Assembly: GCF_001006325.2 (NCBI RefSeq)
Contig: NZ_LBIA02000001.1
Location: forward strand, 2,295,501-2,359,500
DNA: 64,000 bases
Direction of reading: 5' to 3'
DNA from: Afipia massiliensis
Lineage (GTDB): Bacteria > Pseudomonadota > Alphaproteobacteria > Rhizobiales > Xanthobacteraceae
In this document: piece by piece, positions 1 through 64,000 of the stretch
Numbering within the stretch: position 1 is the first letter of the stretch
Layout of the letters: the number at the start of each line of letters is the position of its first letter
Notes under the pieces: generated by a model
The model's database searches: none
The model's input: only the letters and a program-made list of their open reading frames with translations
What the model was told of the DNA's origin: nothing
Position numbers and translations under genes: made by a program

Positions 1-2
1 CC

Positions 3-182
3 CGCACCGAGCGGCTCGAGTTGCAGCAGCTTCTGGCCCAGCGCGGGTTCTATCGCGGCGAGCCGGACGGCAATCTCGGCGGCGAAACCAGGAAGGCGCT
101 GCGCAGCTTCCAGGCCTCGATCGGGGCTCCGGCCGACGGGTTCGCCTCGTCCGGCGTGCTGGACCGGCTGCGCCGGCGGTAA
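3..182 (+). CDS. C-terminal end of a peptidoglycan-binding protein, probably a lytic murein transglycosylase (partial)
   Basis: Only the last 59 codons are in the window; the gene begins before base 1 and stops with TAA at 180-182. The visible part matches a PG_binding_1 domain: a Gln/Leu-rich helix, then GFYRGEPDG, ETRKALRSFQ and a closing VLDRLRRR. This fold binds cell-wall peptides and usually sits at the C-terminus of periplasmic cell-wall hydrolases. In related genomes a lytic transglycosylase with this tail lies just before a DUF459 protein, as here, so that identity is inferred from context. The catalytic domain cannot be seen. Confidence 0.75.
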   Translation, partial: RTERLELQQLLAQRGFYRGEPDGNLGGETRKALRSFQASIGAPADGFASSGVLDRLRRR

Positions 183-369
183 AACATGTGATTTAAGAAG
201 GGGTTCCCGGCCTGTCGGGCCGGACTGGTCACCTTCAAGTTGACATTTTCCGGGCGCACTTGACGGATGCGGCCGGACCCCGGTTTATGGGCCGATTGCC
301 GGAGTTTTTGGGCGGATGATTTTGCGTCCCGCATGCAAACCGTGGCCACCGGGCGAGCGACCAAGATCC

Positions 370-2031
370 ATGTCGAACAGGCCGAAACCGAAATCTTTCC
401 TGAGCGTGTTCACCGATCGTGGGCCGCTGACGGTACTCGCCGTCGCGGGCGCGATGCTGTTCGGGATCGTCGCTCCGGCCTCGGCGCAGTTCTTCGATTT
501 TGGCTTCGGCCGTCCGCAGCGGCCCGCGCCACCGCCGCAGCGCGGCGGCGGATTCTTCGCGCCGTTCTCGGACAGCTTCGGTCCCGCGCAACAGGCGCCG
601 CGACCGGTGGATTCCTCGCGCGCCCCGGCCGCCGCCAAGCGCGAGGCCCCCGCCGACCGCAATGTGCTGGTGCTCGGCGACGCGATGGCGGACTGGCTCG
701 CCTATGGCCTTGAAGATGCGTTGTCGGAAACGCCGGATCTCGGCGTGATCCGCAAGCACAAGACCGTGTCGGGTCTTTTGAAGTATCAGCCCAAGGGCGA
801 TCCGGCGGACTGGGCCGCGGCGGCAAAGGGAATTCTCGCCACCGAGAAGCCCGACGTCATCGTGGTGATGCTCGGCCTGCACGACCGTATTCCGATCCGC
901 GAGCCCGTGGTCGAAAAGAAGGCCGACGCCAAGCCGGGCGAGAAGCCCGGCGACAAGGCCGACAAGAAAAACACCAAGAAGGATTCCCGCGCCAAGCCGA
1001 ACGAACCGGATGCAGCGGCGAAGCCGGGGGACAAGCCTGCCGATACCAGCGCCGACAACAAGACCGCGGACAACAAGCCTGCGGAAGCGGATGCTGCTGC
1101 GGACGACGACGATCAGCCACAAATCATGGCACCAGACAAAGCGCAGCGCTCCGGCGGCATGCACGATTTCCGCGAGGAGCGCTGGGTAGAACTGTACGCG
1201 AAGAAAATCGAGGAGATGATCGCCGTCCTGAAGTCCAAGGGCGTGCCGGTGCTCTGGGTCGGTCTGCCTGCGGTGCGCGGCGCCAAGGCCACGTCGGACA
1301 TGCTGTTCCTCGATGCGCTGTATCGCGACGGCGCCGGCAAGGCCGGCATCACCTATGTCGATGTCTGGGACGGCTTCGTCGATGACGCCGGGCGCTTCGC
1401 GCAGCAGGGCCCGGACTTCGAGGGCCAGATCCGCCGCCTGCGCTCAAGCGATGGCGTGTTCTTCACCAAGGCCGGCGCGCGCAAGCTCGCGCATTACACC
1501 GAGCGTGAAATCCGCCGCGTGCTCGCAGCCCATACCGGCCCGCTGGCCGTGCCGAGCGAGACCTTCGCGCCGGATTCCAACATCCGCCCGGGCGAAGCCG
1601 GCCCGCGTCCGTTGATGGGGCCGGTGATGCCGCTGGTGGCGTCGCAGGTCGGCACCGATGAACTGCTCGGCGGTGTCGGCACGCGGCCTGCATCGGTGGA
1701 TGCGCTTGCCGCGCGGACGCTGGTGAAGGGTGAGCCGCTCGCCGCGCCCGCCGGCCGCGCCGATGATTTTGCATGGCCGCGCCGCGAAGTGGGCGCTCTC
1801 AGCGCTCCGCCCAGCGATCCGGTGGTGGCCGCTGCGCCGTCCGACGGGACCGCCGCGCCGCCGAAGCCGAAGCCGAAGAAGCAGCAGGTCGTGGTGCAGG
1901 GACTGTTCAATCCCTCCGCGCCGCCCCAGCAGCAGCGTCAGCGCGCCGGCCCCGGCCCGCGTGACGGGTACCAGCGGCCGCCGGGCTTTTTTGGGCAGTC
2001 GCCGTTCTCGGGCCTTTTCTCGCGCTGGTAA
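370..2031 (+). CDS. SGNH-like (DUF459) secreted protein with substituted catalytic residues
   Basis: The 553-residue protein starts at ATG 370; the longer in-frame start at 316 would put a Cys/Pro-rich stretch before the signal peptide. Residues 18-39 are hydrophobic and end in APASA-Q, so it is probably exported. A Pro/Gly-rich linker leads to an SGNH-hydrolase core: LVLGDAMADWL near residue 102, VIVVMLGLHDR, VLWVGLPAVR, and SDGVFFTKAGARKLAHY near residue 375. In active SGNH enzymes the first block is GDS and the last carries a catalytic His (DGxHxT); here the Ser is Ala (residue 105) and the His is Phe. A Lys/Asp/Pro-rich insert of about 65 residues interrupts the core. The neighbouring cell-wall protein suggests an envelope role. 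Catalysis is doubtful. Confidence 0.8.
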   Translation: MSNRPKPKSFLSVFTDRGPLTVLAVAGAMLFGIVAPASAQFFDFGFGRPQRPAPPPQRGGGFFAPFSDSFGPAQQAPRPVDSSRAPAAAKREAPADRNVLVLGDAMADWLAYGLEDALSETPDLGVIRKHKTVSGLLKYQPKGDPADWAAAAKGILATEKPDVIVVMLGLHDRIPIREPVVEKKADAKPGEKPGDKADKKNTKKDSRAKPNEPDAAAKPGDKPADTSADNKTADNKPAEADAAADDDDQPQIMAPDKAQRSGGMHDFREERWVELYAKKIEEMIAVLKSKGVPVLWVGLPAVRGAKATSDMLFLDALYRDGAGKAGITYVDVWDGFVDDAGRFAQQGPDFEGQIRRLRSSDGVFFTKAGARKLAHYTEREIRRVLAAHTGPLAVPSETFAPDSNIRPGEAGPRPLMGPVMPLVASQVGTDELLGGVGTRPASVDALAARTLVKGEPLAAPAGRADDFAWPRREVGALSAPPSDPVVAAAPSDGTAAPPKPKPKKQQVVVQGLFNPSAPPQQQRQRAGPGPRDGYQRPPGFFGQSPFSGLFSRW

Positions 2032-2118
2032 CCAGCGCCATCACCGCGTCTGGATCGCATCAGGTCGATGCAGTAGGGTCCGCGCGGCTGCTCCAGAAAT
2101 TTCCGTCAGGTCGAGATC

Positions 2119-4170
2119 GTGAACAGAAAACAACGCCGGGCTGATGAAAAGACCGGCAAGGCCGCTGCTCGGCCGTCAAGTCTTCTCGAAGAAACCCTGT
2201 TCCGGCAGGCCATGGCGCATCATCAGGCCGGACGGCTGCGCGATGCCGAGGCGAACTATCGCGACGTGCTGGCCGCCAATCCGCGCCACACCGGCGCCCT
2301 GGGTTATCTCGGTCTGCTCGCGCATCAAGCGGGTCACAGCGACGCGGCGATCGATCTGCTGCGCAAGGCGATCGCATCTGACAAGCTTAATCCCGAACCG
2401 CATTACAATCTGGCGCGCATCCTGTCCGACTGCGGACGCGACGACGACGCCATCATGCACAACCGCAAGGCGCTGGAGATCGATCCGGACTTTCCGGGCG
2501 CGCACAACAATCTCGGTGCGTTGCTGCTGCTTCACGGCCGGCCTGCCGAGGCTTTGGCTGCTGCGATCGCAGGATTGCGGATGGACGACGCTGCCGGTCT
2601 CAAGTCGACATTCGTGATGGCGCTCCGCTCGCTCGATCCGGCGGCCATCAAGCTCGACCCGAATGTCATCCAGCTTCTGGTGCGCGCCTTGCGCGAACCG
2701 TGGTGCCGTCCGCGCGATCTGTCGGCAGCCGCAGGCACGATCCTGCTGCGCGCGCCGGCGATGGCGCGCTGCGTCGAGCGGGTGTCGCAGGCAGGCCCGG
2801 CCCTGCTGAATGAGATGTTCGCGGCAACCGATCTGGCGGCGCTCGGCAGCGATGGTTTGCTTGAGGCATCGTTGAGCACGTCGCCGGTTACGACCGTTGC
2901 AGTCGAGCGGGTGTTGACGGCGGTGCGCCGCGCGGCGCTGAACGATATCGCGACCGATACGCTTGAGGCCGATGAGGCGTGGCTGCCGCTGGTGGCAGCG
3001 CTCGGACAACAGAGTTTTATCAACGAATACGTTTTCGACATCACCGAAGACGAGACTGCTCAGCTTGGCCAGCTTCGGGAGACTGTGACCGAGGCCATCG
3101 CGCGGAACGAGGCAATTGCGCCGATCAAGGTTGCGATCCTTGCGAGCTACCTGCCGCTGCATTCTCTCGCCGGAGCGGACAAACTCGCTTCGCAGTCATG
3201 GCCCGGCGCAGTCGCGTCGCTGGTCGCGCAGCAGGTCGGCGATCATCGCGACGAACTGGCGATCTGCCCCGCCATCGAGCGGCTGACAGCGATCGAAGAT
3301 GACGTCTCGGAAAAGGTGCGCGCGCAGTACGAGGAAAATCCGTATCCTCGCTGGAGCAGGGTGTTCGCCGAAACCCAGGCGCTGCCGGTCGATGCCTATA
3401 TCGGGATGCGGTTTCCCGGCGCAGCGTACACGCCGCTCGGCCATCGTGCGCTCGATGTTCTGGTGGCGGGATGCGGCACCGGACAGCATGCGATCCAGCG
3501 CGCGCAGCAATTGCAATCAGCCAACGTGCTGGCGATCGATCTCAGTCTCAGCAGTCTTAGTTACGCGATCAGGAAAACCAGGCAACTCGGGCTGACCAAC
3601 CTGCGTTATGCGCAAGCAGACATACTGGCGCTCGAAGGCGACACCACGTTCGATGTCATCGACTCCAGCGGCGTGCTGCATCATCTGAAGGAGCCGCTGA
3701 CGGGATGGCGCAGGCTCGCCGGTCTGCTGCGCCCGGGCGGGCTGATGCATATCGGGCTCTACAGTTCGACAGCGCGGCGCGACATCAACACCGCGCGCGC
3801 CTATCTCGCGCAGCAGGGGCGGGGCTTTTCAGTTCCGGAGGTGCGACGGTTGCGGGCGGAGTTTGCCGGCCGCGCGCCGGGCGATGAACTGCACAACATC
3901 ACGCAGTTCAGCGACTTCTTCAGCATAAGCGAATGCCGCGACCTGCTGTTTCATGTTCAGGAACATCAGTTCTCGATTCCGCAGATCGCGGATTTTCTTC
4001 GCGAGAGCGGCTTCACGTTCCTCGGCTTCGAGACCCCGGCGCGGACGGGTTACCTGCGGCGGTTTCCCGGCGACAGGGCGGCGACCAATCTTGCCAACTG
4101 GGCAACATTTGAGGCCGAGAACCCGTCGACCTTCGCGCAGATGTATCAGTTCTGGATCCAGAAGAGCTGA
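2119..4170 (+). CDS. TPR-repeat protein fused to a class I SAM-dependent methyltransferase
   Basis: A 683-residue protein starting at GTG 2119. The N-terminus MNRKQRRA is a common opening of rhizobial TPR proteins. Residues about 25-170 hold four TPR units (for example AEANYRDVLAANPRH, AIDLLRKAIASD, AIMHNRKALEIDPDF). A long middle part of unclear fold follows, then YEENPYPRWSR near residue 402 and a Rossmann methyltransferase with the SAM motif VLVAGCGTGQHAI near 448 and DVIDSSGVLHHL near 513. The likely role is methylation of a protein or glycan partner held by the TPRs; the substrate is unknown. It is probably cytoplasmic, as no signal peptide is seen. It appears to be transcribed alone and is followed by an inverted repeat. 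Confidence 0.85.
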   Translation: MNRKQRRADEKTGKAAARPSSLLEETLFRQAMAHHQAGRLRDAEANYRDVLAANPRHTGALGYLGLLAHQAGHSDAAIDLLRKAIASDKLNPEPHYNLARILSDCGRDDDAIMHNRKALEIDPDFPGAHNNLGALLLLHGRPAEALAAAIAGLRMDDAAGLKSTFVMALRSLDPAAIKLDPNVIQLLVRALREPWCRPRDLSAAAGTILLRAPAMARCVERVSQAGPALLNEMFAATDLAALGSDGLLEASLSTSPVTTVAVERVLTAVRRAALNDIATDTLEADEAWLPLVAALGQQSFINEYVFDITEDETAQLGQLRETVTEAIARNEAIAPIKVAILASYLPLHSLAGADKLASQSWPGAVASLVAQQVGDHRDELAICPAIERLTAIEDDVSEKVRAQYEENPYPRWSRVFAETQALPVDAYIGMRFPGAAYTPLGHRALDVLVAGCGTGQHAIQRAQQLQSANVLAIDLSLSSLSYAIRKTRQLGLTNLRYAQADILALEGDTTFDVIDSSGVLHHLKEPLTGWRRLAGLLRPGGLMHIGLYSSTARRDINTARAYLAQQGRGFSVPEVRRLRAEFAGRAPGDELHNITQFSDFFSISECRDLLFHVQEHQFSIPQIADFLRESGFTFLGFETPARTGYLRRFPGDRAATNLANWATFEAENPSTFAQMYQFWIQKS

Positions 4171-4193
4171 TTTCAGAGTGCGGACTCTCCCCG

Positions 4194-4260
4194 CTCATTC
4201 CCGCGCAAGCGGGAATCCAGATATTCAGAAGAGTGGGTCCCCGCTTCCGCGGGGACGAAC
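4194..4260. repeat. Family A inverted repeat pair, short and divergent copy
   Basis: The left arm reads CATTCCCGCGCAAGCGGGAA and the right arm GTCCCCGCTTCCGCGGGGAC. Each arm can fold alone and the two arms are inverted relative to each other. It lies just after the TPR-methyltransferase stop and may act as a transcription end. The same core recurs at six other places in the window. Confidence 0.7.
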
Positions 4261-4392
4261 GGAATTGTCTGACGCCTTGGCGTGTTGCGCAGTTCCAGTT
4301 CCCAGCAAAAAATCTACGCAGTTCCCTCGGCTAGTTCCGGAACGCTCGCGCGCCTTCGCCGTTGGTCACCCTCTTAACGGATGGAGGATGAC

Positions 4393-4779
4393 ATGAAGAT
4401 TCGTAAGGCAATGGCAGTTGCGGTGATCGCACTGACGCCGGGCATCGCGCTTGCGCAGAGCGCCACGGTGGAAGGCGCGCGCGACGGCGCAGCCGCGGGT
4501 CATGCCATCGGCGGTCCTGTGGGCGGAGCGGTCGGCGGTACGGTTGGCGCCGCGGTCGGCACCGCCATCGATATTCCGGCGGCCGTGATTTCGTCGGTCA
4601 CCGGTTTGCCGGGACCTTCGGTGGTCGTGAAGGAGCGCGTGGTGGTCGGTGAGCCGCTGCCGAGCTATGTCGAAGTGCGTCCGGTGCCGAGTCACGTCGA
4701 ATATCACTATGCGGTCGTGAACGACCGTCGTGTGATCGTCGAACCGCGGACACGCCGCGTCATTCGCGTCATCGAGTAA
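4393..4779 (+). CDS. DUF1236-type small secreted protein
   Basis: The 128-residue product starts at ATG 4393, chosen because GGAGG lies about five bases upstream; the ATG at 4381 lies before that site. Residues 1-21 form a signal peptide ending ALA-Q. A Gly/Ala-rich stretch (GGPVGGAVGG, GAAVGTAID) resembles glycine-zipper segments. The C-terminal part VVVGEPLPSYVEVRPVP and YHYAVVNDRRVIVEP is typical of DUF1236, a family abundant in Bradyrhizobium-like bacteria with no established function. It is probably periplasmic or envelope-associated. It is a single-gene unit closed by a clear terminator. Confidence 0.82.
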   Translation: MKIRKAMAVAVIALTPGIALAQSATVEGARDGAAAGHAIGGPVGGAVGGTVGAAVGTAIDIPAAVISSVTGLPGPSVVVKERVVVGEPLPSYVEVRPVPSHVEYHYAVVNDRRVIVEPRTRRVIRVIE

Positions 4780-4814
4780 CGGTGTCCTGAGCAGCAGCAC
4801 CGGATGATGCGACG

Positions 4815-4846
4815 AAAAGGCCCCGTCACCGGACGGGGCCTTTTTG
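4815..4846 (+). terminator. Rho-independent terminator after the DUF1236 gene
   Basis: The stem AAGGCCCCGTC pairs with GACGGGGCCTT around a four-base loop and is followed by a T run (TTTTTGT). It lies 36 bases after the stop codon on the same strand. Confidence 0.85.
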
Positions 4847-4859
4847 TAAGAAGATTTTC

Positions 4860-5252
4860 TTATCCCTCCCCCTTGTGGGGAGGGTCGGCGCGAAGCGCCG
4901 GGGTGGGGGTACGCAACGTAGAAAGAACTGTCTCCATCACTCCACTCAAATTCTGATCGATGTCTGAGTTCCAGAACCGAAGAACCCTGAATCCTTGTGA
5001 AGCCAGAAAAGCATCGCGCGCTTGATCGGACTTACGGCCCGGATGAATTCCATGCTGGCCGCCGTCCGGTTCGATAATCAGGCGATTACGGAAGGAAGCG
5101 AAATCAACGATGTATCGCCCGATGGGGGATTGTTTACGAAAATGGAAGCCGAGTGTTTTCAATTCACGTAACTTCACCCACAGTTTAACTTCCTGCGGTG
5201 TGAGCTGTTTGCGAAGTGCGCGGGCATTTTCGTTTGGCCCGATAACCCCCAC
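4860..5252 (-). CDS. DUF559-family PD-(D/E)XK endonuclease (Vsr-like), carried inside inverted repeats
   Basis: The 130-residue protein has the full DUF559 pattern: ARALRKQLTPQEVKLW, FHFRKQSPIGRYIVDF (catalytic Asp), LIIEPDGGQH (catalytic Glu region) and GFRVLRFWNSDI. The family belongs to the PD-(D/E)XK nuclease fold related to very-short-patch repair endonuclease; its substrates are not established. The GTG start at 5252 lies inside the right repeat arm. The last residues, TPTPALRADPPHKGEG, and the TAA stop come from translation of the left arm. The gene is compact with no sign of decay. It lies between DUF1236 and gltD but belongs to neither operon. The start is the least certain point: no good Shine-Dalgarno is seen. 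Confidence 0.85.
   Translation of the reverse strand: MGVIGPNENARALRKQLTPQEVKLWVKLRELKTLGFHFRKQSPIGRYIVDFASFRNRLIIEPDGGQHGIHPGRKSDQARDAFLASQGFRVLRFWNSDIDQNLSGVMETVLSTLRTPTPALRADPPHKGEG
4862..4910. repeat. Family B repeat arm, left end of the DUF559 cassette
   Basis: The arm reads TCCCTCCCCCTTGTGGGGAG, then a perfect hairpin CGGCGC-GAA-GCGCCG, then GGGTGGGGGT. It is inverted relative to the arm at 5245-5297; the outer 23 bases and the GGGTGGGGGT inner end match, while the central hairpin differs. The TAA stop of the DUF559 gene lies at its outer edge. Confidence 0.9.
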
Positions 5253-5297
5253 CCGGCTGACCTGCGGTCAGCCACCCTCCCCACAAGGGGGAGGGAT
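5245..5297. repeat. Family B repeat arm, right end of the DUF559 cassette
   Basis: Read on the minus strand this arm is TCCCTCCCCCTTGTGGGGAG, then the perfect hairpin GGCTGACC-GCA-GGTCAGCC, then GGGTGGGGGTTAT. It is the inverted partner of 4862-4910. The GTG start codon of the DUF559 gene is part of the GGGTGGGGG block. TA dinucleotides lie just outside both cassette ends. Confidence 0.9.
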
Positions 5298-5325
5298 AGT
5301 AGGCCGAACGCTCTCCCAAATCCGC

Positions 5326-6783
<1,458 letters not shown>

Positions 6784-6861
6784 TTACCCCGACGCCTCTG
6801 AATTGTCCGGTTGTCGTTTCGGGGCGCGCGCCTGGCGCAACCCCGGAGTCATGTTTGCCGC

Positions 6862-11580
<4,719 letters not shown>

Positions 11581-11970
11581 TCTCATCCTCACGCCTCTTT
11601 AGAGGCAGTCTATTTTAACCCATTTTGGCCGCAGCTTCGGCGTTCGCGGTACCCTTGGGAATCTCCCTGGGCCACCGCTCGCGCTGTCACGAGCCTCGCT
11701 TTAGAAATTGCAGCTCGCGCGCGCCGTTTCCAGCTGCCGTGCGGCCTGCCTGCATTCCGGGCGCTGCAAACGCCATGCCGAACATACCCGGAAAATGGGA
11801 CAGCAGTCCTGTCCTACCGCCGAGATTGCCAAACTTTTTCCTATCACACAAGCGCGTGAGAGTCCCCGCTACCATGCCGGACTTGCGCCCGGTCCGGAGA
11901 CCGCCCCGATTTCGGATTTGCAAACCAAAATCGGATACTTCTGGTCTTTTCGGACGCCAGAGCCTGATTC
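11581..11970. other. Divergent intergenic region between gltB and a membrane-protein gene
   Basis: About 390 bases without a convincing gene. It must hold the promoters for gltB (minus) and the membrane protein (plus), but I cannot identify either with confidence. A small inverted repeat, GGACAG-CAGTC-CTGTCC, is present at 11798-11814. An open frame running across the region from 11625 has no family features. Confidence 0.6.
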
Positions 11971-13851
11971 ATGAACGTGGAGTTGAAGCAAAAGACCGGC
12001 ACGGCTTCACCTTCGCCACAGGCGCAGAATCCCGATCGGAACGGGGTGCAGGCCGGGTTCGTCGTGACCGCGCTCGGCGTTCTGTATTTGATCTATCTGG
12101 CGATCTACCTGCCCTTCCTGCCAATGGCGGGCGGCACGGTCGGTCATGATTACGGGCTGCATTTCCCGAACCTGCTCACCGGTTTCTATTGGCACTTGCA
12201 GAACGGCCTGTTCGCCATTCCGTGGTTCTCGCCCAGCCAATGCGGCGGCTTTCCCTATTTTCCCGATCCGAACGTGGCCTATGTCTCGGTCCCCCAGTTT
12301 CTGGTCTTTGTCGTATCGCCCATGCCGGCGGTCCAGCTCACGTTCCTGCTTTTCTCGCTGATCGGTCTCGTGGGTTGCTACATCCTGATGCGCTGTGGAT
12401 TTCGCTCGTCCCGTGTCGCCGGCGTGCTGGCGGCGGGATTGTTCCTTTTCAACGGCTTCTTCGCCGCCCGGATGCTGGTCGGGCATCTGACGTTCCACGC
12501 TTTCGCACTGACGCCGCTGATGATCGCGGCTCTGCTGCCCGGCCTTCCGGATCGCCATGAATCGGCTCAGTCGCGCTTCAGGCTTGCACGCGCTGGATTT
12601 GCTGTACGCGCATGCATCGCCGGGCTCTGCCTTGCCTATATGTTCCAGTCAGGAATGGTGCATGGCATCCCACCGGTCCTGTTGGCGACGGTCATCATCA
12701 TCCTGATTCATGCCTTGTGCTTTGGCTGGAATTGGCAGCCGTGGCTTTTGCTCGCGGCGGCGGGCCTGTTGTCCCTGGCGCTTTGCGCGGGCAAGCTGGT
12801 TTCCGAACTGGCCCTGTTGTCGAACTTCCCGCGCGACGACTATCCGCTTCCCGGCATTGTCAGTCTCTGGACGGCACTTCGGGCCATCCTGCAGGCGCTT
12901 TTTCTGTCGCCGCCCGGAGATGCCGCCGAGATCATAACAAACTCGATGTGGCTGCTTGAGCGGCACGAGTGGGAGTATGGGGTCTCAATCGGGGCGGCGC
13001 TCGTGCTCCTCGCGATCGCTGCGGTCTTTGTCTCCCGCAGGCGCCACCTTGCGCCTCTCGCAACTGATCGCATGTTGGTTCTCTGTGGCATCCTGCTCCT
13101 GTTGCTGCTGCCGATTGCGATCAACTGGTATCAGCCGGCATGGAACGGGCTGCTGAAGTCGCTTCCGTATTTCGGCAACAGCAGCAACCTGCTGCGTTTT
13201 TTCAGCACCTATATTCCGGTCGTGATCGTGGTTGTGGGTCTGGCACTGGATCGGCTGCCGATCGGCGATCCGTCCGGGCGGTCCATCCGGCTGCTGCTTG
13301 CCGGAGGCGGCCTGTGCGCGATGGTGCTGCAGAGTATCGGAACGGACCGGAGCTACTACGCCGAGAAGACGTATCCCATTGCTCCGGTCGAAGCGGCATA
13401 CGCCCGCGCCAGCGCCACGCGGACTATCCCGAGCATCAAGGCCATCGGCGGTAACGGCGACCGCCCCTCGATGACGTCGAATGACGCCATGATCGATGGC
13501 AGCTCGCAGCGCTATTGTTACCAGCCGTTGTTCGGATATCAGCTCGAGAAGTTTCCAGTCGCGCCGTTGCGGTCGGGACCCGTGATCGATCCTGCCCGTC
13601 AGGACATCAACTTGAAAAATCCTGCATGCTATGTGTTTCCAGCTCAGAACAACTGCAAACCCGGCGATCATTTCAAGCTCGCAGAGCTGGATAAAGCCGT
13701 GGCGTTTTTAGCCTACCGCCCCTTTGCCTTCGAACAGCCGCTCAGACAAAAATTGGCGACCTGGCTCAGCCTGATTGCGATGATCGGGGTGATCGCGACG
13801 CTTTTCGCGGCCTCGGCTGTTGCCCTCATGAAGCGAACCTCAGGACGTTAG
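11971..13851 (+). CDS. Polytopic membrane protein, possibly a GT-C type glycosyltransferase
   Basis: The 626-residue protein has a short cytoplasmic N-terminus and about eleven hydrophobic segments (for example near residues 32-52, 105-135, 143-165, 205-260). The first large loop after TM1 contains GGTVGHDYGLHFPN and WFSPSQCGGFPYFPDPN. An acidic residue in the first extracytoplasmic loop, followed by alternating helices and loops, is typical of GT-C enzymes that use polyprenyl-phosphate sugars; this assignment is inferred from architecture only. A soluble loop of about 150 residues comes before the last TM. It starts at ATG 11971, has no obvious operon partner, and is divergent from gltB. I do not recognise a specific function. 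Confidence 0.7.
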   Translation: MNVELKQKTGTASPSPQAQNPDRNGVQAGFVVTALGVLYLIYLAIYLPFLPMAGGTVGHDYGLHFPNLLTGFYWHLQNGLFAIPWFSPSQCGGFPYFPDPNVAYVSVPQFLVFVVSPMPAVQLTFLLFSLIGLVGCYILMRCGFRSSRVAGVLAAGLFLFNGFFAARMLVGHLTFHAFALTPLMIAALLPGLPDRHESAQSRFRLARAGFAVRACIAGLCLAYMFQSGMVHGIPPVLLATVIIILIHALCFGWNWQPWLLLAAAGLLSLALCAGKLVSELALLSNFPRDDYPLPGIVSLWTALRAILQALFLSPPGDAAEIITNSMWLLERHEWEYGVSIGAALVLLAIAAVFVSRRRHLAPLATDRMLVLCGILLLLLLPIAINWYQPAWNGLLKSLPYFGNSSNLLRFFSTYIPVVIVVVGLALDRLPIGDPSGRSIRLLLAGGGLCAMVLQSIGTDRSYYAEKTYPIAPVEAAYARASATRTIPSIKAIGGNGDRPSMTSNDAMIDGSSQRYCYQPLFGYQLEKFPVAPLRSGPVIDPARQDINLKNPACYVFPAQNNCKPGDHFKLAELDKAVAFLAYRPFAFEQPLRQKLATWLSLIAMIGVIATLFAASAVALMKRTSGR

Positions 13852-14019
13852 AACGACTGATGGCGGCCATGCTGCCCCTGTCGCCCTCATGACCGCCTCA
13901 GGATTGAGGCAATCCTGCCGCCGTCCGGTCCAAGCTCTGCCGAATTCGGAAACGACTTTTAACCTCTGATTGTGGGGAGCCCGGGCGGGTCCGGGACACT
14001 GGATGGGAGGCCATGGGCG

Positions 14020-14898
14020 ATGACATTGTTTTCGAGGGGACCGTCGACCGGGCGGGCCGTCGCGGCCGGCGCGTTTTTTGCTGCCATTGCGGCTTTCAGC
14101 TCGCCGATGCTTGCCGCAGACGACTTTCCGGTGGTGGGCGACATCCGGATCGAAATGCCGCGAATCCTGGAGGATGATGGCCCAACGCCGCCGCCCGAGG
14201 GCCGTTACGTCGGGCGCTATGACGAACAGCCTTATCCACAGCGGCCCTATGCAGGTTCTTATCGTCCCGGGCCTTATGGGTCGGGGTCCCATGCGGCAAT
14301 CCCCTCGGCGCGCAACCTGCGTTCCGCACCGGCGGCGCGGCCAATGCTGCCGCCCGAACAGGTCGTGACCGTTCTGCGCTCAAGCGGCTACTCGCCGCTC
14401 GGCCGGGTTACCCAGCGCGGCTGGATCTACACCGTTGCCGCGTTCGATCGGTATGGTGACGACGGCCGCCTGATCATCGACGCCCGCACCGGGCAGATCA
14501 TACGCTTCATCCCGGCTCAGGCCGTCGATGAGCGGATCATGGGGGTCTACGGCCCGCCGCCGACAGTTTACGCCGGCTATGAAAACCGGCGCGGATCGCT
14601 GCTGGATCTGCGAAATGCTCCGCGCCCGCCGAACGCTGTGCCGAAGTCGGCGCGGCGTTCTCCAAAGGCGGCCACCCAGACCGCACAGCCGTCACCGGGT
14701 GGAACCGCCCCCGCACCACAGGCGGCGGCTCCTGCGCCGGCGGCCGCGCCCTCGGCGGAACCTGCGGCGAAGCCAGCGGTGGCCGAGGCCAAGCCGGCAG
14801 CGGCGACGGTCGGGGCGGCAGGGCCGTCCGCGGCTGCGCCGTCCACGCTGAAACTGTGGCCGACGCAGGCGATGCCGGACGTTCAGCCGCTGCAGTAA
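14020..14898 (+). CDS. Secreted protein with a PepSY-like domain and a Pro/Ala-rich tail
   Basis: The start at ATG 14020 is supported by GGGAGG nine bases upstream; in-frame ATG 13972 lies before that site. The 292-residue product has a signal peptide (hydrophobic about 12-30, ending MLAA-DD). A central module reads VVTVLRSSGYSPLGRVTQRG, then WIYTVAAFDRYGDDGRLIID and ARTGQIIRFIP, which resembles PepSY-type repeats found in periplasmic protease-inhibitor or metal-linked proteins. The last 90 residues are Ala/Pro-rich and low in complexity. The protein is probably periplasmic; its function is not known. It converges with the heat-shock gene on the other strand. Confidence 0.7.
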   Translation: MTLFSRGPSTGRAVAAGAFFAAIAAFSSPMLAADDFPVVGDIRIEMPRILEDDGPTPPPEGRYVGRYDEQPYPQRPYAGSYRPGPYGSGSHAAIPSARNLRSAPAARPMLPPEQVVTVLRSSGYSPLGRVTQRGWIYTVAAFDRYGDDGRLIIDARTGQIIRFIPAQAVDERIMGVYGPPPTVYAGYENRRGSLLDLRNAPRPPNAVPKSARRSPKAATQTAQPSPGGTAPAPQAAAPAPAAAPSAEPAAKPAVAEAKPAAATVGAAGPSAAAPSTLKLWPTQAMPDVQPLQ

Positions 14899-14913
14899 GG
14901 GCTGCGCTCCACA

Positions 14914-14943
14914 CAAAAAAACGCCCCGGGGCACCGGGGCGTT
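14914..14943 (-). terminator. Rho-independent terminator for the small heat-shock gene
   Basis: On the minus strand the stem AACGCCCCGG-TGCC-CCGGGGCGTT is followed by a run of seven T. It lies about 33 bases past the heat-shock stop codon. The plus strand has a weaker tail (GGTAGTTT), so it may also stop the converging gene. Confidence 0.8.
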
Positions 14944-14975
14944 GGTAGTTTCAGGAGGTTCGATAAGCCGATGGC

Positions 14976-15431
14976 TTAGGCCGCGGCCTGCTCGGTCACC
15001 TGCGGCGCAGAGGTGGTGATCGGAATCTGGCGCGGCTTTTTCGCTTCGGGAATCTCGCGAACGAGATCGACGTGGAGCAGGCCGTTCTCGAGCGAGGCGT
15101 TCTTCACCTGCACGAAGTCGGCAAGCTGGAACTGGCGCTCGAAGGCGCGCGACGCGATGCCGCGATAAAGCACTTCGCCGGACTGGCCGTTCTCGTTGGC
15201 GGCTTTTTCGCCCTTGATCGTCAGGGTGTTTTCCTTGGCGACGATCGAGATTTCATTCTGGGAGAAGCCGGAGACGGCGACTGAAATCCGGAAATTGTTC
15301 TCGCCGGTGCGCTCGATGTTGTAGGGCGGATAGCCCGACGAGCCGTCGCCGTTCGCTTGATCGAGCAGCGAAAACAGGCGGTCGAAACCGACGGTGGAAC
15401 GGTAGAAGGGGGTCAGGTCAAACGTACGCAT
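14976..15431 (-). CDS. Small heat-shock protein, Hsp20/alpha-crystallin family
   Basis: The 151-residue protein is an Hsp20 chaperone that binds unfolding proteins without ATP. It opens with MRTFDLTPFYRSTVGFDRLF, typical of the IbpA/HspH group in rhizobia. The alpha-crystallin domain runs from about residue 35 (YPPYNIERTGENNFRISVAV) through GFSQNEISI to LENGLLHVDLVREIPE, followed by a short tail with the IPI motif (RQIPITT) used for oligomer contacts. ATG 15431 has GGAGGA five bases upstream. A heat-shock promoter and a ROSE-like leader lie upstream, and a terminator follows. It is a single-gene unit. Confidence 0.95.
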   Translation of the reverse strand: MRTFDLTPFYRSTVGFDRLFSLLDQANGDGSSGYPPYNIERTGENNFRISVAVSGFSQNEISIVAKENTLTIKGEKAANENGQSGEVLYRGIASRAFERQFQLADFVQVKNASLENGLLHVDLVREIPEAKKPRQIPITTSAPQVTEQAAA

Positions 15432-15500
15432 GTTAGTCCTCCAAGTGAGCGACCGGCGCGTTTTCAGGCGGGACGGACTTGATCCGGGCCATGCTCGCGT
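15432..15500 (-). promoter_or_regulatory. ROSE-like RNA thermometer in the heat-shock mRNA leader
   Basis: Just before the start codon the leader reads TCGCT, CACTT, then GGAGGA. ROSE elements of Bradyrhizobium small heat-shock genes carry a U(U/C)GCU motif that pairs imperfectly with the Shine-Dalgarno sequence and melts on warming. The motif (15448-15452) and the GGAGGA (15437-15442) are spaced as in a short hairpin. The upstream leader contains further G/C-rich potential stems. The folding itself has not been computed. Confidence 0.55.
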
Positions 15501-15622
15501 GAGCAACGTCCCCTTAAGACCGTCTCGCATGCACAACGCGCCACTCTTTTGCAAAGAGCAGACAACCCGCCATTGGGCCGGGTTTTCGTTCTGCGTGCAG
15601 CCTTAACTGGCCTGCACGAAAC

Positions 15623-15652
15623 TGATATGGGAGGGGCCTCGTGACGTTCAAG
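15623..15652 (-). promoter_or_regulatory. Heat-shock (RpoH/sigma-32) type promoter
   Basis: On the minus strand CTTGAA (15647-15652) is followed after 16 bases by CCATAT (15625-15630), within CCCATATCA. This matches the CTTGAA / CCCATNT pattern of alphaproteobacterial heat-shock promoters. It predicts a leader of roughly 180 bases, long enough for a ROSE-type element. Confidence 0.65.
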
Positions 15653-15728
15653 AGGGTTCCCGACCCCTCTTTTTGTCCGCAATATCCCTCCCGAATTTGA
15701 TGTTTCCTTTTGGCTGATCGGCCCCCTA

Positions 15729-16676
15729 ATGACGCTCGTCTCCATTCCTGCCAATCCCGTTCCCGACAATGTTGTCTCCGGCACCATCAAGACGCCCGAT
15801 GGCGCGGAGTTGCGCTTCGCGCGCTGGCAGCCGCCGGCCAACCGCAAGGGCACGGTCTGCGTCTTCACCGGGCGCGGCGAGAGCATCGAGAAATATTTCG
15901 AGACCGTGCGCGAACTGCGCGAGCGCGGCTTCGCTGTGGCGATGATCGACTGGCGCGGGCAGGGACATTCCTCGCGGCAACTGCGCGATCCCCGCAAGGG
16001 CTATGTCCACAGGTTCTCCGACTTCGAGGTCGATGTCGAAACCTTCGTGCAGCAGGTGATGCTGCCGGACTGTCCGCCGCCATATTACGCGCTGGCGCAT
16101 TCGATGGGCGGCGCTGTGCTGCTGCGGGTCGCGCATTCCGGCAAGCGCTGGTTCGACCGCATCGTGCTGTCCGCGCCGATGATCGACCTGCCGGGCTACG
16201 CCACCAAATTGCCGACGCGCATCCTGGTGCGCACGCTGCGCTGGATGGGGATGGGCGGCAAGTATGTTCCGGGCGGCAATGGCGAACTCACCGGCACCGC
16301 GAGCTTCGCCAACAATCCGCTGACGTCGGATCCGGTGCGCTATGCGCGCAACGCGGCGATCTACGAGGAAGACCCGACGCTCGGCATCGCGTCGCCGACG
16401 GTGGCGTGGGCCGACAGCGCATTCCGGGCGATCGTTGAATTCCGCGAGGCGCGTTATCCGTCGCAGATCAGGCAGCCTATCCTGATGATGGCCGCGAGCA
16501 GCGACACCATCGTCTCGACAGCCGCCATCGAGGAATTCGCCTACCACCTGCGCGCCGGATCGCATCTGGTGATCGCGGGCTCCAAGCACGAAATTCTGCA
16601 GGAACAGGATCGCTACCGGCAGCAGTTCTGGGCGGCGTTCGACGCCTTCGTGCCCGGCACGCCGCTGTTCAAGTAG
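15729..16676 (+). CDS. Alpha/beta hydrolase, lysophospholipase/monoacylglycerol-lipase type
   Basis: The 315-residue protein has the serine-hydrolase layout: CVFTGRGESIEKYFE (oxyanion region), MIDWRGQGHSSR, and the nucleophile elbow ALAHSMGGAVLLR near residue 122. The acid and base are suggested by PILMMAASSDTIVS and GSKHEILQEQDRYR near the C-terminus. This is the hydrolase_4 / PldB family, which cleaves lysophospholipids or monoacylglycerols; the substrate cannot be told from sequence. No signal peptide is seen, so it is probably cytoplasmic or membrane-peripheral. It is divergent from the heat-shock gene, with about 70 bases between the start and the heat-shock promoter. Confidence 0.9.
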   Translation: MTLVSIPANPVPDNVVSGTIKTPDGAELRFARWQPPANRKGTVCVFTGRGESIEKYFETVRELRERGFAVAMIDWRGQGHSSRQLRDPRKGYVHRFSDFEVDVETFVQQVMLPDCPPPYYALAHSMGGAVLLRVAHSGKRWFDRIVLSAPMIDLPGYATKLPTRILVRTLRWMGMGGKYVPGGNGELTGTASFANNPLTSDPVRYARNAAIYEEDPTLGIASPTVAWADSAFRAIVEFREARYPSQIRQPILMMAASSDTIVSTAAIEEFAYHLRAGSHLVIAGSKHEILQEQDRYRQQFWAAFDAFVPGTPLFK

Positions 16677-16895
16677 CGGCCAGCGGAACATCATACGCGC
16701 TCGTTCGTGAACGCGAGGAACGGGAACATTTTCCTGCTCGTCGCGATCTTCTTTTTCGGGCGTGCGGTGCTAAGGTGCCCGCCGGCGGGCCGGCTGCTCG
16801 CCAAGCGCTCAACAGGTCATTCTCTTTCTGCACTTTCTGCAAACTCGCTTCCGCATGCCGTGTGGCATTGCGGGTCGACACAGGGAGGTAGTGCG

Positions 16896-18296
16896 ATGAC
16901 GATGAGGCCCGATCCGACCTTTCACGCATCACCGAAGCTTGCGATGGAAGCTCCCCCCGAAAACTTTGCCTATACGCTGCTGCTCAGTCCTGATTTCTCG
17001 AAGCCCGATGCGCTCGCTGTGATCGACGTGAAGCCGGGCTCGCCCAGCTACAGTCAGGTCGTCCATACGGTGACGATGCCGAACAAGGGCGACGAGTTTC
17101 ATCATTTCGGTTGGAACGCCTGCTCGTCCGCTTTATCGCCGCTCACGGGTCATGCGTTCGTCGAGCGGCGCTATCTGATTATCCCCGGAATCCGGTCCTC
17201 GCGCATTTACATCGTGGATACCAAGCCTGATCCGACCAAGGCGAAGATTCACAAGATCATCGAGCCCGAAGAGATTTTCAAAAAGACAGGTTACTCGCGG
17301 CCTCACACCGTTCACTGCGGGCCGGAAGGCATTTACGTCAGCACGCTGGGCGGTGGCGGCAAGGACGGCACCAATGGGCCGCCCGGCGTTTTCATCATGG
17401 ACTGCGAGACCTTTGATGTTCTCGGGCGCTGGGAGATCGATCGCGGACCCCAGACGCTGCACTATGATTTCTGGTGGAATCTGCCGCGCGATTACATGGT
17501 CACCAGCGAGTGGGGACTGCCGCCGCAGTTCGAAAATGGAATCGTGGCCGAGGACCTGTTGTCCAACAAGTATGGCCATCGAATCCACTTCTGGGATCTT
17601 CGGGCCCGGCGCAACGTTCAGACCATCGATCTTGGCGCCAACCATCAAATGGCGCTCGAAGTCCGGCCTGCGCATGATCCCGTTCGCGAGTACGGTTTCC
17701 TTGGCGTCGTGGTCGATACCACCAATCTCGAAGGTTCGATCTGGACCTGGTGGCGCGAGGGCGGACAATTTCACATCGAAAAGACGGCGACGATTCCGGC
17801 TGAACCAGCGCCCAAGGAAAAGCTTCCGCCGCTGCTGCAGGGCTTTGGCGCAGTGCCGCCGCTGGTCTCGGACATCGACCTCTCCATGGACGACAGGTTT
17901 CTCTATGTGTCGTGCTGGGGAACGGGCGAGATGCGTCAGTACGATGTCAGCGACCCAAGGAAGCCGAAGCTTGCGGGCTCCGTGCATATCGGCGGCATCG
18001 CGCGCCGCGCGCCGCATCCCAACGGCAAGGTGTATGCCGGCGGCCCGCAGATGGTCGAGATCAGCCGCGACGGCAAGCGCGTGTACTGGACCAACTCGCT
18101 CTATTCGACTTGGGATGATCAATTCTATCCCGACGGTATTCCGGGTGCCGAGGTGATGGCCAATGTGAAACCGGGCGGCGGTCTCGAACTCGCAAAGGAT
18201 TACTGGCTGAGCTTCCCCGACGGCTACCGCGCGCATCAGATCCGGCTTGATGGCGGCGACTGTTCGACGGATTCATTCTGCTATCCGTCGGTCTAG
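16896..18296 (+). CDS. Selenium-binding protein (SBP56) family, probable methanethiol oxidase
   Basis: The start is ATG 16896, with GGGAGGTA seven bases upstream; an in-frame ATG at 16707 would add a spurious hydrophobic leader. The 466-residue length is normal for SBP56/SELENBP1. Family blocks are present: KGDEFHHFGWNACSSAL (His and Cys near residue 70), SRPHTVHCGPEGIYVSTLGG, DFWWNLPRDYMVTSEWG, SDIDLSMDDRFLYVSCWGTGE, and the C-terminal SFPDGYRAHQIRLDGGDCSTD. Characterised members oxidise methanethiol to formaldehyde, H2S and H2O2 and bacterial MtoX uses copper. No export signal is visible. It is followed 33 bases later by a His-motif membrane protein, probably co-transcribed. Confidence 0.92.
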   Translation: MTMRPDPTFHASPKLAMEAPPENFAYTLLLSPDFSKPDALAVIDVKPGSPSYSQVVHTVTMPNKGDEFHHFGWNACSSALSPLTGHAFVERRYLIIPGIRSSRIYIVDTKPDPTKAKIHKIIEPEEIFKKTGYSRPHTVHCGPEGIYVSTLGGGGKDGTNGPPGVFIMDCETFDVLGRWEIDRGPQTLHYDFWWNLPRDYMVTSEWGLPPQFENGIVAEDLLSNKYGHRIHFWDLRARRNVQTIDLGANHQMALEVRPAHDPVREYGFLGVVVDTTNLEGSIWTWWREGGQFHIEKTATIPAEPAPKEKLPPLLQGFGAVPPLVSDIDLSMDDRFLYVSCWGTGEMRQYDVSDPRKPKLAGSVHIGGIARRAPHPNGKVYAGGPQMVEISRDGKRVYWTNSLYSTWDDQFYPDGIPGAEVMANVKPGGGLELAKDYWLSFPDGYRAHQIRLDGGDCSTDSFCYPSV

Positions 18297-18329
18297 TGTG
18301 ATGCGAACTTCGGATTCAGGACACCAGCT

Positions 18330-19004
18330 TTGAGTGCTGCTGACTGGACACCTGCTGGACTTTGGCTGGCTGTTGTCGTGAGCGGCATCTATCACGGCGT
18401 GAATCCCGGCATGGGCTGGCCATTGGCCGTCTCTGCCGGGCTCATGGACAAAAGCCCCCGCGCCCTGATCGCGGCGCTATGGCCGCTTTCGATCGGCCAT
18501 CTGTTGGCTGTGCTGTTGATCGTTCTTCCGTTTGCACTGCTTGCTGCTTTGATCACATGGCAACGTCAGATCCAGATCGGCGCAAGTCTCCTGGTAATTG
18601 CGTTCGGTATTTTCCGGCTCGTCAACCGGCGTCATCCACGGACGCTGGCGCGGATACGGCCGACGCAACTCGGGCTCTGGTCCTTCGTCGTCGCGATTGC
18701 GCACGGCGCGGGGCTGATGCTGGTTCCGATCTATCTCGGGCTCTGCCGCGTCACTGAGACCGACAGCGGCCACACAGCGACAAGCGTTCTGATCGGCGCC
18801 AATCTCGGCACGGCGGTGCTGGTCACCCTTGTCCACACGGCTGCGATGATTGCGGCCGGCGGATTGTGTGCATGGCTTGTCTATCGCTATCTGGGACTCA
18901 GATTCGTATCACGGAGCTGGTTCAATCTCGATGCGATATGGGCCGCGAGCCTGATTCTGGTGGGCGCTCTGGCGCTCGCGATCAATCTGGCGGAGCATCA
19001 CTAG
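18330..19004 (+). CDS. Multi-spanning membrane protein with His motifs (NicO/HupE-like), partner of the SBP56 gene
   Basis: The 224-residue protein starts at TTG 18330 with AGGA eight bases upstream; no nearer ATG is in frame. It has about six membrane segments. Two of them contain SGIYHGVNPGMGWPLA near residue 20 and VVAIAHGAGLML near residue 122. Histidine-plus-glycine motifs inside membrane helices resemble those of nickel/cobalt transporters (NicO, RcnA) and HupE/UreJ proteins, though the exact HX4DH signature is absent. Because bacterial methanethiol oxidase needs copper, a metal-supply role is an attractive guess, based on position only. It converges with the M16 protease genes. Confidence 0.75.
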   Translation: MSAADWTPAGLWLAVVVSGIYHGVNPGMGWPLAVSAGLMDKSPRALIAALWPLSIGHLLAVLLIVLPFALLAALITWQRQIQIGASLLVIAFGIFRLVNRRHPRTLARIRPTQLGLWSFVVAIAHGAGLMLVPIYLGLCRVTETDSGHTATSVLIGANLGTAVLVTLVHTAAMIAAGGLCAWLVYRYLGLRFVSRSWFNLDAIWAASLILVGALALAINLAEHH

Positions 19005-19041
19005 CTCCGTCGCAACGTGCTGCGCGCCGATGAGTCGATGG

Positions 19042-20415
19042 CTAGTTCGCCTTCGGCGCGACGCCGGTTGCCGGTGGCGCCGCCGCCTGTGCTGCGCGGC
19101 CGACACTGACACTCAGGAGACCTTGGCCCCAGATCCGCTTGGCGACGCGCTTGGTATCTTCCAGCGTGACCGCATCGACGATGGCGTTACGCTTTTCGAT
19201 ATAGTCGATGCCGAGATCGTCAAGCTGGTACTGCAGCAGCGCGCTGGCGAATTTCGACGAGGTGTCGAGCGCCAGCATCTGCGAGCCCTTGAGATAGGAC
19301 TTGGCCTCATCCAGTTCTTTCTGCATCGGGCCTTCATTGCCCATGCGCGCGATTTCGCTGGCGATGGTGTCGAGCGTCTCCTTCGCCTTGTCGGCGCGGG
19401 TGGCGGTGGAGCCTGCGAACAGCGACGACTTCTTCATCCAGATCAGGGATTCCGACACCGAATAGACCAGCCCGCGCTTTTCGCGGACCTCCTTGTAGAG
19501 CCGCGTCGACAGCGTGCCGCCGCCGAGAATGTGATTGACGATGTAGGCGGCCATGAAGTCGGGATCGTTGCGCGCAATGCCCGGCCCGCCGAAGTTAACC
19601 GAGGTCTGCGGCACATCCAAGATGGCCGTCGCCTGCTGCGGCGGCTTGGCGGCTTCCACCGCAGGGACCGGCGTGAGATTGCCCTTGGCGGGCAGCACAC
19701 CGAACGTGTCGTCGAGCAGCTTGCCGAGCGCTTCGGGCGTGATGTCGCCGACAACCGCGATCTTCAGTGCGTCCCTGGCGATCACGCGCTTCGCATAATC
19801 CTTCAGGTCGGCGGACTGGATCGCCGGAAGGCTTTCGAGTGTGCCGTTCGGCGGGCGCGCATAGGGATGCGTGCCGTAGGCCTGTTCCCAGAATTTGCGG
19901 CCAGCGATGGACACCGGATTGGTGGTCTCGCGGCGCGCGCTCGACAGCATCTGCGCGCGGACGCGCTCCAGCGGCTCGTTGTCGAACCGCGCGGCGGTCA
20001 GGGCTAGTTTCAGCAGGCCGAAGGCCTCGCCGCTGTTTTCCTTCAGCATGCGCATCGAGCCGCGCAGGTAGTCGCGGGTCACCGAAAAATTCATCTCGAT
20101 GGCGCGGCGCTCGAGGCGTTCATGAAACGCCTTCGAATCCAGATCTGCGGCGCCTTCATCGAGCATGTTGGCGGTGAACGATCCGACGCCGGGCTTGTCG
20201 GCTGGGTCCTGCGACGAGCCGCCGGCGAAGGCATATTCCATCGCGACCAGCGGGACGGTCGCGTCCTGCACGAACCAGGCTTCGATGCCGCCGGGCGACA
20301 CCACGCGCTGAACCTTGGCGGCGGCGGACGCCGGGGTCACAGATGCCGCAAGCGACGTGGCGGCAGCGAGAAAAGCGGCGGCGAGAGACGGAAGTTGGCG
20401 GCGAGTGACGATCAC
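19042..20415 (-). CDS. M16-family peptidase-like subunit without the zinc motif
   Basis: The 457-residue protein starts at GTG 20415, chosen because it overlaps the upstream stop as GTGA and has GAGGAG nine bases ahead. A signal peptide follows (SLAAAFLAAATSLAASVTPASA). Where active M16 enzymes have HXXEH, this protein reads GVGSFTANMLDEG, so it cannot bind zinc in the usual way. The C-terminal M16 half is well kept (GGGTLSTRLYKEVREKRGLVYSV). In bacteria such subunits pair with a zinc-containing partner encoded next to them, as mitochondrial processing peptidase does. The partner here is the upstream gene. It is expected to be periplasmic. Confidence 0.92.
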   Translation of the reverse strand: MIVTRRQLPSLAAAFLAAATSLAASVTPASAAAKVQRVVSPGGIEAWFVQDATVPLVAMEYAFAGGSSQDPADKPGVGSFTANMLDEGAADLDSKAFHERLERRAIEMNFSVTRDYLRGSMRMLKENSGEAFGLLKLALTAARFDNEPLERVRAQMLSSARRETTNPVSIAGRKFWEQAYGTHPYARPPNGTLESLPAIQSADLKDYAKRVIARDALKIAVVGDITPEALGKLLDDTFGVLPAKGNLTPVPAVEAAKPPQQATAILDVPQTSVNFGGPGIARNDPDFMAAYIVNHILGGGTLSTRLYKEVREKRGLVYSVSESLIWMKKSSLFAGSTATRADKAKETLDTIASEIARMGNEGPMQKELDEAKSYLKGSQMLALDTSSKFASALLQYQLDDLGIDYIEKRNAIVDAVTLEDTKRVAKRIWGQGLLSVSVGRAAQAAAPPATGVAPKAN

Positions 20416-21806
20416 GAACGTTTCTCCTCGCGCTTCGCGCTTGTCGCCGCCGGTTCCTTGATCAGGTAGCCGGTGGCGGATCGCTTCTTGTCGAGCCATG
20501 TCTGCGCTGCCTCGCGCACCCGTTCGGCAGTGACGGCGCGGATGCGGTCGGGCCACGCCCGGACATCGTCGACGCTGAGGCCGACGGTGATCGCCGCGCC
20601 GTACCAGCGCGCCAGCGTGGTCTGGCTGTCCTGCGCGTAGATCGCCTGAGCGATCATCTGGGTCTTGACGCGTTCGAGTTCTTCGGCCGGCACTGGGCTC
20701 TGCGCCAGCTTGGCGATCACGTCATCGATCGCCTGCTCGACCTGCGGAAATTCCACGCCCGGTTTCGGCGACGCGGAGATTCCGAACTGGGTCGGATCGA
20801 CGCCCGTGCCCTGGTACCAGGCGCCGGCGCTGACCGCGAGCGGCTTGTCCACCACCAGCGCGCGATACAGCAGCGAATTGCTGCCGGTGCCCATCAATTG
20901 CGCCAGCACTTCGAGCGCGGCGCCTTGCGCAGGCGCAGCGGTGACCGAAGACGGTACGAGATAGTAGCGGCGCACGCTCGGCTGTTCGACGCGCGGATCG
21001 GCCAGCGTCACCGTACGCGGCCCGGCAGGCGTGGGTTCCTGCGGCCTGATCCGCTGCGGTGGGATCGCGGGCTGCGGCGGGATCTTGCCGTAGGCGGCCT
21101 CGACCATCGGGCGAACCTCGTCCACGCTGACATCGCCGGCGATCACAAGGGTTGCGTTGTTGGGCGCGTAGAAGCGCTTGTAGAAGGCGAGCGCGTCCTC
21201 GCGGTTCAGCTTCTCGATTTCCTGGCGCCAGCCGATCACCGGACGGCCATAGGGATGGTTGAGGTACAGCGCCGCCATGATCTGCTCGGTCAGCCGCGCA
21301 TCGGGGCTGTTGCCGACGCGCATGTTGTACTCTTCGAGCACCACGTCGCGCTCCGGCAGCACGTTTTCATCCTTGAGAATGAGGCCGGTCATGCGGTCGG
21401 CCTCGAATTCCATCATGGTCGCGAGCTTGTCGCGCGACACGCGCTGGTAATAGGCGGTGTAGTCGTAGGAGGTGAAGGCGTTCTCGTTGCCGCCGATGCG
21501 CGAGATGAGTTGAGAGAACTCGCCGGCCGGATGCGCGGCGGTGCCCTTGAACATCAGGTGTTCGAGAAAATGCGCCAAGCCTGACTTGCCCGGCGTCTCG
21601 TCGGCCGAGCCGACCTTGTACCACATCATCTGCGTGACCACCGGCGTGCGGCGATCGGGGATGACCACGACGTGAAGGCCGTTGCCGAGCGTGAAGGTCG
21701 CCGGCGCCGTCGCGGTTTGCGCCATTGCGGTGTGAGCCGCGGCCGGCGCGAGCAAAAGGCCAAGCGCTGCGGCAGCGCGGACAAGGGAGAGGCGGAAAGC
21801 TGTCAT
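20412..21806 (-). CDS. M16-family zinc metallopeptidase, catalytic subunit
   Basis: The 464-residue protein has a signal peptide (hydrophobic to about residue 29, ending AMA-Q). The zinc-binding HXXEH motif is present as GLAHFLEHLMFKGT near residue 80, with the third ligand Glu expected in VLEEYNMRVGNSPD. The substrate-binding C-terminal half contains GTGSNSLLYRALVVDKPLA. These periplasmic proteases degrade peptides; the substrate is not known. Its stop codon overlaps the GTG start of the zinc-free subunit, a sign of translational coupling and equal production of the two halves. Confidence 0.94.
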   Translation of the reverse strand: MTAFRLSLVRAAAALGLLLAPAAAHTAMAQTATAPATFTLGNGLHVVVIPDRRTPVVTQMMWYKVGSADETPGKSGLAHFLEHLMFKGTAAHPAGEFSQLISRIGGNENAFTSYDYTAYYQRVSRDKLATMMEFEADRMTGLILKDENVLPERDVVLEEYNMRVGNSPDARLTEQIMAALYLNHPYGRPVIGWRQEIEKLNREDALAFYKRFYAPNNATLVIAGDVSVDEVRPMVEAAYGKIPPQPAIPPQRIRPQEPTPAGPRTVTLADPRVEQPSVRRYYLVPSSVTAAPAQGAALEVLAQLMGTGSNSLLYRALVVDKPLAVSAGAWYQGTGVDPTQFGISASPKPGVEFPQVEQAIDDVIAKLAQSPVPAEELERVKTQMIAQAIYAQDSQTTLARWYGAAITVGLSVDDVRAWPDRIRAVTAERVREAAQTWLDKKRSATGYLIKEPAATSAKREEKRS

Positions 21807-21964
21807 GGTGTTCTACCGGATCGCAGATTTATCGCCCGGGAGACATTCAAATCCGCGAGAGGCGACGCTGCGGGACCTGAAACGATCGCCACTTGAGCGA
21901 TCGTACGATGGCGGATCGCGATTATGGAGCAGCAGCCATCAGCGTGATGGCGCGGCCGGGGCTA

Positions 21965-22687
21965 TCAATCCCAGATCTTTTCGCAACGGCCGCTGGCGGC
22001 GTCGCACTTTTCCTTTGGTGCCTTCAACTGGCCGACGCCATAGGCGTAGTTCGACGACGGGGTCTGGTAACCGCTCGGAGGCTGCGTGAGTTCGCTGCGC
22101 TCGGGCTCTGAGACGAATTTCTCGGTTTCCGTGGTCTTGCTGCCGAACGGATTGGAGAACAGCCCGCCGACGTATCCGAGCTGCGACGGCATCATCATCA
22201 GCGGGGAGTTGGAATTGTTGTTGCCGGGGGACGATGTATCCTGTGCGCCCTTGCTCTTCGGCGTCCGCTGCGCGAGTTCGTTCGGCATCAGCGGCATGCG
22301 TTCTTCTTCAGGGGTCTTGCGCTTCTGCTTGGCCCGTTCGCGCGCGGCTGCGCGCTCGGCAATGTCCGGATCCTTCGGCCAGTTCGGCGCCAGCTTCGAC
22401 TTGCCTGTCTGCGGCGGAGGAAGATCGATCTTGGAGGGCACCACCAGCGGCGAGCGCTCGCGGTACTCGATGGAGCCGTCCTCGAGCTTCTTGCCGCCGA
22501 GGCCGCTCATCAGGTTGTCCATCAGCTTTTCTTCGAACGTCTTGCCGTCGTCCTCGTCCGCATCCTGGGCGCGAACCGGGCCTGCGCCCAGCACCAGACC
22601 GACGCCAAGCAGAATGGCGGCGACCCGAAGCGCGCGCGTCGCGGGGCGCGATGAAAGGTGCAAACCTGAACCGATGCCGCCCGTCAT
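21965..22687 (-). CDS. Secreted protein of unknown function
   Basis: The 240-residue product is taken from ATG 22687, which has AGGA eight bases upstream; ATG 22696 sits too close to that site. A signal peptide runs to about residue 40 (AAILLGVGLVLGAGPVRAQ). The mature part is charged and Pro/Asn-rich: DGKTFEEKLMDNLMSGLGG, RSPLVVPSKIDLPPP, NNNSNSPLMMMPSQLGYVGGLF, and a C-terminal pair of Cys (EKCDAASGRCEKIW). It looks like an extended periplasmic or surface-associated protein. It lies between lspA and the M16 pair on the same strand, about 124 bases after lspA, so read-through is possible. Confidence 0.75.
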   Translation of the reverse strand: MTGGIGSGLHLSSRPATRALRVAAILLGVGLVLGAGPVRAQDADEDDGKTFEEKLMDNLMSGLGGKKLEDGSIEYRERSPLVVPSKIDLPPPQTGKSKLAPNWPKDPDIAERAAARERAKQKRKTPEEERMPLMPNELAQRTPKSKGAQDTSSPGNNNSNSPLMMMPSQLGYVGGLFSNPFGSKTTETEKFVSEPERSELTQPPSGYQTPSSNYAYGVGQLKAPKEKCDAASGRCEKIWD

Positions 22688-22811
22688 TGCGTTCATCCTG
22701 ATCCGTTGTCCAAGGACTTGGCCATATCGCCGCAAACCGTTGCGCCGCAAGCCAGATTGCCGGGAGCCAAATGGCCGAAAACCAGATGGCGAGAGCCAAG
22801 CGTATCCCCGG

Positions 22812-23312
22812 TTATCGGGGCCTTTTTGCGGCATCCGGGGTTACAAAGGAGTCATACAGGAGGGCGGCAACCCCGGCAACGATGGCCACGTCCGCAAGGT
22901 TAAACACGTACCAGTTGTAGGTTTTACCGCCGATCTGGACGTGAAACAGCGCGAAATCGACCACCGCGCCGTAGGCCAGCCGGTCGATGGCGTTGCCGAT
23001 GGCGCCGCCGATGATGAGCCCGAGGCCAATCACCGCAAGGCGGGTGCCGGATTTCGCCATCCAGATGCCCAGCACAATGATTGCGGCGGCCTTGAACGCC
23101 AGCAGGATGGCCTGGCCGACCGGGCCGGCATCCTGGAACCAGCCGTAGCTGATGCCGGTATTCCAGGCGAGTACCAGATCGAAGAACGGCGTCACCGGCA
23201 CGCTGCCGCGCGGGCCGAGTTCGAACACGTTCAGCAGCCAGAGTTTCGACGCCTGATCGAGCACGAGGGCTACGGCGGCGGCGATCAATCCGGAGCGGAG
23301 GAGGGGGGACAT
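22812..23312 (-). CDS. lspA: Lipoprotein signal peptidase (signal peptidase II)
   Basis: The 166-residue inner-membrane aspartic protease cuts signal peptides from diacylated prolipoproteins. Family motifs are all present: VLDQASKLW near residue 17, WNTGISYG near 50, GAIGNAIDRLAYGAVVDF with the first catalytic Asp, and FNLADVAI with the second. Four membrane helices are evident. The ATG at 23312 lies two bases after the ileS stop codon, so the genes are translationally coupled. The ribF-ileS-lspA order on this strand resembles the arrangement in many proteobacteria. Confidence 0.97.
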   Translation of the reverse strand: MSPLLRSGLIAAAVALVLDQASKLWLLNVFELGPRGSVPVTPFFDLVLAWNTGISYGWFQDAGPVGQAILLAFKAAAIIVLGIWMAKSGTRLAVIGLGLIIGGAIGNAIDRLAYGAVVDFALFHVQIGGKTYNWYVFNLADVAIVAGVAALLYDSFVTPDAAKRPR

Positions 23313-23314
23313 TG

Positions 23315-26308
23315 CTAGCCGACCCCCAGCGCCTTCCATTCCCGCAGTGCCTGTGCATCGCGGGGCGACACGTCGGGATAGTCCGGATCGTCGCCGACGG
23401 TCGGCAGGATTTTCCACGACCGCGCGCACTTGGTGCCGACGGCCTTTTCGACCACGACCGCGACGCCGGGCACATCGCCGAGCGTGAACGCCCCTGCGGG
23501 CGCCTCCTCGTTGGTGACCATGGCATTGGAGGTGATGCAGACTTCCGCCAGATCGATATCGAACAGGGTGGCGAATACCGCCTTGTCGGAGACGTAAACC
23601 AGCGGCGAGGCTTCCAGCGACGAGCCGATGCGCTTGGCGGCGCGCTCGACTTCCAGCGCGCCGGTGACCACACGGCGGACGTCGCGGATGGTCTCCCACT
23701 TTTTCGCAAGAGCTTCATTACCGAAACGGTCGAGGTCGTCGCGGAAGGTGGTGAGGTGCACCGACGGTTCGGCATCGGGACGATACATCTGCCAAGCCTC
23801 ATCAGTGGTGAAGCTGATGGCGGGCGCGAGCCATTTCAGGATCGCGTCGCAGAGAATGTCCACGGTGGTCAGCGCGGCCTTGCGGGCGAGCGACGACGGC
23901 GGATCGCAGTACAGCGTGTCCTTGCGGATGTCGAAATAGAACGCCGACAGTTCGGTGTTCATGAAATTCGCCAGCGTCGCGATCACCGTCTTGTAGTCGA
24001 AGTTCGCATAGGCCGGACGAACGATGGCATCGACCTCGGACAGGCGATGCAGCATCAGCCGCTCAAGCTCCGGCATCTCGCTGTAGGAGACGGCGTCGCT
24101 GCGCTTGAAGTGATGCAGCGTGCCGAGCATCCAGCGCAGCGTGTTGCGCAGCTTGCGGTAGGTCTCGATGGTGTTCTTGAGGATTTCCGGTCCGATGCGC
24201 TGGTCATCGGCATAGTCGGTGGCGCAGACCCACAGCCGCAGAATATCCGCGCCGGAATCCTTGATGACTTTCTGAGGCTCGGTGGTGTTGCCGAGCGACT
24301 TCGACATCTTGCGGCCGTTCTCGTCGAGCGTAAAGCCGTGGGTCAGCACCACGTCGTAGGGCGCGCGGCCGCGAGTGCCGCAGCTCTCCAGCAGCGAAGA
24401 ATGAAACCAGCCGCGATGCTGGTCGCTTCCTTCGAGATACATGACGGTGTCTTTGCCGCCATCGACCTTGCGCTTGATGCCGGCGAGGCCGGGGAAATGC
24501 ACCGGGTCGTCGAGCACGAAGGCGTGCGTCGAGCCCGAGTCGAACCAGACGTCGCAGATGTCGTCGACCTTCTTCCATTCCTCGTTGGCGCGCGATCCGA
24601 GGAAGCGCTCGCGTGCGCCATCGACGTACCAGGCGTCGGCGCCTTCCTTTTCAAACGCATCGGCGATGCGCTTGTTGACGGCCTCGTCCTGAAGAATTTC
24701 AGCCGAGCCGTCGCCCTTTTCGCGCACAAAGACTGTGATCGGCACGCCCCACGCCCGCTGTCGCGAGATCACCCAGTCCGGGCGGCCCGAGATCATGCCG
24801 GTGATGCGGTTCTGGCCCTGTTCGGGCACCCAGCGCGTGACGCTGATCGCCTGCAACGCGCGGGCGCGCAGCGTGTCGCCGGGCTTCGCCTTGCCGCTGT
24901 CCGAGATGTCCTTGTCCATCGCGATGAACCATTGCGGCGTGTTGCGATAGATCACCGGCTTCTTTGAGCGCCACGAATGCGGGTACTGATGCTTGAGGCG
25001 CGAGCGCGCGAGCAGCATGCCGCGCTCGGCCAGCGCCTTGATGACGGTTTCGTTGGCATCGCCCTTTTCGCCCTTGTCATTGAGCACGCGCTTGCCGGTG
25101 AAGCCGGGCGCCTGTTCGGTAAACGCGCCGTCGGCGTCGACGGTGTAGGGGATGACCGAGCTGATGCCGCGTGCTTCCAGTTCGCGCGCGTTCGCGGTCC
25201 AGATGTCGAAGTCCTCGCGGCCGTGGCCGGGTGCGGTGTGCACAAAGCCGGTGCCGGTATCGTCGGTGACGTGATCGCCGGCGAGCAGCGGCACGGTGAA
25301 CTCATAACCGCCGGCCGTTCCCTTCAGCGGATGGCTGCACTCGATCGCATCGAGAATGTCGGCCGACACATCGCCGGCTTTTTCATACGACGTGACGCGG
25401 GCCTGCTTGAAGACTTCCTCGGCGAGCTTGTCGGCGAGGATTAGCAGATCGCCGGTCTTCGCCCAGTTGTCGGCGGGCGCGTCGGTGATCTTGTAGAGGC
25501 CATAGGTAATTTTCGGCGAGAAGCTGATGGCGCGGTTGCCGGGCAGCGTCCATGGCGTGGTGGTCCAGATCACCACCGAGGCCTTGGCGAGACGGCCGTG
25601 TGCCGCGTTCACCGGAAACTTCACCCAGACCATGTCCGAGGTGTAGTCCTCGTACTCGATTTCGGCTTCGGCGAGCGCGGTCTTTTCGACCACGCTCCAC
25701 ATCACGGGCTTGGAGCCGCGATACAGCGTGCCGTTGGCGGCGAACTTCATCAGCTCGCGCGCGATCTGCGCCTCGGCCGGGAAGCTCATCGTGGTGTAGG
25801 GATGTGACCAGTCGCCGACCACGCCGAGGCGCTTGAATTCCTCGCGCTGGATGTCGACCCACTTCTGCGCGAACGCCCGGCACTCCTGGCGGAATTCGAC
25901 GATCGGCACCGCGTCCTTGTTCTTGCCCTTGGCGCGGTACTGTTCCTCGATCTTCCATTCGATCGGCAGGCCGTGGCAGTCCCAGCCCGGCACGTAATTG
26001 GAATCGAAGCCGAGCATCTGCTGGCTGCGGGTCACCACGTCCTTGAGGATCTTGTTGAGCGCGTGGCCGATATGGATGTTGCCGTTGGCGTAGGGCGGGC
26101 CGTCGTGCAGCACGAATTTCGCGCGGTCCTTGGCGGTCTCGCGCAGCTTCCCGTACAGGTCGATGGCGTTCCAGCGCGCCAGAATTTCCGGTTCGCGCTG
26201 GGGCAGGCCCGCGCGCATCGGGAAGTCCGTCTGCGGCAAATAGAGGGTGCTGGAGTAATCGTTGCCGTCGGCTTTGGGGGCAACGGACTTTTGGGGCTTG
26301 TCGGACAT
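23315..26308 (-). CDS. ileS: Isoleucyl-tRNA synthetase
   Basis: The 997-residue class I synthetase charges tRNA-Ile. The HIGH signature is in [16 protein letters not shown] near residue 83. The CP1 editing domain follows, with the threonine-rich [11 protein letters not shown]. The KMSKS signature is [10 protein letters not shown] near residue 660. The C-terminal anticodon-binding region follows, and the length is normal for alphaproteobacteria. The start ATG 26308 gives [12 protein letters not shown]. It lies 190 bases downstream of ribF and directly before lspA. It is essential and cytoplasmic. Confidence 0.98.
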
Positions 26309-26498
26309 GAATGCTCTGGCTTGGCTCGAATGGCGCTGGCTTGCACGACGAAATGTGCAGCGATGAAATCGATCCCGGTCTTGCGCCGAGCATGGTGCTC
26401 AGACGGAAGCCGGGCCGCTAATGCCTATTGTGGTGCGCTGCGCCAACATGGGGCCTAGATAGCAGGCATGGGTGGCATCGGAAAGGCCCGCAAGCCGC

Positions 26499-27485
26499 TC
26501 AATCCGTGACAATTCCGAGCTTCGGGAAAGCATCCGGCGCCGCCGCCAGCATGGCGCGGGCTTTTGCGCTGTCGTCGTCCATCTGGCGCACCAGCGCGTC
26601 GATGCCGTCGAATTTCAGCTCGTCGCGGATGAAGCCGATGAATGCGACATCCGGCCGCTGGCCGTAAAGGTCGCCCTTGAAGTCGAACAGGAACACTTCC
26701 AGCAGCGGCGCGCCGTTGTCGAAGGTCGGGCGGCGGCCGAACGAGGCGACGCCATCGATCCGCACTCTATCTTTTCCTTGGCCGATGCCGGCCCGCACCG
26801 CATAGATGCCGTGCTTGAGGCCGCAATGCTTGTCGAGGCGGATGTTGGCGGTGGGATAGCCGAGATCGCGGCCGCGCTTCTCGCCGTGGATCACCTTGCT
26901 GGAAATGAACCACGGTTCGCCCAGCATGGCGGTCGCCTCGGTCACCTGGCCCTCGGCCAGCGCCATGCGGATCGCGCTGGAGGACACCGGGCGATCCAGA
27001 ATGTCGACGTGCGACTGGATGTGGACCTCGATGCCGAGCCGTGGCGCTTCGGAGGCGAGCAGCGACGGCGATCCGGCGCGGCCCTTGCCGAAATGAAAAT
27101 CGTATCCGACCGAGATGCCGCTGATTCCGAGCCGGCCGATGAGATCGTGGTTAATGAAATCCTGAGCGCTGGTGCCGGCGCGGGTGCCGTCGAACGTCAT
27201 CACCACCGCGCCGTCGAGGCCGGTCCCGGCGAGCAATCGCAGTTTCTCGGCTTCGTCGCTCAGCCTGAACTGCGGGGTGTTGGGGCTGAAAAAACTGCGC
27301 GGATGCGGCTCGAACGTCACCGCGTAAGCCGGCTTGCCGTGCTTGCGGGCCATGTCGATGGCCGCGGAAATCACCACCCGATGGCCAAGATGGACGCCAT
27401 CGAAGTTGCCCATCGCCACCACCGCGCCCTTGGTGATTGCGCTGGCGGGCGTGGTGTCGCGAATGACGGAAAAGCGTGTCGTCAT
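26499..27485 (-). CDS. ribF: Bifunctional riboflavin kinase / FAD synthetase
   Basis: The 328-residue product starts at ATG 27485 (MTTRFSVIRD). The N-terminal adenylyltransferase domain has VVAMGNFDGVHLGHR near residue 25, the nucleotide-binding HxGH-type motif, and SSSAIRMALAEG near residue 165. The C-terminal kinase domain carries GEKRGRDLGYPTANI and GIYAVRAG, the flavin/ATP-binding PTAN motif. It makes FMN then FAD from riboflavin. It is upstream of ileS on the same strand and divergent from the CheY-like gene, with which it shares a promoter region of about 235 bases. Confidence 0.96.
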   Translation of the reverse strand: MTTRFSVIRDTTPASAITKGAVVAMGNFDGVHLGHRVVISAAIDMARKHGKPAYAVTFEPHPRSFFSPNTPQFRLSDEAEKLRLLAGTGLDGAVVMTFDGTRAGTSAQDFINHDLIGRLGISGISVGYDFHFGKGRAGSPSLLASEAPRLGIEVHIQSHVDILDRPVSSSAIRMALAEGQVTEATAMLGEPWFISSKVIHGEKRGRDLGYPTANIRLDKHCGLKHGIYAVRAGIGQGKDRVRIDGVASFGRRPTFDNGAPLLEVFLFDFKGDLYGQRPDVAFIGFIRDELKFDGIDALVRQMDDDSAKARAMLAAAPDAFPKLGIVTD

Positions 27486-27721
27486 GAGGTCCGGCAGGAA
27501 GTCATTGGAGAAATCGGCCCGGACCTGACCCCGGCCCGGGAGCGAAGTCAAGCCGCCGGCCCGGGCCCTTTGGGCGCAACTTGAAGGTATTCCCCGCCCG
27601 CCGGATTAACGGGCTGTTTAAGCAGCCGATGCTAGGTTCGCCCCGACTGCGATGTCAGAAGACATCCGCAAAGTGGTTGATAACGCACGCCGGTTGCTGC
27701 GTTCGAGGGAGAAAATCAGCG

Positions 27722-28117
27722 ATGGCCATGGATTTGTCGATGCCGGTTCTGGTTGTGGATGACTACAACACGATGATCCGAATTATCCGCAATCTGCTCA
27801 AGCAACTTGGTTTCGAGAATATCGATGACGCCAGCGACGGCTCCGCAGCTTTGAACAAGATGCGCGGCAAGAAGTACGGCCTCGTGATCTCCGACTGGAA
27901 TATGGAGCCGATGACCGGATACGATCTGCTCAAGGAAGTGCGCAGCGACCCGAACCTCGCCACCACGCCCTTCATCATGATCACGGCTGAATCGAAGACG
28001 GAGAATGTGATCGCCGCCAAGAAGGCCGGCGTGAACAATTACATCGTCAAGCCGTTCAACGCCGCGACGCTCAAGACCAAGATCGAGGCGGTGTTCCCGG
28101 ACAACGTGCCGGCGTAA
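27722..28117 (+). CDS. CheY-like single-domain response regulator
   Basis: The 131-residue protein starts at ATG 27722, with GGGAGA about 12 bases upstream. It is only a receiver domain: VLVVDDYNTM (acidic pocket), LVISDWNMEPMTGYDLL (phospho-accepting Asp near residue 60), PFIMITAES (Thr switch) and NNYIVKPFNA (conserved Lys). There is no output domain, so it acts by protein-protein contact, as CheY does at the flagellar motor. No other chemotaxis gene is adjacent, so its partner kinase is unknown. The degenerate-EAL protein further down may be linked to flagella. A terminator follows. Confidence 0.92.
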   Translation: MAMDLSMPVLVVDDYNTMIRIIRNLLKQLGFENIDDASDGSAALNKMRGKKYGLVISDWNMEPMTGYDLLKEVRSDPNLATTPFIMITAESKTENVIAAKKAGVNNYIVKPFNAATLKTKIEAVFPDNVPA

Positions 28118-28143
28118 CCGCCGCGTCGCATCCGCAGAATTTC

Positions 28144-28171
28144 AATGCCCGGCCTCGCGCCGGGCATTTTG
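28144..28171 (+). terminator. Rho-independent terminator after the CheY-like gene
   Basis: AATGCCCGGC-CTCGC-GCCGGGCATT followed by TT and GCGTTT. It lies 27 bases after the stop codon on the same strand; the T run is short. Confidence 0.75.
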
Positions 28172-28223
28172 CGTTTGGGAGCTTTGGTGGTCCGGAGACG
28201 TGAAGCGCGCCTGAAAACACGAT

Positions 28224-28342
28224 GTCGTCCCCGCGAAGGCGGGGACCCATACTTCCTGAGTTGGATTTTTAGAGTTCTATCTAACCACCTCGCTAAAAAC
28301 GAGGAGCCGGTGGTTATGGGTCCCCGCCTTCGCGGGGACGAC
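28224..28342. repeat. Family A inverted repeat pair (about 119 bp)
   Basis: Outer arms are GTCGTCCCCGCGAAGGCGGG at the left and its inverse at the right, ending GGGGACGAC. The inner side of the left arm continues CCCATACTTCCT while the right arm is preceded by GGTGGTTATGGG, so the element has a direction. It lies between the CheY-like gene and the converging HAD gene. Confidence 0.88.
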
Positions 28343-28392
28343 GTGATGAGAAATCGCGCGCGACCACTTAAGCGCGGATCGCGTCTAGCGCC

Positions 28393-29268
28393 CTACCACT
28401 TCAAATCCTGCATCAGCGCGAGCGGTGGCTTTGCATCACCGAACAGCCGGCGCACCGAGAATTCGTCGGCCACGTCGAGACCTTCGAAGTCGACCGCGTG
28501 GATACCCCGGGTCAGGAACAGGCAATCCAGTCCCATCAGGTTTGCGCCGGTGAGATCGGTGCGCACGGAATCCCCGATCGCGAGAATGCGATTGGCTGGC
28601 GTCGTGCCGCCGCGCTTTTCCGCGGCGAGTTCAAGCGCGCGGTCGTAGATCGGCCGGTGCGGCTTGCCGTAGAAGATCACCTCGCCGCCGAGGCTGCGAT
28701 AGAGCTCGGCGATGGCGCCCGCGCAGGTGATCAGGCGATGTCCGCGTTCGACCACCATGTCCGGGTTGGCGCAGACGAAGGTGAGATTGCGCTTGAGCGC
28801 CTCTTCCATCATGCCGCGATAATTTTCCTCGGTCTCGACCTCGTCGTCGTAAGGACCGGTGCAGACAATGTACTCGGCGTTCTCGAGTGTCGTGAACTTG
28901 ACGTCGAGACCGCGGAACATCGGGTTGTCGCGCTCCGGTCCGATTTGCAGCAACGGCTGTTCGAGACGCGACGCCACGAAGCTGCGTGTCAGGTCACCCG
29001 ACGACACGATGGCGTCGTAGGTTTCGTCTGAAATCTCCATCTTGCGCAACTGGCGCTGCACGGAGTCGGCCGGGCGCGGCGCGTTGGTGATCATGATGAC
29101 CGTGCCGCCCTGCGCGCGGAACGATTGCAGCGCCTTGCAGGCCTCGGGAAATCCATGAACGCCGTCGTGGATCACGCCCCAGACGTCGCTGAGAATGACG
29201 TCCACCCCGGTGGTGAGGTCGCGCAAACGATCGGCGAAACGCAAGGCAGTAACGTCAGGCAGAGTCAT
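28393..29268 (-). CDS. HAD-superfamily phosphatase, TIGR01459/NagD-like
   Basis: The 291-residue protein has the HAD motifs: DVILSDVWGVIHDG (motif I, nucleophile Asp near residue 27), VIMITNAPRPAD (motif II), the Lys in IFYGKPHRPIYD, and ILAIGDSVRTDLTGA (motif IV). The C2-type cap lies between motifs II and III. This matches the TIGR01459 family common in alphaproteobacteria, related to NagD and glycerol-phosphate phosphatases; the substrate is not established. It is probably cytoplasmic. The gene ahead (EAL-like) ends 26 bases upstream on the same strand, so the two are likely co-transcribed. Confidence 0.92.
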   Translation of the reverse strand: MTLPDVTALRFADRLRDLTTGVDVILSDVWGVIHDGVHGFPEACKALQSFRAQGGTVIMITNAPRPADSVQRQLRKMEISDETYDAIVSSGDLTRSFVASRLEQPLLQIGPERDNPMFRGLDVKFTTLENAEYIVCTGPYDDEVETEENYRGMMEEALKRNLTFVCANPDMVVERGHRLITCAGAIAELYRSLGGEVIFYGKPHRPIYDRALELAAEKRGGTTPANRILAIGDSVRTDLTGANLMGLDCLFLTRGIHAVDFEGLDVADEFSVRRLFGDAKPPLALMQDLKW

Positions 29269-29294
29269 GGAAACGGATCACTTCTGTGCGGAGG

Positions 29295-30755
29295 CTATTT
29301 CTGCGCGGACGCTCGGCGCGCCAGCGCGGCATTGCCGGTGACGCGGGGAGCCTCGGCTCTCGCGTCGAATTTGGCGTCGGCTTTTTCTTCTTTTCGGGCC
29401 GGTGCGTCAACCGTCGAAGCCGCCGATGTGGCGGGTTCCGTGGGGGTGGTTGCGCCCTCCGGCCGCAGCGGGCGCGGCGGCGCGAACAGGAAGCCCTGGC
29501 CGAAGCGCACATCATAGTCCAGCAGGTCGACCACGGCGCGTTCGCCTTCGATCCGCTCCGCCACGAGATCGATCCCGAAGCGCCCGAGCAGATCGGACAG
29601 GTCGGCAGCGTGAATGTCGGCGGTCGAGAGTTGCTTCTGGTCGAGCAGCATCGCCGCCGGGACCTTGATGAACTTGACGCCGCGGTCGGCGAGTTCGCGC
29701 GGATCGAGCCGCAGATCGGTGACGTTGTCGATCGAGAAGCCGTAGCCGAGCCTCTGCAGCGCCGCGAGATGCTCGCTCTCCACCGGGCCGAGATGGCGGA
29801 ACGTGCCTTGCTTGAATTCGAGAACCAGCGACGGCGCCAGGATTCTGTTGGCTTCGAGAAAATCGAGGCACTGGCCGAACACCGACGGATTGCTCAGCGT
29901 CGCGCCAGAGACGTTGCAGAATACGCCGACGTCCTTCGAGCGCACCATCAGCCGCCGCAGCACCTGCACACAACGAAGCATCACCGTGTGGTCGATCTGA
30001 CCCATCAGGCCGGCGGCTTCCGCCGTGCCGACGAAATCATTCGCGGTCAGCAACTGCTCCTTGTCGTCGCGCAGCCGGGCCACGGCCTCGTAGAACCGCA
30101 CCTTGCGCTGGGGCAGCGTCACCATCGGCTGCAGGAACAGATCGATGCGGTTGGCTTCGATGGCGTTTCTCACCGCGACGAGAAGCTGGGCATTGGTGTG
30201 ATGCGCAGGCGGCAGCGGTGCTTCGGCCGCAGGTGCGTCGGCGTTTGCCGCAGGGGTATCGAGCGGAGTGTTCGCAGCAGGCGCGGACGCCGGCGGTGTT
30301 TCGTTCGCCACGGCGGCCGGTTCGGCAACTTGCCGGACAGTGCTGGCGGCGTTCGCGAGAATCTCGTCATGGGCTGCGACGGACGAAGCGAGGTGCTTGA
30401 CCAGCGATCCGAGTTCGCTGATTTCGCTGGCCACGGTCTGGATGCGTTCCTGTCCGTTGGCGTCGGTCGCCGAGAGGCGCGTCTCGATGGCGCTCATGCG
30501 GCGTCCGAACTCGGCGACTTGCCGCGCGAGGTCCGCGGTGCCGCGCGACAGGTCGGCGATCTGGCTGCCGACGTCGGTGCGGTCGCGCAGCCGCATCGAC
30601 ACTGCGTTGTAGAGGATCAGGAAGGTCAGCGCCGTTAGCGCGACGATGGCGGATTCGGAGACGCTGAGTCCCGCCAGCGAATACAGCATCAGGCCCAGCG
30701 ACGCTGCGATCAGCACCATGCAGATGGCGATGAAAATCGTCGATATGCGGATCAT
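29295..30755 (-). CDS. Membrane-anchored protein with a degenerate EAL domain (TipF-like)
   Basis: The 486-residue protein has two N-terminal membrane helices (residues about 5-25 and 33-50), a helical stretch likely to form a coiled coil (about 60-125), an Ala/Pro-rich linker, and a C-terminal EAL domain from about residue 195. Within it the signature is EAV (FYEAVARLRDD), LEFKQGTF and FIKVPAAM are recognisable, but the DDFGTG loop has become DNVTDLRLD. Loss of that loop argues against phosphodiesterase activity. Two membrane helices, a coiled coil and an inactive EAL are the plan of Caulobacter TipF, a c-di-GMP receptor needed to position the flagellum. The nearby CheY-like gene fits such a role; this remains an inference. 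Confidence 0.82.
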   Translation of the reverse strand: MIRISTIFIAICMVLIAASLGLMLYSLAGLSVSESAIVALTALTFLILYNAVSMRLRDRTDVGSQIADLSRGTADLARQVAEFGRRMSAIETRLSATDANGQERIQTVASEISELGSLVKHLASSVAAHDEILANAASTVRQVAEPAAVANETPPASAPAANTPLDTPAANADAPAAEAPLPPAHHTNAQLLVAVRNAIEANRIDLFLQPMVTLPQRKVRFYEAVARLRDDKEQLLTANDFVGTAEAAGLMGQIDHTVMLRCVQVLRRLMVRSKDVGVFCNVSGATLSNPSVFGQCLDFLEANRILAPSLVLEFKQGTFRHLGPVESEHLAALQRLGYGFSIDNVTDLRLDPRELADRGVKFIKVPAAMLLDQKQLSTADIHAADLSDLLGRFGIDLVAERIEGERAVVDLLDYDVRFGQGFLFAPPRPLRPEGATTPTEPATSAASTVDAPARKEEKADAKFDARAEAPRVTGNAALARRASAQK

Positions 30756-30924
30756 GAAGCCTGCCCAACCCCGAACGGGGCTGAGCTTAGCATCAAGTTT
30801 GATTCGGCGCGAAATTGTTAAGGCAGCCTCGAAGGTTGCCTTAATTCAGGGTGCTGCTCGATACGCGAGTCCATCGTCTCAGAAGTCGGGATGGCCGGGA
30901 TAAACCCGGCCATGACAACAAACC

Positions 30925-32268
30925 TCACGCGACCGCGCGGATCACCTTGGCGATCTTGTCCATGATCTCGCCGACCTGGCTTTCCGAGATGATCAGGGGC
31001 GGGGTCAGACAGAGGGTATCGCCGGCCACCCGGATCATCAGGTCGTGGTCGTGGAACGCCGAGTCGAGCGCCTCGAAGCCGCGCTTGCCGGGGCCGTCCT
31101 TGTTGGGCGCAAGGTCAATACCCGCAGTGATGCCGACGGTGCGGATGTCCACCACGTTCGGCTCCTTGCGCAGCTCCATCACCGCGTCCGCCCATTTCGG
31201 CTCCAGCGCCTTGGCGCGTTCGAACAGGCCTTCGTCGCGATAGACGTCGAGGGTGGCAAGACCGGCCGCGCAGGCCAGCGGATGCGCCGAGTAGGTGTAG
31301 CCGTGGAACAACTCGATGACGTGGTCCGGGCCCTTCATGAAGGAATCGTAGATCGCGTCGCGGACCAGGACGCCGCCCATCGGCACGGCGCCGTTGGTGA
31401 CGCCCTTGGCGAAGGTGATCATGTCGGGCAGCACGCCGTAGCGCTCTGCCGCGAAGGCATAGCCGAGGCGGCCATAGCCGGTGATGACCTCATCGAAGAT
31501 CAGCAGGATGCCGTGTTTGTCGCAGATCTCGCGCAGCCGCTTGAGATAGCCCTTCGGCGTGGCCAGCACGCCGGTCGATCCGGCCATCGGCTCGACGATG
31601 ACGGCGGCGATGGTGCCGGGGCCGTGGATGCCGGCGATGCGCTCAAGCTCGTCGGCGAAATGCGCGCCATACTCCGGCTCGCCCTTGGTGAAGGCCTGCT
31701 TTTCGCGGTCATAAGTGCTCGGCAGATGATCGACGCCGGTCAGCAGCGTGCCGAACATCTTGCGGTTGTTGACCATGCCGCCGACGGAAATGCCGCCGAA
31801 GCCGACGCCGTGATAGCCGCGCTCGCGGCCGATCAGCCGGGTGCGGCCGGCTTCACCGCGGCCGTTGTGATAGGCGAGCGCCACCTTCAGCGCGGTATCG
31901 ACCGCTTCCGAACCGGAGTTGCAGAAGAACACATGCTCCAGGCCCTTCGGCGCCAGCGCGGCGATGCGGCTGGCAAGCTCGAAGGCCTGCGGATGGCCGA
32001 ACTGGAACGGCGGCGCATAGTCGAGGGTCGCGGCCTGCTTCTGGATCGCGCTCACGATCGGATCGCGGCTGTGGCCCGCGTTGCTGCACCACATGCCCGC
32101 CGCGCCGTCGAGAATGTTGCGGCCGTCGGTGGTGAAATAATGCATGTCCTTGGCGCCGGCGAGCATGCGCGGCCGGGCCTTGAACGCCCGGTTGGCCGTA
32201 AACGGCATCCAGAAAGCATCGAGATCGTTCGGTGTCGCGACATTCGGGCGAGGGCGTTGAATATTCAA
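30925..32268 (-). CDS. Class III PLP-dependent aminotransferase, beta-alanine/omega-amino acid:pyruvate type
   Basis: The 447-residue protein matches omega-amino acid:pyruvate transaminases. Features are FWMPFTANRAFKARPRM near the N-terminus, GAAGMWCSNAGH, FCNSGSEAVDTALKVAL (PLP phosphate binding), RERGYHGVGFGG, LIFDEVITGYGRLG (Asp contacting the PLP ring) and MITFAKGVTNGAVPMGG with the Schiff-base Lys near residue 288. It moves an amino group from beta-alanine or similar amines to pyruvate. It is probably cytoplasmic. It stands alone, with 169 bases to the EAL-like gene downstream. The substrate is not certain. Confidence 0.92.
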   Translation of the reverse strand: MNIQRPRPNVATPNDLDAFWMPFTANRAFKARPRMLAGAKDMHYFTTDGRNILDGAAGMWCSNAGHSRDPIVSAIQKQAATLDYAPPFQFGHPQAFELASRIAALAPKGLEHVFFCNSGSEAVDTALKVALAYHNGRGEAGRTRLIGRERGYHGVGFGGISVGGMVNNRKMFGTLLTGVDHLPSTYDREKQAFTKGEPEYGAHFADELERIAGIHGPGTIAAVIVEPMAGSTGVLATPKGYLKRLREICDKHGILLIFDEVITGYGRLGYAFAAERYGVLPDMITFAKGVTNGAVPMGGVLVRDAIYDSFMKGPDHVIELFHGYTYSAHPLACAAGLATLDVYRDEGLFERAKALEPKWADAVMELRKEPNVVDIRTVGITAGIDLAPNKDGPGKRGFEALDSAFHDHDLMIRVAGDTLCLTPPLIISESQVGEIMDKIAKVIRAVA

Positions 32269-32453
32269 GGGACGTTCCTTCCGGCAAGGAGCAAGTTTCT
32301 TTGTTAGGAGCAGAGCCTATCAGCTTCCGGCCTCGTTCGGAACGCATCGCGACGCATGGTCGCCGGTACGCGATTTCACATGGCGCGGCCGGAACATAAT
32401 ACACCTGATAGTTGTTTTGTGAATTATCATGCTCTTAAAAGTTGTGTGCGCAA

Positions 32454-32903
32454 ATGCCTGTCATGAAACGGGCCCGCAAAACCACTGCCGGAAAATTTCT
32501 CGCCGCGCGCGACGGCGCCATCGCGGTCGAATTCGCGATGATCGCGCCGGTGTTCCTGATGATCGTGTTCGGGATCATCATGTACGGCTCGTATCTCGCG
32601 GTCATTCACGGCGTGCAGCAACTGGCGGCCGAAGCCGCGCGGTCTTCGGTCGCCGGACTGAATGAAAGCGAGCGCAGCACGCTCGCCAACAGCTACATCA
32701 CCGGCAACGTCAATTCGTATCCGCTGATCAATCCGGCGCATCTGACCGTCAACGCCGCGACATCGGGCTCCGATGCAAATGTGTTCGTCGTCACGGTCAA
32801 CTACGACGCCTCCAGCATGTTCATCTATTCGCTGCCGACATTCGTTCCGGCACCGTCCCCGACCATCGTGCGCTCGGCCGCGATCCCGCGCGGAGGGTAC
32901 TGA
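32454..32903 (+). CDS. TadE-like pseudopilin-type protein
   Basis: The product of about 149 residues has a short basic N-terminus (KRARKTTAGKFLAARDG), then AIAVEFAMIAPVFLMIVFGI, the TadE hallmark: a Glu at position +5 after a prepilin-like cleavage site and a hydrophobic helix. TadE proteins are minor pseudopilins of Flp/Tad pili. ATG 32454 and ATG 32463 are both possible; neither has a good ribosome site. The next gene begins two bases after its stop. No tadA/B/C, cpaB or flp gene is in the window, so this is an orphan pair or a satellite of a locus elsewhere. Confidence 0.88.
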   Translation: MPVMKRARKTTAGKFLAARDGAIAVEFAMIAPVFLMIVFGIIMYGSYLAVIHGVQQLAAEAARSSVAGLNESERSTLANSYITGNVNSYPLINPAHLTVNAATSGSDANVFVVTVNYDASSMFIYSLPTFVPAPSPTIVRSAAIPRGGY

Positions 32904-32905
32904 AG

Positions 32906-34753
32906 ATGTTGCGCGGTATTAGAGCGCGCTGCTTCACTTCTCCCCAGCGGGGAGAGGTCGCGAGCGAATGCGAGCGGGTGAGGGGGTTCGGAAGTCTTCT
33001 TGAGACATCCATTGCCCCTCACCCCACCCCTCTCCCCAGCGGGGTGAGGGGGCAGATTGTCATCGCGGAGGGACTTCGTCCTCACCATGAGTTTCAGGGT
33101 TTTGAACCTAGGCTGCTCCGCCGCTTCGCCGCCGACGAACGCGGCAACATCGCGATCATGGGCGCGGCAAGCCTTCTGATGATCATCGCCTGTACGGCAC
33201 TGGGCGTCGATGTCGGCACCATCTTCGCCGACAAGCGCCGGACCCAGAGCGCTGCCGATCTTGCGGCCATTGTCGCTGCAAGCGACCTCCCCAATGCGTC
33301 CCGCGCTGCTGCGGCGACCGTCGCCAAAAACAACTATCCCCCGGAGTCGCTCGTGGCTGTCGAACCCGGTGTTTACACGGCGAAGGCGTCTCTCGCGCCG
33401 CAGCAGCGCTTCGTCGCGGGCGCGACACCCGCCAATGCGGTGCGTGTTTCGCTGAAAACCAAAACGCCGCTGTATTTCGGCAAGGTGTTGACCGGCGACA
33501 GCCAATGGAATCTCAAGGCCACCGCCATCGCCAGCACCACGCAGCTTGCGACCTTCGCCATCGGCTCGCGGCTGGTCTCGCTCAATGGCGGGCTGCTGAA
33601 CGCGCTGCTCGGCGGCATGCTCGGCACCACGCTCTCGCTCTCGGCGATGGACTACAACGCGCTGCTCAACGCGAACATCGATGCGTTCGATTTCCTCCCC
33701 GCGCTGGCGACGCGCGCGAACCTGACCGGCGTCACCTACGAGGCGCTGCTGAGCAGCAACCTGAAGGTGACCGACATCGTGGCGGCGCTGCAGACTGCAG
33801 CCGCTGGCAACAGCGGCGCGATCACGGCGCTCTCCAGCATCTCATCGTCGCTATCGGGTCTGACCACGCGGATTACGCCGGCCTCGCTGATCAACGTCGG
33901 GCCGTATTCGAGTCTCACCGTCGGGCAGAAGCCAAAGGTCGGCGCGAGCGTGTCGGCGCTCGATCTGCTCTCGGCCGCGGCGGCGCTCGCCAACGGCACC
34001 AACCAGATCGCGGCGAATGTGAACCTGTCGCTGCCCGGCATCGCGGGCGTGACCTTGCTGGCGACGGTGGGCGAGCGCCCGGTGGGCACGAGCTGGATCA
34101 CCGTGGGCGCCGCGGGCGCCAGCGTCCACACCGCGCAGACGCGTATCCTGCTCAAGATCCAACTGGTCGGCTCGGGCGCAGTGTCGGTGGTCAACCTTCC
34201 GGTCTATGTCGAGATCGCAGCGGGCACCGCGACGCTCAACGCGGTGTCGTGCGGCTATCCCAACGTCAATACGTCAACGGTGACGCTCGGCGTCTCGCCC
34301 GGCATTGTGGACGCGTGGATCGGCGACGTGACGCCGGCCATGATGACGAATTTCTCCACCAAGCCGAATCCGCCGCCAGCCAATATCGTCAACCTCGGGA
34401 TCATCCAGGTATCAGGCCGGGCGCATGCCACCATGGCCAACACATCGCCGACCAGCGTGAACTTCAGCTACGCGGACATTCAGGCGCGCACCAAGAAGAC
34501 GGTGAACACCACGTCGTTCACCGCATCGCTGACGTCGAGCCTTCTGGGTGATCTGCAACTCGGCGTGCAGCTCGGGCCGCTCGGCCTGCCGATCCCCGGC
34601 ATCGGCGCGCTGGTGGCCAGCATTATCGGCGGCGCGACCGGCTCGATCGACACGCTGCTCAACTCGGTGTTGCAGACCCTCGGTGTCGGCCTCGGACAGG
34701 CGGATGTCTGGGTCAACGGCATCCGCTGCGACGGCGCGGTGCTGGTGAATTAG
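32906..34753 (+). CDS. TadG-like pilus-assembly/envelope protein carrying an in-frame repeat insertion
   Basis: The 615-residue protein starts at ATG 32906, with GGAGG nine bases upstream, just after the TadE stop. Residues about 12-49 (TSPQRGEVASECERVRG ... HPTPLPSGVRG) are translated from a family B repeat pair and have no counterpart in the family. The normal TadG start follows near residue 72: FAADERGNIAIMGAASLLMI, a membrane helix, then the pseudopilin-like KRRTQSAADLAAIVAAS. The remainder is a large, weakly conserved Ser/Thr/Ala-rich extracytoplasmic region. TadG proteins act in Flp/Tad pilus assembly or anchoring. The reading frame is intact across the insertion. Confidence 0.85.
   Translation: MLRGIRARCFTSPQRGEVASECERVRGFGSLLETSIAPHPTPLPSGVRGQIVIAEGLRPHHEFQGFEPRLLRRFAADERGNIAIMGAASLLMIIACTALGVDVGTIFADKRRTQSAADLAAIVAASDLPNASRAAAATVAKNNYPPESLVAVEPGVYTAKASLAPQQRFVAGATPANAVRVSLKTKTPLYFGKVLTGDSQWNLKATAIASTTQLATFAIGSRLVSLNGGLLNALLGGMLGTTLSLSAMDYNALLNANIDAFDFLPALATRANLTGVTYEALLSSNLKVTDIVAALQTAAAGNSGAITALSSISSSLSGLTTRITPASLINVGPYSSLTVGQKPKVGASVSALDLLSAAAALANGTNQIAANVNLSLPGIAGVTLLATVGERPVGTSWITVGAAGASVHTAQTRILLKIQLVGSGAVSVVNLPVYVEIAAGTATLNAVSCGYPNVNTSTVTLGVSPGIVDAWIGDVTPAMMTNFSTKPNPPPANIVNLGIIQVSGRAHATMANTSPTSVNFSYADIQARTKKTVNTTSFTASLTSSLLGDLQLGVQLGPLGLPIPGIGALVASIIGGATGSIDTLLNSVLQTLGVGLGQADVWVNGIRCDGAVLVN
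32937..33053. repeat. Family B inverted repeat pair inserted in frame within the TadG-like gene
   Basis: The left arm is TCTCCCCAGCGGGGAGAGG with an inner end GGGTGAGGGG; the right arm is the inverse, CCCCTCACC and CCTCTCCCCAGCGGGGTGAG. Total length is about 117 bp, a multiple of three, with no stop codon in the reading frame used by the host gene. Confidence 0.87.
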
Positions 34754-34759
34754 TTCCTT

Positions 34760-34892
34760 CCCTCTCCCCTTGTGGGAGAGGGTGCCTGAGCGAAGCGAAG
34801 GCGGGTGAGGGGTGAACTCTCGACTGATAGGAGCCCCCTCACCCGGCTCGCATCTGACGATGCTCGCCACCCTCTCCCACAAGGGGAGAGGG
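34760..34892. repeat. Family B inverted repeat pair (about 133 bp)
   Basis: CCCTCTCCCCTTGTGGGAGA at the left and its inverse at the right end. The inner ends are GGGTGAGGGG and CCCCCTCACCCGG. It lies between the TadG-like stop and the hisS start. Confidence 0.9.
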
Positions 34893-34988
34893 GGACACGC
34901 CCGTTGCGCTTGCCCCTCTTTAGTTCGGCTGATAACCCGTGGCCTGATATGTATGCAGACATTCTGCATACCGGATCACACGGATTCC

Positions 34989-36581
34989 ATGACCGACAAG
35001 AAACCCAAAAAACCGCAGAAACTGCGCGCGCGCTTGCCGCGCGGGCTGGTGGATCGCACGCCCGCCGAAATCGCCGCCACGCGGCAGATGGTCGAGACCA
35101 TCCGCGAGGTCTATGAGCGCTACGGGTTCGAGCCGGTGGAAACCCCGGCGATGGAATACACCGACGCGCTCGGAAAGTTTCTCCCCGATCAGGATCGCCC
35201 CAACGAGGGCGTGTTCTCGTTTCAGGACGACGACGAGCAGTGGATTTCGCTGCGCTACGACCTGACCGCGCCGCTGGCGCGCTACGTCGCGGAAAATTTC
35301 GACACGCTGCCAAAGCCGTATCGCTCCTATCGCAACGGCTATGTCTACCGCAACGAGAAGCCGGGCCCCGGCCGCTTCCGCCAGTTCATGCAGTTCGACG
35401 CCGACACGGTGGGCTCCGCTTCGCCCGCCGCCGACGCCGAGATGTGCATGATGGCCGCGGACACCATGGAAGCGCTCGGCATTCCGCGCGGCTCCTATGT
35501 GGTGAAGGTCAATAACCGCAAGGTGCTCGACGGCGTGATGGAAAGCATCGGCCTTGGCGGTGATGAGAATGCTGGCAAGCGGCTCACGGTGCTGCGCGCG
35601 ATTGATAAGCTGGATAAATTTCCGGTCGAAGAAGTTCGCAAATTACTCGGTGAAGGTCGAAAGGATGAAAGCGGCGACTTTACCAAGGGAGCCGGGCTGA
35701 ATAGCGCGCAAGCTGACAAAGTTCTCGTTCTGTTTGAGATTGCTTCGATGAGCGCGGCTGCAAGGTTAAGCAATGTTGAATTTCAGCAAGGCGTCGCGTC
35801 GGGTGAAATCACAACCAGAAAAGCTGAAGATATTCGGGCGCAAGGAATTTTTGGCGGCATTGCGCACAACCTTCTTGGGTCATCTGTAGAAGGGCTGGCG
35901 GAGCTTCAGGAAATTTGGAAGTTGCTGCGTGCAGGTGGATACGACGATGGTCGTGTTCGCATCGATCCCTCCGTCGTCCGCGGTCTCGAATATTACACCG
36001 GCCCGGTCTACGAAGTTGAACTGCTGCTCGACACCAAGGACGAGAAGGGACGCCCGGTGCGTTTCGGTTCGGTCGGCGGTGGCGGACGCTATGACGGGCT
36101 CGTGTCGCGCTTTCGCGGTGAACCGGTCCCGGCGACGGGATTCTCCATCGGCGTGTCACGGCTTCAAGCTGCGCTGACGATGCTCGGCAAGATCGACACC
36201 ACGCCCGAGTTTGGTCCCGTCGTTGTTGTGGTGATGGATCGCAACGAGATCGCGCAGTACCAGAAATTCGTTGCGACGCTGCGCAATTCGGGCATCCGCG
36301 CCGAACTCTATCTCGGCAATCCGAAGAACAATCTCGGCGTGCAATTCAAGTATGCCGACCGGCGCAATTCGCCGTGCGTCGTCATTCAGGGCGGCGACGA
36401 AAAGGCAAAGGGCGAGGTGCAGATCAAGGATCTGATCATCGGCGCGGAAATTGCCGGAGACACCGGCAATCGCGACGACTATCTGCAGAAGCAAGCCGAG
36501 GCGCAGTTTGCCGCGAAGGAAAGCGAACTGGTCGAAGCCGTGCGCAAGGTGCTCGCGCGGCATAATGTGGTTTGGAAGTGA
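34989..36581 (+). CDS. hisS: Histidyl-tRNA synthetase
   Basis: The 530-residue class II synthetase charges tRNA-His. The start ATG 34989 ([19 protein letters not shown]) was chosen because the open frame upstream only translates the repeat element. Motif 2 is [20 protein letters not shown] near residue 115; the HisRS-specific [12 protein letters not shown] is near 327; motif 3 [13 protein letters not shown] follows, then the anticodon-binding domain. The long insert between motif 2 and the HisRS motif fits the divergent HisRS type known from some alphaproteobacteria. The stretch at about 35,600-35,940 is distinctly less G+C-rich (about 50 percent in 60-base blocks) than the rest of the gene. 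Repeat pairs flank it on both sides. Confidence 0.96.
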
Positions 36582-36586
36582 ATTTC

Positions 36587-36717
36587 ACCCTCTCCCCTTG
36601 TGGGAGAGGGTGGCGAGATCGAGTGAAACGAGATCGAGCCGGGTGAGGGGGCGGAATTCATCACCCCCTCACCCGCCCTCGCTTCTCTCGGGCACCCTCT
36701 CCCACAAGGGGAGAGGG
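36587..36717. repeat. Family B inverted repeat pair (about 131 bp)
   Basis: CCCTCTCCCCTTGTGGGAGA at the left, an internal GATCGAG-TGAAA-CGAGATC region, and the inverse of the left arm at the right end. It begins five bases after the hisS stop codon and precedes the tautomerase gene. Confidence 0.9.
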
Positions 36718-36770
36718 AAAGAGAAAGCAGACGAACGCCACTTAGGCGTCACAAACAAAAGGAAGCAACA

Positions 36771-36971
36771 ATGCCTGAGGTTATCGTGAACATGGCCGCC
36801 GGACGCACCGACGATCAGAAGAAGGGCATGATGTTCGACATCACCCAGGCGCTGGTGAAGAACCTCGGTGTCGATGCGGAAGTCGTGACGGTGCAGATCA
36901 ATGAAGCGCCGCTGACCCACAAGATGAAGGGCGGCAAGACCTTCCTCGAGCGCAAGGCCGCAGCGAAGTAA
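36771..36971 (+). CDS. 4-oxalocrotonate tautomerase family protein
   Basis: The 66-residue protein is a tautomerase subunit. Mature proteins of this family use the N-terminal Pro, exposed after removal of Met, as catalytic base; here the start is MPEVIVNMAAGRT. The pattern GRTDDQKKGMMFDITQAL and VVTVQINEAP matches the small 4-OT subunits that form hexamers. GGAAG lies about five bases before the ATG. The thioesterase gene starts 17 bases after its stop, so the two are likely co-transcribed. The physiological substrate is not known. Confidence 0.92.
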   Translation: MPEVIVNMAAGRTDDQKKGMMFDITQALVKNLGVDAEVVTVQINEAPLTHKMKGGKTFLERKAAAK

Positions 36972-36987
36972 GCCTCAGGACGCCAGC

Positions 36988-37383
36988 ATGAACGTGCTTG
37001 AGAAAGTCGCCGTCGGCATTCCCGGTGAAACGGTTGTGACCGTTGCGCACGACATGACGGTGCAGCATTTCCTGTCGACCATGCCGGCTGTCTATGCGAC
37101 CCCGGTCATGATCCTGCACATGGAAAAGGCCAGCACCGCCTCCATCGCCGACCTGTTGCCGGAGGGCTATGTCAGCGTCGGCATGGAGGTGAATGTCCGG
37201 CATCTGGCGGCGACGCCAGTCGGGCGCACGGTGCGCGTGACGTCGCGCGTGCGCCAGATCGACGCCAAGAGCGTGCTGTTCGATGTCGAAGCCTGGGACG
37301 GGTCCCGCAAGATCGGCGACGGCACCCATCGGCGCGGCGTGATCAATATCGCGGCGTTCGAAAAGCGGTTCGGCGTCAGTTGA
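36988..37383 (+). CDS. Hotdog-fold thioesterase family protein (FlK-like)
   Basis: The 131-residue protein is a single hotdog domain. It resembles the thioesterase group that includes fluoroacetyl-CoA thioesterase FlK: AVYATPVMILHMEKAS with the Glu of the active site, then MEVNVRHLAATPVGRTVRV with the conserved His, and VLFDVEAWDG...GDGTHRRGVI. Such enzymes cleave small acyl-CoA esters. The substrate cannot be inferred, and the FlK resemblance does not imply a role in fluoroacetate resistance. It follows the tautomerase gene closely, suggesting a shared transcript. Confidence 0.88.
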   Translation: MNVLEKVAVGIPGETVVTVAHDMTVQHFLSTMPAVYATPVMILHMEKASTASIADLLPEGYVSVGMEVNVRHLAATPVGRTVRVTSRVRQIDAKSVLFDVEAWDGSRKIGDGTHRRGVINIAAFEKRFGVS

Positions 37384-37476
37384 TGCGGCCCGCGCCGGTC
37401 CCTTTCGAGCATTTCTGATTGTTCCGGAGCCTCGAACGAGGCTAGGTTTCCGGCCGTTCGCCAACGGAGACGTCCG

Positions 37477-37695
37477 ATGAGACTCGTGCTGATTGCCGCC
37501 GCGGCCGTGATGCTGTTTTCCGGACAGGTTCATGCGCAGGGCAGGGGGCGTCCCGGCGGCGATACGGGTGCTTCGCAGCCCCAGGGCGAGGACCGGCAGA
37601 AGCGCATGGCCCGGGAAGAGGCCGCCGCCAGGGCCGCCATGAAGAATGTCCCGGATTCGAAAGAGAAGTACGATCCCTGGAAGATCGGGAAGTAG
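37477..37695 (+). CDS. Small secreted protein of unknown function
   Basis: The 72-residue product starts at ATG 37477 with GGAG about 11 bases upstream. Residues 1-20 form a signal peptide (LVLIAAAAVMLFSGQVHA-Q). The remainder is very hydrophilic (GRGRPGGDTGASQPQGEDRQ, AREEAAARAAMKN) and ends DPWKIGK. It is probably periplasmic. No family is recognised. A family A repeat follows within 20 bases. Confidence 0.6.
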   Translation: MRLVLIAAAAVMLFSGQVHAQGRGRPGGDTGASQPQGEDRQKRMAREEAAARAAMKNVPDSKEKYDPWKIGK

Positions 37696-37713
37696 TGAAC
37701 CGACACAACCTCG

Positions 37714-37837
37714 GTCGTCATCCCCGCGAAAGCGGGGATCCATAACCACCGGGCGACCCGGTTGGATGCGGACGGGGCAGCAACTTCATAAAGTTCAATG
37801 ACAGGGAATATGGGTCCCCGCCTTCGCGGGGACGACC
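37714..37837. repeat. Family A inverted repeat pair (about 124 bp), reverse orientation
   Basis: The left arm is GTCGTCATCCCCGCGAAAGC with CATAACCAC on its inner side; the right arm is preceded by GGGAATATGGG. The inner ends are swapped relative to the copy at 28,224, so this copy lies in the opposite direction. Confidence 0.85.
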
Positions 37838-37865
37838 GCGGTTTCACGTCGCAGAAATGGTGTCG

Positions 37866-38168
37866 TCAGTAGCCGACCCGCAGCGGCCGATCGAGATGGC
37901 CCGGATGGACCCAGACGCAGGCAAAGGAAATATAGCCGCCGTACTGGGCATCGGTGCCGGTCAGTTTCACGGCCTTGCCGTAGCGGGCGCAATGATCGAC
38001 CGCCATCGCCTTGATGTCCGCGCCTTCCTTGTAGAGCGAATAGGCGATGATGCCGCCGGTGTCGTTGCCCTTGAAGGGTGGCACCGTGTCGACAAACGCG
38101 TTTGCGGGCGTCAGCGCAAGGGTCCCCAAAACTGCTGTCAGGATCACCGTTCCAGTCGCTCGCATCAT
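37866..38168 (-). CDS. Small secreted protein of unknown function
   Basis: The 100-residue product has a signal peptide (ATGTVILTAVLGTLALTPANA-F). The mature part reads PPFKGNDTGGIIAYSLYKEG, DHCARYGKAVKLTGTDAQYG and YISFACVWVHPG, with two Cys that could form a disulfide. The overall pattern recurs in small exported rhizobial proteins, but I do not recognise a named family. Starts at 38168 or 38165 are both possible. It is divergent from the secreted protein at 38335. Confidence 0.7.
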   Translation of the reverse strand: MMRATGTVILTAVLGTLALTPANAFVDTVPPFKGNDTGGIIAYSLYKEGADIKAMAVDHCARYGKAVKLTGTDAQYGGYISFACVWVHPGHLDRPLRVGY

Positions 38169-38334
38169 GCTCTCCGTTCGATTCCACCCTCACCATAAGG
38201 CGGTCGGGCTGCCATGGAAAGAACGCCGGCGCGATTCGATGGGGGTTGGTGGCCGAGTGTTGCCGCGCTGCACTTGACCGGCTGACGGCTTCGCGGCACC
38301 TTCCGACGCAACGACCATTCGGTGGACCGCCTTC

Positions 38335-38805
38335 ATGCGCGACCTTTTCTCGACAATCCGGAAACTGACTCTTGCCTTGGCGCTTGGCGCCATGGCCGGC
38401 CTGACGGCATTCAGCCCTGCGGCCGAGGCCGCCGGTGTCCTGGAGCGCGGCATCTGGCTGTCCGGCCCGCGCTACGACGGCGCCATACGCCCCTGCAGCG
38501 AAGCGCTCGGGACCATTTCCCAGCAGTTCGCGGAAAAAGAGAGCAAGTTCTGGAATTCGGCGCTTGTAATTACAGGCTACGCCAACGTCCACGAGGTGGC
38601 TTTCCGCGCCTGGGCCAATGACAGCATTCCACGTCGCTTCTGCACCGCCAGCGCCATGCTGAACGATGGCCGCGCGCGTCAGGTGCATTTTTCGGTCATC
38701 GAGGACGGCGGCTTCGCCGGATTCGATTCGGGCGTCGAATGGTGTGTGGTCGGCCTCGACCGCAACTGGGCCTACAACCCGTCCTGCAAGGCCGCGCGGC
38801 CTTAA
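38335..38805 (+). CDS. Secreted protein of unknown function
   Basis: The 156-residue product has a signal peptide (LTLALALGAMAGLTAFSPAAEA-A). The mature part includes GVLERGIWLSGPRYDGAIRP, a region VHEVAFRAWANDSIPRRFC, HFSVIEDGGFAGFDSGVEWC and a C-terminal NPSCKAARP. Four Cys suggest two disulfides and a periplasmic or secreted location. The pattern is typical of conserved uncharacterised proteins of Bradyrhizobium-like bacteria. It stands alone, divergent from the small secreted protein upstream. Confidence 0.75.
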   Translation: MRDLFSTIRKLTLALALGAMAGLTAFSPAAEAAGVLERGIWLSGPRYDGAIRPCSEALGTISQQFAEKESKFWNSALVITGYANVHEVAFRAWANDSIPRRFCTASAMLNDGRARQVHFSVIEDGGFAGFDSGVEWCVVGLDRNWAYNPSCKAARP

Positions 38806-38975
38806 AGCTTCGCAAAATCGATTCGTGATTCGGGTCGCCCCGTCCGCGTTGCGGTGGACGAGGCGATTTTGTTCTTGAAATGTTCTTTTGGCCTGACTAG
38901 GCTTTAAGCATTGCGTAGTCCGCACGAGCGACCCGGCGCTGACCGGAGGATGCGGAGAGGGGTGGGGGCGTCGCC

Positions 38976-39722
38976 ATGTTCGGTTTCAGGTCTGGTTCGT
39001 CGGCCGCTGTTTTTTCATTTGGGTTTTTACGCACTGAGTCGTTGTTCCGCCGGTTCGCCGCCCCGCTGCTCGGCCTCGTGATGGCCGGCGTCGTCGCGGG
39101 CTCCGCATCGGCGCAGGATCATCGCCAGAATGCGCCCGGCGAGTTCGACTTCTACGTACTCGCACTGTCGTGGTCGCCGTCGTTCTGTCAGGCCGCGAGT
39201 GAGCGCGGCAATTCCGGCCGCGGCATCCAGACCCAATGCGCCGGCCGGCCGTTTTCTTTCGTCGTGCACGGGCTGTGGCCGCAATACGATCGCGGCTTTC
39301 CGAACTACTGCCAGCGGCCGTCGCCGCGACTCGACCGCAAGGTCATGACCTCGATGCTCGATCTGATGCCGGCGCCGGGCCTGATCTACAATGAATGGGA
39401 CAAGCACGGCACCTGCTCGGGGCTGGGTGCCCGCGCCTATTTCGAAACCACCCGCAAGGCTCGCGCAGCGGTGAAGATTCCGGCCGAATATCTCGAACTG
39501 GCCGACACCAGACTCGTTGCGCCCGCTGACATCGAGGATGCCTTCATCAAAGCCAATCCCGGCCTCTCAAGTTCGGCCATTGCGGTGACCTGCGACAGCA
39601 AGCGTCTCAGTGAGGTGCGCATCTGCATGAGCAAGGACCTGCAGTTCCGTGCCTGCGAGGAGATCGACCGCCGCGCCTGCCGCCGCGACAAGGTGGTGAT
39701 GCCGCCGGTGCGCGGGGGGTGA
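38976..39722 (+). CDS. Ribonuclease T2 family protein, secreted
   Basis: The 248-residue protein has an N-terminal hydrophobic signal ending GSASA-Q near residue 47. Both active-site segments are present: FVVHGLWPQYDRG (CAS1) and NEWDKHGTCSGL (CAS2), each with the catalytic His and the Glu/Lys of CAS2. Several Cys (SFCQAA, NYCQRP, TCDSKR, RACEEIDRRAC) match disulfides of the fold. These enzymes cleave RNA with little base preference through a 2',3'-cyclic phosphate and work in the periplasm or outside the cell, often for nutrient scavenging. It stands alone and is followed by a family C repeat. Confidence 0.94.
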   Translation: MFGFRSGSSAAVFSFGFLRTESLFRRFAAPLLGLVMAGVVAGSASAQDHRQNAPGEFDFYVLALSWSPSFCQAASERGNSGRGIQTQCAGRPFSFVVHGLWPQYDRGFPNYCQRPSPRLDRKVMTSMLDLMPAPGLIYNEWDKHGTCSGLGARAYFETTRKARAAVKIPAEYLELADTRLVAPADIEDAFIKANPGLSSSAIAVTCDSKRLSEVRICMSKDLQFRACEEIDRRACRRDKVVMPPVRGG

Positions 39723-39730
39723 GTTTGCGC

Positions 39731-39844
39731 CGTCACCCTGAGGTGCCGTAGCGTAGCGGAGGCCTCGAAGGGCGACGGCAAAACATCCGCCTTCTGAATC
39801 GTTATCCTTCGAGGCTCGCAAGAGCTCGCACCTCAGGATGACGG
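39731..39844. repeat. Family C inverted repeat pair
   Basis: The left arm reads GTCACCCTGAGGTGC, then CGAAGCG-like and GGCCTCGAAGGG; the right arm is its inverse, ATCCTTCGAGGCTCGC then GCACCTCAGGATGAC. It lies between the RNase T2 gene and rlmJ. The same pattern is widespread in related genomes, from general knowledge; only one copy is in this window. Confidence 0.82.
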
Positions 39845-39900
39845 ATTTCACCTGCGTTACGTGCGTTACTTTCCTCGCGCGATGTCGTAACTGTCGCGCC

Positions 39901-40758
39901 ATGAACTACCGTCACGCATTCCACGCCGGAAACTTCGCCGATGTCATCAAGCACATCGTGCTGGTGCGCATCCTCACCTATCTGCACGAGAAGCCGGCCG
40001 CGTTCCGCGTGATCGATACCCATGCCGGCGCCGGGCTGTACGATCTGACCAGCAGCGAGGCAGAGCGCGGCGGCGAATGGCGCACCGGCATCGCGCGGCT
40101 GATGCAGGCGCGTTTGTCCGAACCGGTCATGGCGCTGGTCGCGCCCTATCTCGACATCGTGCGCGCGTTCAATCCGCAGCGCGATCTCACCGCCTATCCG
40201 GGATCGCCGTTGGTCGCGCGCGCGCTGCTGCGGCCGCAGGACAGTCTGGTCGCCTGCGAACTGGAGCCGAACGCACGCAAGCAACTGATTTCCGCATTGC
40301 GCCGCGACACGCAGGCGCGCGTGGTCGATCTCGATGGCTGGACCGGGTTGCCGGCATTCGTGCCGCCGAACGAGCGGCGCGGGCTGGTGCTGATCGATCC
40401 GCCGTTCGAGAGCCGCGACGAGTTCAAGCGGCTGGCGGATGGCTTCAGCGCGGCGCACGCCAAATGGCCGACCGGCATCTACATGCTCTGGTATCCGGTG
40501 AAAGAACGCCGCGCCACCGACACCCTGGCGGATCAAGTGGCGCGCGTGGCGAACGCCGGCGGCGACACAAAATGCCTGCGCGTCGAATTCAGCGTCGCGC
40601 CGCAGACGCAGGACTCAGGATTGGTGTCCGCCGGTCTGTTGATCGTCAATCCGCCGTGGACGTTGGCTGCGGAGTTGAAGGCGATCCTGCACGAGCTTGA
40701 GAAGCCGCTCGGTCTCGGAGGCGCCGGCCGCTTCCGGGTGGAAGCCGTCAGAGCCTGA
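39901..40758 (+). CDS. rlmJ: 23S rRNA (adenine(2030)-N6)-methyltransferase
   Basis: The 285-residue product starts at ATG 39901 (MNYRHAFHAGNFADVIKH), the conserved start of RlmJ; the open frame reaches further upstream but lacks family similarity. The SAM-binding region is FRVIDTHAGAGLYDL near residue 37 and the catalytic motif is VLIDPPFE (DPPF) near 164. RlmJ methylates A2030 of 23S rRNA before ribosome assembly. It is a cytoplasmic single-domain enzyme and appears monocistronic. Confidence 0.95.
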   Translation: MNYRHAFHAGNFADVIKHIVLVRILTYLHEKPAAFRVIDTHAGAGLYDLTSSEAERGGEWRTGIARLMQARLSEPVMALVAPYLDIVRAFNPQRDLTAYPGSPLVARALLRPQDSLVACELEPNARKQLISALRRDTQARVVDLDGWTGLPAFVPPNERRGLVLIDPPFESRDEFKRLADGFSAAHAKWPTGIYMLWYPVKERRATDTLADQVARVANAGGDTKCLRVEFSVAPQTQDSGLVSAGLLIVNPPWTLAAELKAILHELEKPLGLGGAGRFRVEAVRA

Positions 40759-41036
40759 CGCACTGCACGCGCAGCGCTTGATGCGTGCCTGGATTCCATG
40801 CGCACGAATACCCCAAATGCGGCATGGCCAATTTGCCGGGAACCGTATTATGCTACAGCCGTGAAGGTCGGCTTTTACGTCCCGCGCCCGCGAATGGCCG
40901 CGGCGGAATGACGAGAGGCCCCGGGCGCTCCCTGTTTTTGGAGGCGTTCTCCAAGGCCGCCGCTTTCCGGCAGTGAATGCCGGGCCTGGCCGACGCGCGT
41001 TGCGCGCCGGAGGTGCAATGCGGGGAGGGGTTCCCG

Positions 41037-41252
41037 ATGGCCATGACAGGTGTCGTCAAGTTCTTCAATGCCGAACGCGGATACGGATTCATCAAGCCGG
41101 ACGACGGCGGACGCGATGTGTTCGTACATATCACCGCAGTCGAGCGTGCTGGATTGAAGGATTTGATCGAAGGACAGCGTATTACTTTTGAAGTCGAGCC
41201 TGACAAGAAGGGCAAGGGACCGAAGGCGGTCGATCTCGTCGTTTCGCCCTGA
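41037..41252 (+). CDS. Cold-shock domain protein (CspA family)
   Basis: The 71-residue product starts at ATG 41037, with GGGGAGGGG ending about six bases upstream. It is one cold-shock domain: TGVVKFFNAERGYGFIKPDD (RNP1) and RDVFVHITAVERAG (RNP2). It binds single-stranded nucleic acid and acts as an RNA chaperone. The gene is preceded by about 280 bases without a gene. This long region is G/C-rich with several short inverted repeats, consistent with the long structured leaders of cold-shock mRNAs, though I could not define a promoter. Confidence 0.94.
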   Translation: MAMTGVVKFFNAERGYGFIKPDDGGRDVFVHITAVERAGLKDLIEGQRITFEVEPDKKGKGPKAVDLVVSP

Positions 41253-41280
41253 CGCATCCTCGGGATTAAACCCCGCAAAT

Positions 41281-41308
41281 GAAAATCCCGGGCGCGGGGC
41301 CCGGGATT
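41281..41308 (-). terminator. Terminator hairpin after the outer-membrane protein gene
   Basis: AATCCCGGG-CCCCGCG-CCCGGGATT on the minus strand, followed by TTTCATTT. It lies between two converging genes, so it may stop both. Confidence 0.65.
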
Positions 41309-41334
41309 GATGGAGTGTGACCGCGCAGCGCCGG

Positions 41335-41961
41335 TCAGAAGCGGTAGTTGACGCCGAGGCGGACCGTGCTGAAGTGATAGCCGTTCGGCAGACCGGTCAT
41401 CAGGAAGTTCTTCTCGCTGAGATCGACGTAAAGATATTCGACCTTGGCCGACCAGTTCTGGTTGATCGCGAATTCCGCACCGGCGCCGATCGTCCAGCCA
41501 GCCGAGGTGTTGCTCTCCGAGAAGCCGCCGGGCCGCTCGACTTTCAGCGCGCCGAAAGCGAGACCGCCGGTGCCGTAGAGCAGCACGTTGTTGAAAGCGT
41601 AACCCACGCGGCCGCGCACGGTGCCGAACCAGGGGTTGGAGAATTTCCACGCAGCGAACGTATCGTCCGACGAATTGAGCTGCAGATCGCCCTCGATGCC
41701 GGCCACCCACGCGCCGGACTGCCAGTTGTAACCGACCTGAAGACCGCCGAGCACGCCCGACGGCTTCGCTCCGCTGTTGGAAACGTCGCCCCAGCCGTAG
41801 CCGAGATTGCCGCCGATATACGGCCCGATCCAGCTGTTGGCGAGCGGTTGATTGACCGTGTAGGGCTGCGCATAGGGGCGGCGGCCGTAGATGTCGGCGG
41901 CGTGCGCCGATGCGGTCATACATGTCGCGGCGACAATCGCGCCGGAAATCGTCTTCTTCAT
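41335..41961 (-). CDS. Outer-membrane beta-barrel protein (Omp31/opacity-like porin family)
   Basis: The 208-residue product starts at ATG 41961 (MKKTISGAIV), with GAGGAG seven bases upstream. A signal peptide ends SAHA-A. The mature part has the alternating pattern of an eight-stranded barrel: SWIGPYIGGNLGYGWG, GGLQVGYNWQSGAWVAGIEG, VRGRVGYAFNNVLLYGTGGL, GWTIGAGAEFAINQNWSAKV, and ends with STVRLGVNYRF, where the terminal Phe is the outer-membrane assembly signal. It resembles Omp25/Omp31-type proteins of Rhizobiales. Its role is probably structural. Confidence 0.92.
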   Translation of the reverse strand: MKKTISGAIVAATCMTASAHAADIYGRRPYAQPYTVNQPLANSWIGPYIGGNLGYGWGDVSNSGAKPSGVLGGLQVGYNWQSGAWVAGIEGDLQLNSSDDTFAAWKFSNPWFGTVRGRVGYAFNNVLLYGTGGLAFGALKVERPGGFSESNTSAGWTIGAGAEFAINQNWSAKVEYLYVDLSEKNFLMTGLPNGYHFSTVRLGVNYRF

Positions 41962-42232
41962 CTTACTCTCCTCACGCGCGCGCCGGCGTGGCCGTTGTTT
42001 GACCAACGTGGCGCGGCGGACCCCGCGTGGTTACGAAAGCCCACCTTTTCTTCGTAAAATTTATCGATAGTTTTACGTTAAACACTCGTTAAGGCGGCCC
42101 GCAGCCCCCTTCACATCCTTAAGAAAGTGTTACAAATCGGGCCGCAGCGTTGCCGGACCAAAACCCGTTCGGGTTCCTCCGTGCGTGTGGGCCATGCTGG
42201 ATGAATTCATTCGCAGCTCTTAAGTACTGGTC

Positions 42233-44302
42233 ATGATTCACGACACCTCCGATCCCGCACAGCCGCCCGAACAGCCGGCATCGACGCCGCTTCCGCAGGA
42301 ACCGTCGCCGCGGAACCTGCGCGGACAGGATGTCGATCCGGCATCGATCGCCGTCGCCGAGGACGATGAGGAAGCACGGCTTCCGGAACAGGACGATGAG
42401 TCCGCCGAATTCGCAGGCGAAGCCACACTCGCCATCGGCCGCGCCGCCATCGAGCGTGCGGTAAAACTCGCTCCGACCTCGCCCGGCGTCTATCGCATGC
42501 TCAATGCGGCCAACGATGTGCTCTATGTCGGCAAGGCCAAGAGCGTGAAGAAGCGGCTCGCGTCCTATGCGCGTCCCACAGGCCAGGTGGCGCGCATCGC
42601 GCGGATGATCGCGGCGACGGTCAATGTGGAGATGGTCTCCACGGCGACCGAGACCGAAGCGCTGCTGCTGGAAGCCAACCTCATCAAGCAGCTTCGTCCG
42701 CGCTTCAACGTGCAACTGCGCGACGACAAGTCGTTTCCCTATATTCTGATCACCGGCGACCACTGGGCGCCGCAGATCGTCAAGCATCGCGGTGCGCAGG
42801 CCCGGCCGGGTCGCTACTTCGGGCCGTTCGCGTCGGTCGGCGCGGTCAACCGCACCATCACAGCACTTCAGCGCGCGTTCCTGGTGCGCTCCTGCACGGA
42901 TTCGTTTTTCGAAAGCCGGACGCGTCCGTGTCTGCTTTATCAAATCAAACGCTGCTCCGGCCCCTGTACCGGCGAGATCGATTTTCCCGGCTATACCGAA
43001 CTGGTGCGCGAGGCGAATGAGTTTCTCTCCGGCCGCTCGCGGCTGGTGAAGCAGGAACTCGCGGGCGAGATGGAGAAGGCGTCGCACGAACTCGAGTTCG
43101 AGCGCGCGGCGCTGTACCGTGATCGTCTCGCTGCGCTCTCCGCGATCCAGTCGCAGCAGGGCATCAATCCACGCACCGTCGAGGAAGCCGACGTGTTCGC
43201 GATCTATCAGGAGGGCGGCTACTCCTGCGTCGAGGTGTTCTTCTTTCGCACCGGACAGAACTGGGGCAACCGCGCCTACTTCCCGCGCGCCGACAAGACG
43301 ATGCCGCCGGAGGAAGTGCTTGGTTCGTTCCTCGCGCAATTCTACGACGACAAGCCGCCGCCGAAGCTGATCCTGCTCTCCCACCGGATCGAGGATCAGC
43401 AGTTGCTCTCGGATGCGCTGTGCGTGAAGGCGGGATACAAGGTCGAGGTGTCGACGCCCCAGCGCGGCGAAAAGAAGGAGCTGGTCGCGCATGCGCTGAC
43501 CAATGCGCGCGAAGCGCTGGGTCGCAAGCTCGCCGACACCGCGACGCAGACCCGCCTGCTGCAGGGACTGTCGACCGCGCTCGGCCTGCCGCGCGTGCCG
43601 AAGCGGATCGAGGTCTACGACAACAGCCACATCCAGGGCACCAATGCGGTCGGTGCGATGATCGTTGCGGGACCGGAAGGCTTCCTCAAGAATCAATACC
43701 GCAAGTTTAACATCAAGTCGGAAGGGCTCGCGCCGGGCGACGACTACGGCATGATGCGTGAAGTGCTCAAGCGCCGCTTCAAGCGGCTGATCAACAGTGC
43801 ATCCGACAGCAAGAAGCCGGACAAGGAGAGCGACGACACGGTGCCGCAATGGCCCGATCTCGTCATCATCGACGGCGGTCAGGGCCAGCTCAACGCGGTA
43901 CGCGAAATCTTCACCGCCCTGAATCTGACGGACGTGTCGTTGATCGCGGTGGCCAAGGGGCCGGACCGCGACGCCGGACGCGAAACCCTGTTCATGCCGG
44001 ACCGGCCGTCCATCAAGCTGGAGCCGCGCGATCCGGTGCTGTATTTCATCCAGCGGCTGCGCGACGAGGCGCATCGTTTCGTGATCGGGTCGCATCGCAA
44101 GCTGCGCAAGAAGGACATCCGCGAGGCGGGTCTGCAGGAAATCCCCGGTATCGGCCCTTCACGCAAGCGTGCGCTGCTCCATCATTTCGGCACCCTGAAA
44201 GAGATCGAGCGGGCCTCGGTCGCCGATCTCGGCAAGGTTCCGGGCGTCAGTGCTGAAAGTGCTCGTAAAATCTTCGATTTCTTCCATCCCGGCAGCGGGT
44301 AA
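42233..44302 (+). CDS. uvrC: Excinuclease ABC subunit C
   Basis: The 689-residue protein makes both incisions of nucleotide excision repair with UvrAB. After an acidic N-terminal extension of about 75 residues comes the GIY-YIG nuclease domain ([20 protein letters not shown], with KKRLASY), then the UVR motif region ([17 protein letters not shown]), the RNase H-like endonuclease domain ([29 protein letters not shown]) and the C-terminal helix-hairpin-helix pair ([18 protein letters not shown]). The acidic extension is longer than in the E. coli protein. It is followed after 87 bases by pgsA; uvrC-pgsA-moaDE is a typical order in this group. Confidence 0.97.
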
Positions 44303-44389
44303 ACCTCTCGCCACTGCCCGCATTTAGACTTGGCCGAAATGCGTTCGCTGGGCTGTTGACGCGGGCACTTTCGCAGTATTGGTAAAGCC

Positions 44390-45004
44390 ATGACCAGTGT
44401 CGCCGCTCCGAAGCCAGCGAAACGCTCGCTGTCTTTGCCCAATATCCTGACCTACTCCCGGATCGCCGCCATCCCGGTGGTGATCGGCTGCATGTATGCG
44501 CAGTCCATCATGGGCGCGCCGCTGTGGCTGCGCTGGGTTGCGCTGTTCGTCTTCATCGCCGCGGCCATCACCGATTTCCTCGACGGCTATTATGCGCGGA
44601 TCTGGGACCAGCAATCGTCGCTCGGCAAGATGCTGGACCCGATCGCGGACAAGCTTCTGGTGGCGTCGTGCCTGCTGATGCTGGCGGCGGACGAAACCAT
44701 TCGCGGCTGGTCGCTATGGGCGGCCATCGTCATCCTGTGCCGCGAGATTCTGGTGTCGGGCCTGCGCGAATATCTCGCCGTCATCCGCATCAGCGTACCT
44801 GTGTCACAATTGGCGAAGTGGAAGACGACCGTGCAACTCGTTGCCATCGGCTTCCTGATCGCGGGCGAGGCGGGCGAAATGATCCTGCCGCCGACCGTCC
44901 TGATCGGCATCACGCTGTTGTGGATTTCGGCAATTCTCACCATCTACACCGGATGGGATTACCTCCGTGCAGGAATCCATCATTTGACCGAGGAAGACCG
45001 GTGA
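44390..45004 (+). CDS. pgsA: CDP-diacylglycerol--glycerol-3-phosphate 3-phosphatidyltransferase
   Basis: The 204-residue membrane enzyme makes phosphatidylglycerol phosphate. The CDP-alcohol phosphotransferase motif is clear: FLDGYYARIWDQQSSLGKML followed by DPIADKLLV, giving D-G-x2-A-R-x8-G-x3-D-x3-D. About five membrane helices are present. N-terminal LSLPNILTYSRIAAIPV is typical of PgsA. Its TGA stop overlaps the GTG start of moaD as GTGA. Confidence 0.95.
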   Translation: MTSVAAPKPAKRSLSLPNILTYSRIAAIPVVIGCMYAQSIMGAPLWLRWVALFVFIAAAITDFLDGYYARIWDQQSSLGKMLDPIADKLLVASCLLMLAADETIRGWSLWAAIVILCREILVSGLREYLAVIRISVPVSQLAKWKTTVQLVAIGFLIAGEAGEMILPPTVLIGITLLWISAILTIYTGWDYLRAGIHHLTEEDR

Positions 45005-45252
45005 AGGTTCTCTATTTCGCCTGGGTGCGCGAACGTATCGGCAAGACCGAGGAAACACTCGATCCGCCCGCGGATGTGCGCACCGTCGCGGACTTGATGC
45101 AGTGGCTGGTGGCGCGGGGCGAGGAATACGCCAACGCATTCGCGTCGCCGCGCACCATCCGCGCCGCGATCGATCACACCCACGTCAAGCCCGACACCGC
45201 GATCGCGGGCGCGCGCGAGATTGCGTTCTTTCCGCCGATGACCGGCGGTTAA
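45001..45252 (+). CDS. moaD: Molybdopterin synthase sulfur-carrier subunit
   Basis: The 83-residue protein starts at GTG 45001, overlapping the pgsA stop. It has the ubiquitin-like fold pattern: VKVLYFAWVRERIGK, RTVADLMQWLVARG, and ends with the double glycine FFPPMTGG. The C-terminal Gly is thiocarboxylated and donates sulfur to make molybdopterin together with MoaE, whose gene follows within six bases. Confidence 0.95.
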   Translation: MKVLYFAWVRERIGKTEETLDPPADVRTVADLMQWLVARGEEYANAFASPRTIRAAIDHTHVKPDTAIAGAREIAFFPPMTGG

Positions 45253-45258
45253 ATTTCT

Positions 45259-45738
45259 ATGACGACGCCCGTCACCATCCGAATTCAGTCAGCGGATTTC
45301 GACATCGCCGCGGAAATCGCGGCGCTGACCAGGGCGCGTCACGATGTCGGCGCGGTGGTAAGTTTTTCGGGGATCTGCCGGGGCGGCGAGGGCAAGGACG
45401 CCATCGCGGCGATGACGCTCGAACATTACCCCGGCATGGCCGAAGCCGAGATCGGGCGGCATGTGTCCGAGGCGATTGCGCGCTGGCCATTGACCGGCGT
45501 CACGGTGATCCATCGGTATGGCCGCGTGGTGCCGGGTGACAACATCGTACTGGTGCTGACAGCCTCGGTTCATCGCGAAGCGGCGTTTCAGGCGGCGGAG
45601 TTCCTGATGGATTATCTCAAGACCAACGCGCCGTTCTGGAAATCCGAGGAACGTGCGGGTGGTGGCGATACTGCTTCAACAAGCTGGGTCGATGCGCAGG
45701 CCCATGACGACAACGCAGCGGCGCGGTGGAAAAAGTAA
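45259..45738 (+). CDS. moaE: Molybdopterin synthase catalytic subunit
   Basis: The 159-residue product matches MoaE: GAVVSFSGICRGGEGKD, MTLEHYPGMAE, VTVIHRYGRVVPGDNIVLV (with the conserved His/Arg), and FLMDYLKTNAPFWKSEE containing the catalytic Lys region. It transfers sulfur from MoaD to precursor Z (cPMP). It lies directly after moaD, and its TAA stop shares one base with the ATG of prmB (TAATG). Confidence 0.95.
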   Translation: MTTPVTIRIQSADFDIAAEIAALTRARHDVGAVVSFSGICRGGEGKDAIAAMTLEHYPGMAEAEIGRHVSEAIARWPLTGVTVIHRYGRVVPGDNIVLVLTASVHREAAFQAAEFLMDYLKTNAPFWKSEERAGGGDTASTSWVDAQAHDDNAAARWKK

Positions 45739-46745
45739 TGGCGAAGAAAACGAAGTCCGCGGCCGCGAAGGCGTCTGCAAAACGCGGTACGACGCGCGCA
45801 AAGCCGAAGAAGGTACTGAAGCCCGCAGCGCCGCCCAAGGTCGCACCGGGCGAACTCGTCACGCTGCTGGACCTGATGCGCTACGGCGTCAGCCGCTTCA
45901 TCGAAGCCGATGTGGTGTTCGCCCACGGCACCACCGATCCGGTGGCGGAGTCGGCATTTATCGTGTGCGAGGCGCTGCATCTGCATCCGGACCAGTTCGA
46001 GATGTTTGCGGGCGCGCGGGTCACCTCGCATGAGGCGCAAAAGATTCTGGGTCTGATCGAAAAGCGCATCGCCACCCGCAAGCCTGCCGCCTATCTCGTC
46101 AACAGGATCTACATGCGCGGGCTGCCGTTCTATGTCGACGAGCGGGTGATCGTGCCGCGCTCCTTCATCGGCGAACTGCTGGATTCGCATTTCAGCGGCG
46201 AGGTCGAGGAGGAGGGCGGTTCGCTGATCGACGATCCGATCAACGTCACGCGCGTGCTCGATCTCTGCACCGGCTCGGGTTGCCTCGCGATTCTTGCGTG
46301 CCAGAGTTTCCCCAATGCGACCGTGGACGCGGTAGACATTTCACCCGACGCGCTGGCGGTGGCCGCGCGCAATGTCGCCGACTACGGCCTCGAGGATCGC
46401 GTCGCGCTGTATCAGGGCGATCTGTTCGATGCGGTGAATGATGCGCGCTACGACCTCATCATCACCAATCCGCCTTACGTTGACGCGGAAGGCATGGCGG
46501 GCCTGCCGCGCGAATGCCGCCATGAGCCGTCGATCGCGTTCGATGGCGGCGATGACGGTCTCGACGTCGTGCGCAGGATTCTCGACACGGCGAAAGATCA
46601 CCTGACGCCGGACGGCGGCTTGCTGTGCGAGATCGGCCGTGGCCGCGACGTACTCGGAGACGCCTATCCGAATCTGCCGCTGTTGTGGCTCGACACAGAA
46701 GACTCCGACGGCGAAGTGTTCTGGCTTCCGGCTGAGGCGCTCTGA
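45738..46745 (+). CDS. prmB: Protein-(glutamine-N5) methyltransferase, ribosomal protein L3-specific type
   Basis: The 335-residue product starts at ATG 45738, overlapping the moaE stop; the upstream in-frame ATG 45726 lies inside moaE. An Ala/Lys-rich tail of about 35 residues (AKKTKSAAAKASAKRGTTRA) precedes the catalytic part. SAM motifs are VLDLCTGSGCLAILACQ near residue 178 and the glutamine methyltransferase signature LIITNPPYVDAEGM. It resembles PrmB more than PrmC or HemK (YMRGLPFYVDERVIVPRS). PrmB methylates a Gln of ribosomal protein L3. It is cytoplasmic and part of the uvrC-moaE cluster. Confidence 0.88.
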   Translation: MAKKTKSAAAKASAKRGTTRAKPKKVLKPAAPPKVAPGELVTLLDLMRYGVSRFIEADVVFAHGTTDPVAESAFIVCEALHLHPDQFEMFAGARVTSHEAQKILGLIEKRIATRKPAAYLVNRIYMRGLPFYVDERVIVPRSFIGELLDSHFSGEVEEEGGSLIDDPINVTRVLDLCTGSGCLAILACQSFPNATVDAVDISPDALAVAARNVADYGLEDRVALYQGDLFDAVNDARYDLIITNPPYVDAEGMAGLPRECRHEPSIAFDGGDDGLDVVRRILDTAKDHLTPDGGLLCEIGRGRDVLGDAYPNLPLLWLDTEDSDGEVFWLPAEAL

Positions 46746-46769
46746 TCCGAACAGACAGGGAGAGGCTGC

Positions 46770-47234
46770 ATGTCCGCTGAACGCTTTTTGTGTGAAGCGA
46801 TCGGGCTGGCGCGCGACAATGTCCGTCGCGGCGGCCGGCCATTTGGCGCAGTGCTGGTCAAGGACGGCAAGACGATTGCAATCGGCGTCAACGAAATCGC
46901 GGCGACCGGCGATCCCACCACACATGCGGAGTTGCAGGCGATCCGCGCCGCGAGCCAGGCGCTCGGTTCGCCCCGGCTTGATGGCTGCGCGATCTATGCC
47001 AGCGGACATCCATGTCCGATGTGTCTGGCGGCGATGCACCTCACCGGCATCACCGAGGTGACTTACGCCTATTCCAACGAGGACGGTGAATCTTACGGCC
47101 TGTCGACGGCGGCGATTTACGCGCAACTGGCGCAGCCGCTGCCGTCGCAGTCTTTGAAGATTGCCTATCTTCCCGTTCGTCCGGACGGAGAAGAAGACCT
47201 CTACAAGATGTGGAAGTCCGGCGTCAGCGGATAA
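46770..47234 (+). CDS. Nucleoside/guanine deaminase-like protein (CMP/dCMP deaminase fold)
   Basis: The 154-residue protein has the zinc-binding deaminase motifs: THAELQAIRAAS (HAE, with the Glu as proton shuttle) and GHPCPMCLAAMH (PCxxC). GRPFGAVLVKDGK is typical of the guanine deaminase/TadA-like branch. The C-terminus (LPVRPDGEEDLYKMWKSG) fits guanine deaminase-like proteins (GuaD type) rather than TadA. It starts at ATG 46770 with GGGAGAGG ahead. It lies 24 bases after prmB, so co-transcription is possible. The substrate is not certain. Confidence 0.9.
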   Translation: MSAERFLCEAIGLARDNVRRGGRPFGAVLVKDGKTIAIGVNEIAATGDPTTHAELQAIRAASQALGSPRLDGCAIYASGHPCPMCLAAMHLTGITEVTYAYSNEDGESYGLSTAAIYAQLAQPLPSQSLKIAYLPVRPDGEEDLYKMWKSGVSG

Positions 47235-47328
47235 GCGGACACGCGGATCGCGCCGCGATCTGCGGGAGGGCGCGCGTATCCGCATCTGCCGCTGGTGAAG
47301 TTTGTGATGTTACCCGCCTAGAATCCTG

Positions 47329-47357
47329 CGTCGTCCCCGCCTTCGCGGAGACGACCA
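47329..47357. repeat. Family A solo repeat arm
   Basis: The core GTCGTCCCCGCCTTCGCGGAG with an outer GACGAC forms a self-complementary hairpin with one mismatch. No partner arm is found within 200 bases. It sits between the deaminase gene and the converging hydrolase gene. Confidence 0.7.
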
Positions 47358-47391
47358 AGTTGTATCGATTGCGATTCAGCTCTTCATCGGC

Positions 47392-48045
47392 TTATTTCTT
47401 TGCGCGCTCGGCCTGATCCCATGCAAACTGGAGACCGGCGGTGCCGCCCAACTCGATATTGATGTCGAGGAACGCGGGCACGGTGTCGGTGCGCTTCCAG
47501 TCGCGCTGAAGTTCGCAGAGCAACTGCACGAGCGTGATCATCTTGCCGCCGGCCTGCTCGATCCTGCGCAACGCCATGTCGTGCGAGACGACCGACGTGC
47601 CGCCGACGGCATCGACCACGACATAGACTTCGTATCCTTCCTTGAGCGCGTCGAGCGCGGGGAAGGTCAGGCACGCTTCGGTCCACAGCGCCGTCATGAT
47701 CAGTTTTTTGCGGCCGGTCGCCTTCACGGCCTTGAGGAATTCGACGTCCTCCCAGGAATTGATCGTGGTGCGGTCATAGGTCGGATAGTCCGCCAGCACC
47801 TTCTGCAGTTGCGAGATCGGCGGCTTGTTGAGGCCGGTCTTCACGTTGACCGTGGAGTGGACGATGGGAAGGCCATAGGCGACGGCGGTCTTCGCGGTGC
47901 CGACGATATTCTTGACCATCGTCGGGCGGTCCATCGAGGCGATCGAGTTCACCTGAACCGGCTGATAATCGATGACGATGAATGCTGCGTTCTGCGGCGT
48001 GAGCAGATGATCCTTGACCGGATCGCGGATGGCTTCGCTGGTCAT
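47392..48045 (-). CDS. Cysteine hydrolase of the isochorismatase family (YcaC-like)
   Basis: The 217-residue product starts at ATG 48045 (MTSEAIRDPV), with GAAGGAAGG about nine bases upstream. The catalytic triad can be recognised: VIDYQPVQ (Asp), GRKKLIMTALWTEACLTFPA (Cys in TEACLTF), with the Lys in between. The WTEACLTFPALDAL block and the C-terminal VQLLCELQRDWKR are characteristic of YcaC-type enzymes. These octameric hydrolases have an unknown natural substrate. It lies downstream of a pirin gene on the same strand, and both are divergent from a LysR regulator. Confidence 0.9.
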   Translation of the reverse strand: MTSEAIRDPVKDHLLTPQNAAFIVIDYQPVQVNSIASMDRPTMVKNIVGTAKTAVAYGLPIVHSTVNVKTGLNKPPISQLQKVLADYPTYDRTTINSWEDVEFLKAVKATGRKKLIMTALWTEACLTFPALDALKEGYEVYVVVDAVGGTSVVSHDMALRRIEQAGGKMITLVQLLCELQRDWKRTDTVPAFLDINIELGGTAGLQFAWDQAERAKK

Positions 48046-48149
48046 GATGGTTTTCCTTCCTTCAAAAGCTCGCAAGGGTGCCGCGCGCAGGCCACGCCTC
48101 CGCCGGTTGGGCAGTGCGAGCGCTCTGTCCCGATGTGATGTTTTTGAGA

Positions 48150-48186
48150 AAGACTCCGGCCTGGTCTGTCAGGCCGGAGTCTTATC
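48150..48186 (-). terminator. Terminator hairpin after the pirin gene
   Basis: On the minus strand AAGACTCCGGCCTG-ACAGAC-CAGGCCGGAGTCTT is followed by TCTC. The stem of 14 bases is perfect. It lies 11 bases after the pirin stop, separating pirin from the YcaC-type gene. Confidence 0.8.
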
Positions 48187-48196
48187 TTTGCTTGGC

Positions 48197-49066
48197 TTAT
48201 GCTTGGGCTATTGCGCCGAAACGACCAGCATTGAAGTCGTCGATCGCCTGACGGATTTCCGCCTCGCTGTTCATGACGAACGGACCGTGGCCGACGATCG
48301 GCTCATCGATCGGCTCGCCTGTGAGCACCAGCACGATCGCATCGCTGCTTGCATCGATGGTAGCGCTGCTGCCGTTGCGATCAAGCAGCACCATTTCCGC
48401 TTCGCCCGCGTCCTGCGTGCCGTTGACCGTAACCCGGCCGGAGACAACGACGAGCATGGTCGTGTGACCCTCGGGAAGATCGAGGGTAACGGCCGCGTCG
48501 CGGTTCAGCCTCACGTCCCAGAGGTTGATCGGCGTGAACGTCCGCGCCGGCCCCTTGCGGCCGTCGAAGGCGCCGGCAATCACCCGCACCCGCCCTGCAT
48601 CACCGGGCAGATCGGCCACGGGAATGTCGCAGTCCGTGATGGTCTGATAGCCCGGTTGGCTCATCTTGTCCTTCGCGGGAAGATTCACCCAAAGCTGAAT
48701 CATGCGAAACGGTCCGCCGCTGCGCATGAAGCCGCGCGAGTGAAATTCCTCGTGCAGGATTCCACCGGCCGCCGTCATCCACTGGACGTCGCCGGGGCCG
48801 ATCACGCCGCCCTTGCCGGTGGAGTCCCGGTGCTCGACTTCGCCGTCGTAGACAATCGTCACGGTCTCAAAGCCGCGATGCGGATGCTGTCCGACGCCGC
48901 GCGGCTTGGCCGCGGGATCGAAGTAGTGCGGCCCGGCCTGGTCGAGCAGCAGGAACGGGCTCGCATGCTGGCCAAGCGTGTCATAGGAAAACAGCGAGCG
49001 GACCGGAAAGCCGTCGCCGACCCAGTGCATGTTGGGATTGCTGTAAACGCCAAGAACCTTCTTCAT
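48197..49066 (-). CDS. Pirin family protein (cupin fold)
   Basis: The 289-residue bicupin has the pirin metal motif GVGQHPHRGFETVTIVYDGE (two His near residue 60) with further ligands in GGGILHEEFHS. The C-terminal cupin is less conserved (FTPINLWDVRLNRDAAVTL; LVVVSGRVTVNG). Pirins bind iron; some bacterial members are quercetin 2,3-dioxygenases and others regulate enzymes, so the activity is uncertain. AAGGAGA lies eight bases before ATG 49066. It is divergent from the LysR gene and probably under its control. Confidence 0.93.
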   Translation of the reverse strand: MKKVLGVYSNPNMHWVGDGFPVRSLFSYDTLGQHASPFLLLDQAGPHYFDPAAKPRGVGQHPHRGFETVTIVYDGEVEHRDSTGKGGVIGPGDVQWMTAAGGILHEEFHSRGFMRSGGPFRMIQLWVNLPAKDKMSQPGYQTITDCDIPVADLPGDAGRVRVIAGAFDGRKGPARTFTPINLWDVRLNRDAAVTLDLPEGHTTMLVVVSGRVTVNGTQDAGEAEMVLLDRNGSSATIDASSDAIVLVLTGEPIDEPIVGHGPFVMNSEAEIRQAIDDFNAGRFGAIAQA

Positions 49067-49146
49067 CTCAGATCTCCTTGGAGCATCGGGGCGATCCCCG
49101 GTTGCTGATGGGAAGGTTGTATTCCTCGGACGATAAGGCAGAAAGA

Positions 49147-49176
49147 TTGTAAACAGGCACTCTGCGTCCTATAAAT
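49147..49176 (+). promoter_or_regulatory. Sigma-70 type promoter of the LysR gene, predicting a leaderless mRNA
   Basis: The -35 TTGTAA (49147-49152), a 17-base spacer and the -10 TATAAAT (49170-49176) put the expected transcription start at about 49183, which is the A of the ATG. No Shine-Dalgarno sequence is placed for this start (AGGA lies only two bases away). Confidence 0.65.
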
Positions 49177-49181
49177 AGGAC
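49166..49181. promoter_or_regulatory. Perfect palindrome overlapping the -10 box of the LysR gene
   Basis: GTCCTAT-AA-ATAGGAC is a seven-base perfect inverted repeat. It covers the -10 box and ends one base before the start codon, a position suited to repression, possibly by the LysR protein itself. The site could also act on the divergent pirin promoter. Confidence 0.6.
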
Positions 49182-49182
49182 A

Positions 49183-50097
49183 ATGCAGGACCTCAACGAT
49201 CTCTACTATTTCGTCCAGGTGGTCGACCGTGGCGGCTTCGCCGCCGCCGGCCGTGCGCTGGGAATGCAGAAATCAAAACTGAGCCGCAGGATCGCGCTGC
49301 TGGAAGAGCGGCTCGGCGTTCGGCTGATCCAGCGTTCCACGCGGCGTTTCTCGGTTACCGAGATCGGGCAGGAATATTACGAGCGTTGCGTCGCCGTTCT
49401 GGTCGAGGCGGAAGCCGCGCAGTCGGTGATCGAACGGGTGCGCTCGGAACCGCAGGGTGTGATCCGTGTCGCCTGTCCGACCGCGCTGCTCAACTTTCAG
49501 TTCGGCGAACTGATCGCGCGATTCATGATCGAGAACCCGCGCGTTGAAATCCATCTTGAGAGCACCAACCGGCGGGTGGATGTGATCGGCGAAGGATTCG
49601 ATATGGTGATCCGGGTCCGCTTCCCGCCGCTCGAACACTCCGAACTGGTGATGCGGCGGCTCGACGAAAGCACGCAATGTCTGGTGGCCAGTCCTTCATT
49701 GATTGAAGGCCGAAAGCTCCCCGAAAGCCCGGCGGATCTTCACGGCTGGCCGAGTCTCGATCTGGGGCCGGCGCATCGTGAGCATGGCTGGTCGCTCGAA
49801 CAGTCCGACGGCAAAACGGCCATCGTCCCGCATACGCCCCGGCTTGTGACCGACGACATGGCCGCGCTGCGCGAGGCCGCGATCAAGGGCGTCGGGATTG
49901 TGCAACTGCCGACAATGATGGTCTGGCTGGATGTCCAGGCGGGGCGGCTCACTCACGTCCTGCCGCAATGGATTCCCAAGAGCGGAATCATTCACGCCGT
50001 CTTCCCGTCACGCCGCGGACTGCTTCCGTCCGTGCGCGCGCTGGTGGACTTCATGGTGAGCGAATGTGGCGCGCGGCGCCGCGCGATCAGTGCGTGA
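49183..50097 (+). CDS. LysR-family transcriptional regulator
   Basis: The 304-residue protein has the LysR winged helix-turn-helix at residues 1-60 (DLNDLYYFVQVVDRGGFAAA, SKLSRRIALLEERLGVRLI, RSTRRFSVTEIGQEYY). The effector domain follows from about residue 90 (GVIRVACPTALLNFQFGELI, FDMVIRVRFPP). It is divergent from the pirin and YcaC-type genes, the usual geometry for a LysR regulator and its targets. The inducer is unknown. The start codon sits at the predicted transcription start, so translation may be leaderless. Confidence 0.93.
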   Translation: MQDLNDLYYFVQVVDRGGFAAAGRALGMQKSKLSRRIALLEERLGVRLIQRSTRRFSVTEIGQEYYERCVAVLVEAEAAQSVIERVRSEPQGVIRVACPTALLNFQFGELIARFMIENPRVEIHLESTNRRVDVIGEGFDMVIRVRFPPLEHSELVMRRLDESTQCLVASPSLIEGRKLPESPADLHGWPSLDLGPAHREHGWSLEQSDGKTAIVPHTPRLVTDDMAALREAAIKGVGIVQLPTMMVWLDVQAGRLTHVLPQWIPKSGIIHAVFPSRRGLLPSVRALVDFMVSECGARRRAISA

Positions 50098-50134
50098 AGA
50101 AGGAGAGGCGGCGGAATAGTTCCGCCGCCGCCGA

Positions 50135-51247
50135 TCAGAAGACCTTTCTGATCCATTTGTGCGTGTCGGCCGCGCGACCGTACTGGATGTCGACCAGCTT
50201 CTTGCGCAGCCCCATCGCGACGGGACCGGCGGCGCCGCCGTTGATGAGAAAGTCGCCGCTCGCGGAACACACCTTGCCGATCGGCGAGATGACAGCCGCG
50301 GTGCCGCAGGCAAAGGCCTCTTTCAGCTTTCCGCTGGCCGCGTCGGCACGCCACTGGTCGATGGTGTAGAGTTCTTCGCGCACGCGCGTGCCGGACTCCT
50401 TGGCGAGCGCGATGATCGAATCCCGGGTGATGCCCGGCAGGATCGTGCCGAGCGGCGGCGTCAGCAGCGAACCATCGTCGAACGCAAAGAAGACGTTCAT
50501 GCCGCCGAGTTCCTCGATGTAGCGGCGCTCGACCGCATCAAGGAAAACCACCTGATCGCAGCCGTGATCGATGGCCTCGGCCTGCGCGCGCAAGCTTGCG
50601 GCGTAGTTGCCGCCGCATTTGACGGCGCCGGTGCCGCCGATCGCCGCGCGTGTGTAGTTCTCCGACACCCAGATCGACACGGGCGCAGGTCCGCCCTTGA
50701 AATAGGAACCGACCGGCGATGCGATGACGGCGAAGATGTATTCCGAGGACGGCTTCACGCCGAGGAAGACCTCGTTCGCGATCATGAAGGGCCGCAGATA
50801 GAGACTGCCCTCGCCACCGGGGATCCAGTCGCGGTCGATGCGCACGAGCTGCTCCACCGCTTCGATGAACACAGGTTCGGGCAGCGGCGCCATGGCCATC
50901 CGCTCGGCCGAATTTCGGAAGCGCCGGGCATTGGCGTCGGGACGGAACAGGTTCACGCCGCCGTCGTCGCGCTTGTAGGCCTTGAGACCTTCGAAAATCT
51001 CCTGAGCGTAATGCAGCACGGCCGTGGCCGGATCGAGCGCGAAATTCGCGCGGGATTCGACGCGCGCGCCATGCCAGCCCTTCGCCTGGCTGTAGCGAAC
51101 CACAGCCATGTGATCTGTGAAAATCCGCCCGAAGCCGGGGTCAACGAGCTTTGCCGCGCGCTCCTTCTCGGGCGTCGGATTCGTCGCGGGCTGCTTTTCG
51201 AACTCCAGCAGCATCGCGCCATCGATCTTATCGAACGAAACTCCCAT
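50135..51247 (-). CDS. ilvE: Branched-chain amino acid aminotransferase
   Basis: The 370-residue fold-type IV aminotransferase interconverts Leu/Ile/Val and their 2-oxo acids. Start ATG 51247 has GGAGG seven bases upstream. Landmarks are VLHYAQEIFEGLKAYK, LFRPDANARRFRNSAERM, SLYLRPFMIANE, AAIGGTGAVKCGGNYAASL with the PLP-binding Lys near residue 205, and GTILPGITRDSIIALA. The length fits the larger bacterial/eukaryotic type rather than the 310-residue E. coli type. It is divergent from the MarR operon and stands alone. Confidence 0.95.
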   Translation of the reverse strand: MGVSFDKIDGAMLLEFEKQPATNPTPEKERAAKLVDPGFGRIFTDHMAVVRYSQAKGWHGARVESRANFALDPATAVLHYAQEIFEGLKAYKRDDGGVNLFRPDANARRFRNSAERMAMAPLPEPVFIEAVEQLVRIDRDWIPGGEGSLYLRPFMIANEVFLGVKPSSEYIFAVIASPVGSYFKGGPAPVSIWVSENYTRAAIGGTGAVKCGGNYAASLRAQAEAIDHGCDQVVFLDAVERRYIEELGGMNVFFAFDDGSLLTPPLGTILPGITRDSIIALAKESGTRVREELYTIDQWRADAASGKLKEAFACGTAAVISPIGKVCSASGDFLINGGAAGPVAMGLRKKLVDIQYGRAADTHKWIRKVF

Positions 51248-51419
51248 CGCTTTCCTCCAGATCCGCCGGTCCTGTTTCAGGAGCCGGCAGGCGCTCGTTC
51301 GTTTGTCGAGAGCGGTTAAGTCCAGTATGTTTCGTGGAATGTCGACCGACAATCGCACGGCGAAAAATTCGCTTCTTTTCCGGCCGAAGTTTTCAGGAAC
51401 TCCGAGAGCCCGGCGACGG

Positions 51420-51439
51420 CGAAATATCCGAATATTTCG
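51420..51439. promoter_or_regulatory. Perfect inverted repeat in the ilvE/MarR intergenic region
   Basis: CGAAATAT-CCGA-ATATTTCG has eight-base perfect arms and a four-base spacer. It lies 45 bases before the MarR gene start and 173 bases before ilvE on the other side. It is a candidate operator for the MarR protein encoded next to it. Confidence 0.5.
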
Positions 51440-51459
51440 TGAAGCTTGGTCTTTTTGTA

Positions 51460-51485
51460 ATATTGAACCCAAGATATGTCAATAT
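51460..51485. promoter_or_regulatory. Inverted repeat covering the MarR gene start
   Basis: ATATTGA and TCAATAT are perfect inverted arms 12 bases apart. The right arm runs into the ATG at 51484. Its position would suit autoregulation. Confidence 0.4.
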
Positions 51486-52041
51486 GCCTGACGTAAATTT
51501 CAAAACGCAGGGTGCAGGGCAGCCTTCCGCCAAGGAGGGAGCTGTCGGCGCATCGTCGCGCGGCGACCAGCGCTGGGACATCATCGAGCTGCTGTTTTTC
51601 GCCTATCGGGACTTTGTCGGCGATGCTGACGACGTGCTGGAGGAATTCGGCTTCGGCCGTGCCCATCACCGGGTGGTGCACTTCGTGACCCGCTACCCCG
51701 GCCTCAAGGTCGCGGATCTGCTGGACGTGCTGCGGATCACCAAACAGTCGCTGGGGCGTGTCCTGAAACAGCTGCTCGACGAGGGCTATATCGTTCAGAA
51801 GGCCGGCGACAACGACCGGCGTCAGCGTCTTCTTTTCGCCACCCCGAAAGGCGAGGCCCTTGTGGCGAAACTGGCCGGATTGCAGACCACGCGCATCAAC
51901 CGCGCGCTTGAGGCGATCGGCCCGGAGGGCGCCGACGCCGCGCGCCAGTTTCTGCTCGGCATGATCGACGATACCGATCCCGACAAGGTGCTGGAGGGAA
52001 TCCTCCGAAGCGGCCGCACGACGGCGAAGGATGCAAGGTGA
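51484..52041 (+). CDS. MarR-family transcriptional regulator (PetP-like)
   Basis: The 185-residue product is taken from ATG 51484 (MPDVNFKTQG); upstream in-frame codons lack family features and no clear ribosome site is present. The winged helix core is GFGRAHHRVVHFVTRYPGLK, VADLLDVLRITKQSLGRVLKQL and the wing AGDNDRRQRLLFATPKGEAL. It overlaps the downstream response regulator (GTGA). A MarR protein next to an OmpR-type regulator matches the petP-petR pair described in Rhodobacter. The ligand is unknown. Possible operators lie just upstream. Confidence 0.9.
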   Translation: MPDVNFKTQGAGQPSAKEGAVGASSRGDQRWDIIELLFFAYRDFVGDADDVLEEFGFGRAHHRVVHFVTRYPGLKVADLLDVLRITKQSLGRVLKQLLDEGYIVQKAGDNDRRQRLLFATPKGEALVAKLAGLQTTRINRALEAIGPEGADAARQFLLGMIDDTDPDKVLEGILRSGRTTAKDAR

Positions 52042-52763
52042 TCGACATCGCAACACCGGAGCGAACCCGCCAGCAACCGGCCGACGATGCGCCGCATCTG
52101 CTGCTGGTCGATGACGACCGCCGCATTCGCGATCTGCTCTCGCGGTTCCTCGGCAACGAGGGCTATCGCGTCACCACCGCCAAGAGCGCTGCCGATGCGC
52201 GCGCCAAGCTGACCGGCCTGCATTTCGATCTGTTGATTCTCGACGTAATGATGCCCGGCGAAACCGGCTTCGATCTCGCGCGCTCGATCCGCGTATCTTC
52301 CGCGGTACCGATCATCATGCTCACCGCGCGGCACGAAGCCGAAAGCCGGATCGAGGGATTGCAGATCGGTGCCGACGATTACGTGGCCAAGCCGTTCGAG
52401 CCGCGCGAACTGGTGCTGCGCATCGCGAACATCCTCAAGCGCGCCGCGCCGGTGATCGCGCCGCCGGTGGAGTCGGTCGCGTTCGGACCTTATGTCTATC
52501 ATCTCGAGCGCGGCGAACTGCGCGACGGCGAGAAGATCATCCATCTCACCGACCGCGAACGTGACATGCTGCGCATTCTTAGCGCGACGCCGGGCGAGAC
52601 GGTGCCGCGCGGCGCGCTGACCGGCGGCGACGGCAGCGCCAACGAGCGCGCGGTCGACGTGCAGATCAACCGGCTGCGGCGCAAGATCGAGCGCGATCCC
52701 GCCAATCCGCTGTTCCTGCAGGCCGTGCGCGGCATCGGCTACCGCCTCGTGGCGTCGCCGTAA
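52038..52763 (+). CDS. OmpR-family response regulator (PetR-like)
   Basis: The 241-residue protein starts at GTG 52038, overlapping the MarR stop. The receiver domain has LLLVDDDRRI, LLILDVMMPGETGFDLA (phospho-accepting Asp near residue 68), IIMLTAR and YVAKPFEP. The winged-helix output domain follows from about 140 (HLTDRERDMLRILSATPGE; NERAVDVQINRLRRKIERDP; VRGIGYRLVA). The downstream gene encodes a sensor kinase, 19 bases away, so the three genes form a regulatory operon. Confidence 0.94.
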   Translation: MIDIATPERTRQQPADDAPHLLLVDDDRRIRDLLSRFLGNEGYRVTTAKSAADARAKLTGLHFDLLILDVMMPGETGFDLARSIRVSSAVPIIMLTARHEAESRIEGLQIGADDYVAKPFEPRELVLRIANILKRAAPVIAPPVESVAFGPYVYHLERGELRDGEKIIHLTDRERDMLRILSATPGETVPRGALTGGDGSANERAVDVQINRLRRKIERDPANPLFLQAVRGIGYRLVASP

Positions 52764-52782
52764 GCATGGCGGACGCTTCATC

Positions 52783-54171
52783 ATGAGCACGCTCGACACC
52801 GGCCTCACATTTATCCGCACAGCGTCGCGGCGCGTGTCGGACGCCAGCGGATGGCTGGGACGCTGGTTCAAGGAGCTGATGCCGAAGGGGCTCTATGCCC
52901 GTGCGCTGCTGATCATCATCGTGCCGATGGTGATCCTCCAGTCGGTGGTCGCGTTCGTGTTCATGGAGCGGCACTGGAACACGGTGACGCGGCGCCTGTC
53001 CGCCGCCGTGGTGCAGGACATCTCCGCGCTGATCGATGTCTACAGATCCTTCCCGCAGGACAAGGACCGCACGCAGATCAAGCGGATCGCGCAGCAGCGT
53101 CTCGGGCTGGTGGTGGACTTCCTCCCGGTCAACGACATGCCGGCGCCGGGGCCGAAGCCGTTCTTCTCGCTGCTCGACCAGACCTTGTCGGTGCAGCTCA
53201 GCCGCCAGATCGCGCGCCCGTTCTGGATCGACACCGTCGGGCGTTCGTCGCTGGTCGAAATCCGTATCAAGCTCGACGACACGGTGATGCGCGTCTTCGC
53301 GCAGCGCAGCGCAGCCTATGCGTCGAATTCGGAAATCTTCATCTTCTGGATGCTGGGCACATCATCGATCCTGCTGATCGTCGCGGTGCTGTTCCTGCGC
53401 AACCAGATCAAGCCGATCCTGCGGCTGGCAGATGCGGCGGAGAGCTTCGGCAAGGGCCGCGAGGTGCCGGATTTCCGGCCGCGCGGCGCGCGCGAGGTTC
53501 GCCGCGCGGCGCTCGCTTTCATGGAAATGAAATCCCGCGTCGAGCGCAGCATTGAGCAGCGCACGGCGATGCTGGCCGGCGTCAGCCACGATCTGCGCAC
53601 CATCCTGACGCGCTTCAAGCTGGAGATGGCGCTGATCGGCGACAGCCCGGAAGTCGAGGGCATGCGCAAGGACGTCGACGAGATGAGCGGCATGCTGGAG
53701 GCGTATCTGTCCTTCGCGCGCGGCGACAGCGGCGAACACGCGCAGCCGACCGACATGGAGCGGGCGCTGGAGGAATTGCGCAGCGACGCCGAGCGCCACG
53801 GCCATGCGGCGACGGTGGTCTTCCACGGCCTGCCGGTGGTGATCGTGAAGCCCGCGGCGTTCAAGCGCTGCCTCGCCAATCTTGTGTCGAACGCCGCGCG
53901 TCATGCCGATGCGATTGCGATCACCGGTCACCGCGATCATCGCTATCTGACGGTGACGATTGACGACGACGGCCCCGGCATTCCGCTCGACATGCGCGAG
54001 GAAGTGTTCAAGCCGTTCCTGCGTTTGGATGATGCGCGCAATCAGGACGAGGGCGGCACGGGTCTCGGTCTGGCGATTGCCCGCGACATCGCGCGCTCGC
54101 ACGGCGGCGACATCACGCTCGGCGACAGCCCGCTGGGTGGATTGCGGGCGACCGTGCGCGTGCCGGTGTAA
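52783..54171 (+). CDS. Membrane sensor histidine kinase (EnvZ-like)
   Basis: The 462-residue protein has two membrane helices (about residues 42-62 and 188-206), a periplasmic domain between them, a HAMP region (RNQIKPILRLADAAESFGKG), the phospho-accepting His in LAGVSHDLRTILTRFKLEMA, and the kinase core: ANLVSNAARHA (N box), DDDGPGIP (G1) and GGTGLGLAIARDIARSHGG (G2). It pairs with the response regulator upstream. The signal sensed is not known. A family A repeat follows. Confidence 0.95.
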   Translation: MSTLDTGLTFIRTASRRVSDASGWLGRWFKELMPKGLYARALLIIIVPMVILQSVVAFVFMERHWNTVTRRLSAAVVQDISALIDVYRSFPQDKDRTQIKRIAQQRLGLVVDFLPVNDMPAPGPKPFFSLLDQTLSVQLSRQIARPFWIDTVGRSSLVEIRIKLDDTVMRVFAQRSAAYASNSEIFIFWMLGTSSILLIVAVLFLRNQIKPILRLADAAESFGKGREVPDFRPRGAREVRRAALAFMEMKSRVERSIEQRTAMLAGVSHDLRTILTRFKLEMALIGDSPEVEGMRKDVDEMSGMLEAYLSFARGDSGEHAQPTDMERALEELRSDAERHGHAATVVFHGLPVVIVKPAAFKRCLANLVSNAARHADAIAITGHRDHRYLTVTIDDDGPGIPLDMREEVFKPFLRLDDARNQDEGGTGLGLAIARDIARSHGGDITLGDSPLGGLRATVRVPV

Positions 54172-54195
54172 GGCAATCGCGGAATGTTTCCACAC

Positions 54196-54318
54196 GTCGT
54201 CCCCGCGAAGGCGGGGACCCATACTCCCTACGTCTTCGATTTTGACGAGGACTCGTCACGATATCCCGCTTCAAATAGCAATTCAGGGGTTATGGGTCCC
54301 CGCCTTCGCGGGGACGAC
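54196..54318. repeat. Family A inverted repeat pair (about 123 bp)
   Basis: GTCGTCCCCGCGAAGGCGGG with inner CCCATACTCCCT at the left, and inner GGGTTATGGG with CGCGGGGACGAC at the right. It has the same direction as the copy at 28,224. It lies between the kinase gene and the converging proC. Confidence 0.88.
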
Positions 54319-54372
54319 ATCGTGAATGGAGATGTCGTTGTCCCTCAGTTGCGGTAATTGAGATAGGGAAAA

Positions 54373-55209
54373 CTACTTCGCCAGTTCCCTCGACCGCTTC
54401 GTCGCCGCGGCAATCGCGCGGGTCAGCAGCGGCTGAAAGCCGCCCGGTCCCATTAACACCTCAAGCGCTGCCGCCGTGGTGCCGCCGGGTGAGGTGACGT
54501 TCTTGCGCAAGGTCGCGCTGTCGAGGTCCGAGCGATGCAGCAGTTCGCCTGACCCCGCGACGGTTTCGCGTGCAAGCTTTGTCGCCAGCGCTTCTGGCAA
54601 TCCGGCTGCCACGCCGGCGCGCGCGAGTTCTTCCGCGAGCAGGAAGACATACGCCGGTCCTGAGCCGGAGACGGCTGTGACGGCATCCATCAGCGCTTCA
54701 TCTTCGACCCATTCAACGCTGCCGGTGGCGCGCAGCAATGCATCGGCAACCGCTCGCTGATCCGGCGTTACGCCGTTGGCCGGCACCGCGACCGTGATGC
54801 CGCGTCCGATGGCGGCGGGTGTGTTGGGCATGGAACGGATGACCTTGCCGCCGCAGACTTCGGTGAGGGCGGCGATGGTGGTTCCGGCCATGATCGAAAC
54901 CACAAGCGTGGACGCGCCGACCAGCGGCCGCAGTTGCGGCCCGGCGTCGCGAAACATCTGCGGCTTCACCGCCAGCACCAGCACGTCGGCGGTGCCGATG
55001 CTCGTTGTTTCCGGATTGAGCCGCACACCGCGCGCGATGAAGTCGCGCGTCTCGTCGGAGGGATAGGGCTCGATGATCGTGACGCGTTTGGCATCGAGCC
55101 CTCCGTCGAGCCAGCCGGACAGCATCGCGCCGCCCATCTTGCCAGCGCCCGCGAGCACGAGGGAGCCCTGGAAATTCTTCAGCGCGTTGGGGGAAGTTAA
55201 TGTTGCCAT
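54373..55209 (-). CDS. proC: Pyrroline-5-carboxylate reductase
   Basis: The 278-residue NAD(P)H-dependent enzyme makes proline. The N-terminal Rossmann motif is SLVLAGAGKMGGAMLSGWL near residue 16. The C-terminal dimer/substrate region has ALMDAVTAVSGSGPAYVFLL and RKNVTSPGGTTAAALEVL, the family signature. The ProC length is normal. It lies immediately after a family A repeat that separates it from the YbjN gene. Confidence 0.96.
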   Translation of the reverse strand: MATLTSPNALKNFQGSLVLAGAGKMGGAMLSGWLDGGLDAKRVTIIEPYPSDETRDFIARGVRLNPETTSIGTADVLVLAVKPQMFRDAGPQLRPLVGASTLVVSIMAGTTIAALTEVCGGKVIRSMPNTPAAIGRGITVAVPANGVTPDQRAVADALLRATGSVEWVEDEALMDAVTAVSGSGPAYVFLLAEELARAGVAAGLPEALATKLARETVAGSGELLHRSDLDSATLRKNVTSPGGTTAAALEVLMGPGGFQPLLTRAIAAATKRSRELAK

Positions 55210-55225
55210 GACTCAATCCACTCGG

Positions 55226-55344
55226 GTCGTCCCCGCGAAAGCGGGGACCCATAACCACAGAGTTCTATTGAATCAGCGGGAGCGCAACAAGCTATCGCAG
55301 CTTGCGCGGACCAAAAGATGGGTCCCCGCTTTCGCGGGGACGAC
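55226..55344. repeat. Family A inverted repeat pair (about 119 bp), reverse orientation
   Basis: GTCGTCCCCGCGAAAGCGGG with inner CCCATAACCAC at the left; the right arm is GGTCCCCGCTTTCGCGGGGA then CGAC. The inner CATAACCAC is on the left here, so it points opposite to the 54,196 copy 900 bases away. It lies in the upstream region of proC. Confidence 0.88.
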
Positions 55345-55382
55345 ATCATTTACTTGGTCAGCGCTCGGAAGACCGAGTGAAA

Positions 55383-55883
55383 TTACGCCTCGCCGGCGGT
55401 ATCGAACATCGCCGCGGTCATGGCTTCCGCGGCGGTCTTGCCGGCCCAGACCACGAACTGCAGCGCGGGATAGTAACGCTCGCAGGCATGCAACGCGCCG
55501 TCCAGCATCAGTTCGCATTGCGCGGGCGATGCGGTCATGCCGCCGGGCAGGATCAGCGCCTGCCGGTACATGATCGACCCTGTCGTCAGCCAGACGTCGA
55601 AATGGCCGATCCACAACTGCTCGTTGATCGCCGCGATCAGGCGCTGCACTTCGCTGCGCCGCGCCTCGGGGATTTTTATGTCGAAGGCACAGGCCAGATG
55701 CAGCGCGTCGATGTCACCCATCCAGGTGAAGGACAGCTGATAGTCGGTCCACTGTCCCTGCGTCAGGATCGTGATCTCGTCCTGACCCGATCGTTCGAAC
55801 GACCAGTCATTCGTTGATGCAATCTCTTCGACCACCGACAGTGGGCTGTTCCGCGAATCCGTGATGATGTCCAGATGGGACAT
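55383..55883 (-). CDS. YbjN domain protein
   Basis: The 166-residue product starts at ATG 55883 (MSHLDIITDS), with GAAGG about four bases upstream. The YbjN pattern is seen: NDWSFERSGQDEITI, WTDYQLSFTWMGDIDALHLA, ARRSEVQRLIAAINEQLWIG and RYYPALQFVVWAGKTAAEA. YbjN domains resemble type III secretion chaperones and have an unclear role; in E. coli YbjN overproduction affects motility and stress responses. It is probably cytoplasmic. It is upstream of proC but separated by a repeat. Confidence 0.9.
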   Translation of the reverse strand: MSHLDIITDSRNSPLSVVEEIASTNDWSFERSGQDEITILTQGQWTDYQLSFTWMGDIDALHLACAFDIKIPEARRSEVQRLIAAINEQLWIGHFDVWLTTGSIMYRQALILPGGMTASPAQCELMLDGALHACERYYPALQFVVWAGKTAAEAMTAAMFDTAGEA

Positions 55884-56320
55884 GCTGCCTTCACCCTGAG
55901 TTGGTGTGGGATGTGAAACGCTGAACGAAACGCAAAGAACGAGCGAGGACTGTCGCTGCAAGTTCTCCGTTTACGATCATGACGGTCCGAGTTTCGGATC
56001 GTGCGCCGCAACGGCAACCTTGTGTCAAGATTGATCGGTGATTTGCGGAATCTGCGCAACGCCGTGCCGAATCCCGTCCACAGGCAAAGGGTTAATTTCG
56101 TCAGTCTTCAACAGGAAGCGCCACGCGCGAAGATGAATTCCGGTTTTACATCGAGCCGCGAGTCAATTCGTGAGTCCGCGCTTGAGCTTAACCCGGATCG
56201 TTTCACGTTTCGGCGCGCGTGCGCATGAGAACAAAACGGAATCGGATTCGCCAATCGCGAGTCGCGCGGGCTGATTGCGCGCGCAGGGCGAAGAAAAAAT
56301 ATTTTTGAAGATTGAGCCGT
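55884..56320. other. Intergenic region between YbjN and prs without a recognisable gene
   Basis: About 437 bases. Small open frames here (for example 56001-56228 plus) lack family features, ribosome sites or typical codon use. Near the prs end there is an A/T run, AAAAAATATTTTT (56293-56305), but no G/C stem, so a classical terminator is not evident. The promoter of YbjN should lie in the left part. Confidence 0.6.
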
Positions 56321-57316
56321 TCAGTCGAACAGGCTCGACACCGACTCTTCGGACGCGGTGCGGCCGATCGCTTCGGCGATCAGGGAGGCGACCGAGAGCA
56401 CGCGGATGTTCGGAGCCTTGCGCATCGCGTCAGTCGGCTGGATCGAGTCGGTGATGACCAGTTCCTTGAGCCGCGATGAGGTGATGCGCGCGACCGCGCC
56501 GCCCGACAGAACGCCATGGGTGAGATAGGCCGAGACTTCCTTGGCGCCGTATTTGAGCAGCGCGTCGGCGGCATTCACCAGCGTGCCGCCGGAATCGACG
56601 ATGTCGTCGATCAGGATGCAGTCGTAGCCGGCGACATCGCCGATCACGTTCATGACTTCGGATTCGCCGGCGCGTTCGCGGCGCTTGTCGACGATCGCCA
56701 GCGGCGCGTTGATCCGCTTGGCGAGGCCGCGTGCGCGGGCCACGCCGCCGACGTCCGGCGACACCACCATCACCTTGGCAAGGTCGAACTTGTCCTTGAT
56801 GTCGCGCACCATCAGCGGCGAGGCATAAAGGTTGTCGGTCGGGATATCGAAGAAGCCCTGGATCTGGCCGGCATGCAGGTCGAGCGTCATGACGCGGTCC
56901 GCACCTGCATGGGTGATCATGTTAGCTACCAGCTTGGCCGAAATCGGGGTGCGGCCGCCGGCTTTGCGGTCCTGCCGCGCGTAGCCGAAATAGGGGATCA
57001 CGGCGGTGATCCGGCGCGCGGAGGCGCGGCGCAGCGCATCGGTGATGATCAGCAATTCCATCAGATGGTCGTTGGTCGGAAACGACGTCGACTGGATAAT
57101 GAAGACGTCGGAGCCGCGGACGTTTTCCTGAATCTCGACGAAGATTTCCATGTCGGCGAAACGGCGCACACTCGCCTTGGTCAGCGGCACGCCGAGGACA
57201 GAGGAAATTTCGGCGGCCAATTCGGGGTTCGAATTGCCGGCCACCAGCTTGATGGAGCCATTTTTCGCTGAAATCGCAGCCTCTCCTCGTGATGTGGGGG
57301 AAACGCTCTTCAACAT
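56321..57316 (-). CDS. prs: Ribose-phosphate pyrophosphokinase
   Basis: The enzyme makes PRPP for nucleotide, His and Trp synthesis. Motifs are [20 protein letters not shown] near the N-terminus, [20 protein letters not shown] (flexible loop with the catalytic Lys/Arg), [34 protein letters not shown] and [20 protein letters not shown] (PRPP-binding). The ATG 57316 gives 331 residues. The usual family start ([15 protein letters not shown]) lies 14 codons later, where the codon is ATT at 57274 with AGGAGAGG six bases before it; this may be the true start, giving 317 residues. It stands alone. Confidence 0.95.
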
Positions 57317-57459
57317 ATCAACCGCCGCCTATGGAACCTGGATCGTGCTCTTCGCGCGCGCGAGCGTGATAACAAGGACCGAACGAGGCTGGCAATACAA
57401 AGCCAAGGGTTGGGGCGCGTTTTCCTGCAAAAACCCGTGCCGCGCAGGGCTGGCATCCT

Positions 57460-58074
57460 TCAATGGGCGTTGAAGGCGAGGGTTTGCGTTTGTCCGGGGG
57501 CCGATTCAGGCCGATTCTCGTCAGTCTGCGCGATGGCGGGGCCGGATCGCGGCGTGGCCGGTGGGGCGCTTTCCGGGGCCGGACCGCTTCCGCTGATCAG
57601 GCCGTTCAGGCCGTTCAGTCCGGCCAGCGCTATCCGGCGCATCAATTGCTCGTCCGCGGTGGCCCAGGCGTCACGGCCACCCTTGCCGCCGGGTTCCTCG
57701 CCGCTGAGGCGGATGGCGCGTTCCTGATCCCGGTCATAGACGTCCCAGACCCAGGCGATGGTGGTCTTGCCGCGCCGGACCTGCGCCGACAGGTAGCTGC
57801 GGACCCGGTACGAGGCCTGCGCCTCGCGGGAGACGATGGTGAAACTGCGGGCGGCGGATTCCGTCTCCAGCGCGCGCACCAGCCGGTCGAACACCTGGGG
57901 TGGCGGGCCATCCACGGATTCGAAGGCCACCGTCGGTCCAAAACTCGCGGTGGTCGCCACCGGGCCGGAGCCATTGGTGGTGCAGGCCGCCGTCAGGCTC
58001 AGCAGAACGAGCAACAGGGGCGCCCGCGCAAACCGCAGCGCCGCCGAAGTGATTGTTCGTCCTTTGAAACTCAT
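57460..58074 (-). CDS. Lipoprotein of unknown function
   Basis: The 204-residue product has an N-terminal signal ending in a lipobox (LLVLLSLTAAC near residue 31), so it should be lipidated by Lgt and cut by LspA. The mature part begins TTNGSGP, with a globular region FESVDGPPPQVFDRLVRALE, RSFTIVSREAQASYRVRSYL, TTIAWVWDVYDRDQERAIRL and a Pro-rich tail. The combination of a drug-like ASYRVRSYLSAQ strand and WVWDVYD is seen in conserved uncharacterised lipoproteins of this group. No function is known. Confidence 0.82.
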   Translation of the reverse strand: MSFKGRTITSAALRFARAPLLLVLLSLTAACTTNGSGPVATTASFGPTVAFESVDGPPPQVFDRLVRALETESAARSFTIVSREAQASYRVRSYLSAQVRRGKTTIAWVWDVYDRDQERAIRLSGEEPGGKGGRDAWATADEQLMRRIALAGLNGLNGLISGSGPAPESAPPATPRSGPAIAQTDENRPESAPGQTQTLAFNAH

Positions 58075-58239
58075 GTCCGCCCCGAGTCCGTCGCCGGCGG
58101 GGTTGTGCCCTGCACGGCGGGGTTCGGTCCAGCGATATCGTTAATGAGCGTTAACGTCTAGGGCAGGCCGTGGGCAGGGTTTGCAAACCGCGACCACGGC
58201 CGTCGGTATTTGAGCCAAATCCGAGCGAAGACCGGACGA

Positions 58240-59169
58240 TCAGCCCAGATGATGCTTCATGGCGTCGATGATCCAGGTCCACTCCCGGTTGGGACTGGTC
58301 TGCGGCGACTGGCCTTTCATGATCGCAACAAGCTCCCAATAACGCACCGCGCGGGCATCGTGCGCGGCGTATCTGGTCCGCAGCCAAGCCTTGTAAGCGT
58401 CATCCGGCGCACGGCCCATCACCCGTGCGGAGGTTTCCAGCCATTCCTGCGCAAGCTCATGGGCTCTCTCCGATTCCGGTCCAAACCCTTGCGCGATGGC
58501 GTCCTTGGCTTTCGCGATGAAGGGGTCGGTGGCTGCCTGCCAGGCGGCAAGATCGAAATTGGCGCCGTCCCAGACTTCCTTGGCGTTGGCGCGCATGGTG
58601 GCGACGAATTCCGGATCATCGAGGATCGCGGACAATTCGATCCATGCATCGCACTGCTCGGGCGTTGGATCGTCCGGCAGTTCCGGCGTGCTGGCCTCGA
58701 TCATCTGCCGCATCCATTCGGGATCGATGCGGACGTCCTTTGACACCTGGCTGTAGAAGCGTTCGATCACGTTGCGGCGTTCGGTACGGGACAGATTGGT
58801 CATGGTCCAGAATCTCCTCAGGTCTGCTTCAGTGAGTTCGGGGGAACGGAGCGCGGCGCGCAGCGCGGATGCGACGCGGCGCTGCGAGGCGATCTCGGCC
58901 TCGAGTGCGCGCAGCCTGAGCCTCAGTGCGTCGGTCAGCGACAGTTCGTGCGACAGCACCTCGCGAATGGCGTCGAGACCGACGCCGGCGTCGCGCAGGC
59001 AGCGAATGAGATCGAGGCGGACGAGCTCTTCGTCAGTGAAGACGCGGTAGCCGCTCTCGGTCCGTCCCGCGGGCGGCAGCAATCCCTTGTCGGAATAGAA
59101 GCGCAGCCGCCGGACCGAAACGCCGCTCAGGCGGGCGGCCTCGCCAATGGTGTAGGTTCGATGTGTCAT
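58240..59169 (-). CDS. MerR-family regulator with a C-terminal TipAS-like domain
   Basis: The 309-residue protein opens with a MerR winged helix: YTIGEAARLSGVSVRRLRFY, then LLPPAGRTESGYRVFTDEEL and VRLDLIRCLRDAGVGLDAI. A coiled coil follows (about residues 75-110). The C-terminal half (FYSQVSKDVRIDPEWMRQMI; WIELSAILDDPEFVATMRAN) resembles the TipAS-type ligand domain, but the match is loose. MerR proteins activate stretched promoters; the inducer is unknown. It lies upstream of the lipoprotein gene on the same strand, 165 bases away. Confidence 0.88.
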   Translation of the reverse strand: MTHRTYTIGEAARLSGVSVRRLRFYSDKGLLPPAGRTESGYRVFTDEELVRLDLIRCLRDAGVGLDAIREVLSHELSLTDALRLRLRALEAEIASQRRVASALRAALRSPELTEADLRRFWTMTNLSRTERRNVIERFYSQVSKDVRIDPEWMRQMIEASTPELPDDPTPEQCDAWIELSAILDDPEFVATMRANAKEVWDGANFDLAAWQAATDPFIAKAKDAIAQGFGPESERAHELAQEWLETSARVMGRAPDDAYKAWLRTRYAAHDARAVRYWELVAIMKGQSPQTSPNREWTWIIDAMKHHLG

Positions 59170-59265
59170 GGAAGCGTTGTGGGGCTTCCACCGGGTGGAG
59201 AGTCAAGGCCGGTCGCCGGAACAAATTCCGGTCACGACGTTCGATAATGTCGCAGGTGATGGGAG

Positions 59266-60033
59266 CTAGCCGTCCAGCACGATAGCGTGGATGTTGCGGC
59301 CGTAATCCGGTTCCTTGCGGTGGGTGGTGCGGCGGTAGCTGAAGAACCGCTCGTCCGCATAGGTGTCGACGCCGACATCGTCGATCATCAGGATGCCGGC
59401 ACGCTCCAGCCGAAACCGGATGTATCCGGCAAGGTCGAACATCGCATGATCCGCGCGCGTGGACGGCACGAAGAACCGCGCGTTGTCGGGCGCGCCTTCC
59501 GAAAACCGCGCGACGAATTCCGCGCCGACCTCGTAGCTCTGCTGGCGGATCAGCGGACCGATCGCGGCGATGATGCCGCTGCGTGCTGCGCCGAGACCTT
59601 CCATCGCGGCGATCGTGTTTTCAAGCACGCCGCCGATCGCACCCTTCCAGCCGGAATGGGCCGCGCCGATCACGCGCGCTTGCGGATCGATAAACAGGAT
59701 AGGCCCGCAATCCGCCGCGGTGACGCCGAGTGCGAGCCCCGGCACGTTGGTGACGATGGCATCGGCGCGCGGGCGCGTCTCCGTATTCCACGGCGTGGTG
59801 GCGACCGCGACATCGGGCGAGTGAATCTGGAACACGGTGAGGAATTGCGCGGGCGCGACGCCGAGATGTTCCGCCATGCGCCGGCGGTTCTCCGTGACAT
59901 GCGCCGGATCGTCATTCGAACCGATGCCGCCGTTGAGGCTCTCATAAATGCCGTTCGAGACGCCGCCCTCACGCGAAAAGAATGCGTGGCGCACGCCGGG
60001 CACAGCCGAGAGAAGCGACGACGAAAACGTCAT
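59266..60033 (-). CDS. pgeF: Peptidoglycan editing factor (YfiH/laccase-domain family)
   Basis: The 255-residue protein matches PgeF: HAFFSREGGVSNGIYESLN near residue 16, FQIHSPDV (first His), GVTAADCGPILF (catalytic Cys), IGAAHSGWKGAIGG (second His), and EPDYGRNIHAIVLDG at the C-terminus. PgeF removes wrongly incorporated residues from peptidoglycan precursors. The stop of the upstream methyltransferase overlaps its ATG (ATGA), so the pair is translationally coupled. Confidence 0.95.
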   Translation of the reverse strand: MTFSSSLLSAVPGVRHAFFSREGGVSNGIYESLNGGIGSNDDPAHVTENRRRMAEHLGVAPAQFLTVFQIHSPDVAVATTPWNTETRPRADAIVTNVPGLALGVTAADCGPILFIDPQARVIGAAHSGWKGAIGGVLENTIAAMEGLGAARSGIIAAIGPLIRQQSYEVGAEFVARFSEGAPDNARFFVPSTRADHAMFDLAGYIRFRLERAGILMIDDVGVDTYADERFFSYRRTTHRKEPDYGRNIHAIVLDG

Positions 60034-61139
60034 GGTTTTGCATCCTGATCGGACAGCGCCGCCAGCGTGTCGATCTCGGGATGTGAGATGCCGAGCACCT
60101 TGAACAGCGACCCCATGCCCTCGGGACTCGGGCCGGTGAGGCGGGCCAGTCCGGCGGCCGTGAGTTTCTGGCTGTCTTCGGTGGCGTTCTTCATCAGCGC
60201 CTGCGCGCGGGTCTCGATGCCGAGGTTTTTGAGGAACACGCCTTGCTCCACCGGGCCGTGGGCGCGCGCGCCGACATCCTCAGCGGCGCGGGCGAGCGCC
60301 TGAAAATCCACATGCGCGGTGAGGTCGGCGAGGCCGGCGTTGCGCAGCGGGTTGGTGTAGTTATGCCGCGCCACCGCCTGGAAGGTGTCGCCGGCGTCGC
60401 TGCGCAAATGGCCGTAGTCGATGATCAGCGCCGCGCCGCCCTGATCGCGGACCCGGCGCGCCAGCGTGATGATCTCGTTGTCCGGGCGCCATTCGAAAAT
60501 CGCGCCGACCGGTGCGGCGCGCGCCAGCGGCGGCAGCAGCACCTCGAAACGCGGCATCGGATTCTCGGCCGTGCCGTAAGCGAGAATGCCGTCATCGATG
60601 CCGATGGTGCGCTCATGCCATCCGGTTTCCTTCCTCACCGCCTGATGGATCGGCAGCGCATCGAAGAATTCATTGGCGAGAATGATCGCAGGGCCTTCCG
60701 GAATGTCCTCGATCCTGTCGTACCATTCCACATAGGCCGCATCGGCGAGCTTGTCCCGCTGCTTGTCGCGCAGCGTCGGGCTCGCTTCGACCAGATGCAC
60801 GCTGATGGCGTCATGGAAGGCGGGCAGAATCCGCACCGCGCGCAGCGCGTCGGCCATCATGGTGCCGCGGCCCGGTCCGAGCTCGATGAACTTGACTTCT
60901 TCCGGCATGCCCATCGCGTTCCAGACCGAGGCCGCCCACAGGCCGATCAGTTCGCCGAACATCTGGCTGACTTCCGGCGCCGTGATGAAATCGCCGTCGC
61001 GGCCGAGGGGATCGCGCTTGAGATAGTAGCCGTATTGCGGATGCGTCAGGCAGATCTGCATGTACCGCGACACCGGCATCGGCCCGCTTGCGGCGATCTG
61101 CTTCCGGATCAGGGTTTCAAGCGGGGAATAATCGGACAC
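60030..61139 (-). CDS. Class I SAM-dependent methyltransferase, MidA/NDUFAF7 family
   Basis: The 369-residue protein opens with SDYSPLETLIRKQIAASGPMPVSRYMQICL and contains PLGRDGDFITAPEVSQMFGELIG, EVKFIELGPGRGTMMADALR (SAM motif) and AIILANEFFDALPIHQ, the family signature. Mitochondrial NDUFAF7 methylates an Arg of a complex I subunit; the bacterial role is less clear. The order lgt-midA-pgeF is common in alphaproteobacteria and is seen here, with lgt 53 bases upstream. Confidence 0.94.
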   Translation of the reverse strand: MSDYSPLETLIRKQIAASGPMPVSRYMQICLTHPQYGYYLKRDPLGRDGDFITAPEVSQMFGELIGLWAASVWNAMGMPEEVKFIELGPGRGTMMADALRAVRILPAFHDAISVHLVEASPTLRDKQRDKLADAAYVEWYDRIEDIPEGPAIILANEFFDALPIHQAVRKETGWHERTIGIDDGILAYGTAENPMPRFEVLLPPLARAAPVGAIFEWRPDNEIITLARRVRDQGGAALIIDYGHLRSDAGDTFQAVARHNYTNPLRNAGLADLTAHVDFQALARAAEDVGARAHGPVEQGVFLKNLGIETRAQALMKNATEDSQKLTAAGLARLTGPSPEGMGSLFKVLGISHPEIDTLAALSDQDAKP

Positions 61140-61192
61140 GGCAATCTTTCAGAACAATCGGGAATCGCGAGTTCAAATATTATCTTACGTTA

Positions 61193-62038
61193 TTATGCCT
61201 TGCTTGGCTTTGCATCCGCCGTTCGCGGTCCCCGCCGCCATGCGGCCGCGATGAAGGCGAGGCCGGCAATGATCATCGGAACCGACAGGATCATCCCCAT
61301 CGTCAATCCGCCCCAGAGAAATCCCAGTTGCGGATCGGGCTCGCGGAAAAACTCGCTGATGATGCGCGCCACGCCATAGAGCGCGGCGAACGCGCCGATG
61401 ATCAGGCCGGGCCGCTTGAGCGCGCCACCCCGGATCAGCAGCGCCAGAACGATAAAGAGCGCCACGCCTTCGAGGCCTGCTTCATAAAGCTGGCTCGGGT
61501 GACGCGGCAGCGGCCCGCCGTTGGGGAATACCATCCGCCACGGCACGCTCGCGTCCGCGGTGCGGCCCCACAACTCGCTGTTGATGAAATTCGCCAGGCG
61601 GCCCAGCAGCAGGCCGATCGGGCCGACCGCGCAGGTGACGTCGCCGAGCGACAGCACCGGGATCTTGCGCTTCCAGCCGAACAGCAGCACCGCGATGACG
61701 CAGCCCATGAAGCCGCCGTGGAACGACATCCCGCCGGTCCACAGCTTGAAGATCTCGGTGGGATGCTGCGCGAAGAAACCGAAATTGTAGAACAGCACAT
61801 AGCCGGCGCGGCCGCCGAGAATAATGCCGAGCGTCACCCACAGGATGAAGTCGTCGAAATCCACCACCGTGAACGGCGCCTTGCCGCCCCACAGCCGCTC
61901 GCTGCGGATGATCTTGCGGGCATAGAGCCAGCCCAGCACGATGCCGCCGATATAGGCCAGCGCGTACCAGCGGATCGCGATCGGCCCGATGGCGATGGCT
62001 ACGGGATCGAAAACGGGGAACGCGATGGTCAGCATCAT
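61193..62038 (-). CDS. lgt: Prolipoprotein diacylglyceryl transferase
   Basis: The 281-residue inner-membrane enzyme transfers diacylglycerol to the lipobox Cys, before LspA (also encoded in this window) cuts the signal. Seven membrane helices are evident. Family motifs are [22 protein letters not shown] (essential His near residue 105), [14 protein letters not shown] and [12 protein letters not shown]. Starts at 62038 and 62035 are both possible. It is the first gene of the lgt-midA-pgeF operon. Confidence 0.97.
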
Positions 62039-62202
62039 GAGTGGGGCTGTTTCCGGCGGGGGCGCATGTCTGTTCGAAGCCTTGTCGAAAGCCTCGGCGC
62101 GTCGGGCGCAAAATTGGCACCGGTTTGCGACAGGAATATGCGTTTACGATCCGGATGTTTACATCTTGCGTCCCGGCAACGCCATCACCATTGTCTGGGC
62201 AA

Positions 62203-62280
62203 GCTAGTGGTCCGTTTCTAACATTCGCACCCGGTTTCAGCAGACATTCTTGCGAATGTTAGAAACAAAGGACCACTAGC
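62203..62280. repeat. Family D inverted repeat, copy 1 (78 bp)
   Basis: GCTAGTGGTCC begins one end and GGACCACTAGC the other; inside are GTTTCTAACATTCGCA and TGCGAATGTTAGAAAC. The arms pair almost perfectly over about 28 bases around a loop of about 20 bases. It lies in the divergent lgt/ubiK region. Confidence 0.88.
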
Positions 62281-62291
62281 AAATATAAGTC

Positions 62292-62372
62292 TCTGGTGGA
62301 GTTTTGGATTTGACATTCGCTTCGCTGGCGTGTGGTTAGTTGGATAGCGAATGTCAAATCCACTCCACCAGA
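62292..62372. repeat. Family D inverted repeat, copy 2 (81 bp)
   Basis: TCTGGTGGAG...GGATTTGACATTCGC at the left and GCGAATGTCAAATCC...CTCCACCAGA at the right, pairing over about 25 bases. It lies 11 bases after copy 1 and shares its plan and its inner (T/G)ACATTCGC end. It contains TTGACA, a possible -35 sequence, 27 bases into the element. Confidence 0.88.
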
Positions 62373-62398
62373 CGCGGTAATCGGCCCCTCGGAGTTTC

Positions 62399-62665
62399 AT
62401 GATGACCCAGACCAGCAACCGTTTTTTCGACGAGATCGCGCGCCTGATGAATGACGCCGCGGGCGCCGCTTCGGGCGTGAAGCGCGAGGTGGAAACCGTC
62501 GTCCGCAGCCAGGCCGAGCGCATCCTGAGCGACCTCGATCTCGTCAAGCGCGAGGAATTTGAGGCGGTGAAGGATATGGCCCGTCTGGCGCGCGAGGAGA
62601 ACGAGGCGCTGAAGACGCGCATCGCCGCGCTGGAGAAGAAACTAGGACCCGTCGCGGAGACGTGA
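62399..62665 (+). CDS. ubiK: Ubiquinone-biosynthesis accessory factor (UbiK/BMFP family)
   Basis: The 88-residue protein is almost all helix: RFFDEIARLMNDAAGAASGV, REVETVVRSQAERILSDLDL, then VKREEFEAVKDMARLAREEN and a C-terminal coiled coil ALKTRIAALEKKLG. This matches the BMFP (YqiC) family; in enterobacteria UbiK helps the ubiquinone-synthesis complex. Starts at 62399 and 62402 are both possible. It is divergent from lgt, with two family D repeats between. Confidence 0.92.
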   Translation: MMTQTSNRFFDEIARLMNDAAGAASGVKREVETVVRSQAERILSDLDLVKREEFEAVKDMARLAREENEALKTRIAALEKKLGPVAET

Positions 62666-62722
62666 GGTTCTTCCGTCTACCGAGAGAGTGACGAAAGCAA
62701 GTGATCCGCGATCCATCACCGG

Positions 62723-62841
62723 GTCGTCCCCGCGAAGGCGGGGACCCATATTTCCTAAGTGTGATGTGCAGCGAACAAGTTTCCAGCTTTCGCAAAAAAG
62801 AGAGTGCGGTGGTTATGGGTCCCCGCCTTCGCGGGGACGAC
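62723..62841. repeat. Family A inverted repeat pair (about 119 bp)
   Basis: GTCGTCCCCGCGAAGGCGGG with inner CCCATATTTCCTAAGT at the left, inner GGTGGTTATGGG with the inverse arm at the right. It has the same direction as the copies at 28,224 and 54,196. The gap between ubiK and the next gene (62,666-63,027) holds nothing else I can name. Confidence 0.88.
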
Positions 62842-63027
62842 CGGTTAGGCCCTTCGTGCCGTGCCCCCGCAATTGCAGGAGCGCAACAGTCTGCTCCCGC
62901 GCAAAGCCGACCATTTGAATCGAAAAGCTTCGAGTTTGCGCCACAGACGTTGACTAATCTGTTCTCAGAATCACGACTTTGATTGCGTGGGAGTAGCTTG
63001 ACGCGCGCTGACGTTGCGAGGTGAGCC

Positions 63028-63600
63028 GTGGCTCCATTTAACCGCACAAATATCTCCGAGGTTGAGCACGTCATAAGAGCGCCCGCATCACGGTGGGACA
63101 AGAAGATTGCCGCCGATCTGGTTTCGGAAATGGAGGCCTTCTTCGGCAAGGTGGATACGATTCCGCAGATGAAGCAGGCCCTGGCCATCGCAGGCTACCA
63201 GGGACTGCAACGGCAGATTGAAAAGGCTGTCGAAGGAAAAACGCATCTGGATGCGGTTCGGGCGATGGCGCATGCGATGCGCAGCTTTGCTCTCGGCAGT
63301 CCCGGATTGGCAGTCGCGTCATTTCGCGATCCGGATGTCGATAACTCCGAGTCCCAGAAAGCGGCAGGGCAACTGGCTCAGGTCGTGCTGCATGTTTTTG
63401 GTGACGCAGGCATCAGCGGCACGACGGCCAGGCATGCGATCCGTATCCTCAAGAGCCTTGTCCGTGGATTCGTGCTCAACGAAATGTCGGCTCCGGTGGC
63501 TCGCCCGATGGAATATCAAAAGAGCTATGTCTTCGCTGTCGAGATGTTTGTTCGCGGCTTGACTGAGCTTCGGGATGCTTCAACCGCAAAAGAAACCTGA
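63028..63600 (+). CDS. TetR-like protein lacking the DNA-binding half (WHG-type ligand domain)
   Basis: The 190-residue product starts at GTG 63028, with GAGG six bases upstream. From about residue 50 the pattern LAIAGYQGLQRQIEKAVEG, AMAHAMRSFALGSPGLAVAS and HAIRILKSLVRGFVLNEM is that of the WHG-type C-terminal domain of TetR regulators. In such proteins it follows an N-terminal helix-turn-helix; here the first 50 residues (FNRTNISEVEHVIRAPASRW) do not show one, and no HTH is visible in any frame upstream. It may be a 5'-truncated regulator or a genuine DNA-binding-free protein. A family A repeat lies 187 bases upstream. Confidence 0.7.
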   Translation: MAPFNRTNISEVEHVIRAPASRWDKKIAADLVSEMEAFFGKVDTIPQMKQALAIAGYQGLQRQIEKAVEGKTHLDAVRAMAHAMRSFALGSPGLAVASFRDPDVDNSESQKAAGQLAQVVLHVFGDAGISGTTARHAIRILKSLVRGFVLNEMSAPVARPMEYQKSYVFAVEMFVRGLTELRDASTAKET

Positions 63601-63643
63601 GCGCATCGGATGATGCGCCGCGATTGCAGATTTTCGAATTGGA

Positions 63644-64000
63644 TCAATCCAGCTTGATGCCCGCGGTCTTGATGACCTTCTCCCATTTCGCCGTTTCCGA
63701 CGCGACATAGGCCGCCATTTCCTGCGGCGTGCTTTGCAGCGGGTCGATCCCGGCATCGATCAGCTTCTGCTTGTTCGCGGGGTCGTTGACCGCCTTGAGA
63801 TAAGCCTCGCGCAGCTTCGCGATGATGTCGGGCGAGACTTTCGCCGGCGCGGAAAATCCCTGCCATGCCCATGCCTCGAAGCCCGGCACCGTGGCGGCGA
63901 CGGCCGGCACGCCGGGCAATCCATAAAACTCGCCGGGCGAGCACACCGCAATGGCCTTGATCGATTTCAGGTTGAGCTGCGAACGCGCGGTGGCGAAATC
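63644..64000 (-). CDS. Tripartite tricarboxylate transporter substrate-binding protein, Bug family (partial)
   Basis: Only the C-terminal 118 codons are inside the window; the frame is open through base 64000 (DFATARSQLNLKSIKAIAVC). The C-terminal Bug pattern is clear: LPGVPAVAATVPGFEAWAWQ, FSAPAKVSPDIIAKLREAYL, then a helix pair ending KTAGIKLD. Bug proteins are periplasmic receptors that deliver carboxylates to TctAB-type carriers; many are orphans. The ligand cannot be inferred. It converges with the TetR-like gene. Confidence 0.9.
   Translation of the reverse strand, partial: DFATARSQLNLKSIKAIAVCSPGEFYGLPGVPAVAATVPGFEAWAWQGFSAPAKVSPDIIAKLREAYLKAVNDPANKQKLIDAGIDPLQSTPQEMAAYVASETAKWEKVIKTAGIKLD

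Follow-up and report, generated by a model that had tools for sequence, protein, structure and literature searches.

The window analyzed here is a 64,000-nt stretch of the Afipia massiliensis genome, G000 (G000:C1:2295501–2359500). It carries a short DUF559 gene enclosed by two arms in inverted orientation, both of which have a G-rich block on the gene side of an outer and an inner hairpin:

4860..5252, minus strand: predicted DUF559 nuclease gene (Vsr-fold, PD-(D/E)XK-like), 130 aa, GTG start, TAA stop
4861..4911, no strand assigned: arm at the gene's 3' end, with outer hairpin 4864–4884 (CCCTCCCC-5-GGGGAGGG), inner hairpin 4886–4900, and third-strand block GGGTGGGGG at 4901–4909
5246..5298, no strand assigned: arm at the gene's 5' end, with third-strand block 5246–5254 containing the GTG start, inner hairpin 5255–5273, and outer hairpin 5275–5295

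The gene product matched DUF559 in Pfam at E 2.8e-35; otherwise the search returned PF18741 alone, below its cut-off, and no known transposase family. DUF559 is a common family of unknown function, and its members are often labelled very-short-patch-repair endonucleases. An outer inverted repeat of 25 nt, 100% complementary (4861–4885 and 5274–5298), encloses the gene. Together with the ORF call and the Pfam match, this bears out the description, in an earlier note on this DNA, of a DUF559 gene lying between two inverted arms. The note's claim that the gene starts in one arm and takes its last residues and stop from the other also agrees with the sequence: the CCCCCACCC block of one arm contains the GTG codon (5250–5252), and the other arm includes the C-terminal tail and the TAA. 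Folding likewise confirmed that both inner hairpins are perfect. In single-strand DNA folding, the two strands gave z-scores of −3.90 and −4.85 for the arm at 4861..4911 and −4.92 and −4.26 for that at 5246..5298, and either strand of both arms folded better than 200 of 200 shuffles. Two details changed: the identical outer stretch, put at 23 bases, is slightly longer at 25 nt, and the TA thought to lie outside both ends is present (TA/TAT) but belongs to the inverted repeat, with no direct target repeat.

Arms of this kind recur throughout the genome. The outer palindrome pattern (up to three mismatches) has 12 copies in the window against 0.49 expected from shuffles; a 17-nt arm core (up to two mismatches) has 33 copies in G000 against 0 for a reversed control, and a more general outer-palindrome pattern has 94 against 3. 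The family PF04480 has six matches in G000, comprising five stand-alone DUF559 genes, one of which (L005) has an internal stop, and one domain that ends a long frame, SpoU-like by eye. Among the 79 of the 94 palindromes that were listed, 35 neighbor distances are below 1000 bp: 28 measure 52–145 bp ("empty" pairs), five of 411–485 bp are exactly the five stand-alone DUF559 genes, and the remainder are one of 286 bp and one of 892 bp, the latter spanning two separate elements. The 286-bp arm pair (L003:268–574) has two more, unrelated inverted-repeat pairs nested inside it. Three empty pairs lie in the window:

32938..33052, no strand assigned: empty pair of a different subtype (TTCTCCCC / CCTCTCCCC), palindrome pattern match
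34760..34892, no strand assigned: empty pair of the CCCTCTCCC..GGGAGAGGG subtype, pattern match, folding z −11.6
36588..36717, no strand assigned: empty pair of the CCCTCTCCC..GGGAGAGGG subtype, pattern match, folding z −10.5

The earlier note had read these pairs, at 32.9, 34.8, and 36.6 kb, as empty copies of the cassette's own repeat. The pairs exist, but they differ in arm subtype (CTCTCCCC, CCCTCTCCCC) from the window cassette; empty pairs of its own subtype occur elsewhere in G000, for example at 541724–541858 and 2293999–2294124. Empty pairs look like non-autonomous counterparts of the cassette. For one common empty subtype in G000, CCTCTCCCCTTGTGGGAGAGG, no cassette with the same arm was seen by eye, which counts against the explanation favored below, in which the nuclease would move both kinds of unit. 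Orthologous sites vary in what they hold. A relative (G001) has the same type of pair at the site of 36588..36717, and at the 34.8-kb site G004 has the window's pair, G024 and G002 have a DUF559 cassette instead, and G006, G001, and G008 have a pair of another type. At this site G011, G012, and G005 have just 46–54 bp, and additional relatives carry different sequence.

The arms have a more specific anatomy than that of a simple hairpin. Both window arms fit the order expected of an intrastrand triplex: a pyrimidine stem, a loop, a purine stem, and then a third strand that corresponds to the purine strand read in reverse. Of the 346 arms of 173 DUF559 loci, 272 had a pyrimidine/purine stem of 7 bp or longer; 118 of the 173 loci had one on both sides. 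Third strands were sought over 70 nt on the gene side by a rule, read in reverse, that places G on G and either A or T on A; 214 of the 272 arms had a perfect one, compared with 2 of 272 when the DNA next to the stem was shuffled once. An arm's own third strand fitted better than those of arms with different stems of equal length in 231 of 270 cases; these counts are non-independent because the loci are related. In an example from Chloroflexota, the stem GGGGGAAGG is paired with the third strand GGATGGGGG. Polarity is pronounced: 202 arms have a perfect third strand on the inner side alone and 22 on the outer side alone, 11 have one on each side, and 37 have none. In Deinococcus psychrotolerans (L318:575–1090), the third strand seems by eye to face away from the gene, opposite to the usual polarity. 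Judged by this anatomy, which the earlier note had missed, each arm is a predicted intrastrand-triplex motif. A class II intrastrand triplex motif is described from E. coli under the names BoxC, PIT, and TM-ECO (Holder et al. 2015, PMC4666352); that account, which cites Hoyne and Maher, reports triplex folding of TM-ECO in the test tube and traces knowledge of the repeat in E. coli to the 1990s.

To gauge how general the arrangement is, each DUF559 match was given an inverted-repeat score, the best inverted repeat between its flanks, with flanks displaced outward as the control and a threshold of at least 14; the score takes any inverted repeat, G-rich or not (that at L215 is not G-rich). The case named in advance as telling against the idea was that most DUF559 genes lack arms. 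Instead, inverted repeats of broadly this type, in many arm subtypes, flank 132 of the 173 stand-alone loci, against 2 of 306 displaced controls. The 173 loci are a non-random sample: 49 genus matches with E <1e-30 (43 with arms; displaced 0/91), 44 family loci (37; displaced 0/79), of which 27 were best matches and 17 were hand-chosen from seven genomes with several matches, and the best 80 of 539 confirmed candidates in named genomes from a wide scan (52; displaced 2/136). Three partial genus matches were excluded, and at least three loci are counted twice under two names (L168/L260, L227/L257, L080/L187). By taxon, read from record titles, many of them metagenome bins, the named loci scoring at least 14 were 31 of 43 in Alphaproteobacteria, 8 of 12 in Beta/Gammaproteobacteria, 2 of 3 in other Proteobacteria, 4 of 4 in Gastranaerophilales, 3 of 3 in Chloroflexota, 1 of 2 in Omnitrophota, and 3 of 6 in bacteria without a taxon label, together with 0 of 7 from Delta-type, Chlamydiae, Clostridia, Doudnabacteria, and Bacteroidota records.

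Plasmids gave a divided picture. A plasmid collection held 43 records with a DUF559 match, from which eight were chosen: four reached the threshold, namely two from Deinococcus (20 and 53), one from Sinorhizobium meliloti (96), and one from Azospirillum (24). The four that fell below it, which count against the favored explanation, came from Synechocystis (10, arms visible by eye), Picosynechococcus (11), N. gonorrhoeae (10, one degenerate arm by eye), and P. aeruginosa (8, none). DUF559 domains in long fused frames, used as a control, had arms at 0 of 9 loci, with scores of 7–12. In one of these (L006:418–1812), the domain sits at the C-terminal end of a long frame that resembles, by eye, a SpoU-type RNA methyltransferase; the other eight (L026–L033) were classed with it from their weaker score and frame length (403–529 aa). 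Weak DUF559 matches in frames of 403–529 aa recur across the genus.

Gene and arms also behave as one unit in comparisons between loci. Of the locus pairs whose DNA is homologous across the gene, 225 were excluded because the homology extended more than 250 bp beyond the gene or because a second segment matched; they mostly represent the same ancestral site. Many cassettes remain at one site over long times, which counts against ready movement by the nuclease. The remaining 110 pairs, cassettes at different sites, had scores of at least 14 on both sides; loci are shared among them, and each pair was measured on one member. Homology passed an arm by more than 25 bp in none of the 110. It ended near the arm end (from 25 bp outside to 60 bp inside) at 47 left and 73 right ends and otherwise further inside; it often stopped deep within the arm (by a median of 85 bp at the left end), a point against the favored explanation. 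In four pairs (L001/L276, L261/L276, L002/L265, and L004/L265), it ended within 6 bases of both arm ends. One genome (G101) holds two cassettes 35 kb apart that are 93.6% identical over 455 bp, and their flanks are unrelated except for some 20 bp in one of them. G055 and G132 share a cassette at an orthologous site where G163 has a clearly different cassette with different arms. Between paaD and paaZ, D. psychrotolerans carries a cassette and Deinococcus strain QL22 carries none, with about 77% identity between them; we count this site in favor of mobilization. It is well supported that the gene and its arms form one small unit resembling a mobile element.

The ends of this unit left little trace of a conventional insertion. 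Over 94 cassettes with scores of at least 20, direct repeats at the ends averaged 1.22, against 1.27 with shuffled right flanks (130 of 200 shuffles reached the observed value), and the cassette ends showed no TA consensus; TA as a target, which the earlier note had raised, was not borne out. Comparison of orthologous loci, which the note had advised as a way to find a precise empty site or target duplication, revealed a different frame or a gap at the window locus in the 11 relatives viewed, out of 20 orthologous stretches, and neither of the two features sought. A clean empty site was rejected for this locus; this goes part of the way towards the note's second refuting case, that of loci with no precise empty site, and counts, as does the lack of a target duplication, against the favored explanation. 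Eight relatives (G006, G027, G001, G018, G021, G004, G008, and G011) have a frame judged ynfA-like by eye, and three (G010, G003, and G012) have a short gap. The ynfA-like frame (L037–L042, L044, and L047; window 4779–5326) lies between the upstream gene and gltD. Over 300 kb of G000 compared with stretches of G006, G027, and G001, no exact cassette-free allele was present, and intergenic DNA was replaced as a whole. No empty sites were recognized on plasmids among the records listed (Sinorhizobium 40 of 162, Azospirillum 20 of 22).

E. coli offered a further point of reference. The ycjD gene of this species was considered as a two-armed cassette and rejected, both arms lying on its 3' side with the inner one overlapping the gene end; this counts against the favored explanation. 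In E. coli K-12 (L036:5217–5465), these two inverted arms enclose a 39-nt piece with 90% identity to the 3' end of the gene, resembling the remnant of a cassette with an internal deletion. Alleles at pstA–pstB differ by 92 bp bounded by ACACGGTT repeats, through deletion or insertion, and a yiiM–cpxA polymorphism in strain MEW is a replacement. In 3362 of 5426 E. coli genomes, a sapF–ycjD–fabI query was matched over at least 80% of its length. In three strains without a ycjD match (L104, L105, and L106), an efflux-pump operon adjoins sapF, at the place of ycjD in K-12.

The nuclease itself looks alive and under purifying selection, judging from its sequences. Four putative catalytic residues, assigned by analogy (D50, E61, D63, and H67), are among sixteen positions invariant in 37 sequences, and dN/dS among orthologs was about 0.04–0.35 in the values listed. 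The arms of orthologous cassettes are likewise intact: 14 loci sharing flank homology with L007 have a perfect stem in 25 of 28 arms and a perfect third strand in all 25, and about half of the synonymous sites differ among five genus members. An AlphaFold model of the window nuclease (mean pLDDT 82.5) retrieved 3HRL as the best match in a fold search, the homing endonuclease I-Bth0305I (3R3P) as the second (TM-score 0.71 by target), and E. coli Vsr more weakly. In Caulobacter, deletion of a methylase elicits a DNA damage response dependent on the DUF559 protein VsrA (PMC12907096), which makes nuclease activity plausible, by analogy, in the DUF559 family.

Turning to the link between nuclease and repeats, arm similarity tracks protein similarity within genomes (rho 0.24; 17 genomes, 53 cassettes, 63 pairs), and permuting within genomes gave a value this high 7 times in 2000, or 9 times in 2000 when the run was repeated on the same pairs; the covariation rests on four close pairs, and copying of whole cassettes would give the same. 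The median palindrome excess per Mb was 14.8 in the 110 of 149 family genomes with a strong stand-alone DUF559 and 6.3 in the 39 without, where "without" was judged from the best E-value and genome completeness was uncontrolled; because the cassettes' own two palindromes are counted, the difference is somewhat inflated. By genus, the median density was higher with the nuclease in 16 of the 17 genera having both kinds (narrowly in g14 and g16); the omission of g41 and g7 in this analysis was post hoc. All six genomes of g41 contain 110–158 palindromes (controls 15–24) with 0–1 weak DUF559 matches and no Y1 match, and in one of them, G099 (L246–L255), many palindromes form clear pairs. These may be orphan elements or may be served by another mobilizer; such palindrome-rich, DUF559-poor genomes imply that pairs can persist or spread without the nuclease, which counts against the favored explanation. 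A RAYT as the mobilizer in G000 was rejected, as no Y1 match was present; any Y1 match occurred in only 3 of 29 genus genomes, and in 0 of 13 family genomes chosen for having 0–1 DUF559 matches.

The earlier note had proposed that the cassette may be an autonomous form of a repeat, with the nuclease perhaps in a transposase's role. This stands in part: arm-bounded homology, duplicates, and the nuclease-linked palindrome density support a gene–arm unit, and the empty pairs look non-autonomous. The explanation we favor starts from what was observed, namely this unit with its arm-bounded homology, its duplicate at an unrelated site, its arm/protein covariation, its link to palindrome density, and its purifying selection, and from there we infer arm recognition, cutting, and the route of movement. 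We propose, with reasonable rather than firm confidence, that the nuclease recognizes the folded arms and cuts or nicks there, moving its own unit and, in trans, the arm-only pairs. Each arm would form a pyrimidine/purine hairpin, with a G-rich third strand on its gene side folding back on the purine strand. DUF559 would recognize arms folded in this way, probably in single-stranded DNA exposed during replication, and would nick or cut at them. A copy of the unit would then enter either another intergenic location or a homologous site that has been broken. Arm-only pairs may be kept spreading in trans, as is thought for RAYTs with REPINs.

The similarity of the predicted fold to I-Bth0305I is also what a homing-type drive would lead one to expect, in which cleavage by the nuclease at unoccupied alleles or at other arm sites leads to copying of the cassette by recombinational repair, with no self-transposition to new sites. 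Different cassettes or pairs occupying the same intergenic site according to species (L304/L306 versus L309, and the 34.8-kb site) and intergenic stretches that look replaced as a whole are in keeping with such a drive. We nevertheless consider it unlikely, since two closely similar cassettes occur at separate places in one genome and arm-only pairs are widely scattered, both of which require that new sites be reached. Somewhat less probable still is that other machinery moves the arms and that DUF559 is hitch-hiking cargo, for example a repair or defense nuclease, that gained arms once. Purifying selection and orthologous retention do suggest a gene useful to the host, VsrA is tied to DNA damage and repair in Caulobacter (PMC12907096), and palindrome-rich genomes without DUF559 or Y1 matches exist; however, the only gene-sized pair intervals among the listed G000 palindromes contain DUF559, and palindrome density follows the nuclease across all but one of the genera compared. 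That the arms are ordinary hairpins (terminators or host REP-like DNA) serving DUF559 expression or filling hot intergenic sites is very improbable: they do overlap reading-frame ends, and several unrelated repeat families do share the same sites, but homology never runs more than 25 bp past the arms in the cassette pairs at different sites, third strands track their stems, and the long fused-frame domains have no arms.

Our preferred reading, mobilization by the nuclease, opens onto a broader one: a new class of minimal mobile element, spread over several phyla, with a Vsr-fold nuclease as its sole protein, triplex ends that it recognizes, and arm-only derivatives that are the BoxC/PIT/TM repeats of hundreds of genomes. 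We judge this broader reading to be evenly balanced. Tying a triplex repeat to a nuclease gene as the end of a unit would offer an origin and a candidate enzyme for BoxC/PIT/TM, a widespread repeat whose origin has been unexplained for decades. If true, it would also give DUF559 a role and would mean that the REPIN/RAYT lifestyle is served by a second enzyme unrelated to the first. No link between DUF559 and these repeats appeared in titles or the starts of abstracts of the papers listed by searches of the open-licence part of PubMed Central, and reports elsewhere are possible.

Among known systems, the CGTC-tagged REPs are likewise palindromic repeats of related Alphaproteobacteria with no known transposase, as described by Di Nocera 2013 (PMC3733652), but their motif is unlike the cassette arms. 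Repeats of the form CGTCCCCGC..GCGGGGACG, CGTC-REP-like by eye, take some orthologous sites instead of cassettes. A CGTC-REP-like family of palindromic pairs (CGTCCCCGCGAAAGCGGGGACCC..) lies beside a triplex arm at G000:C1 ~2386217–2386335, and a CGTCCCCGCGAAAGCGGGGACCC.. pair at G006:C7 66410–66568 occupies the site that holds cassette L002 in G000. The REPIN–RAYT system, in the account of Bertels and Rainey 2011 (PMC3116915), resembles the cassette in its inverted palindrome pairs with a short spacer, in the single gene adjoining the same palindromes, and in the presence of several flavors per genome, each with its own gene. In contrast, the DUF559 fold is unrelated (Vsr-like rather than Y1 HUH) and the cassette palindrome is a triplex motif; because G000 has no Y1 enzyme, the cassette is not a member of that system. 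Nor is it a known insertion sequence, since it has neither a known transposase nor a target duplication.

I-Bth0305I and other Vsr-like homing endonucleases have the closest fold to the cassette nuclease after 3HRL, but no intron, intein, or interrupted gene was noticed at the cassette, and multi-copy arm-only pairs are present. Caulobacter VsrA belongs to the same domain family and is compared with Vsr by its authors; it differs in being proposed as a mismatch repair enzyme (PMC12907096). A further likeness is to BoxC/PIT/TM-ECO, with which the cassette arms share the pyrimidine stem, loop, purine stem, linker, and third strand, and which also occurs in inverted pairs (PMC4666352). According to Holder 2015, the motif is found in 262 proteobacterial genomes, variability at its loci exceeds that at control sites, no remnant of a transposase or integrase was ever seen near it, and its neighbors have no consistent function; the main text of that paper nowhere uses "nuclease", "DUF", or "ycjD" (PMC4666352). 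TM-ECO number 9 of its Table 1 (MG1655 1,351,204–1,351,239) is the arm beside ycjD (PMC4666352). What sets the present case apart is that the motif bounds DUF559 cassettes and includes subtypes beyond the TM-ECO consensus.
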